Origin: Bacteroidales bacterium
GTDB lineage: Bacteria; Bacteroidota; Bacteroidia; Bacteroidales; UBA932
Length of the DNA: 42,614 bases
Reading direction: 5' to 3'
Assembly (NCBI GenBank): GCA_017464245.1
Contig: JAFUDV010000072.1
Span: 1 to 42,614, forward strand
Below the pieces are notes generated by a model that ran no database searches, had not been told where the DNA came from, and saw nothing but the letters and a program-made list of their open reading frames with translations. Both the position numbers and the translations under genes were made by a program. Positions within the stretch are counted from its first letter, which is position 1. The number at the start of each line of letters is the position of its first letter. Positions 1 through 42,614 of this stretch are shown piece after piece.

Positions 1-169
1 AATGAATGCCAGGAAAGGAGTCAAGTAAAATGAAATAAAAATGACCCTGTCGGCCAGGACTTTATAGGGGTCAATCAAAAATAATTATCGGGGGTTAAGG
101 CAACTTCGGCGCAGGGGGTCACACGCGCGCGGCTTTTCCACGGAGAAAGGGCATACAAAGTTTTCCCGA
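1..169. other. Gene-free left edge
   Basis: I see no credible coding sequence here. The base composition is A+T-richer than in the genes that follow. On the minus strand a TATTTTTG box at 76-83 fits the Bacteroides -7 consensus, and GTTG at 101-104 lies 17 bp upstream of it, slightly closer than usual. It could drive a gene leaving the window to the left. TGACCC (42-47) and GGGTCA (68-73) form a weak inverted repeat. Neither signal is strong. Confidence 0.3.
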
Positions 170-190
170 AAAGTGTTGTATTTACACTTT
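170..190. promoter_or_regulatory. Upstream AraR operator candidate
   Basis: A perfect inverted repeat, AAAGTGT (170-176), a 7-bp spacer, and ACACTTT (184-190). It covers the -33 region of the araR promoter (TTG at 176-178), so a bound repressor would exclude RNA polymerase. A second copy with the same 7-bp spacer sits at 217-237. Assignment to AraR is inferred from position, symmetry and duplication. Confidence 0.7.
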
Positions 191-206
191 ATAATACATA
201 TATTTG
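176..206 (+). promoter_or_regulatory. Promoter of the araR-araB operon
   Basis: A Bacteroides-type promoter: GTTG at 175-178, a 20-bp spacer, then TATATTTG at 199-206, matching the TAnnTTTG -7 box. Transcription should start near 210-213, giving a leader of about 35 nt to the ATG at 246. The box overlaps a possible TTG start at 204, which argues against that start. Confidence 0.7.
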
Positions 207-216
207 CAAAACACAA

Positions 217-237
217 GAAGTGTACTTTTAACACTAC
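217..237. promoter_or_regulatory. Downstream AraR operator candidate
   Basis: GAAGTGT (217-223), a 7-bp spacer, and ACACTAC (231-237). The inner AGTGT/ACACT arms pair perfectly and the outer bases have one mismatch. Its centre is 47 bp from that of the upstream copy, and it lies just after the predicted transcription start, in the araR leader. A protein bound here would block elongation or take part in a loop with the upstream site. Confidence 0.6.
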
Positions 238-245
238 TGATAACC

Positions 246-923
246 ATGCCACCGGAAGCCTATTACAGCATCCATCCCAAGTTCCATTCCGCCGTGGACT
301 GCATTATCTTCGGCTTCGACGAAGGGGAACTGAGCCTGCTGCTGCTCCAGCGGAACTTCGAGCCCGCCAAGGGACAGTGGTCCCTGATGGGCGGTTTCGT
401 GCAGGAGGGCGAAAGCCTGGACGACGCGGCCCGCCGCGTCGTGGAGGAACTCACCGGGCTGGACGACCTGTACATGCGCCAGGTCCATACCTACGGCGAC
501 CTCGGGCGCGACCCCGGCGAGCGGGTGCTGTCCACCGCCTACTACGCCCTCGTGGACATCAAGAAATACGACCGGCAACTCGTGAAGGCCCACAACGCCC
601 ACTGGGTCAAGCTCCCGGATACCCCCCACCTCATCTTCGACCATGACCGGATGGTGAAGGACGCCCTCCGCTTCATGCGCTACCAGGCCACGGTCAAGCC
701 CGTGGGCATCAACCTCCTGCCGGAGGAATTCACCCTCACCCAGCTCCAGGCCCTCTACGAGGCCATCCTCGGCGAGCCCATCGACAAGCGGAACTTCCGC
801 AAGCGGATCGCTGCGATGGACTACATCGAGAAGACCGGGGGCATCGACAAGACCCTGTCCCGGAAAGGGGCGGCCCTGTACCGCTTCAACCGCGACAAGT
901 ACGACGGCAATTTCAAAATCTAA
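246..923 (+). CDS. araR: AraR, Nudix-fold arabinose-responsive regulator
   Basis: A 225-residue transcriptional regulator with an N-terminal Nudix fold (about 12-140) and a C-terminal winged helix (about 155-215), the NrtR/AraR architecture. The Nudix box at 50-72 is degenerate: Val65 and Leu69 replace two of the three glutamates of the REUXEE core, so it should bind a ligand rather than hydrolyse nucleotides. It is first in an operon with the arabinose symporter, AraD, AraA and AraB, which identifies it as the counterpart of the L-arabinose repressor characterised in Bacteroides thetaiotaomicron (from memory, BT0354). The ATG at 246 is chosen because an in-frame TTG at 204 lies inside the promoter -7 box. 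Two inverted repeats around the promoter suggest autorepression relieved by arabinose. Confidence 0.88.
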   Translation: MPPEAYYSIHPKFHSAVDCIIFGFDEGELSLLLLQRNFEPAKGQWSLMGGFVQEGESLDDAARRVVEELTGLDDLYMRQVHTYGDLGRDPGERVLSTAYYALVDIKKYDRQLVKAHNAHWVKLPDTPHLIFDHDRMVKDALRFMRYQATVKPVGINLLPEEFTLTQLQALYEAILGEPIDKRNFRKRIAAMDYIEKTGGIDKTLSRKGAALYRFNRDKYDGNFKI

Positions 924-935
924 CCCATTAACATT

Positions 936-2663
936 ATGTATTCCAAACTCTTGACCCTCGCAGCGGCTGCGGACCTGAACCGCATCACGCTCGCCTCCTG
1001 GGACTGGATCGTAATCGCCCTGTTCTTCGTGGCGATGATCTGGATCTGCTGGGATGTCGCCCGCAAGAAGAAGGAAACCTCCGGGGACTACTTCCTCAGC
1101 GGCCGCAGTGCCACCTGGATCGCCATCGGCGCATCCATCTTCGCCTCCAACATCGGCTCGGAACACCTCATCGGCCTCGCGGGCACCGGGGCCTCCGCCG
1201 GCATGGCCCAGGCCCACTGGGAAATCCAGGGCTGGATGATCCTTATCCTCGGCTGGGTGTTCGTCCCGTTCTATGAGCGCTCCATGGTGTACACCATGCC
1301 CGAGTTCCTCGAGAAGCGCTACAACAAGGAAAGCCGCGGCATCCTCACCTGGCTCTCCCTCGCCAGCTACGTCCTTACCAAGGTGTCCGTGACCGTCATG
1401 GCCGGCGGCCTCGCCCTGAACGCCCTCCTGGGCATCAATTTCTGGGTCGCCGCCCTCGCCCTGGTGATCATCACCGCCATCTACACCGTCATCGGCGGCA
1501 TGGAATCCGTCCTGAAGACCTCCGTCCTGCAGACCCCGATCCTGCTCGTGGGTTCCCTCGTGATCCTGTACATGGGTCTCCGCGAACTGGGTGGCTGGAA
1601 CACCATGATGGACATCTGCGGCGCCCAGCAGGTCAATGAATACGGCGACACCATGACCTCCCTCATGCGCGACGGCCGTGACTCAGAATTCCCTTGGTAC
1701 GGCGCCCTGTTCGGCTCCGCCATCATCGGATTCTGGTACTGGTGCACCGACCAGTTCATCGTCCAGCGTGTCCTCTCCGGCAAGAACCAGAAGGAAGCCC
1801 GCCGCGGCACCATCTTCGGCGCCTACCTGAAGCTCCTCCCGGTGTTCCTGTTCCTCATCCCGGGCATGATCGCCTTCGCCCTCACCAAGACGCCGGATTC
1901 CGCCATCGGACAGCAGCTTTCCACCGCTCTCGGCCTACAGGCCGACGGTACCCTCTCCAACCCGGACATCGCCTTCCCGATGCTCGTCAACACCCTCCTG
2001 CCGGTGGGCCTCAAGGGCGTCGTGATCTGCGGTATCCTCGCCGCCCTCATGAGTTCCCTCGCCTCCCTGTACAACTCCTCCGCGATGCTGTACACCATCG
2101 ACATCTACAAGCGCAAGCACCCCGAGACCAATGAGAAGAAGCTCGTCGCCATCGGCCGTGTCGCCACCGTCGTCGTGGTCGTCCTCGGCGTCCTGTGGAT
2201 CTTCGTCATCCAGCGCATGGGCAAGAGTCTGTACAACTACATCCAGAGCGTCCAGAGCCTTCTCGCCCCGGCCATCGCCGCCGTGTTCCTCCTGGGCATC
2301 AGCTGGAAGAAGACCTCCCCGAAGGCCGGTATGTGGACCCTCATCGTGGGTCTGGTCCTGGGCTTCACCCGCCTCATCACGATGATCATCAATCCCGAGG
2401 CCCACAACGTCTTCACCTACATCTTCAACGAAATGAACGTCTATGCGTTCTGCGTCTGGATGTTCCTGTTCTGCATCGCCCTCGCGATCGTCGTCACCCT
2501 GTGCACGAAGAAGCCCGCTCCGGAGCAGGTCCAGGGCCTGTGCTTCGGCACGGCCACGCCTGAACAGAAGGCCGAAACCCGCGCCTCCTGGAACAAGTGG
2601 GACATCGTCCACACCGTCATCATCCTGGCCTTCACCGTGGCCTTCTACATCTATTTCTGGTAG
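936..2663 (+). CDS. araT: Sodium:solute symporter (SGLT type), probable arabinose transporter
   Basis: A 575-residue inner-membrane protein of the sodium:solute symporter (SSS/SGLT) family, with about 13-14 hydrophobic segments. It shows the SGLT-like stretches GSEHLIGLAG near the third segment and WYWCTDQFIVQRVLSGK in the middle, a hallmark of sugar-transporting members. It starts 12 bp after araR and ends 6 bp before araD, so it is co-transcribed with the arabinose genes and most likely imports L-arabinose with sodium ions. Length is normal for the family. The substrate is inferred from context; other SGLT members carry glucose, galactose or myo-inositol. Confidence 0.87.
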   Translation: MYSKLLTLAAAADLNRITLASWDWIVIALFFVAMIWICWDVARKKKETSGDYFLSGRSATWIAIGASIFASNIGSEHLIGLAGTGASAGMAQAHWEIQGWMILILGWVFVPFYERSMVYTMPEFLEKRYNKESRGILTWLSLASYVLTKVSVTVMAGGLALNALLGINFWVAALALVIITAIYTVIGGMESVLKTSVLQTPILLVGSLVILYMGLRELGGWNTMMDICGAQQVNEYGDTMTSLMRDGRDSEFPWYGALFGSAIIGFWYWCTDQFIVQRVLSGKNQKEARRGTIFGAYLKLLPVFLFLIPGMIAFALTKTPDSAIGQQLSTALGLQADGTLSNPDIAFPMLVNTLLPVGLKGVVICGILAALMSSLASLYNSSAMLYTIDIYKRKHPETNEKKLVAIGRVATVVVVVLGVLWIFVIQRMGKSLYNYIQSVQSLLAPAIAAVFLLGISWKKTSPKAGMWTLIVGLVLGFTRLITMIINPEAHNVFTYIFNEMNVYAFCVWMFLFCIALAIVVTLCTKKPAPEQVQGLCFGTATPEQKAETRASWNKWDIVHTVIILAFTVAFYIYFW

Positions 2664-2669
2664 TCGGTT

Positions 2670-3386
2670 ATGCTGGAAGCACTGAAAGAAAAAGTCTGCA
2701 AGGCCAACCTGGACCTCGTGAAGCACGGGCTCGTGCTCTTCACCTGGGGCAACGTCTCCGCCATCGACCGGGAGACCGGCCTGGTGGTCATCAAGCCGTC
2801 CGGGGTTTCCTATGACAACATGAAACCCGAGGACATGGTGGTCGTGGACCTGGAAGGGAAAGTCGTGGAGGGTCATTACCGGCCCTCCTCCGACACTCCC
2901 ACCCATGTGGTCCTGTACAAGGCCTTCCCGAACATCGGCGGCGTGGTACATACCCACTCCACCTATGCCACAGCCTGGGCCCAGTCCGGCCGCGACATCC
3001 CGAACATCGGCACCACCCATGCCGATTACTTCCATGACGACATCCCCTGCACCCGCGACATGAAGAAAGCCGAGGTCTTCGGGGAATACGAGAAGGAGAC
3101 CGGCAACGTCATCGTGGAGCGCTTCCAGGGGATGAATCCCGACGATACGCCCGCGGTCCTCGTGAAGAACCACGGCCCCTTCGCCTGGGGCACCGATGCC
3201 GACAACGCCGTCCACAACGCGGTCGTCCTCGAGGAAGTCGCCAAGATGGGCTTCATCGCCTCGACCCTGCACCTCAATACGCTCGACCTCGTCGAGCATG
3301 TCCCCTCGATGAACAAGCACCTCATCGAAAAGCATTACAGCCGCAAGCACGGTCCGAACGCCTACTACGGCCAGGAAAAGAAATAA
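2670..3386 (+). CDS. araD: L-ribulose-5-phosphate 4-epimerase
   Basis: A 238-residue class II aldolase/epimerase that converts L-ribulose 5-phosphate to D-xylulose 5-phosphate, the last arabinose-specific step before the pentose phosphate pathway. Visible family features are the phosphate-binding GNVS and KPSG motifs near the N terminus, the metal-binding VHTHS pair of histidines, and the third histidine in KNHGPFAWG. The full expected length (about 230 residues) is present. It lies between the symporter (6 bp upstream) and araA (25 bp downstream) in the same operon. The cytoplasmic zinc enzyme L-fuculose-phosphate aldolase is a relative, but the sequence and context favour AraD. Confidence 0.94.
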
Positions 3387-3411
3387 CCACAAAAACACAA
3401 GACACTGCATT

Positions 3412-4947
3412 ATGGCATACGAAAATTGCGAATTATGGTGGGTCACCGGAGCACAGCTCCTGTACGGTGGCGACGCGGTCGTCCAGGTGGACGGCCACAG
3501 CAAGGAAATGGTCGCGGGCCTCAACGCCTCCGGCAACATTCCCGTCAAGATTGTTTACAAAGGCACGGCCAACTCCAGCAAGGAAGTGGAAGAGGTGATG
3601 AATGCAGCCAACAACGCTCCCGCCTGCGTGGGCGTGATCACCTGGATGCACACCTTCTCCCCGGCGAAAATGTGGATCAAGGGCCTGCAGGACCTGAAAA
3701 AGCCGCTGCTCCACTTCCACACCCAGTACAACGCCGAGATTCCGTGGAAAGAGATCGACATGGACTTCATGAATCTGAACCAGAGCGCCCACGGCGACAT
3801 TGAGTTCGGTCATATCTGCGCCCGCATGCGGGTTCCCCGCAAGGTGGTCGTGGGGTACTGGAAAGACCCTGAGGCCCAGCGCCGCATCGCCATCTGGGCC
3901 CGGGTGAGCGCCGCCCTCGCCGATGCCCGGAACGTCCGCTGCCTGATGTTCGGCATGAACATGAACAACGTGGCCGTCACCGACGGTGACCGCGTGGAGT
4001 TCGAGCAGCGCCTCGGATACCACGTGGACTACTGCCCCGTGTCCAACCTGATGGATTACTGGAAGAAGGTCACCCCCGAAGAGACCGAGGCCCTGGTGGA
4101 AGAGTACAAGAAGCGCTATACGGTCAAGATCGACGAGACCGGTCCCGAAGTGTACTGGGAGAAAGTGCGCAACGCCGCCCGTGCGGAGATCGCCCTGCGC
4201 CGCATCCTCGCCGACAAGGGCGCCACGGCCTTCACCACGAACTTTGACGACCTGGGTGATGCCGACATCAACGCTCCGGACTTCGTCGGTTTCGACCAGA
4301 TTCCCGGCCTGGCCTGCCAGCGCCTGATGGAAGAGGGCTATGGCTTCGGTGCGGAAGGCGACTGGAAGACCGCCTGCCTGCAGCGCACGCTCTGGGTGAT
4401 GTCCCAGGGCCTGCCGGGCGGCTGTTCCTTCCTGGAGGACTACACCCTGAACTTTGCCGAAAGCGGCAGCTCCTGCCTGCAGAGCCACATGCTGGAGGTG
4501 TGCCCCATGATCGCCAGCGACCGTCCCAAGCTGGAAGTCCACTTCCTGGGCATCGGCATCCGCAAGCAGCCCACCGCCCGCCTGGTGTTCACGTCCAAGA
4601 CCGGCCCCGGTTCCAAGGCCACGATCGTGGACCTGGGCAACCGCTTCCGCGTGATCGTCCAGGATGTCGACTGCATCGAGCCGCAGCCCATGCCCAAGCT
4701 CCCCGTCGCGTCGGCCCTGTGGATCCCGCGTCCGAGCTTCGAAATCGGCGCCTGCGCCTGGATCCTGGCCGGCGGCACCCACCATTCGGCCTTCAGCTAT
4801 GACATCACGGCCGAATACTGGGGCGATTTCGCCGAATTCACCGGCGTGGAATTCCTGCACATCGGAAAGGATACCACCATCCACAAGTTCAAACGCGAAC
4901 TGCGCATGAACGAGGTGTACTACCTGCTGAACAAAGCCCTCAAGTAG
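3412..4947 (+). CDS. araA: L-arabinose isomerase
   Basis: A 511-residue cytoplasmic enzyme interconverting L-arabinose and L-ribulose with a divalent metal, usually manganese. The N terminus (WWVTGAQLLYG) is typical of AraA. The catalytic region is intact: EEGYGFGAEGDWK carries active-site glutamates, HMLEVCP carries a metal-binding histidine, and GGTHHS near the C terminus carries the last metal-ligand histidine. The C-terminal LRMNEVYYLLNK matches the family end. The size is standard (about 500 residues). The stop codon is one base before the araB start, so translation of the two is probably coupled. Confidence 0.96.
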   Translation: MAYENCELWWVTGAQLLYGGDAVVQVDGHSKEMVAGLNASGNIPVKIVYKGTANSSKEVEEVMNAANNAPACVGVITWMHTFSPAKMWIKGLQDLKKPLLHFHTQYNAEIPWKEIDMDFMNLNQSAHGDIEFGHICARMRVPRKVVVGYWKDPEAQRRIAIWARVSAALADARNVRCLMFGMNMNNVAVTDGDRVEFEQRLGYHVDYCPVSNLMDYWKKVTPEETEALVEEYKKRYTVKIDETGPEVYWEKVRNAARAEIALRRILADKGATAFTTNFDDLGDADINAPDFVGFDQIPGLACQRLMEEGYGFGAEGDWKTACLQRTLWVMSQGLPGGCSFLEDYTLNFAESGSSCLQSHMLEVCPMIASDRPKLEVHFLGIGIRKQPTARLVFTSKTGPGSKATIVDLGNRFRVIVQDVDCIEPQPMPKLPVASALWIPRPSFEIGACAWILAGGTHHSAFSYDITAEYWGDFAEFTGVEFLHIGKDTTIHKFKRELRMNEVYYLLNKALK

Positions 4948-4948
4948 C

Positions 4949-6538
4949 ATGGACGCCAAATCCGTAATTACCGAGGGTAGGGCCGTGCTCGGCATCGAGT
5001 TCGGCTCCACCCGCATCAAGGCGGTGCTCATCGACCCTGAGCACAAGCCCATCGCACAGGGCAGCCACGAGTGGGAGAACCAGCTCCTGGACGGCCTCTG
5101 GACCTATAGCCTGGAAGCCATCTGGGGCGGCCTGCAGGACTGCTACGCTTCGCTCCGGGCCGACGTGAAGGCCCGCTACGACGTGGAGATCGAGCAGCTC
5201 GCCGCCATCGGCATCAGCGCCATGATGCATGGCTACATGCCCTTCGACGCGGAGGGCACCCTGCTTGTCCCCTTCCGCACCTGGAGAAACACCAACACCG
5301 GCCCCGCCGCCGCGGAACTCTCCAAGCTGTTCGTCTATAACATCCCGCTCCGCTGGAGCATCTCCCACCTGTACCAGGCGATCCTGAACGGCGAGGAGCA
5401 CGTGCCCCAGATCGCCTACTTCACCACCCTCGCCGGCTACATCCATTGGAAGCTGACCGGTGAGAAGGTCCTGGGCGTGGGCGACGCCTCCGGCATGCTG
5501 CCCATCGACCCGACCACCGGCAACTACCGCGCCGACATGGTGGAGAAGTTCGAGAAGCTCGTCGCGCCGAAGGGCTATCCCTGGAAGCTCCGGGACATCC
5601 TGCCCAAGGTGCTCCAGGCCGGCGAGGCAGCCGGACGGCTCACCGAGGCCGGCGCCAAGCGGCTGGACATCTCCGGCCACCTCAAGGCCGGGGTTCCGCT
5701 GTGCCCGCCGGAAGGCGACGCCGGCACCGGCATGGTCGCGACCAACGCCGTGCGCCCCCGCACCGGCAACGTTTCCGCCGGTACCTCCTCTTTCTCGATG
5801 ATTGTCGTGGAGAAGGAGTTGTCCCAGCCCAACGAGATGATCGACATGGTCACCACGCCCGACGGGAACCTCGTCGCAATGGTCCATTGCAACAACTGCA
5901 CGTCCGAACTCAACGCCTGGGTGAAGATGATCCGGGAGTACCAGATGCTGCTGGGGCCTGTCGATGACAAGTACGACATCTACCGCACCCTGTTCACGCA
6001 CGCCCTGCAGGGCGATCCCGACTGCGGCGGCCTCGTGGCCTACAACTACGTCTCCGGCGAGCCGGTCACCGGCTTCGCGGAAGGACGCCCGCTGTTCGTG
6101 CGCAGCGCCTCGGACAAGTTCTCCCTCGCGAACTTCATGCGCGCCCAGATCTACGGTGCCATTGCGGTGCTGAAGATCGGCAATGACGTCCTGTTCAACC
6201 AGGAGCACGTGAAAGTGGACCGCATCACCGGCCACGGCGGCCTGTTCAAGACTCCGGTCGTAGGACAGCGCTTCCTCGCCGCCGCCCTGAACTCCCCCAT
6301 CTCCGTCATGGAGACCGCGGGCGAAGGCGGCGCCTGGGGCATCGCCCTCCTGGGTTCCTACATGGTGAACGGCGGCGCCCTCACCCTGCCCGATTTCCTG
6401 GACAAGGTCGTCTTCGCCGGCAACACCGGCACCCGGATCGACCCGGACCCGGCCGACGTCGCCGGCTTCGAGGCCTACCTCGAGAACTACAAGGCCGCCC
6501 TCCCCGTGGAGGCCGCCGCCGTGCAGTACAAGAAGTAG
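4949..6538 (+). CDS. araB: L-ribulokinase, FGGY family
   Basis: A 529-residue FGGY-family carbohydrate kinase, expected to phosphorylate L-ribulose to L-ribulose 5-phosphate. The N-terminal phosphate-binding loop reads GIEFGSTRIKAVLID; the middle has VGDASGMLPID, fitting the catalytic-aspartate region; the C-terminal half carries the ATP-binding TGHGGLFKTP. It follows araA after one base and is the last gene of the operon. It is somewhat shorter than the E. coli ribulokinase (about 566 residues), as I recall for Bacteroidota proteins. By sequence alone xylulokinase would be an alternative; its place next to araA and araD decides for ribulokinase. Confidence 0.88.
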   Translation: MDAKSVITEGRAVLGIEFGSTRIKAVLIDPEHKPIAQGSHEWENQLLDGLWTYSLEAIWGGLQDCYASLRADVKARYDVEIEQLAAIGISAMMHGYMPFDAEGTLLVPFRTWRNTNTGPAAAELSKLFVYNIPLRWSISHLYQAILNGEEHVPQIAYFTTLAGYIHWKLTGEKVLGVGDASGMLPIDPTTGNYRADMVEKFEKLVAPKGYPWKLRDILPKVLQAGEAAGRLTEAGAKRLDISGHLKAGVPLCPPEGDAGTGMVATNAVRPRTGNVSAGTSSFSMIVVEKELSQPNEMIDMVTTPDGNLVAMVHCNNCTSELNAWVKMIREYQMLLGPVDDKYDIYRTLFTHALQGDPDCGGLVAYNYVSGEPVTGFAEGRPLFVRSASDKFSLANFMRAQIYGAIAVLKIGNDVLFNQEHVKVDRITGHGGLFKTPVVGQRFLAAALNSPISVMETAGEGGAWGIALLGSYMVNGGALTLPDFLDKVVFAGNTGTRIDPDPADVAGFEAYLENYKAALPVEAAAVQYKK

Positions 6539-6562
6539 CTGACTGCCAGCGCTATAACGTTG

Positions 6563-6591
6563 AGAGGTGCACCTCAAGGTGCACCTCTTTT
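6563..6591 (+). terminator. Terminator of the arabinose operon
   Basis: An 11-bp stem (6563-6573 with 6578-6588) with a 4-nt loop, followed by TTTT, 24 bp after the araB stop. It is the first unit of the hairpin array. Confidence 0.7.
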
Positions 6592-6687
6592 CGCTCATAT
6601 CGCTGATTAGCAGTGCTTTAACATCAGAGAGGTGCACTACACGGTGCACCTCTTTCCATTCATTTCGCTAACTATCAACGTCTTAAC

Positions 6688-6719
6688 GCAAAAGAGGTGC
6701 ACCCTATGGTGCACCTCTT
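6688..6719 (-). terminator. Terminator of the MFS-ROK operon
   Basis: A 12-bp stem (6692-6703 with 6708-6719) with a 4-nt loop. Read on the minus strand it is followed by a short T run (TTTTGCG), 31 bp beyond the ROK kinase stop codon. Confidence 0.6.
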
Positions 6720-6750
6720 CGTCGTCATGGCCGACTCGACCGGCCATCTC

Positions 6751-7710
6751 TTACAGTTCCCAGGCGAGGGCGGAGGCGCCGAGGATGGCGGCGTCGGACT
6801 CCTTGAGCTGGGAGAAGACGAGCTTCACCTTGCCGCGCCAGAGCGGGATGACGTTCTCGTCCATGGCCTTGCGGATGGGCTCCTCGAGGAACTCGCGGGC
6901 ACGGGCCAGGCCGCCGAACAGCACGATGGCCTCCGGGGCGGAGAACTCGATGAAGTCCGCAAACTTCTCGCCGAGGATACGGCCGGTGTAGTCGAACACG
7001 CGGAGGGCGAGTTTGTCGCCTTCCTTCGCCGCCTCATAGACGTTCTTGGACTTGATCTTGTCCAGGGAACGGAGGAGGGACGGTTCGTCGCTCATGTCCA
7101 GCCACTCGCGGGCGGTGCGGGCGACGCCGGTCGCGGAGGCGTAGGTCTCCAGGCAGCCTTCCTTGCCGCAGTTGCAGCGGCGGCCGTTGTGGCGGACGGC
7201 GCAGGTGTGGCCCAGTTCGCCGGCAAAGCCGTCGTGGCCGTACACCACTTCCCCGTTGATCACGATACCGGAGCCGACACCGGTTCCGAGGGTGATCATG
7301 ATGAAGTTCTTCATGCCGCGGGCGGCGCCGTAGGTCATCTCACCCATGGCAGCGGCGTTCGCGTCGTTGGTGAGGGAGACGGGGATGCCGTTCATCTGCT
7401 CCTGGAGCATCTTGGCGAAGGGGATGTTGCCCCCCTTGGCCCACACGAGGTTCACGGCGTTCTCCACGACACCCGTGTAGAAGTTGCCGTTCGGGATGCC
7501 CACGCCGATGCCGCGGATGCAGCCCTCGGCATTGGCCTCGGTGATGATGCGCTGCAGGGCCTCCGCCAGGGCGGCGACGAACTGTTCCGCGCTCTCCGTG
7601 TTCTCAGAGCTGATGACAGTCTGGGCGACGATGTTGCCGCGGGCGTCCACGACGCCGCATTTGGCGGTCTGGCCGCCTACGTCGATACCGATTACTAAGT
7701 CTTGTGCCAT
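6751..7710 (-). CDS. ROK-family sugar kinase, probable glucokinase
   Basis: A 319-residue ROK-family protein without an N-terminal DNA-binding domain, so a kinase rather than a repressor. The N terminus has the ATP-binding GIDVGGQTAK; the sugar-binding and catalytic region has LTNDANAAAMGE; GTGVGSGIVI follows; and the ROK zinc motif is visible as CNCGKEGCLE after a histidine. It most likely phosphorylates glucose or another hexose at C6. It begins 6 bp after the sugar-permease stop, so the two form an import-and-phosphorylate pair. Fructokinase or N-acetylmannosamine kinase activity cannot be excluded by sequence. Confidence 0.87.
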   Translation of the reverse strand: MAQDLVIGIDVGGQTAKCGVVDARGNIVAQTVISSENTESAEQFVAALAEALQRIITEANAEGCIRGIGVGIPNGNFYTGVVENAVNLVWAKGGNIPFAKMLQEQMNGIPVSLTNDANAAAMGEMTYGAARGMKNFIMITLGTGVGSGIVINGEVVYGHDGFAGELGHTCAVRHNGRRCNCGKEGCLETYASATGVARTAREWLDMSDEPSLLRSLDKIKSKNVYEAAKEGDKLALRVFDYTGRILGEKFADFIEFSAPEAIVLFGGLARAREFLEEPIRKAMDENVIPLWRGKVKLVFSQLKESDAAILGASALAWEL

Positions 7711-7716
7711 ATTCGA

Positions 7717-9006
7717 TTAGTCTACAGGAATGTCCTTGTTCACGTTCTTGGAGCCGGCCACGGCGTAGTAGAGCAGGTAGGCCAGCATCGCGACGACGAG
7801 CCAGTAGCTGTTCATGTAGCCCACGCCCTTGGCGAGATACTCCTGGATGAGCGGCATGATGCCACCGCCGACCACGAGCATCATGAAGATGCCGGAAGCG
7901 GACTCGGTGTACTTGCCGAGGCCCTCGACGGCGAGGTTGAAGATGGCGCCCCACATGACGGAAGTGCAGAGACCGCAGAGCACGAGGAACAGGCAGCTCA
8001 GCGGGACGCGGAACATCGCGAAGCCGTCGGCGGCGCTGTAGCCGGGCATGTTGACGGTGACCGTCTTCGGGGTGAAGATGGCGGCAAGGACGAGGACGAT
8101 GGCGACGGCGCTCACGGCGGTCATCTGGGCACGGGTGGAAACCTTGCCGGAGATGAGGGTGGAAGAGAAACGGCCCACCATCATGAGCAGCCAGTACACG
8201 GCCGCGATGGCACCGCCGATGGCGGCACCGTTCAGGGCGATGCCGGCGCCCTTTTCGGTCGCGTCGGACAGGAAGAAGTTCACCTGGGCCGGGATGCCGA
8301 TCTCGATGCCCACATACATGAAGATCGCGACGGCGCCGAGAACGAAATGACGGAAATTCCAGGCGCTGTGTTCATAGACGGTGGTCTTGCGCTCCTGCGC
8401 CGGCTCCGGGATCTTCACCAGGGAGATGATGACGAAGGCGATCGCGAACACGGCCATGGCGATGAACAGCAGCGGAGCCACGTCGGACATCGCGGTCTTG
8501 TCGGTGACGGTGCCGATGAGCACACCCACCAGCAGCGGGGTCAGGGTGCCGGTCAGGGAGTTCAGGGTGCCGCCGATCTGGATGTACTGGTTGCCCTTGT
8601 TGCCGCCGCCGCCGAGGAGGTTCAGCATCGGGTTCACGACGGTGTTGAGCATGCACACGCAGAAGCCGCAGACGAAGGCGCCGAGCAGGTACACGTAGAT
8701 GGCGCTGCCGCCCAGGAAGGAACGGCTGGAGAGCCACTGGATGACGATGCCCACGAAGCCGGTCGCCAGGGCGATGAGGGTGGTCTTCTTGTAGCCCACC
8801 TTGAGGAGCATCTTGCCGGCCGGAATGCCCATGAACAGGTAGGCGGCGAAGTTCATCATGTTGCCCATCATGCCGGCCCAGCTGTACTGGCCCTTCCAGA
8901 TGTTGCCGAACGGGGCCGCCATGTTGGTCACGAAGGAGATCATCGCGAAGATGAAGCACATCGTGATGATGGCCACCAGATTGGTGTTTTTCTTGGTTTC
9001 AGTCAT
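7717..9006 (-). CDS. MFS sugar permease, FucP/GluP-like
   Basis: A 429-residue inner-membrane protein with about 12 hydrophobic segments, of the major facilitator superfamily branch that includes fucose:proton and glucose/galactose permeases. Typical stretches are FVTNMAAPFGNIWK near the start, VVNPMLNLLGGGGNKGNQ and IQIGGTLNSLTGTLTPLL in the middle. It is the first gene of a two-gene operon with the ROK kinase and is divergent from a secreted aldose 1-epimerase, which supports transport of glucose, galactose or a related hexose. The exact substrate is not readable from the sequence. Confidence 0.83.
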   Translation of the reverse strand: MTETKKNTNLVAIITMCFIFAMISFVTNMAAPFGNIWKGQYSWAGMMGNMMNFAAYLFMGIPAGKMLLKVGYKKTTLIALATGFVGIVIQWLSSRSFLGGSAIYVYLLGAFVCGFCVCMLNTVVNPMLNLLGGGGNKGNQYIQIGGTLNSLTGTLTPLLVGVLIGTVTDKTAMSDVAPLLFIAMAVFAIAFVIISLVKIPEPAQERKTTVYEHSAWNFRHFVLGAVAIFMYVGIEIGIPAQVNFFLSDATEKGAGIALNGAAIGGAIAAVYWLLMMVGRFSSTLISGKVSTRAQMTAVSAVAIVLVLAAIFTPKTVTVNMPGYSAADGFAMFRVPLSCLFLVLCGLCTSVMWGAIFNLAVEGLGKYTESASGIFMMLVVGGGIMPLIQEYLAKGVGYMNSYWLVVAMLAYLLYYAVAGSKNVNKDIPVD

Positions 9007-9060
9007 GTCGTTAATTTGTTTATTTGGTAAAAATTTTTGCTGTCAACCCCAAAAATCTCT

Positions 9061-9068
9061 CAAATATA
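9061..9068 (-). promoter_or_regulatory. -7 box for the MFS-ROK operon
   Basis: On the minus strand this reads TATATTTG, a full match to TAnnTTTG, and would start transcription about 50 nt before the permease ATG. No convincing -33 box is visible at the right distance. Confidence 0.45.
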
Positions 9069-9080
9069 GAAAAAAATTCC

Positions 9081-9088
9081 CAACTTTG
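9081..9088 (+). promoter_or_regulatory. -7 box for the aldose 1-epimerase
   Basis: CAACTTTG fits TAnnTTTG except at the first base and lies 33 bp before the ATG at 9122. The box of the divergent operon is only 12 bp away, so one regulator could control both directions. No clear -33 element is visible. Confidence 0.35.
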
Positions 9089-9121
9089 TATAAACTGATG
9101 CCAACACAAAAGAACCCACAT

Positions 9122-10264
9122 ATGAAAAAGATTCTCATTTCCCTCGGCGCAGCCCTCGCCATCCTCGGCTGCAGCCCCAAGGAGCAGGTGGTCCTCACCG
9201 CCTCCGGCCTGAACCCCGCCGACTTCGTGAACCAATACAACGGCGCCGCCACGGCCCTCTACACCCTCACGAACGAAAGCGGCATGGAAGTGTGCATCAC
9301 CAACTTCGGCGGCCGCATCGTCTCCATCCTGGTCCCGGACAAGGACGGCAGGATGCAGGACGTCGTCCTGGGCTTCGACAAGGTCTCCGACTACTTCCCG
9401 GAGAACAACCAGTCGGACTTCGGCGCCTCCATCGGCCGGTACGCGAACCGCATCAACCAGGGCAGGATCACCCTGGACGGTGTGGAGTACCAGCTTCCGC
9501 AGAACAACTTCGGGCACTGCCTCCACGGCGGTCCCACCGGCTGGCAGTACCAGGTGTACGAGTGCGTCGAGGCCGACGCCTCCCACGTGAAGCTCCTTCG
9601 CGTCTCCCCCGACGGTGACAACAACTTCCCGGGCGAAGTGAAGGCCTATGTGACCTACACCCTCACCGCGGACAACAGGATCGACATCGCCTACGAGGCC
9701 ACGACCACGGCCCCGACCGTCATCAACATGACGAACCACTCCTACTTCAACCTCGCCGGCGATCCGGCCGGACACAGCATCGTGGACGACCTCCTCTATG
9801 TGAACGCCGCGAACTACACCCCGGTGGACGACACCTACATGACCACGGGTGAGATCGTTCCGGTGGCCGGCACTCCTTTTGACTTCACCACGGCCCATCT
9901 GATCAGCGACGGCATCACCGCCGACAACGAGCAGATCCGCAACGGAAACGGCTACGACCACAACTGGGTCCTGGACACCGCGGGCGACGTCACGAAGGTC
10001 GCCGCCGAGCTGTACAGCCCGGTCTCCGGCATCGACCTGAAGGTCTATACCGACGAACCCGGCATCCAGGTGTACGCCGGCAACTTCCTGGACGGCACCG
10101 TCACCGGCAAGAAGGGCGTCGTCTACCAGCAGCGCCACGCCATCTGCCTGGAGACCCAGCACTATCCGGACTCCCCGAACAAGGCGGATTGGCCGTCGGT
10201 GGTCCTCCGCCCGGGCGAGACCTACCGCAGCCGCTGCATCTTCGCTTTCAGCGTGAAGGACTAG
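9122..10264 (+). CDS. galM: Aldose 1-epimerase (mutarotase), lipoprotein
   Basis: A 380-residue aldose 1-epimerase, interconverting alpha and beta anomers of glucose, galactose or other aldoses. The mutarotase core is complete: ITNFGGRIVSILVPD, IGRYANRI, the catalytic-region histidine in NHSYFNLAG, YDHNWVLD, and ETQHYPDSPN with the C-terminal catalytic region. The start at 9122 gives a lipoprotein signal peptide (MKKILISLGAALAILGC, Cys17), so the enzyme is exported and lipid-anchored, probably facing the periplasm, where it would feed the correct anomer to a permease. It is divergent from the MFS-ROK operon. Its stop codon directly abuts that of the convergent regulator, with no bases between. 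Confidence 0.92.
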   Translation: MKKILISLGAALAILGCSPKEQVVLTASGLNPADFVNQYNGAATALYTLTNESGMEVCITNFGGRIVSILVPDKDGRMQDVVLGFDKVSDYFPENNQSDFGASIGRYANRINQGRITLDGVEYQLPQNNFGHCLHGGPTGWQYQVYECVEADASHVKLLRVSPDGDNNFPGEVKAYVTYTLTADNRIDIAYEATTTAPTVINMTNHSYFNLAGDPAGHSIVDDLLYVNAANYTPVDDTYMTTGEIVPVAGTPFDFTTAHLISDGITADNEQIRNGNGYDHNWVLDTAGDVTKVAAELYSPVSGIDLKVYTDEPGIQVYAGNFLDGTVTGKKGVVYQQRHAICLETQHYPDSPNKADWPSVVLRPGETYRSRCIFAFSVKD

Positions 10265-11890
10265 TTACTCGATCGCCTGAACGGCCTCTTCGAAAAGCTC
10301 GCGGTCTCCGCGGGCTTTGTTTTTGATCTTCGCCCGGTAGTTATAGACCGTGTTCGCGGAATAATGGAGCAGGGAGGCGATCCTGGAGGACTCCGTGATG
10401 CCCAGCTTGATCAGGGCGAAGACGCGGAGCTCCGGGGTGAGGATGTCGTCGCCCTTGGGGACGACCTGCTCGCCGTCGGAGAGGAGGGCGTTGAACTCTT
10501 CCACGAAGTCGGGATAGAGGTTGATGAAAGTCTTGTCGAACATCTCGTTGAACTCCCGGATGTCCTCCTCGATGGGCGGAAGGGCCTCGATTTCCTCGAT
10601 GAGGTACTTGTCATTGCCGCGGCGGATGTACTTGAGCACGTGGTTCTTGTACTGCCGGGTGGTGGAGATGTTCTCCGAGAGGCTCTGCAGGAACAGGGCG
10701 ATGTACTCCTGCCGGACCTTGTTGGACTCGTGCAGCTCGCCGTTCAGGGCCTGGAGCCGCTCGTTCACGTCCTGGAGCGTCTGGTTGCGGCGCTCCACGC
10801 GGGCCTTCTCCTCCTCCAGGGCCTTCCGCGTGCGGACGAGGACCCTTTGGCGGCGGGACAGGTAGTAGAGCAGGGCGGCCAGGGCCAGCAGGAGCAGGCC
10901 GGCGACGGCCATGAGCCCCCGCATCCGGCGGTTGTTCCGGGCCGCTTCGGCCGCGTAAGCCTGCTCGAGGGAGGGGAAGAACTGGGCGATCTGCCAGGGG
11001 CGGAGCTTGCCGCCGAAGAACAGGGCGTCGGGCATCCCGTGGTCCGCCACGTACTTGAAGGCCCGTTCGATGTCGCCTCTCTGGAACAGCCTTTCGGCCA
11101 GGTCGTTGAGGGAGGCGTAGTCCTTGTTCGCACACAGGACGTCGGCGATGGCGGACCGGGCCAGCCAGGCGATCTCCTCGTCGGGATCCTCCTGGTAGGT
11201 GGACACGAAGAACGCCGCGCGGGCGTACTGGCGCGAGTTCGGCTCGGTCACTTCCAGGGCTTTCAGGGCGTATTCGAGGGCCTTGCCCCGCTCCCGGTCG
11301 GATTCCGCCTGCGCCCGGTGCTGGTCGTACCATTCATAGGTGCCCTCCTCCAGGTACGGCATCAGGGAAATCCGGTACATGTCCCGTTTCTGCCAGTACT
11401 GGGCATTGTTGGAGGAATAGGCCGTCAGTTCGCCGTACAGGTAGTTGGAGGAATCGTAGAACAGGTACTCGAGTCCGGCCGGGATCTCCTCCAGGCGATA
11501 GGGGGAGAGGAGGTCCAGCGCATCCGAGTGGTAGCCCGCAAGGGCGTACTCCCGCGCGAGGAGGAAGTCCGTCTCCGCCTGCCGGTAGGCGTCCCCGAGC
11601 TGCCGGGCGATCTGCCGGTTGCGGGTGAGCTGGACGACGGTGGAGTCCAGGCTGTACGCCCCGAACTCCGAGGCGAGCTTCTTCCGGATCTCGTATTCCT
11701 GCTCAGGCGTGTTCTTCCCCTGCAGCATCTGGCGGAGCACGTCCGTCCGCTGCAGGAAATAGCCTTCGTAGGTGGAGGCGTTCTCCAGGGCGGCATCCAG
11801 CTCCCGCAGGAGCTGCTGCGTGGGCTCCTTCGCTGAAAGTATGGTCGACAGGCCCAGCAACAGGGCGATGGTCAATAGTTTCCGTGTCAT
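10265..11890 (-). CDS. Membrane-spanning regulator with periplasmic TPR-like domain and HTH, DUF6377-like
   Basis: A 541-residue protein with a signal peptide (about 1-20), a helical TPR-like periplasmic region (about 22-320), one transmembrane segment (324-344), a coiled coil (about 350-395), and a C-terminal helix-turn-helix of LuxR type (about 484-530, LTPELRVFALIKLG then SANTVYNYRAKIKNKAR). This matches the Bacteroidota DUF6377 family, often placed beside polysaccharide loci, and suggests a sensor that detects a glycan fragment in the periplasm and binds DNA in the cytoplasm. It lies directly downstream of the SusC/D/GH30 operon and is read separately. The ATG at 11890 is chosen because a -7 box at 11897-11904 excludes upstream starts. 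Confidence 0.75.
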   Translation of the reverse strand: MTRKLLTIALLLGLSTILSAKEPTQQLLRELDAALENASTYEGYFLQRTDVLRQMLQGKNTPEQEYEIRKKLASEFGAYSLDSTVVQLTRNRQIARQLGDAYRQAETDFLLAREYALAGYHSDALDLLSPYRLEEIPAGLEYLFYDSSNYLYGELTAYSSNNAQYWQKRDMYRISLMPYLEEGTYEWYDQHRAQAESDRERGKALEYALKALEVTEPNSRQYARAAFFVSTYQEDPDEEIAWLARSAIADVLCANKDYASLNDLAERLFQRGDIERAFKYVADHGMPDALFFGGKLRPWQIAQFFPSLEQAYAAEAARNNRRMRGLMAVAGLLLLALAALLYYLSRRQRVLVRTRKALEEEKARVERRNQTLQDVNERLQALNGELHESNKVRQEYIALFLQSLSENISTTRQYKNHVLKYIRRGNDKYLIEEIEALPPIEEDIREFNEMFDKTFINLYPDFVEEFNALLSDGEQVVPKGDDILTPELRVFALIKLGITESSRIASLLHYSANTVYNYRAKIKNKARGDRELFEEAVQAIE

Positions 11891-11896
11891 AGCATA

Positions 11897-11904
11897 CAAA
11901 GATA
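11897..11904 (-). promoter_or_regulatory. -7 box for the DUF6377-like regulator
   Basis: On the minus strand this reads TATCTTTG, a full match to TAnnTTTG, with a weak TTTC 18 bp upstream. It ends only 6 bp before the ATG at 11890, so the mRNA would be nearly leaderless. This fixes the start codon. Confidence 0.6.
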
Positions 11905-11946
11905 CGAAAAACCCGTGGAATGGAAATGCCTGGTTGCCATCCAATT

Positions 11947-11983
11947 ACAAAAAGTGCTTTAGGCAAAAAAACCTAAAGCACTT
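11947..11983 (-). terminator. Terminator of the SusC/D-GH30 operon
   Basis: A perfect 12-bp stem (AAGTGCTTTAGG, 11952-11963; CCTAAAGCACTT, 11972-11983) with an 8-nt loop. On the minus strand it is followed by TTTTTG. It lies 39 bp beyond the stop of the last operon gene and separates the operon from the regulator promoter. Confidence 0.87.
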
Positions 11984-12022
11984 CATGTATTCAATTGACA
12001 GAGAGTTGTTTACGATTAACGG

Positions 12023-14011
12023 CTACAGTTTCTCGAAGGTGATCTTCTCCTTGCCGGCGGTGATGGCGTTGCCGTCGATGGTGCAGCCGGTGAAGTCCAC
12101 GGTCATGCGGTAGGTGGCGCCTTCGTCGAGGGTGCCGACGAGGTTCATGTTGCCGTCGCCGCCCTGGCTCATGTGCTCGGCGGCGTTACCGTCGATGGTG
12201 ATTTCCTTGGAGCTCTCACCGCCCCAGCCGTCCTGGAAGAAGAACTTGAAGTTGGCGTAGTCGATCCGCCAGCGGCCGCCCACGGTGTCGTCCGTCTCGG
12301 CCACGGCCTTGCCGGTCATCTGGAAGACGCCGTCGGAGACCTGCGCGAGCTGGTAGCCACCGGCACCCGGCCAGCCCACCTGGGAGGTCATCTTCACGCC
12401 GGCGATGCCCCAACCCTGCACGTACAGGCCGCCCTCGGCGAGGTTCGCCCGGGCGCCGGCGCCGTTCACGCGGTACGCACGGCCCACCTTGCTCCCCTTG
12501 TCCAGGGTCACGACGTAGTCGCCGTCCACGGCGTTCCACTTGCCGCCGGCCACGAAGTCCGGATCAAACCACCAGGAAGCGAGGTCGTCGATGCCCTTCA
12601 CGGAGAGGGCGTCGCCCTTCTTCAAGGACACCTTGCCGGCGTACTCGTTGGCGCTCAGCATCTCGAGCTCGACCCCGTTCACGGAAATCTTGTCGGACTC
12701 GATCTCCTGCTGGCCCGTCTTCTCGACCTTGAGCACGGCCGCGGAAACGCCGCCGGTCAGGTCCAGTGTGAAGCGGTAGATGCCGCCCATCTCGATGGAC
12801 TGTCCCTCCAGGAGGTGGATGTTGCCGTCGGACTCGCCCGCATAGACGAGGTCGCCCAGGACGGAAGCATAGGAACCGCCGCCGAACTCGCCGCCCCAGC
12901 CCTTCTGGTGGAACAGCTTGACATTCAGGTTGTCACCGGTCTTGAGCGAGGTGCCGCCCACGAAGGTGATCTGGTGGATACCCGGCTCCACCTCGGCGAG
13001 GCAGAGGCCCAGGCCCGTATTCCAGGATGCGGAGAAGATGCCCGGCTTGCCGTAACCGTCGCCGATCAGCCACACGGCGCCGCCGTTGTCGAGCGTTGCG
13101 TACGCATCGGCGGAAACCATCTTCTCCACGAGGAAGAACTGGTTGCCCATCTGGATGGTGACCTTGTACAGGCCGTCCACCGCGTTGAACTTGAAGTCCT
13201 CGGTGAACCAGTCCGGATCCAGGGTGAAGTCGTCGAAACCGGGCGCATAGCCCTCGATGACCATGTCGTCGCCCTTGTGCAGGTTCACGACCGCGGCGTA
13301 GTTCTCCTTGTCGATCATCACGGCCTCGACGCCGTTCACGGTCAGTTTCACGAACGGAGCGGCCTCCCAGGTCTGGGTGTTGAAGGAAATCGTGTAGTTG
13401 CCCGCAACACCGTTGGAGAACGGAATGGGCGTAGCGGCACCGAGATCGACGCCCGTGGCACCGTAGCCGAAGGAGAACTTGCGGCCGGCGGCGTCGAAGG
13501 GAGCCGTCTCGATGAACGCATCCACGGAGGCGTCGAAGTCGCCGGTCACCGCATAGGTGAACTCGCCGGTCTTCTCCATCCGGTACTCGCCGCCCGTGAC
13601 GGGCTTGAGCAGGAGGTATTCGAAGTCCGGGCGGGAAACCCGCACGTCCTTCTCCTCGGTCGTGACGCCGAACTGGATGTTCTGCGAGGTGAATACGGCC
13701 GTGGCGACGCCGTCGGGAATGTCCTTGTAGAACGGGACGAGGAGACGCCCCTCGTAGGTGCCGTTCGCCTTGGTACGGATCGTGGTGTCCGCCACGACCG
13801 TATCGTCGAACTTGAGCTGGACCTTGAGCGTGGACAGGGCAATTTCGTCCTGCAGGCCCACGGAGAAGGTGAAATCGGAGCCCATCAGGGCGGCCGCATC
13901 GCAGGTGATCGTCTGCGCCGGACCCTTGTCCGTCGTCAGGAACTCAGGCTCCTTCTGCTGGCAGGCCATGAGCGCAAGGCCCGCCAAAGTCATATAAAGA
14001 TACTTTTTCAT
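12023..14011 (-). CDS. SusE/F-like surface glycan-binding lipoprotein with duplicated module
   Basis: A 662-residue lipoprotein (lipobox LMAC, Cys17), last gene of the SusC/D operon, 4 bp after the GH30 gene. It shows no catalytic motif. After an N-terminal region (about 20-215) two similar modules of about 200 residues follow, near 222-430 and 443-645. Both open with a VNGVE strand, then KGD, a tryptophan-rich DPDW/DPDF segment, and the shared NAVDG, and both hold a GWGGE motif. The tryptophans and position suggest a surface glycan-binding protein that holds the polymer for GH30 and SusC/D. The family resembles SusE/SusF or DUF5121-type binding proteins; the ligand is inferred from the GH30 neighbour. 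Confidence 0.75.
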   Translation of the reverse strand: MKKYLYMTLAGLALMACQQKEPEFLTTDKGPAQTITCDAAALMGSDFTFSVGLQDEIALSTLKVQLKFDDTVVADTTIRTKANGTYEGRLLVPFYKDIPDGVATAVFTSQNIQFGVTTEEKDVRVSRPDFEYLLLKPVTGGEYRMEKTGEFTYAVTGDFDASVDAFIETAPFDAAGRKFSFGYGATGVDLGAATPIPFSNGVAGNYTISFNTQTWEAAPFVKLTVNGVEAVMIDKENYAAVVNLHKGDDMVIEGYAPGFDDFTLDPDWFTEDFKFNAVDGLYKVTIQMGNQFFLVEKMVSADAYATLDNGGAVWLIGDGYGKPGIFSASWNTGLGLCLAEVEPGIHQITFVGGTSLKTGDNLNVKLFHQKGWGGEFGGGSYASVLGDLVYAGESDGNIHLLEGQSIEMGGIYRFTLDLTGGVSAAVLKVEKTGQQEIESDKISVNGVELEMLSANEYAGKVSLKKGDALSVKGIDDLASWWFDPDFVAGGKWNAVDGDYVVTLDKGSKVGRAYRVNGAGARANLAEGGLYVQGWGIAGVKMTSQVGWPGAGGYQLAQVSDGVFQMTGKAVAETDDTVGGRWRIDYANFKFFFQDGWGGESSKEITIDGNAAEHMSQGGDGNMNLVGTLDEGATYRMTVDFTGCTIDGNAITAGKEKITFEKL

Positions 14012-14015
14012 ACTG

Positions 14016-15515
14016 TCAGTCTTTCCAGGTTGCGGATACAACGGCCTGTGCAGGCACGGTGATGGAAACGGAATGCGCGTCCGTCGCGAACACGAACTGC
14101 TGCTCCGAGGAGCTCTCGTTCAGGAACAGGACGCCGTAGGACCGGTCCGGATTGCGGAAGGCCAGGTAGGTCACGCCGTTCGCGGTGTGTCCCTTGGTGC
14201 CGATGCGCACCGCGCCGGGCTTCACGGCCACGGAGGCGTGCACGATGTCATACCAGTGGGACTTCCGGTCCACGGACGCGTAGGAATAGGACGTGTGATT
14301 CACGGAAACGGCCCCGTAGCAGGTGCTGCATCCGCCCGGACGGAAGGGCTTGCCCTCGTCGTCCAGCATGAGGTTCCACAGCGTCACGCCCTTGCCGTAG
14401 CGGCGGAGCGTACCCAGCATGATCTCGCGGAAATCTTCCTGGAACTGGGCGCCGAAGCCCTTCCCGTAGTTCCAGGTGCCGATGGACGCCTCCGTGAACC
14501 AGATTCCCTTGTCCGGGGCGCTGGCGTGGATGTTGTCCAGCTCGGAGACGTTTCCGCCATAGTTATGCCAGGCCGATCCGGCCGCATACTTCGCCGCGTC
14601 GGCATCGGCATAGATGTTCAGCGGATAGTTCCGCTGGCCGGCCGCATTGTCATAGTTGTAGTTGTGGTCGAACAGCATGATCTGCGTCTTCAGGCCCGCC
14701 TTTTCGAAGGCCGGGCCCACGACCTTCAGGAAGTCGCGCTGGTCCTCCCAGGGCATGTACAGGGACATCGAGTTGCCGTGGTTCAGGGGCTCGTTCTGGA
14801 GCGTGACGCCCAGCACCTTGTACCCCCGCCTGCCCATCTCCTGCACCCACTTCACGAAATAGTCGGCATAGCCGGCGTAGTACTTCGGATTCAGGCGGCC
14901 GGAGGTCCAGCTGTTGAAGGCGTTGCCATTGCCGGCGACGTCCATCTTCATCCAGCGCGGGCAGCTCCACGGGGACCCGATGATCTGCACGTCGGGATTG
15001 ATCCGGTAGATCTCGTCCAGGACCGGGAACAGGTACCGGTTCTCGCTGTCATGGACGGCGAAGTTCGCCATCCCTTCCTTGTCGCACCAGGTGTACTCGT
15101 CCATGGAGAAGTCCGAGCCGCCGATGCACACGCGGATGAGGGAAGAGCCGGCGCCCTCGGTGGGGCTGAACAGTTCCTTCAGGAGCTTCGTCCGGTCTTC
15201 CGCACTCATTTTCAGAAGGTTGTAGCAGGAGGCCTGCGTCACGGCGAGGCCAAATCCGTCCACCGTCTGGAAGGTCTCATCCGTGAAACGGACCACATTC
15301 GGGGACATCGTGGAGGGCTTGCCGAAGGCGACGCCCGTCCGGGCGAAATCCCGGGACTTGTCGAAGGTCGTCGTCCACAGCGTCGCGTCGAAGACCTCAG
15401 GTCCGGGCTCCGGCGTCGGTTCGGGCTGCGGCTTCACCGGGTCCTCCTTGCCCCCGCAGGCGCAGGAGCACAGGGCGAACAGGGCGACGACCGTATAGAG
15501 GGAAAACTTCTTCAT
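14016..15515 (-). CDS. GH30 family glycoside hydrolase lipoprotein, probable endo-beta-1,6-glucanase
   Basis: A 499-residue GH30 hydrolase. It has an export signal with three cysteines (16, 18, 20), a Pro/Glu-rich linker (about 27-39), then the barrel. The acid/base is Glu242 in TLQNEP and the nucleophile Glu342 in WFTEAS, both typical of GH30; DGFGLAVTQAS and SPWSCPRWMK are further family motifs. The C-terminal strands form the usual side domain. Retaining cleavage of beta-linked glucan is expected. Comparable Bacteroides loci (from memory BT3309-BT3314, with GH30 enzyme BT3312) act on beta-1,6-glucan, which is my best substrate guess. Glucocerebrosidase-like or xylanase activity occurs in other subfamilies. 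It starts 1 bp before the SusD stop codon region. Confidence 0.87.
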   Translation of the reverse strand: MKKFSLYTVVALFALCSCACGGKEDPVKPQPEPTPEPGPEVFDATLWTTTFDKSRDFARTGVAFGKPSTMSPNVVRFTDETFQTVDGFGLAVTQASCYNLLKMSAEDRTKLLKELFSPTEGAGSSLIRVCIGGSDFSMDEYTWCDKEGMANFAVHDSENRYLFPVLDEIYRINPDVQIIGSPWSCPRWMKMDVAGNGNAFNSWTSGRLNPKYYAGYADYFVKWVQEMGRRGYKVLGVTLQNEPLNHGNSMSLYMPWEDQRDFLKVVGPAFEKAGLKTQIMLFDHNYNYDNAAGQRNYPLNIYADADAAKYAAGSAWHNYGGNVSELDNIHASAPDKGIWFTEASIGTWNYGKGFGAQFQEDFREIMLGTLRRYGKGVTLWNLMLDDEGKPFRPGGCSTCYGAVSVNHTSYSYASVDRKSHWYDIVHASVAVKPGAVRIGTKGHTANGVTYLAFRNPDRSYGVLFLNESSSEQQFVFATDAHSVSITVPAQAVVSATWKD

Positions 15516-15516
15516 A

Positions 15517-17025
15517 TCAATAACCGGCATTCTGGGACATGTTCGGGTTGGCGTCGAGGGCCGTGGTCGGGACCGGCAGGAAAAGACGGGTCTCGGTCAG
15601 GGGCTTGCGCTGCTGCCAGTAGGAATCCTTCGCGTTCATGCTGTCATGCACGGCATAGATGCGGTCGTGACGGGCGAGGTCGAAGAAGCGGAAGCCTTCG
15701 AAGGCAAGCTCCAGGCGACGCTCCTTGAGGATTGCGTCGATGGCGGCGTCCTGGGAGGCCGGAACGGCGATACCGGCGAGGTGGGCGCGGGTGCGCACCC
15801 GGTTCACGTACTCCGTGGCACCGGCAAGGTCGCCCGTGCAGGCGAGGGCCTCGGCGTGCAGGAGGTAGATCTCCGCGAGGCGCATCACCAGGATGGAGGA
15901 GATGTTCGTCGGCATCTTGTGCATGAAGGCATAGCGCTCGGACGGATAGTAGTTGCTCCAGCCGCAGGAATCCCAGACGATGGACGCCTCGTAGCGGACG
16001 GTGTCACCCTCCTTCTCGAAGGCCTCGATGAGGTCCCTGGACGGGGTGGTCCACTTGGCCCAGGAGTAGCTGTCGTTCGGGCTGTAGGCGTTCCGGTGGT
16101 ACATCATGTACACCCAGTTGCCGCTGGCCTTGTTGGTCCACTGGACCTCGAAGATGGACTCCGGGGAGTTGCGGTAGGCGTCGTCGTCGGTGTAGCTCCA
16201 CAGGTTGCCGTACTCGGGCTCCAGGGAGAAGCCCATGCCCTCGAGCTCGGTGCAGTACTGGATGACCTTGTTCCAGTCGCGGATCGGCTTCTCCGCATAG
16301 ATGCGGGCGAGAAGGCCGATGGCGAAGGCGTCGGACATCAGCATCTTGTTGTCGGGGTTCACCTTGGGGGCGTACTGGGTGGCCCAGGTGAGATCCTCCA
16401 CGAGCTGTGCATACACGTCGTCCATGGGAACGCGGTCCGGATAGTAGAGGGGATAGACCTCCTCCACGTTCTCCACGGTGATGGTCGGGGGAATCTCGAG
16501 CACCATCGGGGCGTCGCCCCAGAGCTGGGTCAGGCGGAAGAAGCAGAACGCTCTCCAGATGAGGGCCTCGGCCTTCCACTGGTCGCGCTCGGCCGTGGAC
16601 ATGGAGCTGTCTTCGGCCTGGATGCGGTCCACGTTGCAGATGATCTGGTTCGCGTTGGAAACCTGGGTCTGGTACCAGTTCCAGTCACGGGTGATGTTCT
16701 TGTTGGAGCCGTCCTGCTTGTTGGCCTCGAGGGCCATGATCTCGGCGGTGTTGGTGCCGCAGTAGGCGTTGTCGGCACGGGTCTCGGAATAGACGAGCCA
16801 GTCTTCGAGGCCCATCTCCTGGATATCCTTTACCCAGCTGTTGTACAGGGAGTTGCGAAGGGCCTCCATGTCGGAGCGCTTCGTGTACTGGGAGGCGGTC
16901 TCGTCATCGTCGCCGGACGTTTCCACGTTCCCCTTGTTGAAGGAGGTCGGGGAATACAGGTCCAGGTCGCAGGCCGTCAGGGCAAAAATGGCGCAGAGGG
17001 CCAGGATGGTATTGATCTTTTTCAT
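15517..17025 (-). CDS. SusD-like glycan-binding lipoprotein
   Basis: A 502-residue SusD/RagB family lipoprotein (lipobox LTAC, Cys19) that caps the SusC barrel and captures oligosaccharides at the cell surface. It has the mostly helical, TPR-rich character of the family, with ALIWRAFCFFRLTQLWGDAP in the N-terminal half and the conserved C-terminal region LKERRLELAFEGFRFFDLAR. It starts 12 bp after the SusC stop and ends 1 bp before the GH30 start. Length is usual for the family. Confidence 0.95.
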   Translation of the reverse strand: MKKINTILALCAIFALTACDLDLYSPTSFNKGNVETSGDDDETASQYTKRSDMEALRNSLYNSWVKDIQEMGLEDWLVYSETRADNAYCGTNTAEIMALEANKQDGSNKNITRDWNWYQTQVSNANQIICNVDRIQAEDSSMSTAERDQWKAEALIWRAFCFFRLTQLWGDAPMVLEIPPTITVENVEEVYPLYYPDRVPMDDVYAQLVEDLTWATQYAPKVNPDNKMLMSDAFAIGLLARIYAEKPIRDWNKVIQYCTELEGMGFSLEPEYGNLWSYTDDDAYRNSPESIFEVQWTNKASGNWVYMMYHRNAYSPNDSYSWAKWTTPSRDLIEAFEKEGDTVRYEASIVWDSCGWSNYYPSERYAFMHKMPTNISSILVMRLAEIYLLHAEALACTGDLAGATEYVNRVRTRAHLAGIAVPASQDAAIDAILKERRLELAFEGFRFFDLARHDRIYAVHDSMNAKDSYWQQRKPLTETRLFLPVPTTALDANPNMSQNAGY

Positions 17026-17037
17026 TTCCTGCAGGGT

Positions 17038-20013
17038 TTAGAAATCGACGTTCACGCCGAAGATGGCGGTCTTCACGTTCGGATAGGTGCCGTAGTCGAT
17101 GCCCATGTTGGTGGCGCTGGAGTACTGGCTCATCTCCGGGTCGTAACCCGAATACCGGGTGAAGGTGAAGAAGTTGGACAGGGTCACGTAAGGCTGGACC
17201 TTCGCGATGCCGATCTTGCGGAGGAAGCTTCCCCGGAAGTCATAGGACAGGGTGATGTTCTTGACCTTCAGGTAGGAGCCGTCCTCGATCCAGTAGTCGG
17301 ACGGCTTCGCGTTCCAGGTCTCGCCGGCCTTGGGGATGTCGGTGACCTGGCCCGGGATCCGCCAGCGGCGGACGGCGCTGTGCAGCTGGTTCGCACCGTT
17401 CTGCATGCCGATCATGTCCACCTTGGACACGTTGAAGATGTCGTTGCCGTAGGAACCGGTGAGGAGGATGCTCAGGTTGAAGCCGTACAGGCGGAAGTTG
17501 TTGGTCATGCCGCCGATGAACTTCGGGTTGGCGTTGCCGATGTACTGCTTGTCCGCGTCGGTGATGTCGCCGTCGCCGTTCAGGTCCTCATAGACGAGCA
17601 GGCCCGTCTCCGGGTCTACGCCGCCCACGACCTTGTAGCCCCAGAACTTGGAGAGGGACTCGCCCGGGGTCATCCGGACGATGTTCTCGCCGATACGCTC
17701 GGGATTCACGTAGTAGTACACCTGCTGGAGCTGGAGGCTCTCGAGCTTGTTGCGGTTCAGGGAGAGGTTGAAGTCGGTGCTCCATTCGAAGTCCTTCCGG
17801 GCGATGTTCACCGTGTTCAGGGCGAACTCGACACCCCAGTTCGACATCGCACCCTCATTGCGGAAGATGCTCGGGTTCGGGGCCGGGAGGGAGACGGACA
17901 TCAGCAGGCCGTCGGTCTTCTTGTAGTAGGCGTCCACGGCGAGGGTGATGCGGCTGCCCAGCAGGCTCGCGTCGATACCCACGTTCGTCTGGGTGGTGGT
18001 CTCCCAGGTCAGGTACTTGTTGCCGAAGTTGGACTTGCCGCCGATGGACGGGGTCGCATAGGCGTATTCCTCGTTCGTCCAGTCATAGTAGGTGGTGCCG
18101 TAGGTCTGGACCCAGGCGTAGTCGCCCAGGCCGGACTGGTTGCCCTGCTGGCCCCAGCCCGCGCGGAGCTTGAGGTCGTTGAGCCAGGACAGGTCCTTCA
18201 GGAAATCCTCGCCGGTGAGGCGCCAGGCGGCGGAAGCGGACGGGAAGTAACCCCACTTGTGGCCCGGAGCCAACTTGGAGGAACCGTCCGCACGGAAGTT
18301 CACCGTGAGGTAGTACTTGCTGTCGTAGTTGTACGCGGCACGGCCCAGGTAGGACATGATGGCCCACTGGGACCAGCCGGTGCTCTGACCGCGGAGGCCG
18401 CCCTTGTTGCCGCCGCCCAGGCCCCAGATCTTGTCGTAGTACTCGGGGTTGAAGTTGCTGCGGGAACCGCTGAGCTGCTGCCAGTCGGAAGTGGTGGCGG
18501 AGGTGCCGGCCATGAGGTCCAGGTTGTGCTTGCCGCCGAAGGTGTCCTTATAGGAAAGGATGTTGTCGAAGATCATGCGGCGGTCGTCGCTGCGGGTGTC
18601 CGTCGCCTCGCCGTGCTGGGTGCGGCCGTACTGGGTCTGGACCGGGTCCAGGTAGGACCAGCTGTGGACCCAGCGGCGGTCCATGGACACCGTGCTCTTG
18701 AAGTTCAGCTTCCTGGAGAAGTTGATCTGCGCATAGCCGGTGAGGATGGCGCGGTCGGTGGTGTCGAAGTTGTTCTCGCTGCGGGCCATGTTCTCGGCAG
18801 GGGTGGTGTAGCCGCCCAGGCCGTAGAAGCTGTCGTAGTACTGGTTCGGGTTCTCCGGATCCCACACGGGCGCATAGGTCGGGGAGTTGATCACGGACAG
18901 GACCACGCCGGCGCGGTTCGCGCCCGTACCGGAGATGATGCCGTTGTTCTTGTAGTTGGAGTAGGCGACGTTGGCACCCACGGTGAGCCACTTGTACATG
19001 TCCACGTCGAAGCTCGCGCGGACGTTGTAGCGGCGGGCGTAGGCCACCTTGATGATACCTTCCTCGTCGGAGTAGCCGCCGCCGATGTAGTAGCGGAACT
19101 TCTCGCCGCCGCCGGACACGCCCAGCTGGTAGTTCTGGGTGATGCCGGTCCTGTAGGTGTAGTCGAACCAGTCGGTCTCGTCCTTGAGCCCGGCGGGGAC
19201 GTTGATGTTGAACTCCTTTGCATATTCGCGGTACTCGTCCACGTTCAGCACCTCGTAGGAACGGGTCACGTTGGACACGCCCACATAGGAGGTGAAGTTC
19301 ACCTTCGGGGCCTGGTCGCGGCCGCCCTGCTTGGTGGTGATGAGGACGACGCCGTTCGCGGCGCGGGAGCCGTAGATGGCGGCGGAGGAGGCGTCCTTGA
19401 GGATCTGCATCGTCTCGATGTCGTTCGGGGAGAGGTACGCGATGGCGTAGGAACCCTCACCCACGGGAACGCCGTCCACGACGTAGAGCGGGTCATTGGA
19501 GGAGGCGATGGAGCTGTTGCCGCGCACGCGGACCGTCATGCCGGAACCCGGAAGGCCGGAGGTCTGCTGGACCTGGACGCCGGCCACCTTGCCCTGGATG
19601 AGGCCGGAAGCCTCGGAAACGGGCCGCAGGGCGGCGTCTTCGGTGGAGACGATGGACACGGCCGTGGTGAGGTCCTTCTTGCGGACGGAACCGTAGCCGA
19701 TGGCGACGACGGCATCCAGCGCGAGGGCTTCCTCCTGGATGGTCACGTCCACGACGGCGCGGCTGCCCACGGTTTCGGTGACGGTGCCGTAGCCCAGCGC
19801 GTCAAAGACGAGGACGGCCTGGGGACCGGACACCGTAATGGAATAGCGGCCGTCCGCACCGGTCACGGTGCCGTTCTGGGTACCCTGCTCCAGGACCGTA
19901 ATGCCGATCGCCGGATAGCCGGATCCGTCCGTCACCGTACCCGTAACGGCCTTCCTCTGCGCAAACGCGGTCACGCCGAGGAGCATCATTACGAAAACAA
20001 TGAATTTTTTCAT
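17038..20013 (-). CDS. SusC-like TonB-dependent outer membrane transporter
   Basis: A 991-residue TonB-linked outer membrane transporter of the SusC/RagA family. It has a signal peptide (1-18), a carboxypeptidase-like beta-sandwich (about 20-100), a plug domain beginning near GYGSVRKKDLTTAVS with the family motif PLYVVDGVP, and a long barrel rich in aromatic residues. It is the first gene of the operon SusC, SusD, GH30, SusE-like. Oligosaccharides bound by SusD would be imported through it into the periplasm with energy from TonB. No FecR or anti-sigma domain is present, so regulation is likely by the DUF6377-like protein at the end of the locus. Confidence 0.96.
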   Translation of the reverse strand: MKKFIVFVMMLLGVTAFAQRKAVTGTVTDGSGYPAIGITVLEQGTQNGTVTGADGRYSITVSGPQAVLVFDALGYGTVTETVGSRAVVDVTIQEEALALDAVVAIGYGSVRKKDLTTAVSIVSTEDAALRPVSEASGLIQGKVAGVQVQQTSGLPGSGMTVRVRGNSSIASSNDPLYVVDGVPVGEGSYAIAYLSPNDIETMQILKDASSAAIYGSRAANGVVLITTKQGGRDQAPKVNFTSYVGVSNVTRSYEVLNVDEYREYAKEFNINVPAGLKDETDWFDYTYRTGITQNYQLGVSGGGEKFRYYIGGGYSDEEGIIKVAYARRYNVRASFDVDMYKWLTVGANVAYSNYKNNGIISGTGANRAGVVLSVINSPTYAPVWDPENPNQYYDSFYGLGGYTTPAENMARSENNFDTTDRAILTGYAQINFSRKLNFKSTVSMDRRWVHSWSYLDPVQTQYGRTQHGEATDTRSDDRRMIFDNILSYKDTFGGKHNLDLMAGTSATTSDWQQLSGSRSNFNPEYYDKIWGLGGGNKGGLRGQSTGWSQWAIMSYLGRAAYNYDSKYYLTVNFRADGSSKLAPGHKWGYFPSASAAWRLTGEDFLKDLSWLNDLKLRAGWGQQGNQSGLGDYAWVQTYGTTYYDWTNEEYAYATPSIGGKSNFGNKYLTWETTTQTNVGIDASLLGSRITLAVDAYYKKTDGLLMSVSLPAPNPSIFRNEGAMSNWGVEFALNTVNIARKDFEWSTDFNLSLNRNKLESLQLQQVYYYVNPERIGENIVRMTPGESLSKFWGYKVVGGVDPETGLLVYEDLNGDGDITDADKQYIGNANPKFIGGMTNNFRLYGFNLSILLTGSYGNDIFNVSKVDMIGMQNGANQLHSAVRRWRIPGQVTDIPKAGETWNAKPSDYWIEDGSYLKVKNITLSYDFRGSFLRKIGIAKVQPYVTLSNFFTFTRYSGYDPEMSQYSSATNMGIDYGTYPNVKTAIFGVNVDF

Positions 20014-20044
20014 AAAGGTTTTGGATTGGTTTGTCTATGTGGCG

Positions 20045-20061
20045 CCGGCAGGGTCTGCCGG
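20045..20061 (-). other. Hairpin at the 5' end of the susC-like leader
   Basis: CCGGCAG (20045-20051) and CTGCCGG (20055-20061) form a perfect 7-bp stem with a 3-nt loop. It lies at or within a few bases of the predicted transcription start and may protect the mRNA 5' end. Confidence 0.5.
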
Positions 20062-20067
20062 ACGATG

Positions 20068-20075
20068 CAAAATTA
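20068..20075 (-). promoter_or_regulatory. -7 box of the SusC/D operon
   Basis: On the minus strand this reads TAATTTTG, a full TAnnTTTG match, giving a leader of about 50 nt to the ATG at 20013. There is no -33 match, which fits a promoter needing an activator. Confidence 0.6.
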
Positions 20076-20096
20076 AGGAGGAACCCTGTCCGGTAT

Positions 20097-20119
20097 TCCA
20101 CTTTTCCACCGAAAGTGGA
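20097..20119. promoter_or_regulatory. Inverted repeat upstream of the SusC/D promoter, activator site candidate
   Basis: TCCACTTT (20097-20104), a 7-bp spacer, and AAAGTGGA (20112-20119), perfect 8-bp arms. It is centred about 45 bp upstream of the predicted start, a usual activator position. Half-site copies AAAGTGGA (20191-20198) and GAAGTGGA (20212-20219) occur further upstream, the latter overlapping the transporter gene. Confidence 0.45.
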
Positions 20120-20148
20120 CGAAAAGAAGCCCCTTGCGAGGGCTTCTT
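20120..20148 (-). terminator. Terminator of the efflux operon
   Basis: A 9-bp stem (AAGAAGCCC, 20124-20132; GGGCTTCTT, 20140-20148) with a 7-nt loop. On the minus strand the stem runs into TTTTCG. It lies 39 bp beyond the last permease stop. A second small hairpin, TTTAAGCC/GGCTTAAA (20172-20191), overlaps that stop codon. Confidence 0.75.
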
Positions 20149-20186
20149 CACTGGCTTTCAATTACTTATTATTTAAGCCACGGGGC

Positions 20187-21428
20187 TTAAAAAGTGGATT
20201 CCGGCAGGGTGGAAGTGGACCGGACTCCTTTCCGTTTGAGTACGAAATTCTCCACGTACACCGCCGCGCAGGCCAGGATATAGTACACGATTCCCTGGAT
20301 GCACAGGGCCCGCAGCTGGGGCGCGATAACATCCAGCCGGGCACCCGCCGTATTCAGGTTGATGAATCCCTGGCAGCCGAAGGTGGACGGGAACAGGTAG
20401 GAGAAGCCCTTCCAGAAAGCCGGGAAGGCTGTCGTCGGCCAGCTGAAACCCGTCAGGAACACGCACACCGGCGACATGAACAGGAACAGCAGGAAGGCCG
20501 ATTCCCGCCGCGTCACGAGCGTCGTCCAGGTCATGGAGAAGAACACGCACACGGTGACGAACAGGGCGAGCAGGACGAGGATGTCCCAAAAACTGCCCCG
20601 CTGCGGGAAGCCGAACATCGCCGGCACGATGCAGCACACATAGATGCCGATGATCATGAACAGCAGCCAGTACACGCCGCCGCGGCCGAGCACCACCCGG
20701 CCCACTCCCCTTCCCGTCAGCGAATCCGGCAGGGAGGCGAAGCTGCGGTTTTCCTCGCGCATCGTTCCCACGGACATGCTCATCCCGTAGAACATCACCT
20801 GCTGGATGATGAGCATGAGGATGGCCGATATCAGGAAGATGCTGTAGGAGAACGCCCGGTTGTAGGGGTTGACGTCCTCGTAGCGGACCGTGTTCACCGA
20901 CGCGTCCGCCTCCTGGTCCGTGAGCCCGTCCAGGGACAGGCGCTCCACCTTGATCCGGTTGATCTCGTGGAGCATCACGAACTCGGAGCCCATCAGCAGG
21001 TTCTTGTAGTAGAGGAAGCTGCTCATGTCGGCATAGATGCTGAAGGTCGCCGTCTCCTTCGCAGCCAGGCGGTCGCCGAAGTCGGACGGGAAATACACGA
21101 TCCCGTTGACCTTCCGCTGCTGTAGGAGGGCTTTCGCCTCCTCCATGTCCGTACACCGCCACGCGATGCCGATCTCCCGCGTCGCATCCATCTCCCGGAT
21201 CAGGCGCCGGCTGTCGCTGCAGGCAGCGTCATCCACCACGGCGATGGGCGTATCCTCCAGGATACCGTTCTTATAGACGAAATTATACAGGATCGGGTAC
21301 AGGAAGCCCGCCACGACGAAGATGATCATCACGCCCCCGTCATGCAGCACGTGCCGCAGCTCCAGGTTGAAGATCCGGATGGCATCCCCCAGCCAGCGCC
21401 CGAAGTAAGTCTCTTTAATTCCTTTCAT
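20187..21428 (-). CDS. ABC-2 type permease, second copy of the efflux operon
   Basis: A 413-residue inner-membrane protein of the ABC-2 permease type: one N-terminal membrane helix (about 32-50), a large extracytoplasmic domain starting with TPIAVVDDAACSDSRRL, and about five C-terminal membrane helices (from about 195 on). It is paralogous to the gene just upstream, with which it overlaps by 14 bp. The pair should form a heterodimer that passes substrate to the HlyD adaptor and TolC-like channel. There is no ATP-binding domain in it or its neighbours. The substrate is unknown. Confidence 0.82.
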   Translation of the reverse strand: MKGIKETYFGRWLGDAIRIFNLELRHVLHDGGVMIIFVVAGFLYPILYNFVYKNGILEDTPIAVVDDAACSDSRRLIREMDATREIGIAWRCTDMEEAKALLQQRKVNGIVYFPSDFGDRLAAKETATFSIYADMSSFLYYKNLLMGSEFVMLHEINRIKVERLSLDGLTDQEADASVNTVRYEDVNPYNRAFSYSIFLISAILMLIIQQVMFYGMSMSVGTMREENRSFASLPDSLTGRGVGRVVLGRGGVYWLLFMIIGIYVCCIVPAMFGFPQRGSFWDILVLLALFVTVCVFFSMTWTTLVTRRESAFLLFLFMSPVCVFLTGFSWPTTAFPAFWKGFSYLFPSTFGCQGFINLNTAGARLDVIAPQLRALCIQGIVYYILACAAVYVENFVLKRKGVRSTSTLPESTF

Positions 21429-22584
21429 AATCCAGATAGGTATAGGCCCTGCCCAGGCGTCCCAGCACCAGGAACGGCAGGAAACAGAACAGCAGGAGGG
21501 TCAGCACCTCCGGATACCACGCTCCGAAGCCGCTTCCGAAGATGCCCACCTGCACGTACAGTTCGTAATAGTGGCGCAGCGGATACATCATCGTCAGCCC
21601 GCGGAGACCGGCCGGCATCGCTTCCACCGGCAGGGTGAAACCGGTCAGGGACAGGCCCAGCACGCTGTACAGGGCGCCGATGGAGAGGGCGAACCGGCAC
21701 ACCGGCACGAAGCCGATGATGAGCACCGCCACGGACTCGGAGGCCACCACCAGCAGGAAACAGGCCAGCAGCATCTGCCAAAGGCTCCCCGCCAGCGGGA
21801 AGTGCATCCATTTGTACAGGACCACCTCCACGGTCCAGCCAATCAGGGTGAACAGGACCGTATAGAGGGCCATTTTCCCGCTGACCGCCGCATAGACGTC
21901 ATGGTCCACGCTGTCCAGCAGGTGCCGGCTGGTCCCGTACTTGAGTTCCGCGCCCAGCGAATAGATCAGGACGATGATCACCACCATCTGCAGCATGCCC
22001 GGGATCATCATGTTGGCCAGGTACGCCCCGTAGTTCATCGTGGGGTTGCCGATCTGGTGCACGTCGATATCCACCGGACGGAGCAGCCCTCCGATCTCGC
22101 TCTCGGGAACGCCCTTCATCCGGAGCACCTCCCGCTGGACGGCGCCCGAGGTGAGGTTCACCATGGTCAGGATGTCCTTCCAGGCCAGGGAACCGCCCAG
22201 GAAATACAGGCCGTTGATGTAGAAGCTGAACGTCGGCTGCCGCTGGGACAGGATGTCCCGGTCGAATCCTTCCGGAATCAGGCAGATGCTGGTCACCCGT
22301 CCGCCCTGCAGGTCGGCCTGCGCCTCGGCGAAGGAGCCGTAATGGACCACCTTGCCCAGCTGCGTCGCGTCCAGCTGCCGGCAGAAGTTCCGGGAGGTGG
22401 AAGTGCCGTCCAGGTCCACTACGGCAATGGGCAGGTCCGACGGCACCCCATCCTGCAGGAATGTCAGGTAGAAGACCGTACAGAACGCCATCACGGCCAC
22501 GGAGCCCAGAAGATAGATGGGCCGGCGGGCCCAGATCCGGATCTCCCGGCGGATGACCCTGTCTATTTTCTCGAAGAATGTCAT
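21415..22584 (-). CDS. ABC-2 type permease, first copy of the efflux operon
   Basis: A 389-residue ABC-2 type permease with an N-terminal helix (about 25-42), an extracytoplasmic domain opening with LPIAVVDLDGTSTSRN, and a C-terminal block of about five helices ending in a small cytoplasmic tail. The architecture matches the YhhJ/YbhS-type permeases. Its ATG overlaps the HlyD stop codon (ATGA) and its 3' end overlaps the next permease by 14 bp, so the three are translationally coupled. Role: export of an unknown small molecule or cell-envelope component across both membranes. Confidence 0.83.
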   Translation of the reverse strand: MTFFEKIDRVIRREIRIWARRPIYLLGSVAVMAFCTVFYLTFLQDGVPSDLPIAVVDLDGTSTSRNFCRQLDATQLGKVVHYGSFAEAQADLQGGRVTSICLIPEGFDRDILSQRQPTFSFYINGLYFLGGSLAWKDILTMVNLTSGAVQREVLRMKGVPESEIGGLLRPVDIDVHQIGNPTMNYGAYLANMMIPGMLQMVVIIVLIYSLGAELKYGTSRHLLDSVDHDVYAAVSGKMALYTVLFTLIGWTVEVVLYKWMHFPLAGSLWQMLLACFLLVVASESVAVLIIGFVPVCRFALSIGALYSVLGLSLTGFTLPVEAMPAGLRGLTMMYPLRHYYELYVQVGIFGSGFGAWYPEVLTLLLFCFLPFLVLGRLGRAYTYLDYERN

Positions 22585-23564
22585 TTCACGACCAGGACTG
22601 TCATACCGGGACGGAGTCCCTTCACGTTCTCCACGGGGACGGCACGCACCTCGAAGGTCTTGGCGTCGTACTGGTCCGTCTCCTTGGTGGCCTTCCAGGT
22701 GGCGTAGGATTCACGGACGGCCATGTAATCGACCCGGACCTTCAGGGTCCGTCCGTCCAGGGCGGGCACCTTCACCGTCAGTTCATCTCCGGTCTGCATT
22801 CCGTGCAGTTCGTCTTCCCGGACGTTGAACGTGAACCAGATGTCGGACAGGTCGGTCACGGTCGCCACCGGAGAGCCCTGGCCCACCAGCTCTCCCTGAT
22901 GGGGATACACGCTGGAGACGACGCCGTCCGCCGGGGAGACCAGGTACAGTTCCTGGAGATAGGAATCCACTTCCTGGATGGCGCCGTCGGCCTGATGGAC
23001 CAGGGCGGCGGCCGCTGCCCGGTCTTCCGCCCGGGCCCCGTCCAGGGCCAGGTCGTACTGGCTCTTCGCGGCCTTCGCCTGCGCGACGGCAGCGTCGTAC
23101 TTCGCCTTGGTCTCGTCATATTTCTGCGCGGAGATCACTTTCTGGTCATAGAGCGTCTGCACGCGTTCGAAGGACTTTTTCATCACGTCCTCCTGCACCA
23201 GCGCCTGCTGCCACAGTTCGTAGGCACCGGCAATCTGCTCCTTGCGGGCGCCGTTGCGGGCCTTGGTGCTCTGCGCCTGGGCGGCGCTGCGCGCGGCCTG
23301 CGCCTGCGCAAGTTTCGCCCGCACCTGCGGCGAATCGATGAAAGCGACCGTGTCGCCCTTGTGGACTTCCTGCCCTTCCCGGCAGTACAGCTGCGTCACA
23401 TGGCCGGGGACCATGCAGGAAATGCGGTATTCCGTCGCCTCGGCTTCGCCCTGGATCACATGCGGGCGGGGTTTGCTCACCAGATAGCCCACCAGGGCGA
23501 TCGCGAGGACGATGCCCACCAGGGCCGCCACTCCGATCAGGAGATTGTAGTTTTTCTTTGCCAT
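22581..23564 (-). CDS. HlyD/RND-type periplasmic adaptor (membrane fusion protein)
   Basis: A 327-residue membrane fusion protein: N-terminal membrane anchor (about 9-29), biotinyl-lipoyl half motif (VPGHVTQLYCREGQEVHKGD), a long helical hairpin (about 80-185, rich in Ala and Gln), second lipoyl half (SPADGVVSSVYPHQGELV) and a beta-barrel domain. It bridges the inner-membrane permeases and the TolC channel. The start at 23564 (MAKKNYN) is chosen over an in-frame ATG at 23591, which would overlap the TolC gene; both are possible. It sits 13 bp after the TolC gene and overlaps the following permease by 4 bp. Confidence 0.9.
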   Translation of the reverse strand: MAKKNYNLLIGVAALVGIVLAIALVGYLVSKPRPHVIQGEAEATEYRISCMVPGHVTQLYCREGQEVHKGDTVAFIDSPQVRAKLAQAQAARSAAQAQSTKARNGARKEQIAGAYELWQQALVQEDVMKKSFERVQTLYDQKVISAQKYDETKAKYDAAVAQAKAAKSQYDLALDGARAEDRAAAAALVHQADGAIQEVDSYLQELYLVSPADGVVSSVYPHQGELVGQGSPVATVTDLSDIWFTFNVREDELHGMQTGDELTVKVPALDGRTLKVRVDYMAVRESYATWKATKETDQYDAKTFEVRAVPVENVKGLRPGMTVLVVK

Positions 23565-23577
23565 TGTGTATTTCTGT

Positions 23578-25176
23578 TTATTGTATTTCACTGTTTCCTT
23601 CGGCCTTACGGAGATTCGCGGCCGCCATCTGGAGTTCGGTGGAGGCGTCCAGGTAGTCGCTGTGGGCGGAAAGCCAGGCGGTCTGGGCGCTCAGGACGGT
23701 GTTCGTGGAAATCACGCCCGCCTCGAAGCCGACGGTGGCGGTGCGGAGATTCTCCTCCGCGCTCGCGAGGTTGGATTCCGCCATGGACAGTTTCTCCAGG
23801 GCCTCGTCCCAGGACTTCCGCTCGCGGGTGACCTGGAGCTCGATCATTTCCTTCGCATCCTCAAGCCGGTCGCGGTAGAGCGAGGCTTCCGCCTTCGCCT
23901 TGCGGTAGCGGTTCACATTCTCCAGTCCATGGAAAATGGGCACGTTCACCATCACCCCCGCATTGAGCATGCCCCCGTTCCAGGTGTTCTGGAAACCGTT
24001 GAAGGTGTTCGGGTTGGAGACGATCCAGTTCGCCGTCAGGGCCACCTTGGGCATCAGGTCCGCACGGACGACCTTGGCCTTCGCGTCATAGACCCGCGAG
24101 GCAAGGTCCAGGCTGCGGGTTTCGGGCCGGTCGGCATAGATGTCGTCCAGGGACTTGTCCATGCCGCGCTCCGGAAGCGGAACGATGTCCAGGTCCTCGT
24201 CGGCGAGGACGATCTCGCTGTCCAGGGGGAGGCCGATCCGCTGGCACAGCAGCATCTTCGAGAGCGTGAGCCCGTTGGAGGCCTTGGTGCGCAGCATCTC
24301 GGCCTCGCCCACCTTCACCTTGATCTGGAGGGCGTCGGATTCGGTCATGACACCGGCCGCGACGGAGGCATCCACATCGGCCTGGAGGGCGTGCAGAAGG
24401 TCGGCATAGGCCTCGGCGAGGCGCTTCTTGCCGGCGATGGACACGATCTGCCAGTAGGCCTGGTCCACGTCCAGCAGGATCTGTGCGCACTCCAGGTCGT
24501 ACTTGGATTTCGCAAGGTCCTCCGCCAGGGCGGCCATCTTGTTGGAATAGACGATCTTGCCGCCCACGAACACCGGCTGCTGCACCGTCACGGCGCCTAC
24601 CCAGATGTTGTGCAGGTCCGGATGGAGGGCCTTGTCGATGTCCGCACCGATGGCGTTCACCGGCTCCGCGATGTTCGGAAGTGTCACCTGCACAAGGGCG
24701 GAGGGATCCGTTTTCTGCAGCATGCCCAGGACGGTCTGCCACATGGGGCTGGACATATACTCCTGCGCAAGGGCGGGATTGGTCTGGATGGCCGTCATGA
24801 GCTGGGTCATCGCCTGGGTCATGGTCTGCCCCATCGCATCGGTCAGCTGCTGGCCGACGGAGGCCGCCGCGCCCTCGAGCTGCGCCTGCATCAGCGACCC
24901 GGCGTTGGTCAGCAGGGCCGACTGCGCATCGCTGACGAGGGCGATGTCCCGGTTGTTATACATGTACGCGCCCGTGGCGCTCACATTCGGGAAAAAGTTG
25001 GCAAGGGCGATCTTGCGGTCATATCCGGCCATTTCGATCCGCGTACGGGCCTGGTCCAGGTCCTTGCTGGTCCGGACGGCCCTGTCCCGGCAGTCGTCCA
25101 AGGTCAGGCGCTGCGGCTGGGCCCAGACCGAAAGCACAGGCACGAAGAGCGCGAAGAGAAGGGATGCTTTTTTCAT
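23578..25176 (-). CDS. TolC family outer membrane efflux protein
   Basis: A 532-residue TolC-like outer membrane factor. It has a signal peptide (MKKASLLFALFVPVLSVWA), then the opening motif LTLDDCRDRAVRTSKDL, long helices, and the internal duplication of the family (second half near SLDLASRVYDAKAKVVRAD). The segment between about 75 and 165 (rich in Gln, Ala, Met) is longer than in most TolC proteins. The ATG at 25176 is chosen because it gives the signal peptide; longer versions would start upstream of or inside the promoter. It is the first gene of the efflux operon. Confidence 0.9.
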   Translation of the reverse strand: MKKASLLFALFVPVLSVWAQPQRLTLDDCRDRAVRTSKDLDQARTRIEMAGYDRKIALANFFPNVSATGAYMYNNRDIALVSDAQSALLTNAGSLMQAQLEGAAASVGQQLTDAMGQTMTQAMTQLMTAIQTNPALAQEYMSSPMWQTVLGMLQKTDPSALVQVTLPNIAEPVNAIGADIDKALHPDLHNIWVGAVTVQQPVFVGGKIVYSNKMAALAEDLAKSKYDLECAQILLDVDQAYWQIVSIAGKKRLAEAYADLLHALQADVDASVAAGVMTESDALQIKVKVGEAEMLRTKASNGLTLSKMLLCQRIGLPLDSEIVLADEDLDIVPLPERGMDKSLDDIYADRPETRSLDLASRVYDAKAKVVRADLMPKVALTANWIVSNPNTFNGFQNTWNGGMLNAGVMVNVPIFHGLENVNRYRKAKAEASLYRDRLEDAKEMIELQVTRERKSWDEALEKLSMAESNLASAEENLRTATVGFEAGVISTNTVLSAQTAWLSAHSDYLDASTELQMAAANLRKAEGNSEIQ

Positions 25177-25229
25177 TATTGTACCTTTTGACATTTTGTC
25201 ATGCATTTTCAATTCATCGAATGAGGATG

Positions 25230-25260
25230 CAAAGTTATTGCCAATAATCTCCATTATAAA
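25230..25260 (-). promoter_or_regulatory. Promoter of the efflux operon
   Basis: On the minus strand: TTTA (25257-25260), a 19-bp spacer, TAACTTTG (25230-25237). Transcription would start near 25224 with a leader of about 48 nt. The 14 bp ATAACTTTGCATCC recurs exactly at 26375-26388 on the + strand, after the AraC-family gene. Confidence 0.6.
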
Positions 25261-25307
25261 TCTCTATTCACCGTTAAAATTGTCATTTTGGTCGAATAAT
25301 ACGAATA

Positions 25308-25340
25308 TTTGCAAATAATCAACGAAAAATGCTATCTTTG
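25308..25340 (+). promoter_or_regulatory. Promoter of the AraC-family regulator
   Basis: TTTG (25308-25311), a 21-bp spacer, TATCTTTG (25333-25340): a good Bacteroides-type promoter with a leader of about 20 nt. The -33 box lies in the palindrome ATTTGCAAAT (25307-25316), a possible operator for autoregulation. Confidence 0.7.
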
Positions 25341-25365
25341 CAAAAAAGCGAAAAAGATACCACTA

Positions 25366-26298
25366 ATGAACGAAAATCCCCAGACCATCGACCTCCAGCG
25401 GATCAAGTCGCTGGCTCCCGTCATCGAAGAAATGAGCATCGGCGACGACTTCGTCATCGGTGAAGTGAGCGGGAAACGCGTGGAAAAGAGCGAAGCCATC
25501 CTCCGGATGCTCCAGTACCCCGTCCGGTTCGACGGCTTCATCATCTTCTACCTGAAAAAGGGGCATTTCACCGTGGACGTGAACCTCAATTCCTACGAGG
25601 TGCACGAGAAATCCCTGATGATCCATGTGCCCGGGAACATCGTGAAAGTGTCCCATTACAACGAAGAACACATCGGTGACATGGAACTGATCTTCGTCCT
25701 GATCTCCAAGGAATTCATGCAAGGTATCCGGTTCGATTTCCTGAAAATGTTCCAGGACAGCATGCACCTGCTGGATAATCCCTGTGTGACGCTGAATGAT
25801 TTTGAGCTGTCCCTGGCCAACGACTACTTCAGCCTCGCGCAGAAAGTCGTGGCCGCCCCGCTGGCCAACAAAAAGGAGATCATCGGTTCCCTGCTCACTT
25901 CCCTCACCTACCTGTCCACAGACGTATGGGCGCAACAGGCGGACGAAGCCCGCAAGAAAAGCGAAACCGAGCGCAACGCCCGGCTCAACCAGGTCTTCGA
26001 GCAGTTCATCGCCCTGGTGAGCGAATACCACTGCACGGAGCGCGGCATGGCCTTCTATGCCGACAGGCTGTGCCTCACGCCCAAGTACCTGTCCAAGCTC
26101 ATCAAGCAGGCTTCCGGAAAATCCGCACCCGACTGGATTGACGACTTCGTGATCCTGGAAGCCAAGAACTTGCTGAAGTACACCAACTTGGCCATCAAGG
26201 AGATCGTTTACAAGCTCCACTTCCCCAACCAGTCCGTCTTCTACAAGTTCTTCAAGTCCCACACGGGCATGACGCCTACGGAGTACCGGAAAAAGTAA
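25366..26298 (+). CDS. AraC-family transcriptional regulator
   Basis: A 310-residue regulator with an N-terminal cupin-like ligand domain (about 40-150) and a C-terminal AraC-type double helix-turn-helix (about 215-310; RLCLTPKYLSKLIKQASGKS and later FPNQSVFYKFFKSHTGMTPTEYRKK). It is divergent from the TolC-HlyD-ABC-2 operon, with 189 bp between, which makes it the likely regulator of that operon. The ATG at 25366 lies 25 bp after the -7 box; a longer reading from 25309 would begin in the promoter. The inducing ligand is unknown. Confidence 0.92.
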   Translation: MNENPQTIDLQRIKSLAPVIEEMSIGDDFVIGEVSGKRVEKSEAILRMLQYPVRFDGFIIFYLKKGHFTVDVNLNSYEVHEKSLMIHVPGNIVKVSHYNEEHIGDMELIFVLISKEFMQGIRFDFLKMFQDSMHLLDNPCVTLNDFELSLANDYFSLAQKVVAAPLANKKEIIGSLLTSLTYLSTDVWAQQADEARKKSETERNARLNQVFEQFIALVSEYHCTERGMAFYADRLCLTPKYLSKLIKQASGKSAPDWIDDFVILEAKNLLKYTNLAIKEIVYKLHFPNQSVFYKFFKSHTGMTPTEYRKK

Positions 26299-26337
26299 AA
26301 ACTTTTAGATTCTAACTAAAAATTTTTAATTGATTAA

Positions 26338-26363
26338 AATCTGTTAAAAAACTTGCACAGATT
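26338..26363. promoter_or_regulatory. Inverted repeat around a -33 box, operator candidate
   Basis: AATCTGT (26338-26344) and ACAGATT (26357-26363) are perfect 7-bp arms with a 12-bp spacer that contains the -33 box of the promoter at 26352-26383. It could be the binding site of a regulator of the short transcript downstream. Confidence 0.35.
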
Positions 26364-26383
26364 GATAAAAGATAATAACTTTG
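26352..26383 (+). promoter_or_regulatory. Promoter of the candidate small RNA
   Basis: CTTG (26352-26355), a 20-bp spacer, TAACTTTG (26376-26383). It reads towards a strong hairpin only about 55 bp away, with no + strand reading frame in between. Confidence 0.55.
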
Positions 26384-26387
26384 CATC

Positions 26388-26476
26388 CGGACATCGACTT
26401 CCATTGATGTCTATTTGTTAAGTTCGTTTTATATACCGGCCGGGTCTCTTGGGGAGGAGACCCGGCCAATTCTTTT
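26388..26476 (+). ncRNA. Candidate small structured RNA
   Basis: Between a Bacteroides-type promoter (26352-26383) and an 11-bp terminator-like hairpin (26438-26467) lies about 90 nt without a usable reading frame. A second hairpin stands at the expected 5' end (ACATCGA, 26391-26397; TTGATGT, 26404-26410, one G-U pair, 6-nt loop), leaving a single-stranded middle of about 27 nt rich in A and U. The arrangement suits a trans-acting sRNA. Alternatively the promoter is spurious and the hairpin simply ends the AraC gene transcript. The family is not recognised. Confidence 0.4.
26438..26476 (+). terminator. Terminator after the AraC-family gene
   Basis: GGCCGGGTCTC (26438-26448) pairs perfectly with GAGACCCGGCC (26457-26467) across an 8-nt loop, followed by AATTCTTTTATCC. 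On the minus strand no T run follows, so it is oriented for + strand transcripts. Confidence 0.7.
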
Positions 26477-26490
26477 ATCCGAGAAAAAAT

Positions 26491-26991
26491 CTAGAATCTG
26501 AACGCGATACCGGCAAGACCGTAAGGAAGCTGCGGTGAATAGCATCCTTCCAGGACTACGCCGAAGGAATCGCTGAGATTCAGGCGGAGACCGCCGAAGC
26601 CACCGTAGCAGAAAGCCAGCTGGCTCTTGTCCGAATCAAAACGCTGTGCGGCGATGCCCGCAAGACCGCCGAAATGCATCTCGACGACCCGACCCAGATT
26701 CCATCCCATCATGACGCGCGGAGCGACCGAAAGATCTGTCTTCCGCGTATCCAAGGTAGAGACTCCGCCATGCCGGAAATTACCGCCGAACTGAAGTCCG
26801 CCGTACAGATGGCCCGAGCCCAAATCGGCCATCGCGATGTTCCCGGAAAGGAGGACACCGAATCCGGGGCCATAACCGCCCTGGACCGTGACAAGTTTGG
26901 TCCCAGGTTTGTCCGGTTCACTGGCGAAACCATTGAAAGAAGCGGAGAAAGCGGCCGCAAAGGCCAGCAGAATTACGACGGTACGTTTCAT
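26491..26991 (-). CDS. Small outer-membrane beta-barrel-like protein of unknown function
   Basis: A 166-residue exported protein with a signal peptide (about 1-23, MKRTVVILLAFAAAFSASFNGFA). The mature part is built of short glycine-rich alternating strands (GYGPGFGVLLSGNIAM, HLYGGLQFGGNF, YGGFGGLRLNLS) and ends in phenylalanine (GIAFRF), as expected of a small outer-membrane barrel. I do not recognise the family. It stands alone: its own promoter (-7 TATCTTTG on the minus strand, 27020-27027) follows the terminator of the lipoprotein gene upstream, and the hairpin at 26438-26467 lies just beyond its stop. Confidence 0.65.
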   Translation of the reverse strand: MKRTVVILLAFAAAFSASFNGFASEPDKPGTKLVTVQGGYGPGFGVLLSGNIAMADLGSGHLYGGLQFGGNFRHGGVSTLDTRKTDLSVAPRVMMGWNLGRVVEMHFGGLAGIAAQRFDSDKSQLAFCYGGFGGLRLNLSDSFGVVLEGCYSPQLPYGLAGIAFRF

Positions 26992-27019
26992 CGGTCCAAA
27001 GTTTTAACACTCAAGTACA

Positions 27020-27027
27020 CAAAGATA
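27020..27027 (-). promoter_or_regulatory. -7 box for the small barrel protein
   Basis: On the minus strand this reads TATCTTTG, with a leader of about 25 nt to the ATG at 26991. The -33 region would fall in the T run of the preceding terminator. Confidence 0.5.
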
Positions 27028-27039
27028 AGAAAAGAATTT

Positions 27040-27072
27040 AAAAAAAGGGCCGGTCCCCGAAGGAACCGGCCC
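27040..27072 (-). terminator. Terminator of the OmpA-lipoprotein operon
   Basis: On the minus strand: stem GGGCCGGT/ACCGGCCC (27065-27072 with 27047-27054), one mismatch, two more C-G pairs closing a TTCG tetraloop, then TTTTTTT. A C(UUCG)G loop with a seven-T run is a textbook strong terminator. Confidence 0.92.
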
Positions 27073-27096
27073 GATTTGCATGGAGTTCGCTAGGAA

Positions 27097-30000
27097 TTAG
27101 TCGCCATAACCCTTGATGGTGACATTGTAGACGAACTTGATCTGCTCCTGCCAAGGATTCTCAAGCTTCACGACCACCGGGATGGTGATGACGCCGTGGA
27201 ACTGGACCTCGGAGGTGTAGTCGTAGACAACGTACGGAACGCCCTGGACATCCTCGATGGTGAGGAGCTTCTTGAGCTCGGACGGGATACCGGTGGTGTC
27301 ATAGACGAAGTCCGTGGTGATGTGGTAAGCGTCGTTGGAGGCGACACCCTCGACATAACCGTTGCCACCCTTGGTATAGGTACCGGCCTCGGAATCCCAC
27401 TCGGTCACGTTACCGATGACCCACTCACCGTTCTTGATCACATCGTAAGAAACACCGTTCGGACGGATATCCTTCAGATACATGCCCTTGAACAGAGGCT
27501 CACGATAGACCTTGTTCTCGTCGAGGACGATCGTGTAACCCTCAGCGACAGGAGCCTGGAACGGAGTCCAGCGGACCATGGCGTAGGTGCTGTAGTCGAG
27601 CACTTCCTCAGGGAACTTGACAGCAGCCTTCGGGAACTCGAAGCGGGTAGCGACCGGGAAGTCGTAGTCACCGGAGGTGAGCGTCAGCTGACCGAGGGAC
27701 GGGATGAACTTCTTCTCGTTGGTCCTGTAGTAGAAGACGGTGTTGTCAACCCACAGGCTCTCATAGAGGAGGAATTCAGGATCGATCTGGTCAACCTTCG
27801 GGAGTTCCTTCTCGCCCTGGGTCTCATCGGTGTAGATGAACTTGACATTCAGGCCGAGTTCCTCGAGCTTGGCATCGTCGATGATCTCATCCTTCTCGTC
27901 AACGACGTTGAACGCAAGCTCAGCGAGGTTGATGTAGGAGACATCGTAGTCGGCAAGGGCGTGGCGGAAGCTCTCACGGAGCTGAGCCTCATCCTCGGTG
28001 GTGCCTTCCTCAGCAACAGAGGTGAAGTAAGAAGGATTGACCTGGGTCCACCAGATGACGGAACCGTCGTTGTCGGCGAAGTTGCGCTGCTGGATGAGGC
28101 CTTCGACTTCCTTGTCCTTGTTGAAGGTGTAATAGCGGAGGTGCAGGAAGTTGTAATCCGGAACCTTGTAGTTGAAGATGAACTGGAACTCGACTTCCTC
28201 ACCGATGTAGGTGGTGATGTTGCGGGTCACGGTGTTACCGAGCCAGAGGTTCGGATCCTCAGCGGAACGCTCGCCACTGCTGAAGATGTCGCCGGCGAGG
28301 ACGCTGGAAGTGAAGGACTTCAGGGTCCAGGCATAGACGTCGGTTTCCTCGGCGTTGCGGATGTCGATATAACCCTTGGCGGTGCCGGCATCGGCAGCAG
28401 CCTTGAGCTTGCCCTCGAGCTCGCTCACGTTGAAGTCGTCCTGATCGGCGTCATACTCGAAGTCGACGTTGTCCTGGACATTGATGACCTCATTCTCGTC
28501 GAAGGCCTTGAAGATCGGGCCATAGAGCGGATCGCTGGTCCAGTGATAGTAACCGTCATAGTACTCCTCACCGTTGACGATGAAGGTGTGCTCGATCGGG
28601 CCGATGACGACCTTCTCACGGTTACGGTCGAAGGTGGTCAGGGTACCGTTCACGGTGATGGTGGCAGCCTCGAGCTCATAGACGGCGGTGATGGTGTAAA
28701 CCTTATCCCACTCGAAGTTGGAGAAGTCGGCCAGAAGTTTGCCATCCTCAGTGATGGTGACGTTCTCGATAACGAGATCCTCGACGGTGACTTCCTCACC
28801 GGTTTCCTCGTCAACATAGGTAACGGTCAGGGAAGCAGGCTCCAGACCGGCGAAATCGTTGATCGTAAGGTCAAGATTCTTCTCGATGTAATCCGCATCT
28901 TCCTCGTCGACATTCACGTCAAGCGCAATACGGCTGTAGATGGTCGGCTCCTCGCCAGTCTTGTAGAAGAGGTTGTGGTCCACGACAGCGTCGTTCTCCC
29001 AGGTCCAGACAATCTTCGCATCGACATCCACCTCGCCAAGGGCCTTGGTGATGGTGACATCGCCCCAGCCGTCGAAGGTACCGAGGACGGAAGTGAAGTT
29101 GTAGGTACCGGTGATGACATTGCCGATCGCGAGCTTGCGCTCAGCGGCGGACTTTTCAGGATTCATCTCAATCTCCGCATAGACCTTGTCGGTCTCGACG
29201 AAGTTCTCCTCGTCAACCTCTTCGGCAGTGCCCTTATCATAGGTGAAGCCGGCGAAAGCAGTCTCGAACTCAGGAAGGACAAGGCCATAGATCGAAGCGG
29301 CATCCTCGAGGGTCATCGGCTCGCTGCCATCAACCTTCACGGCAGGAACGGCACCGTCAAGGATCACACGGTAACCCTTCGGATCCTGGGAAGCCTTCTC
29401 ACCGACCGGATTCTCACGCAGGGAGCTGTAAGGGAGTTCCTGGTGCTCTTCCATCGCGGGGATGAGCTTGGTGTGACCGTCTTTCTCGTCAACGATGGGC
29501 TCGCCGTTCTCGTCAAGCTCCGGCTTGTACGGTTCCGGAAGGATCTCAGCAGTCGTCGTGACAGGATAGAGGACACTGTAGGTGCTGGAAACCTCATTCT
29601 GGAAGAGCACATAGTCATCCATGTAGAGACCGTCCTCGTTAGAGTAAAGCATCCAGTTGTCATGATCGGGAACATAAACGGTCAGGCTGGTGGCATAAGC
29701 CTTGCGCAGCATGAATTCCTTCAGCTCGTCAGCCTTCCAGACACCGATCGTGTAAGCGCCGTCATCGACACCCCAGAGGTAGTCCTCATCCATATACCCG
29801 GAAGCCCAGGTGGCGGCGGAGCACCACCAGCCTTCGCTGTCGAAAATATCCATCTCATAGCTCGGCTTGTTGGCGTTGGCCACAAACTCAGGGCTGGCGA
29901 TGCCGTACGGATAGACAAGGAAGGTGATTTCACCAGACACATCGTCAGCCTCGGTGACGCCGCAGATGAGGATTTCGGGAGTCTTTTCAGTCTCAGTCGC

Positions 30001-31494
30001 GTCGGCACGGGTTTCAAGAGGCTTCGTGTCAAAGAAGACGGCGGGATACTCATAGTCGTAGTATTCCTTGAGGAGCTGGGCGAAAGGCTTATCAAGACCG
30101 GTAGGAAGCACGTAGTCGCTTTCATAATCAAGCTCATGCTCGTCGAAGCCGATCAGACCGTTGACATAGTAGGCAAGCCAGGAGGCATACTCGGTCGGAG
30201 TGACCTTGTAGGTGACTTCGGTAGGCTGGCCGATGTACAGGCCGACTTCTTTCGTCTGGCCGTCCTCGCTCTTGACCGTCTGGGTCATCACGGAGACGTT
30301 CATGTTCACCTTGAGGTCGTCGTGCGTCGGGACGAAGACAACGCTCTGGATGCGCTGGAGAGCGGACATCAGGCCATCGTAGAGGTCAATGATGTAGTTC
30401 AGGAGTTCACCCCTGAGGGCAGCGATCTGCTCGTCGGTGTAGGCGATGGCATCCTCGAGAGCCTTCGCGGCGGCGGCGTCGATGTAACCCTGGAGGTCAC
30501 CCTCGGCGAACTCGAGTTCATCAACGATGTCGTCCACTTTCTGAACGTACTCCTCAGCAGTCTTCTCGAGAACATCGAGACGGCCGGTGCCTTCCGCATT
30601 GGTGATAGCATCCAACTGATCCTGGAGCTTCTTGGCCTTCGCGTCAATGTACTGCTTTACAGTCTGATCGCCCCAATCGCCGGCGAGAAGGTCCTCGCAA
30701 GCCTTGATACGGCCACTGAGTACATCCTTGACTTCCTGGAGCTCTTCCTTGGTAGCAGCAATCTTCTTGAATTCCTCGAAGGTGGTGGTGAGCACGTAGT
30801 CGTCGAACTTCGCAATGATCTCATCAACCTTCTTGTTGAACTCCTCCTTGTCAAGCTTGGTCGCGGCGAGTTCGTCGATGGCGTCCTGCATGAGACCGAT
30901 CGTCTTAGCGGTAGCCTTCTTATAGTCCTCGAAAGTGCTGGCATCGAGCTTCTTTTTCTGGAGGTCCTTGATCTGCTGGTTGATGGCGGGGATGGTCTCC
31001 TCGTTGATCTTCTTCACAGCAGCCTCAAGAGCAGCCTCGGCAGTTTTCGCACGCTCGATCTCACCGTTGATGGCGGCGGTCAGGTCGGATTCGACCTTCT
31101 GGAGCTCAGTCTTGTCGGCCTTGTTGGCCTCGAGGTTGTTGTACTTCGTGGTCAGGTCCTGGATCTGATTCTTGAAGTTCTCGTCAGCAGTTTCCAGATT
31201 CTGGATCTTGCCGTTGATCTCGCCGATCTTCCCGTTCAGAGCGGACTCCAGCGTAGAGATGGTGGACTTGAGAGCCTCGATGTCAGCCTTGTGGTCGGCA
31301 GCGGTCTCAAGAGTGGAGATGGTAGCGTTGAGGGCGTCCACCTGAGCTTTCAGGTCGGCAGCCGTCTTCGCAGCCAGGTCATCCACTTTCTTGTCAACCT
31401 TCTGGATGTCGACTTCGTAGTCGGTACATCCAGCAGCGAGCAGTGCGGCTCCGGCGAGGAGCAGCGCTGCAAGTTTGGTGAATTTGACTTTCAT
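27097..31494 (-). CDS. Giant coiled-coil surface lipoprotein, unknown function
   Basis: A 1465-residue lipoprotein (lipobox LAAGC, Cys23). Residues 26-385 form a nearly continuous alpha-helical coiled coil rich in Ala, Lys, Glu, Leu with repeats such as ISTLE at 59-63 and 79-83. After the coil comes RIQSVVFVPTHDD, a junction I recall from Bacteroidales proteins annotated with a PL29-lyase-type N-terminal domain. The remaining 1070 residues are very acidic and predicted mostly beta, probably several immunoglobulin-like domains (EEVTVEDLVIENVTITEDGK and similar). No catalytic motif is evident. It follows the OmpA-like gene by 34 bp and ends at a strong terminator. A rod of about 360 helical residues would reach about 50 nm, so a surface stalk, adhesin or scaffold is plausible. 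Confidence 0.75.
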   Translation of the reverse strand: MKVKFTKLAALLLAGAALLAAGCTDYEVDIQKVDKKVDDLAAKTAADLKAQVDALNATISTLETAADHKADIEALKSTISTLESALNGKIGEINGKIQNLETADENFKNQIQDLTTKYNNLEANKADKTELQKVESDLTAAINGEIERAKTAEAALEAAVKKINEETIPAINQQIKDLQKKKLDASTFEDYKKATAKTIGLMQDAIDELAATKLDKEEFNKKVDEIIAKFDDYVLTTTFEEFKKIAATKEELQEVKDVLSGRIKACEDLLAGDWGDQTVKQYIDAKAKKLQDQLDAITNAEGTGRLDVLEKTAEEYVQKVDDIVDELEFAEGDLQGYIDAAAAKALEDAIAYTDEQIAALRGELLNYIIDLYDGLMSALQRIQSVVFVPTHDDLKVNMNVSVMTQTVKSEDGQTKEVGLYIGQPTEVTYKVTPTEYASWLAYYVNGLIGFDEHELDYESDYVLPTGLDKPFAQLLKEYYDYEYPAVFFDTKPLETRADATETEKTPEILICGVTEADDVSGEITFLVYPYGIASPEFVANANKPSYEMDIFDSEGWWCSAATWASGYMDEDYLWGVDDGAYTIGVWKADELKEFMLRKAYATSLTVYVPDHDNWMLYSNEDGLYMDDYVLFQNEVSSTYSVLYPVTTTAEILPEPYKPELDENGEPIVDEKDGHTKLIPAMEEHQELPYSSLRENPVGEKASQDPKGYRVILDGAVPAVKVDGSEPMTLEDAASIYGLVLPEFETAFAGFTYDKGTAEEVDEENFVETDKVYAEIEMNPEKSAAERKLAIGNVITGTYNFTSVLGTFDGWGDVTITKALGEVDVDAKIVWTWENDAVVDHNLFYKTGEEPTIYSRIALDVNVDEEDADYIEKNLDLTINDFAGLEPASLTVTYVDEETGEEVTVEDLVIENVTITEDGKLLADFSNFEWDKVYTITAVYELEAATITVNGTLTTFDRNREKVVIGPIEHTFIVNGEEYYDGYYHWTSDPLYGPIFKAFDENEVINVQDNVDFEYDADQDDFNVSELEGKLKAAADAGTAKGYIDIRNAEETDVYAWTLKSFTSSVLAGDIFSSGERSAEDPNLWLGNTVTRNITTYIGEEVEFQFIFNYKVPDYNFLHLRYYTFNKDKEVEGLIQQRNFADNDGSVIWWTQVNPSYFTSVAEEGTTEDEAQLRESFRHALADYDVSYINLAELAFNVVDEKDEIIDDAKLEELGLNVKFIYTDETQGEKELPKVDQIDPEFLLYESLWVDNTVFYYRTNEKKFIPSLGQLTLTSGDYDFPVATRFEFPKAAVKFPEEVLDYSTYAMVRWTPFQAPVAEGYTIVLDENKVYREPLFKGMYLKDIRPNGVSYDVIKNGEWVIGNVTEWDSEAGTYTKGGNGYVEGVASNDAYHITTDFVYDTTGIPSELKKLLTIEDVQGVPYVVYDYTSEVQFHGVITIPVVVKLENPWQEQIKFVYNVTIKGYGD

Positions 31495-31528
31495 AAAGTT
31501 GGTATAGAATTAAAGATTGATTGTATCC

Positions 31529-32707
31529 TTACTCGATGGTGCTGATGACGACGCGGTTGAGGTCGTTCTCGGCGAACGGCTGGACGCGGTCGCCGTTGGC
31601 GACGACGGAAACGATACGGCCCTCGGCGATGCCACGCTCCAGGAGGAACGCCTTGACGGCGGCGGCACGCTGCTCGGAGAGCTTCTGGTTGATGCGCTTG
31701 TTACCGGTGCCCTTGTCGGCGTGGCCGGCGATGGCGACCTTCACATCCGGGTTGGCCTTGAGCCAGTCGATGTAGCGGACGAGCTTGGCGGCCTCCTCGT
31801 CGGAGATGACAGCGGAGTTGATCGTGAAGAAGGTGTTCACCTGACGCATTTCGGCGGCAAGCTTCTCGGCGGCAGCCTTTTCGGCGGCGAGCTTGTCAGC
31901 GGCGGCCTTCTCGGCGGCAGCCTTCTCGGCGGCAGCCTTCTCGGCGGCGAGCTTCGCGGCACGCTCGGCATCCTGCTGGGCCTTCAGGGCGGCAGCGGCA
32001 GCCTCGGCGGCGGCGACGTCAGCGAGATACTTGGCGCTCGGACGGGTGGTCTTGCCCAGATTGATCTTCAGGCCGGCGAGGGCGTTGAACTGATAATCCG
32101 GATGACCGACCTTCTTGGAGTTGAACTTGTCGGAGAGCATGTTGGCATTGCACTCGAGGACCAGGGCGACAGCGTCGGAGAGACGGAAGTTCGCGCCGAT
32201 ACCGGCACGGCCCACGGGAGAGATCATGCTCTTGTCCCACCAGTTCTCGAAATAGGCGGGATAGCTCTTGTAGGTAGCGGTGTTCGTGGCGCCGTTGTTG
32301 AACGCATAGGCCAGACCCGCACCCGCGAAGATGTAAGGGTTGAACACACGCTTGTGGTTGTAGGCGATGAGGTTCGCCAGGTCGAGGGTGAGGTCAACGT
32401 TGCCCTGTACATAGTTGAACTTGTACACTTCGAGGGGAGAAACGACGTTGCCCTTTCCCTGATAACCCGTGGCACCGAAGCGGAGCCCGAGGGCAGGATT
32501 GAACTGATAACCCACGGAGAGGGCTCCGGCAGGGGAAATCAGGTCCTTGAAGGCAGTCTCACCGATGGTGTAGGAAGCACCACCCTGGAGCAGGACATAC
32601 CAGTGGGGGTTGAACTCCAGCGTCTGGTCGGTCGTGCTCTGCTGCGCAAATGCCACCTGGGCACCCAGCGCAATCGCGAGAATCAGTGTTAAGCTTTTCA
32701 GTTTCAT
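31529..32707 (-). CDS. OmpA-like outer membrane protein with Ala-rich linker
   Basis: A 392-residue protein: signal peptide (about 1-21), an eight-strand-type barrel (about 30-220), an Ala/Lys/Glu helical linker (227-288) and an OmpA C-terminal peptidoglycan-binding domain (about 290-392). The binding residues are present: Asp331 in GHADKG and Arg347 in LSEQRAAAVKAFL. The linker is encoded by about six 15-bp tandem repeats (31859-31948), giving units such as AAEKA. It anchors the outer membrane to the cell wall. A 34-bp gap to the giant lipoprotein without a visible promoter implies co-transcription. Confidence 0.9.
   Translation of the reverse strand: MKLKSLTLILAIALGAQVAFAQQSTTDQTLEFNPHWYVLLQGGASYTIGETAFKDLISPAGALSVGYQFNPALGLRFGATGYQGKGNVVSPLEVYKFNYVQGNVDLTLDLANLIAYNHKRVFNPYIFAGAGLAYAFNNGATNTATYKSYPAYFENWWDKSMISPVGRAGIGANFRLSDAVALVLECNANMLSDKFNSKKVGHPDYQFNALAGLKINLGKTTRPSAKYLADVAAAEAAAAALKAQQDAERAAKLAAEKAAAEKAAAEKAAADKLAAEKAAAEKLAAEMRQVNTFFTINSAVISDEEAAKLVRYIDWLKANPDVKVAIAGHADKGTGNKRINQKLSEQRAAAVKAFLLERGIAEGRIVSVVANGDRVQPFAENDLNRVVISTIE
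31859..31948. repeat. 15-bp tandem repeats in the OmpA-like gene
   Basis: Six units of 15 bp, for instance AGCCTTCTCGGCGGC twice in succession (31919-31948), with neighbours differing by 1-4 bases. Each encodes five residues of the helical linker, so gain or loss of units keeps the frame. Confidence 0.85.
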
Positions 32708-32823
32708 ATGATAAGAATTGTGTTGTTCTCTTCTTATAATTAAAGGTATAACGACACGAATCCCGCCCTTTTTATGGGGCCGCCGGACTCGGCGTCCGGT
32801 GTGGACACTATCGTATACGTTCG
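32708..32823 (-). other. Long 5' leader of the OmpA-like operon
   Basis: The -7 box at 32824-32831 implies a leader of about 110 nt, much longer than elsewhere in the window. It contains a hairpin (CCGGAC, 32783-32788; GTCCGG, 32794-32799; 5-nt loop) followed by an A/T-rich stretch before the ATG. A closer, poorer -7 (TACCTTTA on the minus strand, 32742-32749) could give a short leader instead. Confidence 0.4.
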
Positions 32824-32856
32824 CAAAATTAAGCAGAATAATCTAATTTTCCCAAC
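32824..32856 (-). promoter_or_regulatory. Promoter of the OmpA-like operon
   Basis: On the minus strand: GTTG (32853-32856), a 21-bp spacer, TAATTTTG (32824-32831), close to the Bacteroides consensus. Confidence 0.6.
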
Positions 32857-32915
32857 AATTTTGAAACTTTTCTGCAAATAAACCGCACTCCAATCGTTTT
32901 GTGAGAGGTTTTTCT

Positions 32916-32923
32916 TACCTTTG
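32916..32923 (+). promoter_or_regulatory. -7 box for lysS
   Basis: TACCTTTG matches TAnnTTTG and lies 40 bp before the lysS ATG. A TTTG at 32898-32901 is too close (14 bp) to be the standard -33. Confidence 0.45.
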
Positions 32924-32963
32924 TACCCGCAAACCTTTCATTGACTTTTTACTATAGTACAAT

Positions 32964-34481
32964 ATGGCTACCTCCATCGAACGAAACGAACAGGAACTCG
33001 GACGCCGGGAATCCCTCGCGAAACTCCGCGAACTGGGCGTCAACCCCTACCCCGCCCCGCTGTACCCCATCAACACCACCACCGCGGAGATCGCGGCGGG
33101 TTTCGACCCCGAACAGGGCAATTTCGCCGACGTGTGCATCGCCGGCCGCATCATGTCCCGCCGCATCATGGGCGCGGCTTCCTTCATGGAACTGCAGGAC
33201 CATGCGGGACGCATCCAGGTCTATGTCAAGCGGGACGAGATCTGCCCCGGCGAGGACAAGACGATGTACAACACCGTGTTCAAGAAGCTGCTGGACATCG
33301 GCGACATCGTGGGCATCAAGGGCTTCGCCTTCATCACCCAGACGGGCCAGCTGTCCGTCCACGCGAAGGAGCTCACGGTCCTTTCCAAGTCGCTGCGCGT
33401 CCTTCCCATCGTGAAGACCGACGCCGACGGCACCGTCCATGACGGTTTCGCCGACCCGGAGCTCCGCTACCGCCAGCGCTATGTGGACCTCGTGGTGAAC
33501 CCGCAGGTGAAGGAGACCTTCGTCAAGCGGGCGAAGATCATCGCCACGATGCGCCGCTACTTCGACGAGGCCGGCTGCCTGGAGGTGGAAACCCCGATCC
33601 TGCAGCCCATCCCGGGCGGCGCCACGGCCCGTCCGTTCATCACGCACCACAACGCCCTGGACGTGGACATGTATCTCAGGATCGCCAACGAACTGTATCT
33701 GAAGCGCCTCATCGTGGGCGGCTTCCTCGGGGTGTACGAGTTCGCGAAGAACTTCCGCAACGAGGGCATGGACAAGACCCACAACCCGGAGTTCACCTGC
33801 GTGGAGCTGTATGTCGCCTACAAGGACTACAACTGGATGATGGACTTCACCGAGAAGATGCTCCAGCAGGTGGCCGAGGCCACGGGCGGTCTCACCAAGA
33901 CCATCGGCGGGAACGAGATCTCCTTCCAGGGACCGTTCCGCCGCCTCCCGATCCTCGACGCCATCAAGGAGTACGCCGGGGTCGATGTCAAGGGCATGGA
34001 CGAGGCGCAGCTCCGCGCAACCTGCAAGCAGCTGGGCGTGGAAGTCTCCCCGGAGATGGGCGTGGGCAAGCTTATCGACGCCATCTTCGGCGAATTCTGC
34101 GAGAAGAACCTTGTGCAGCCGACCTTCATCATCGACTATCCCGTGGAAATGTCCCCGCTCACCAAGCGCTGCCGCTACGACGACACCCTGACCGAGCGGT
34201 TCGAGCTCTTCGTCGCCGGCAAGGAACTGGCCAACGCCTACTCCGAACTCAACGACCCGGTGGACCAGCTGGAACGCTTCCAGGAGCAGGCCGCCCTCAA
34301 GAGCAAGGGCGACGACGAGGCGATGTACATCGACTACGACTTCGTCCGGGCCCTCGAATACGGCATGCCGCCCACCTCGGGCATCGGCATCGGCATCGAC
34401 CGCCTCACCATGTTCATGACCGGGGCCGAGGCCATCCAGGACGTGCTGTTCTTCCCGACGATGAGACCTGAAAAATTCTGA
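32964..34481 (+). CDS. lysS: Lysyl-tRNA synthetase, class II
   Basis: A 505-residue class II lysyl-tRNA synthetase, charging tRNA-Lys in the cytoplasm. The N-terminal OB-fold anticodon-binding domain (about 45-170) contains [19 protein letters not shown]. The catalytic domain shows the dimer-interface region (motif 1, [17 protein letters not shown]), motif 2 ([18 protein letters not shown]) and motif 3 ([15 protein letters not shown]). Length is standard (about 500). It has its own -7 box and is divergent from the OmpA-like operon. Confidence 0.98.
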
Positions 34482-34510
34482 CGATTTTTTCAAGTCTCCG
34501 ACTTTGTCTG

Positions 34511-34555
34511 AAGGGGGCTCTGCCCCCTTGCATACCCCCGGGCACCTCCGGTGCC
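34511..34555. repeat. Two small GC-rich palindromes between lysS and the methyltransferase gene
   Basis: AAGGGGGC-TCT-GCCCCCTT (34511-34529) and GGCACC-TCC-GGTGCC (34541-34555) are perfect hairpins, each with a 3-nt loop, 11 bp apart. Neither has a clear T run, so termination of lysS is possible but weak. They end 19 bp before the next start codon. Confidence 0.6.
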
Positions 34556-34574
34556 TAAACCTTCGATTCAACGT

Positions 34575-35411
34575 ATGAGGATAGAGACCGTCACATCGGC
34601 ACAGAATCCGAAAATCAAGAATCTGCTCCTGCTGCAGGAGAAATCCAGGGCGCGGCGGGAGCAGGGTCTTTTCGTGGTGGAGGGCCGACGGGAGCTGGAG
34701 CACTGCCTTGAGGCGGGCTTCACCGTCCGGACGGTCTTCGTCTGTCCGGACCTGGCCGCTCCGGAGGGGATAGGCCTTCCGGGGGCATCGACCTTATTTT
34801 TAGCCCCCGGAAGGCCTATTCCCTCCGGGGACATCCCGCTCATCGTCGAGATTCCCGAGGCGCTGTACCGGAAGGTGGCGTACCGGGAGAGCACGGAAGG
34901 CATTATCGCCGAGGTGGAGTGCCGGAACATCGGCCTGGAAGACCTGGACCTGCCGGAGCATCCGCTCGTCGTGGTGCTGGAATCGGTGGAGAAGCCGGGA
35001 AACCTGGGTGCCGTGCTCCGCAGCGCGGACGCCGCCCGGGCCGATGCGGTCATCGTCTGCGACCCGCTGACGGACCTGTGGAACCCGAACCTCGTCCGCG
35101 CGAGCCTCGGCGGCATCTTCACGGTGCCGACGGTCGCCGCGACATCGGAGGAGACCATCGCCTGGCTCCGGGCCCATGGCATCCGCATCCTCACCGCCCA
35201 GCTGCAGGATTCCTCCTGGTACTATGACGTGGACATGACCGTGGGCACGGCCCTGGTGATGGGCACGGAATCCACCGGCCTCACGGACATCTGGCGCCGG
35301 GCTGCCGACGCCCACATCCGCATCCCCATGCTCGGCCGGCTGGACAGCCTCAACGTCTCCGTCTCCGCCGCCATCCTCCTGTTCGAGGCCGTCCGGCAGC
35401 GGAACGCCTGA
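34575..35411 (+). CDS. TrmH/SpoU-family RNA 2'-O-methyltransferase with palindromic insert
   Basis: A 278-residue SPOUT methyltransferase that uses S-adenosylmethionine to methylate a ribose 2'-OH in rRNA or tRNA. The N-terminal substrate-binding domain (about 10-100) has QNPKIKNLLLLQEKSRARR and FVVEGRRELEHC. The catalytic domain holds the three SpoU motifs: NLGAVLRSADA, VMGTESTGL and SLNVSVSAAILLFEA. Residues 63-85 are encoded by a long inverted repeat (34761-34828) and have no counterpart in family members I remember; the reading frame stays open. The ATG at 34575 gives the usual family N terminus. Confidence 0.9.
   Translation: MRIETVTSAQNPKIKNLLLLQEKSRARREQGLFVVEGRRELEHCLEAGFTVRTVFVCPDLAAPEGIGLPGASTLFLAPGRPIPSGDIPLIVEIPEALYRKVAYRESTEGIIAEVECRNIGLEDLDLPEHPLVVVLESVEKPGNLGAVLRSADAARADAVIVCDPLTDLWNPNLVRASLGGIFTVPTVAATSEETIAWLRAHGIRILTAQLQDSSWYYDVDMTVGTALVMGTESTGLTDIWRRAADAHIRIPMLGRLDSLNVSVSAAILLFEAVRQRNA
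34761..34828. repeat. 26-bp inverted repeat inserted in a coding sequence
   Basis: The left arm (34761-34786, opening CCGGAGGGGATAGG) pairs with the right arm (34803-34828) over 26 bp with one mismatch, which is a G-U pair in RNA; the loop is 16 nt and A/T-rich. The element supplies residues 63-85 of the methyltransferase. Read in reverse complement it encodes nearly the same peptide (PEGIGLPGA ... APGRPIPSG), so either orientation stays open. This resembles palindromic elements that insert in genes in frame, such as those of Rickettsia. Confidence 0.8.
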
Positions 35412-35470
35412 CCCTTTCGCACCTGTGGGTCCAACGGCCGGACCGACAGATACGTTTCCCCCTGCAAAAT

Positions 35471-35505
35471 GCTCCCGTGAGTCCTGGATCCGGACCCACG
35501 GGAGC
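35471..35505 (-). terminator. Terminator of ssb, shared by convergent genes
   Basis: GCTCCCGTG (35471-35479) pairs with CACGGGAGC (35497-35505), with a smaller inner stem GTCC/GGAC. On the minus strand it is followed by ATTTTGC, 24 bp beyond the ssb stop. An upstream GTGGGTCC (35425-35432) is complementary to 35492-35499, so an alternative fold is possible. Confidence 0.65.
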
Positions 35506-35528
35506 AATCTTCTAGCACGGTGATACCG

Positions 35529-36086
35529 CTAAAACGGGAGATCGTCCTCCGCACCGGCGTCGGAAGCGGAGGGCTGGGCCTGCGGAGCGGGCGCCTGGTA
35601 GGGCGTCGAAGGCTGTGCGGGCGCGGCCGGCTGCTGATAGGACTGCTGGGGGCGGGACTGGTAGCCGGGACCGGCATAGCCGCCCTGCTGGCCGCCGTAG
35701 CCGTTGCCGGAGCCCTGTCCGTCACCTTCCCGGTCGGGACGGCGGCCGAGGAGCTGGATGTTGTCGGCCTGGATTTCGGTGGTGTAGCGCTTGTTGCCGG
35801 TCTGGTCGGTCCACTGGCGGGTGCGGAGGCGGCCCTCCACGTAAATCTGGCTGCCGCGGTGGACGAAGCGTTCCACGAGGTCCGCGGAACTGCGCCAGGC
35901 GACGATGTTGTGCCATTCCGTGTTCTCCCGCGTTTCGCCGTTGCGGTCGCGGTAGCGCTCGGTGGTGGCCAGGCGGAAAGAGGCCACCTTGGCATTGCCC
36001 TGAGGGCCCTGGGGATTGGAGTCGAGGTAACGGATTTCAGGGTCGTTTCCAACGTTACCGATGAGCATGACTTTATTGAGTGCCAT
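35529..36086 (-). CDS. ssb: Single-stranded DNA-binding protein
   Basis: A 185-residue SSB. The N-terminal OB fold (about 1-115) starts with MALNKVMLIGNVGNDPEIR and contains EWHNIVAW and GSQIYVEGRLRTRQW. The C-terminal tail is low-complexity (Gly, Gln, Pro, Ala) and ends in the acidic tip AEDDLPF, which recruits repair and replication partners. The start is the ATG at 36086; longer versions run into aroE. It is 23 bp downstream of aroE, so probably co-transcribed. Confidence 0.97.
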   Translation of the reverse strand: MALNKVMLIGNVGNDPEIRYLDSNPQGPQGNAKVASFRLATTERYRDRNGETRENTEWHNIVAWRSSADLVERFVHRGSQIYVEGRLRTRQWTDQTGNKRYTTEIQADNIQLLGRRPDREGDGQGSGNGYGGQQGGYAGPGYQSRPQQSYQQPAAPAQPSTPYQAPAPQAQPSASDAGAEDDLPF

Positions 36087-36109
36087 AGTACAGAAATATT
36101 TAATGCAAG

Positions 36110-36832
36110 TTAGCAAAAAATCCGGAACATTGCATCGGTGTCCGGGTTTTCTCGGGTGAAAATCGCATAGCCCGCGACGGCCTGGTACAGCAGCCAGCGG
36201 AGACCGGAAATGTAGGCCCGGCCCCGTCCTGCGAGCACCGGCGCACGGTAATTGGCCTCCAGGATCACGGCCTCCGGGAAGTCCGGGAAACCCTGGACGG
36301 GCCCGGGCACCGTATAGACGACCAGGTCGGGCGAGAGCGTGGCCAGTGTCCCGAAAGGAACCCATCCGCAGCCCAGCATGCCGGCCAGTTCCGACGCGCG
36401 CTCGGGCGTGCGGTTCGCGAGCGTCACCCGACATCCCAGCTGCAGGGCGGCGACGGCCGCGGCGCGGCCTGCACCCCCGCACCCGACCACGAGCGCATCC
36501 GACACCGGCAGCCCCGTTTCACGGACGGCGAGGACGACTCCGTCCACGTCGGTGTTGTAACCGGCGATGCCCTCCTCCGTCTTCACGGCGAGGTTCACGG
36601 CCCCGCAAAGCCGGGCGGTCTCCGAGAGCCGGTCCACGGTGCGGAAAGCCTCCTGCTTGAAGGGTGCGGTCACATTGACCCCCGCGTATCCGTCCAGGAA
36701 ACGCTGCCAAAGGTCCTGGAAACAAGGACCTTCCAAGAGATCATAGGCATACCGGCCGCCGTAGGCGGCCTCGAAGAGCCGGGGACTCAGGGAGCCGGCG
36801 GCGGGATTACCGATCAGGGCGAAACGTTTCAC
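36110..36832 (-). CDS. aroE: Shikimate dehydrogenase
   Basis: A 240-residue NADP-dependent shikimate dehydrogenase (3-dehydroshikimate to shikimate, aromatic amino acid pathway). Substrate-binding and catalytic motifs are present: SLSP near residue 15, NVTAPFK with the catalytic lysine, GAVN, and YNTDVDG with the catalytic aspartate. The nucleotide-binding loop is GCGGAGRAAA. It is shorter than the E. coli enzyme (272), as I recall for Bacteroidales. It starts with GTG overlapping the upstream stop (GTGA), so it is translationally coupled to the membrane protein gene. Confidence 0.95.
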   Translation of the reverse strand: MKRFALIGNPAAGSLSPRLFEAAYGGRYAYDLLEGPCFQDLWQRFLDGYAGVNVTAPFKQEAFRTVDRLSETARLCGAVNLAVKTEEGIAGYNTDVDGVVLAVRETGLPVSDALVVGCGGAGRAAAVAALQLGCRVTLANRTPERASELAGMLGCGWVPFGTLATLSPDLVVYTVPGPVQGFPDFPEAVILEANYRAPVLAGRGRAYISGLRWLLYQAVAGYAIFTRENPDTDAMFRIFC

Positions 36833-37878
36833 GGGCGGCGGAAAAAGGATTCATAAACATAGGAAGCCCCGCCGAGGATGATGTCGGTAAGGACCTGTGA
36901 TTCGTGCGAGAGGGTGGCAAAGACGATGCCCACGCCGAACGGCACGCCATACAGGCTGGAAAGGGCGCCGGCGACAACCGTATGGAAGGCGCCGAAACCG
37001 CCCGGGACGGGAACGACCGAGCTCAGGGCGCCGGCGAACATGAGGAACAGCGCGTCGCTCATTCCCATCGCGTTCAGTTTGTCCACGGCGGCGGCGAAAT
37101 CGGGGCTCAGCCCCGTCGTGTCGATTCCCTGCAGGGACCACAGGATGCTGGCGCTCATCAGCCAGTACATGCACCAGATGACGACGGTGTAAACGACGAA
37201 CAGCCACCCGTGACGCATGTGCAGGCAGGAGGCGATCCCGTCCCCGAGTCCCCGGATCCAGCCCCAGACCTTGCCCCAGATACGGCCGCGGTTCCGCAGC
37301 TTCCAGCACAGGAAGAGGAATCCGCCGCCGGCGAGGACCAGCAGGACGACGACCCACCAGAGACCCGCCTTGTCGGCGAGGCCGGGGAAGAACGTCTCCC
37401 GGAAATAGCTGCCGAACCGGCTCCACATCACGGAAAGGACGAGGACCATGACCAGCACGAGGGTAACGGCGTCCCATACGCGGTCCACGAGGACCGTGCC
37501 GATGACCTTGTCCAGCGTCGCGAGCCGGCGTCCTTCGCCGTCGCGTCCGGAATTCTTCGTCACCAGGGCGCCCCGGGCCAGTTCACCGGCACGCGGGACC
37601 ACAAGGTTCACGACCATGCAGACGTTATAGGCGTCGAAACAGGTGACCCGGGACGTGGAAGGGTCGATGGGAAGCAGCTGCATCCGCCAGCGCAGGGCGC
37701 GGAACCACAGGGCGATGCCGCCGAACACCATGGAGAGGACGACGTATTCCCAGTGGCAGCTTCGGAGCGCCGTGGCGAAGTCTTTCCAGTTCACGCTCCG
37801 GAAGGAGAAGTACAGCAGGGCCGTGGCGACCCCGATCCACAGGATGTATTGGAGGATTCTTTTCGATTTCTTGTCCAT
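36829..37878 (-). CDS. LPG-synthase-like integral membrane protein (UPF0104/AglD type)
   Basis: A 349-residue protein with about eight membrane helices of the lysylphosphatidylglycerol-synthase transmembrane (YbhN/AglD/UPF0104) family. The family-typical stretches LWFRALRWRMQLLP near residue 55, VPRAGELARGALV near 95 and VPVPGGFGAFHTVVAGAL near the C terminus are present. There is no aminoacyl-transfer domain, so it is not MprF; a lipid or polyprenyl-linked sugar flippase role is plausible but unproven. The ATG at 37878 is chosen over GTG 37887, which lies inside the -7 box (TAACTTTG, minus strand, 37887-37894). Confidence 0.8.
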   Translation of the reverse strand: MDKKSKRILQYILWIGVATALLYFSFRSVNWKDFATALRSCHWEYVVLSMVFGGIALWFRALRWRMQLLPIDPSTSRVTCFDAYNVCMVVNLVVPRAGELARGALVTKNSGRDGEGRRLATLDKVIGTVLVDRVWDAVTLVLVMVLVLSVMWSRFGSYFRETFFPGLADKAGLWWVVVLLVLAGGGFLFLCWKLRNRGRIWGKVWGWIRGLGDGIASCLHMRHGWLFVVYTVVIWCMYWLMSASILWSLQGIDTTGLSPDFAAAVDKLNAMGMSDALFLMFAGALSSVVPVPGGFGAFHTVVAGALSSLYGVPFGVGIVFATLSHESQVLTDIILGGASYVYESFFRRP

Positions 37879-37886
37879 TGCGCCCA

Positions 37887-37894
37887 CAAAGTTA
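37887..37894 (-). promoter_or_regulatory. -7 box for the membrane protein-aroE-ssb operon
   Basis: On the minus strand this reads TAACTTTG, full consensus, ending 8 bp before the ATG, so the transcript should be nearly leaderless. No standard -33 is seen. Confidence 0.55.
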
Positions 37895-37917
37895 GTGGAA
37901 AATCCCCAAATATTGTA

Positions 37918-37925
37918 TAAATTTG
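37918..37925 (+). promoter_or_regulatory. -7 box for the PfkB kinase operon
   Basis: TAAATTTG, full match to TAnnTTTG, 30 bp before the ATG at 37956. The divergent box lies only 23 bp away. Confidence 0.55.
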
Positions 37926-37955
37926 TAGGTTACTAACTGAAACCGCCCAAAGACG

Positions 37956-38951
37956 ATGAAATCCATCCTTGGCATCGGCAACGCCCTGACCGACATCCTC
38001 GCCGTCCTCCCGGACGACACGCTCCTGAAGAAGTACCACCTTCCGCTGGGGAGCATGCAGCATGTGGACATGGAGACGGGCGACCGCATCTGGGAGGCCC
38101 TGAAGGAGTATGGGGTGAAGTACGTCCCCGGCGGGTCGGCGGCGAACACCGTCACCTGCACCGCCATCTTCGGGATGCCGTCCGGATACATCGGCAAGAT
38201 CGGCAACGACGACCTGGGGAACCTGTTCAAGAGTACGATGGAGCAGTACGGTGTCCGCGCCCAGATGCTCTACGGCACCAAGTCCAGCGGGCGCTGCATG
38301 GTCTTCATCACCGGGGCCAATGCGGAGCGCACTTTCGCGGACTACATGGGTGCCACCCTCGAGATGGGCCCCGACGACCTCGTCCCGGAAATGTTCGAGG
38401 GCTACGACTATTTCCACATCGAGGGCTACCTGGTCCAGAACCAGGACCTCATCGCGAAGGCGGCCCGCCTGGCGAAAGCCGCCGGATGCATCATCTCCAT
38501 CGACATGGCCTCCTACAACGTCGTGGAGAGCAACGACGCCTTCTTCCACAACCTCGTGGAGAACTACGTGGACATCGTCTTCGCCAACGAGTCCGAGGCC
38601 AAGGCCTTCACCAAGCGGGACCCCCGCGAGGCCCTGGACGAAATCGCCAAGGTCTGCGACATCGCCGTCGTGAAAGTGGGCAAGGACGGGTCCATGGTCA
38701 AGTCCGGAGACGAATACCACTTCATCGAGCCCTGGCCGGCCACGCCCGTGGACGCCACCGGCGCCGGGGACACCTACGCCGCCGGCTTCCTGTACGCCCA
38801 TTCGCTGGGGATGCCGCTCCGCGTATGCGGGGAAATCGGCTCCATCATCGCCGCGAAGGTGGTGGAAGTCATCGGCACCAAGATCGACATTCCCCGCTGG
38901 CGCGCCGCCAAGCAGGAAATCCGCGAACTGATCGCGGCCAATACGAAATAG
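37956..38951 (+). CDS. PfkB-family sugar or nucleoside kinase (adenosine kinase-like)
   Basis: A 331-residue PfkB/ribokinase-family kinase. The N terminus has GIGNALTDI and the substrate-binding GGSAANT; the C terminus has the catalytic and anion-hole signature DATGAGDTYAAGF. FHIEGYLV and the overall pattern resemble Bacteroidota proteins annotated as adenosine kinase, so phosphorylation of adenosine or a related nucleoside is the best guess; a ribokinase-like sugar substrate is possible. It is first in an operon with a DUF6913-like protein (3 bp gap), a small membrane protein and possibly a lipoprotein hydrolase. Confidence 0.9.
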   Translation: MKSILGIGNALTDILAVLPDDTLLKKYHLPLGSMQHVDMETGDRIWEALKEYGVKYVPGGSAANTVTCTAIFGMPSGYIGKIGNDDLGNLFKSTMEQYGVRAQMLYGTKSSGRCMVFITGANAERTFADYMGATLEMGPDDLVPEMFEGYDYFHIEGYLVQNQDLIAKAARLAKAAGCIISIDMASYNVVESNDAFFHNLVENYVDIVFANESEAKAFTKRDPREALDEIAKVCDIAVVKVGKDGSMVKSGDEYHFIEPWPATPVDATGAGDTYAAGFLYAHSLGMPLRVCGEIGSIIAAKVVEVIGTKIDIPRWRAAKQEIRELIAANTK

Positions 38952-38954
38952 ACT

Positions 38955-39488
38955 ATGCTGGAACCGGTCAAAGATATGCTCAGGCGCCAGAGCCTGAAGA
39001 AGAACGCCTCCACCGAGCCCACGGGGTTCGTCCCGCTGGACAAGATCCACTCGGCCGTTGCGTTCATCGACGTGGAGGACACTTCGTTCAACGAATGCAA
39101 GAACGCCCTGATGATCTTCTTCCGCGAGCACAACATCAAGGGGGACATCTTCTTCTTCGACTTCCGGAAACTCACCGAAGGCGAGCGGCTCATCACCAGC
39201 ATCACCACCACCGTCCTCAAGAAGGACCTCAACTGGTTCGGGAAGCCTTCCCACGAGAAAGTCTCGCTGATGCTGGGCGGCGAGCCGGACCTGTTCATCT
39301 CGCTCCTCACCACCACCGACTATCCGCTGGAATTCATGGCCAAGTGCTCCCGCGCGCGGTTCAAGATCGGCCGTGTCCAGCTGCCCGGAGACACCTTCGA
39401 CCTGGTAATCAAGGATCCGGAGGATCGCAAGTACAGCGAAGCCGAGGTCTTCAAGGAGCTGATGAAGTTCATGGACAAGATCCGATGA
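38955..39488 (+). CDS. DUF6913-like conserved Bacteroidota protein
   Basis: A 177-residue soluble protein with no signal peptide or membrane segment. It shows mixed alpha/beta character (IKGDIFFFDFRKLTEGERL, LGGEPDLFISL) and few cysteines. It resembles a conserved Bacteroidota family (DUF6913, from memory) with no established function. It lies between the PfkB kinase and a small membrane protein whose ATG overlaps its stop codon (ATGA), so all three are co-translated. Confidence 0.65.
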   Translation: MLEPVKDMLRRQSLKKNASTEPTGFVPLDKIHSAVAFIDVEDTSFNECKNALMIFFREHNIKGDIFFFDFRKLTEGERLITSITTTVLKKDLNWFGKPSHEKVSLMLGGEPDLFISLLTTTDYPLEFMAKCSRARFKIGRVQLPGDTFDLVIKDPEDRKYSEAEVFKELMKFMDKIR

Positions 39489-39958
39489 AGAAATACCTCA
39501 TCGTCTTCCTCATCTCCATGGTTCCGCTCATCGAACTGCGCGGAGCCATTCCGTATGCCGTAGGCTTCGGGCTGCCCATCGTCCCTTCCATCATCATCGC
39601 CGTGGTGGGCAACATGATCCCGGTCCCCTTCATCTTCCTCTTCGCCCGACGTATCCTGGAGTGGGGAAAGGACAAGCGCTGGATCGGCGGCTTCTTCACC
39701 TGGTGCCTGGAAAAGGGCGAGAAAGGCGGACGGAAGCTGGAGGAAAAGGCCGGACGGGGGCTGTATGTCGCCCTCCTGCTGTTCGTGGGCATTCCCCTGC
39801 CGGGGACGGGCGCCTGGACGGGCACCCTGGCAGCGAGCCTGCTGGACATGGACTTCAAGAAAAGCGTACTGTCCGTGCTGGGCGGCGTCCTCCTGGCCGG
39901 AGCCATCATGCTCCTGGCCTCGCTGGGCGTGTTCGGCGCCATCTCATTCCTGAAATAA
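39485..39958 (+). CDS. Small multidrug export-like membrane protein (COG2426 type)
   Basis: A 157-residue inner-membrane protein with about four to five hydrophobic segments. The motifs VPLIELRGAIPYAV near the N terminus and GIPLPGTGAWTGTLAASLL in the C-terminal half identify the COG2426/Sm_multidrug_ex family, which is conserved but poorly understood despite its name. The ATG overlaps the preceding stop by 4 bp. Confidence 0.85.
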   Translation: MKKYLIVFLISMVPLIELRGAIPYAVGFGLPIVPSIIIAVVGNMIPVPFIFLFARRILEWGKDKRWIGGFFTWCLEKGEKGGRKLEEKAGRGLYVALLLFVGIPLPGTGAWTGTLAASLLDMDFKKSVLSVLGGVLLAGAIMLLASLGVFGAISFLK

Positions 39959-39972
39959 CCATTCACAAGACT

Positions 39973-40947
39973 ATGACACTGAAACGATTCATCCTCTGGA
40001 GCGCCTCGCTCCTCCTCGCGGCGAACTGCCTCACCGGCTGCCTCGCCGGCAAATTCATGTCCAACTACGCCCTCAAGCCCGCCACCCACGGCGAGGCTGA
40101 CATGGAACGCACCCGCGCCAAGGCCGACTCCCTGGCCCCGGGCGTCATGGCCTGGTACGACGACCTGCGCGAAAAGGGCATTTTCAAGGACATCAACCGC
40201 ACGGACGAGGAAGGCTACAACCTCCACGCCGTCTATGCCCCCGCCAAGGACCCGGAGCATGCCCGCGGCACCGCCGTCGTCGTCCATGGCTACACGGACA
40301 ACCACCTGGTGTTCATGTACCTCGTCCGCATGTACCGCGACGAGTTCAACTACAACGTGATGGTCCCCGACCTCCAGTTCTTCGGCTATTCCGAGGGAAA
40401 GGCCGCCCAGATGGGCTGGCTGGACCGCCTGGACGTGGAGATGTGGGCCGAGCTCGCCCATGACATCTTCAAGAACGACTTCACGGTCCTCCACGGCGTG
40501 TCGATGGGTGCCGCGACCGTCATGATGGCGAGCGGCGACAACCTGCCCTCCTATATCCGCGCCTTCGTCGAGGACTGCGGCTACAGTTCCGCCTGGGACC
40601 AGTTCGCGCACAATCTGAAGGACAGCTTCCACCTGCCCACGTTCCCGATCCTGAACAGCGCCAGCATCGTCACGAAGCGCCGCTACGGCTGGGGCTTCAA
40701 GGAGGCTTCCTCCGTGGACCAGCTAGCCAAGTGCGACCGCCCGATGCTCTTCATCCACGGCGACGCCGACGACTTCGTTCCCATCGACCACCTGTACAAG
40801 AACTACGAAGCGAAAAAGAACGGCTACAAGGAACTGTACATCGTCAAGGACGCCGTCCACGCCAACTCCTACGCCAAGGATCCCGCCATGTACACCTGGC
40901 GGGTGAAGTACTTCCTGGACCGTGTCCAGGACGGCACGATCAAGTAA
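39973..40947 (+). CDS. Lipoprotein alpha/beta hydrolase
   Basis: A 324-residue serine hydrolase with a lipoprotein signal (lipobox LTGC, Cys23), so exported and membrane-anchored. The alpha/beta-hydrolase triad is visible: oxyanion motif VVVHGYTDN, nucleophile serine in HGVSMGAA, aspartate in HGDADDFVP, histidine in DAVHANSY. Esterase, lipase or peptidase activity on a periplasmic substrate is possible; the family is similar to Bacteroidota proteins annotated alpha/beta hydrolase or BAAT-like. It follows the small membrane protein by 14 bp and may share its transcript. It converges on exonuclease III with only 14 bp between stops and no terminator. Confidence 0.87.
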   Translation: MTLKRFILWSASLLLAANCLTGCLAGKFMSNYALKPATHGEADMERTRAKADSLAPGVMAWYDDLREKGIFKDINRTDEEGYNLHAVYAPAKDPEHARGTAVVVHGYTDNHLVFMYLVRMYRDEFNYNVMVPDLQFFGYSEGKAAQMGWLDRLDVEMWAELAHDIFKNDFTVLHGVSMGAATVMMASGDNLPSYIRAFVEDCGYSSAWDQFAHNLKDSFHLPTFPILNSASIVTKRRYGWGFKEASSVDQLAKCDRPMLFIHGDADDFVPIDHLYKNYEAKKNGYKELYIVKDAVHANSYAKDPAMYTWRVKYFLDRVQDGTIK

Positions 40948-40961
40948 GCATTTTGTATGGA

Positions 40962-41705
40962 TCAGGCCAGCACCAGTTCCACCGGGCAGTGGTCCGATCC
41001 GAAGACTTCGTTGTGGATCTCCGTGGAGACGATGCGGTCTTTCAGCGCTTCTGAAACCACGAAGTAGTCGATGCGCCAGCCGGCGTTGTTCGCCCGGGCG
41101 TTGAACCGGTAGGACCACCAGGAATACTTGACTTCGCCGGGGTGCTGGAAACGCCAGGAGTCGATGAAGCCGGCGCCGAGAAGGTTGCCGAACTGCGCCC
41201 GCTCCTCGTCGGTGAAACCGGCGTTGCGGCGGTTGGAGGCGGGATTCTTGATGTCGATCTCCTCGTGGGCGACATTCAGGTCGCCGCAGAAGACGACGGG
41301 CTTGGGAAGGCCGCTGAGGTAGGCGCGCATGTCGTCCTCCCAGCGCATGCGGTATTCCAGGCGCCGGAGGCCGTCCTGGGAGTTGGGCACATAGGCGCAC
41401 ACCAGGAAGAAGTCCGGATACTCCAGCGTAATCACACGCCCCTCATGGTCGTGCTCGCCCACGCCGATGCCGTACCGCACGGACAGCGGATCATGCTTCG
41501 TATAGACGGCGGTACCGGAATAGCCCTTCTTCTCCGCATAGTTCCAGAAGGAGCGGTAACCGGGGAATTCCAGGTCGATCTGCCCGGCCTGCAGCTTGGT
41601 TTCCTGCAGGCATACGAAATCGGCGTCCAGGGCCGCGAACACATCGGCAAACCCCTTCCCTGCCACGGCCCTCAGGCCGTTCACGTTCCAGGATATGAAT
41701 TTCAT
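40962..41705 (-). CDS. xth: Exodeoxyribonuclease III (AP endonuclease)
   Basis: A 247-residue exonuclease III/AP endonuclease of base-excision repair. All core motifs are present: ISWNVNGLRA, LQETKLQ (metal-binding glutamate), YVPNSQ, GDLNVAHEEIDIKNP, WRIDYF and the catalytic GSDHCPV. The ATG at 41705 is chosen because MKFISWNVNG is the family N terminus. Its leader is formed by a repeat-like sequence (41706-41734), and cysS lies upstream with 32 bp between. Confidence 0.96.
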   Translation of the reverse strand: MKFISWNVNGLRAVAGKGFADVFAALDADFVCLQETKLQAGQIDLEFPGYRSFWNYAEKKGYSGTAVYTKHDPLSVRYGIGVGEHDHEGRVITLEYPDFFLVCAYVPNSQDGLRRLEYRMRWEDDMRAYLSGLPKPVVFCGDLNVAHEEIDIKNPASNRRNAGFTDEERAQFGNLLGAGFIDSWRFQHPGEVKYSWWSYRFNARANNAGWRIDYFVVSEALKDRIVSTEIHNEVFGSDHCPVELVLA

Positions 41706-41734
41706 AGATTCTTTCACTACGTTCAGAATGACAG
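41706..41734. repeat. Widespread GTCATTCTGA-type repeat before exonuclease III
   Basis: On the minus strand it runs from CTGTCATTCTGAACG through TAGTGAAAGAATCT to the exonuclease ATG. It closely resembles the short repeat (TGTCATTCTGAGCG...GCGAAGAATC) that I remember as abundant between genes in many unrelated bacteria. Its function is unknown to me. Confidence 0.55.
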
Positions 41735-41737
41735 GAA

Positions 41738-42614
41738 TCAGTCCAGCGTCCAGGAGGCGCCGTCCTTGGTGTCCTTGACGGTGATGCCGAAGGAGGCAAG
41801 GAGGTCGCGGATGCGGTCGGATTCGGCCCAATTCTTCTCCGCACGGGCCTTGCGGCGGTCTTCCAGGACGATGTCCATCACGCCTTCCAGCGCCTTCTCG
41901 GCCTTGCCGGAGGAGCCGGCGGCTTCCTCGTCACGGAGGCCCAGGACGCCGAAGACGACGTCGTCGAAGAGCTTCCGGAGAGCGGCCTTGTCACCTTCGG
42001 GCAGTTTCCCGCCGTTGATGAGTTTCACGGCCTCGAACAGGTGCGCGATGGCGATGGGGGTGTTCAGGTCGTCGCAAAGGGCGTCATAGACGTTCTCGAC
42101 AAGGGCGGCGACGGAAGCGGAAGGAGATTCCTTTGCTTCGCCGGTCGGCCCGCTTTCCCCCGCGCCCAGTTCCCGGGCGGCCTGCATGAGGCGCCTGTAA
42201 CCCTTCTCGGCGGCCTGCAGGGCCTCGTTGGAGAAGTCCAGCGTGCTGCGGTAGTGGGCCTGGAGGATGAAGAAGCGGATGGTCATCGGGCTGTAGGCGC
42301 GCTCCAGCTTGGGATGGTTGCCGCTGAAGAGTTCCGGCAGCGTGATGAAGTTCCCGAGGGACTTGCCCATCTTCTGCCCGTTGATGGTGATCATGTTGTT
42401 ATGGACCCAGTAATGGACGCCCTGGGTGCCGCGGGAGGCCCGGTTCTGCGCGATTTCGCACTCATGGTGCGGGAACATGAGGTCCATGCCGCCGCCGTGG
42501 ATGTCGAATTCCTTCCCGAGGTACTTCTCCCCCATCACGGAGCACTCCAGGTGCCAGCCCGGGAAGCCTTCGCCCCACGGGGACGGCCAGCGCATGATGT
42601 GCTCGGGCTCGGCC
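41738..42614 (-). CDS. cysS: Cysteinyl-tRNA synthetase, 5' part beyond the window
   Basis: The C-terminal 292 or so residues of a class I cysteinyl-tRNA synthetase; the N terminus with the HIGH motif lies past the right edge. Visible are WHLECSVM (a zinc-binding cysteine), [17 protein letters not shown] (zinc-binding His and Glu), the KMSKS motif as KMGKSLGN, the DALR-type helical region ([16 protein letters not shown]) and the tail with [16 protein letters not shown]. The reading frame continues open to the last base. Confidence 0.96.

Follow-up and report, generated by a model that had tools for sequence, protein, structure and literature searches.

In-frame palindromic elements in a Bacteroidales genus: a probable mobile hairpin family resembling Rickettsia palindromic elements

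Palindromic inserts lying in frame within protein genes are best known from Rickettsia and Wolbachia, together with some intragenic REPs elsewhere. The Rickettsia palindromic elements (RPEs), reportedly described by Ogata et al. in 2000 and 2002, are predominantly read in one reading frame. RPEs are presented in two sources as dispersed palindromes that are in frame in unrelated genes and that each encode a conserved peptide, with different groups able to occupy the same locus of orthologues (PMC3767692; PMC10969869). Their length is given in the former source as about 100–150 bp, with some of 84–98 bp (PMC3767692).

Palindromes within coding sequence are also described in a report on nematomorph mitochondrial genes, in which both arms encode conserved protein regions (PMC6649704). 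Template switching, or quasipalindrome correction, is a mutational process that homogenises the arms of an inverted repeat and inverts the spacer, according to two further sources (PMC8604942; PMC8794818). Judging by the titles and abstract openings of the papers listed, no description of such elements in Bacteroidales was found.

The palindrome and its methyltransferase host

The window, meaning the whole stretch of DNA analysed, comprises 42,614 nucleotides of a Bacteroidales genome. At 34575..35411 on the plus strand it carries a gene for a TrmH/SpoU-family 2'-O-ribose RNA methyltransferase with an MRM3-like substrate-binding N-terminal domain, assigned by Pfam (PF00588, E 1.9e-36; PF22435, E 7.9e-16). 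The frame is open from the ATG at 34575 to the stop at 35409-35411, in agreement with the earlier note, which had placed the palindrome in an otherwise intact TrmH-family gene. In the intergenic stretch ahead of the gene (34500-34560), two small GC-rich hairpins can be seen by eye.

The palindrome occupies 34761..34828 and encodes residues 63-85 of the methyltransferase. The inverted-repeat listing reproduced the geometry first noted: in frame, a left arm (34761..34786, plus strand) and a right arm (34803..34828, plus strand) of 26 nt each, 96% complementary with 25 of 26 positions paired and one mismatch, enclose a 16-nt loop at 34787..34802, whose minus strand reads TAAAAATAAGGTCGAT. No other of the window's 11 listed inverted repeats is as complementary. 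The predicted RNA fold of 108 nt around it reaches -67.1 kcal/mol, compared with a mean of -42.8 kcal/mol (sd 3.6) for 200 dinucleotide shuffles (z -6.7; 0/200 as low), which bears out the expected very stable mRNA hairpin. The peptides encoded by the two strands had been described as nearly the same; this is correct outside the loop but not within it, where the coding strand gives PEGIGLPGASTLFLAPGRPIPSG and the opposite strand PEGIGLPGAKNKVDAPGRPIPSG. Elsewhere in the window, at 6563-6718, three near copies of a AGAGGTGCAC...GGTGCACCTCT palindrome stand in tandem, and part of this stretch (6628-6718) is open within a 358-aa frame.

That residues 63-85 are an added segment, as proposed earlier, is supported by the orthologues. 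The full-length alignment with PDB 4x3l, a homologue of known structure, has a gap at the insert, which would sit in a surface loop of the host protein. A match to the methyltransferase protein was obtained in 399 of 400 genus genomes, paralogues counted. The orthologue set comprised 144 loci, 140 of them with a frame, 25 of which failed the loop motif; loops were counted in 139 in-genus sequences, including the window's own and two from G149 and leaving out the order-level outgroups, L046, L052 and L058. The loop is short (<26 residues) in 58 of the 139 and has at least 26 residues in the other 81, with inserts unrelated to the window's in others of these orthologues. The methyltransferase of one contig whose record is titled Bacillota (L304), perhaps a mislabelled MAG, is 68% identical to that of the window.

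Inverted repeats (score at least 13) were detected inside the loop in 23/139 orthologues, all among the 81 long loops and none among the 58 short ones, and elsewhere in the gene in 0/139, the loop averaging 85 of 820 nt. By eye, the inserts sort into several palindromic families, lettered A-H here: A has a GGGAGGGGCC-type interior, B has GGGTATACCC arms, and C is the window's palindrome, while D (SAENYFLCS-PKNQFS), E (RWPVGAGHDD), F (CHSERSEES/VIPSEA), G (AGQAGND) and H (SLRDPVRANA) are named by their peptides. "Family C" is thus a name coined here for hairpins with a conserved 16-nt loop and a stem of about 26 bp. In one species (L050, G006) the same methyltransferase loop is filled by an in-frame tandem repeat with a 27-nt unit (APRDDNNEG). 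A hairpin survey (stem at least 14 with one mismatch allowed, loop 3-30) returned 78 non-overlapping hairpins in 1,503,568 bases, nine of them with a stem of at least 18 and a loop of at least 12; six of the nine lie at the methyltransferase site, in a sample (window, genus loci and five order-level outgroup loci) that is centred on this gene and is no measure of genome-wide share.

Inverted repeats of score at least 15 number six in 142,614 bases taken from the window's own genome, compared with one in a triplet-shuffled copy. Within this genome the palindrome at 34761..34828 is the sole family-C copy found. Family A has eight places there, two of them in frame, in murB and in an aminotransferase-like gene. 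Within murB (C7; L228 11392-12534) there are two in-frame inserts of different kinds, a CHSERSEES-type one and the family-A palindrome.

A shared loop in many unrelated genes

Nine copies, preselected by a stem filter, were aligned and showed a conserved 16-nt loop between variable arms. A covariance model of 78 positions (R1) was built from them, and the window's copy, itself one of the nine seeds, scores 90.8 bits against it on the minus strand, where its loop agrees with the conserved one. R1 matched in 54 of 400 genus genomes, a tally that may include palindromes with other loops, and the best match reached at least 50 bits in 27 of the 400. Eighteen genomes chosen for their matches gave 66, 61, 58, 45, 36, 29, 22, 22, 20, 19, 17, 15, 15, 14, 5, 4, 3 and 2, where the best 150 candidates per genome were scored and one place may count on both strands; 14 of them are multi-copy on this basis, with 14-66 matches each. 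Across 198 genomes of the order (one other of the genus), searched with stricter filters, only the own genome matched (0/197 others). The genus of the family-C genomes is probably Candidatus Cryptobacteroides.

In 736,543 bases from 48 sources picked for holding matches, a sample that gives no genome average, 122 R1 matches correspond to 89 places. The family loop motif is present in 87 of these, and loop invariance within this 87-copy set, filtered by that motif, is partly by construction. When only the loop and its two closing bases were used as the query, 76 places were found in 654,720 bases compared with two in the reversed sequence, and 71 of the 76 coincide with R1 places. A weak R1 match alone is no proof of membership, since the palindrome at the other R1 place of the own genome (C7; L228:9501-9590, 46 bits) has a different loop. 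Of the places read in G221 and G113, two genomes with weak best matches, 21 of 24 show the strict loop motif (6/9 and 15/15), a count that leaves out six further short loci whose places went unread.

These counts bear on the proposal that the palindrome arose locally, as a single template-switch mutation in this gene, with no mobile element involved. In favour of it, the TrmH loop is a hotspot of palindromes and the copy is unique in its own genome; however, the same loop recurs at the 76 places found without reference to the arms, in many unrelated host genes, and near-identical arms are shared across genes of one genome. A one-off template-switch origin is therefore contradicted for the family and very improbable as an account of the window's copy, while the same process survives as a mode of arm maintenance. 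Uniqueness of the palindrome had been named in the earlier note as part of what would refute insertion; uniqueness in this one genome does not do so, given that related species have many copies and that the encoded peptide is no conserved part of the protein.

An open frame of at least 150 aa spans 83 of the 89 places, and Pfam domains were found in 26 of 27 host frames scanned. The hosts include a Mur ligase, LpxK, ATP synthase gamma (two species) and A chain, a MiaA-type IPP transferase, DnaX, DprA (two species), DNA polymerase I, a class I tRNA synthetase (IleRS), TruB, a ketoacyl synthase, a frame with both LptF/LptG and formyltransferase domains, prephenate dehydrogenase, peptidase M16 and alpha-2-macroglobulin (two species), among others. 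The identities of CysRS, IleRS, DnaX, PolA and atpG pass NCBIfam cut-offs. The intragenic share may be due to chance, as most bacterial DNA is coding, which does not explain the preservation of frame. Such copies in many unrelated genes of sister species support the insertion idea raised in the earlier note.

Sites filled with family C in one species can be empty in another. The window provides an example in the partial cysteinyl-tRNA synthetase gene at 41807..42481 on the minus strand (TIGR00435 cysS, E 2.6e-42; tblastn orthologue alignment): family C occupies the corresponding loop in 6 of 16 aligned orthologue loci, other inserts are found in several more, and no family-C element is present at the orthologous site of the window in the tblastn alignment with sister species. 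The "empty" CysRS sites may be remnants.

A clear frame could be assigned at 56 of the 89 places, with 35 copies forward in one phase, 15 reverse in the matching phase and six elsewhere, so that 50 of the 56 represent the two strands of one codon register. Both orientations relative to coding thus occur, as had been predicted. Three of the six off-register copies, L063 (TrmH) and both in L233 (atpG on the other strand), are probably antisense calls. The two phases in use are open at 77 and 71 of the 89 places, compared with 42 and 25 for the other forward phases and 53 and 26 for the other reverse ones; off-register frames are thus often open yet little used. When each copy is simply assigned to its longest spanning frame, 63 of the 87 fall in register, 20 in other registers and four in no frame of at least 150 aa, with the caveat that antisense frames are long in this DNA. 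A frame of at least 150 aa in the preferred register runs through 79 of the 87 copies, and one in another register through 44.

Worked out by hand, the left arm in this register ends on codon position 2 and the right arm starts on position 1, so that third codon positions pair with third positions. GGN then pairs with CCN and GAN with TCN, and both arms, on both strands, yield Gly, Pro, Glu, Ser and Ala. The strong preference for one register, and the pairing of Gly/Glu with Pro/Ser codons seen by hand in it, would be expected if the insert were a selected protein linker whose DNA palindrome merely followed from peptide constraints. Yet third positions, which would be free to drift, stay paired; the four copies in no frame of at least 150 aa are palindromes with the same loop; and the loop residues differ with orientation. 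We consider the chance that selection for a linker accounts for the palindrome to be slight.

Arms that vary while pairing is kept

Arm sequence is little conserved, and pairing is kept. At arm positions 12-18, counted from the loop, the information on either side is 0.05-0.59 bit while 84-97% of the 87 copies are paired, and at positions 12-24 the two arms of one copy pair at 0.90, arms of different copies at 0.39. In the nine-copy alignment, 19 of 26 pairs have changed on both sides, a number reached in 0/500 shuffles. The pairing rates in the seeds and R1 copies are biased upward, because the seeds passed a stem filter and R1 rewards pairing. At the 76 loop-only places, found blind to the arms, pairing at positions 6-24 is at least 0.8 in 55, 0.6-0.8 in 12, 0.45-0.6 in two and lower in seven. 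Some of the unpaired places resemble half-elements, and three putative ones, with a left arm and loop and without a matching right arm, were noted (L245 ~10032-10099, L232 ~1229-1296 and L247 ~3437-3504).

In some copies the arms are near-identical in different genes of one genome (15/16 positions, G338), which indicates that they travel with the element. The same recurrence weakens a further candidate, prompted by the arbitrary look of the outer arms, namely that insertion copies the flank of the target as an inverted repeat.

Comparison of single sites between species gives a closer view. The sister genome G093 (L059), with 702 of 825 positions identical in the methyltransferase gene, has the same TrmH insertion and a similar right flank, with the loop in opposite orientation; its loop sequence equals that of record JAFSJK010000034.1 (goat reticulum). 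By hand comparison with the window, each of the four left-arm differences has its complementary change on the right arm, and two right-arm differences are uncompensated. In the CysRS copies L176 and L201, also read by hand, the three left-arm differences are all compensated, and copy L204 has two uncompensated changes. Opposite orientations of the element at one site were found in two further genes. Diverged arms in a segment carried by all close homologues had been regarded as a mark against insertion; where close relatives have the segment in common its arms do differ, but these have changed mostly in step, with pairing kept.

Template switching between the arms is proposed here to account both for the compensation of arm changes and for the loop inversion seen in the sister species. 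After insertion, replication would rewrite one arm from the other by quasipalindrome correction, and the same switching could flip the loop. In an alternative reading, the opposite loop of L059 would reflect an independent insertion in the opposite orientation. Selection of the stem as an RNA or DNA structure, either a regulatory hairpin or a protein-binding site, would likewise explain the compensatory changes and the covariation on nine copies, as well as the conservation of loop and stem length. The hosts, however, have no common function, many orthologues have no element, and, with both orientations relative to coding present, some copies would not carry a loop signal in their mRNA. Selected structure is accordingly regarded as an improbable cause, and template switching is preferred, since it both homogenises arms and inverts spacers, as set out in the sources (PMC8604942; PMC8794818).

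Taken together, the 68 bp quite probably belong, as a single copy, to a family of non-autonomous mobile hairpins in this Bacteroidales genus, RPE-like in action and maintained by template switching. In many proteins the hairpin would have settled in permissive loops and, translated in frame, would add a polar linker of about 22 residues. The RPE-like in-frame insertion proposed in the earlier note is in keeping with orthologues that have no segment or carry unrelated inserts, with the many unrelated hosts and with both orientations. A more general formulation is put forward tentatively, with the odds somewhat against it: the heritable identity of such a mobile element would be its 16-nt loop and stem length, the arms being nearly free and repeatedly rewritten by template switching, and a wobble-to-wobble register would let it live, and go on evolving, in essential genes on either strand.

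Possible mobilisation and comparison with known systems

Mobility is suggested, from sequence, by dispersal, by filled and empty sites and by the two orientations. An enzyme that recognises the hairpin, perhaps one of HUH type, may have moved it in trans. A candidate is a RAYT-like family of Y1 (HUH) transposases of about 308 aa (L340 940-1866 and relatives), with up to eight matches per genome. This protein was detected in 36 of 50 genomes tested, including 12 of the 14 multi-copy ones, and in 0/9 near-complete genomes of the same genus without R1 matches, a distribution in favour of a REP-like element moved by the RAYT-like transposases of these genomes. Against this, the Pfam Y1 model, which matches in 23 of 31 genomes, does so in four of those nine; 18 of the 36 carriers show no R1 match; and the protein was not found in G000 (84.7% complete), G221 or G113, the last two being multi-copy genomes whose copies bear the family loop.

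The flanks were also considered. No family-C motif was present in hairpins near the Y1 gene at 16 loci (several with the same gene twice; the transposase frame was recognised in nine), and the only one of four family motifs to turn up was E, in a single hairpin at a distance of 1.1 kb (L336). The GTAG/CGTC tag is not apparent, with GTAG near 10 and CGTC near 15 of 87 copies, compared with 8-28 of 87 for four control words. Flanking direct repeats of 5-9 nt were found at 25/87 copies and at 16/87 random places, giving no clear target-site duplication of the kind expected of a MITE. A REP/RAYT origin is rather doubtful; genome distribution and flanks do not decide the matter.

The size of the family, with 14-66 model matches in each of 14 species and many housekeeping hosts, opens the way to studying how selfish hairpins enter proteins and persist in them. 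The many sister genomes make arm correction and loop inversion traceable at single sites, and such tracing would put to the test the part that template switching plays in the evolution of bacterial proteins. The same loops are also hit by several other palindromic families, to which the genus may owe much of its variation in protein length.

By analogy, family C is regarded as a large new family of protein-coding palindromic elements that appears to work like RPEs. As with RPEs, it lies in frame in unrelated protein genes (26/27 frames with Pfam domains) and mostly in one register (50/56 clear frames; 63/87 by longest frame). It differs in its length of 68 bp (78 model positions), compared with 100-150 bp, in its phylum, and in arms that are little conserved yet paired around a conserved loop. 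As in REP/RAYT systems (PMC3733652), Y1 transposases are found in many of the same genomes; the stem of 26 bp, however, contrasts with the 5-13 bp given there, and family C has no GTAG/CGTC tag, lies mostly inside frames and was not seen flanking a transposase gene. Like the nematomorph coding palindromes, it keeps long inverted repeats inside coding sequence, whereas it is itself an added, dispersed segment. Finally, the homogenised arms and inverted spacer between sister species resemble quasipalindrome correction, a mutational process with no element of its own, which would act here on a dispersed one.
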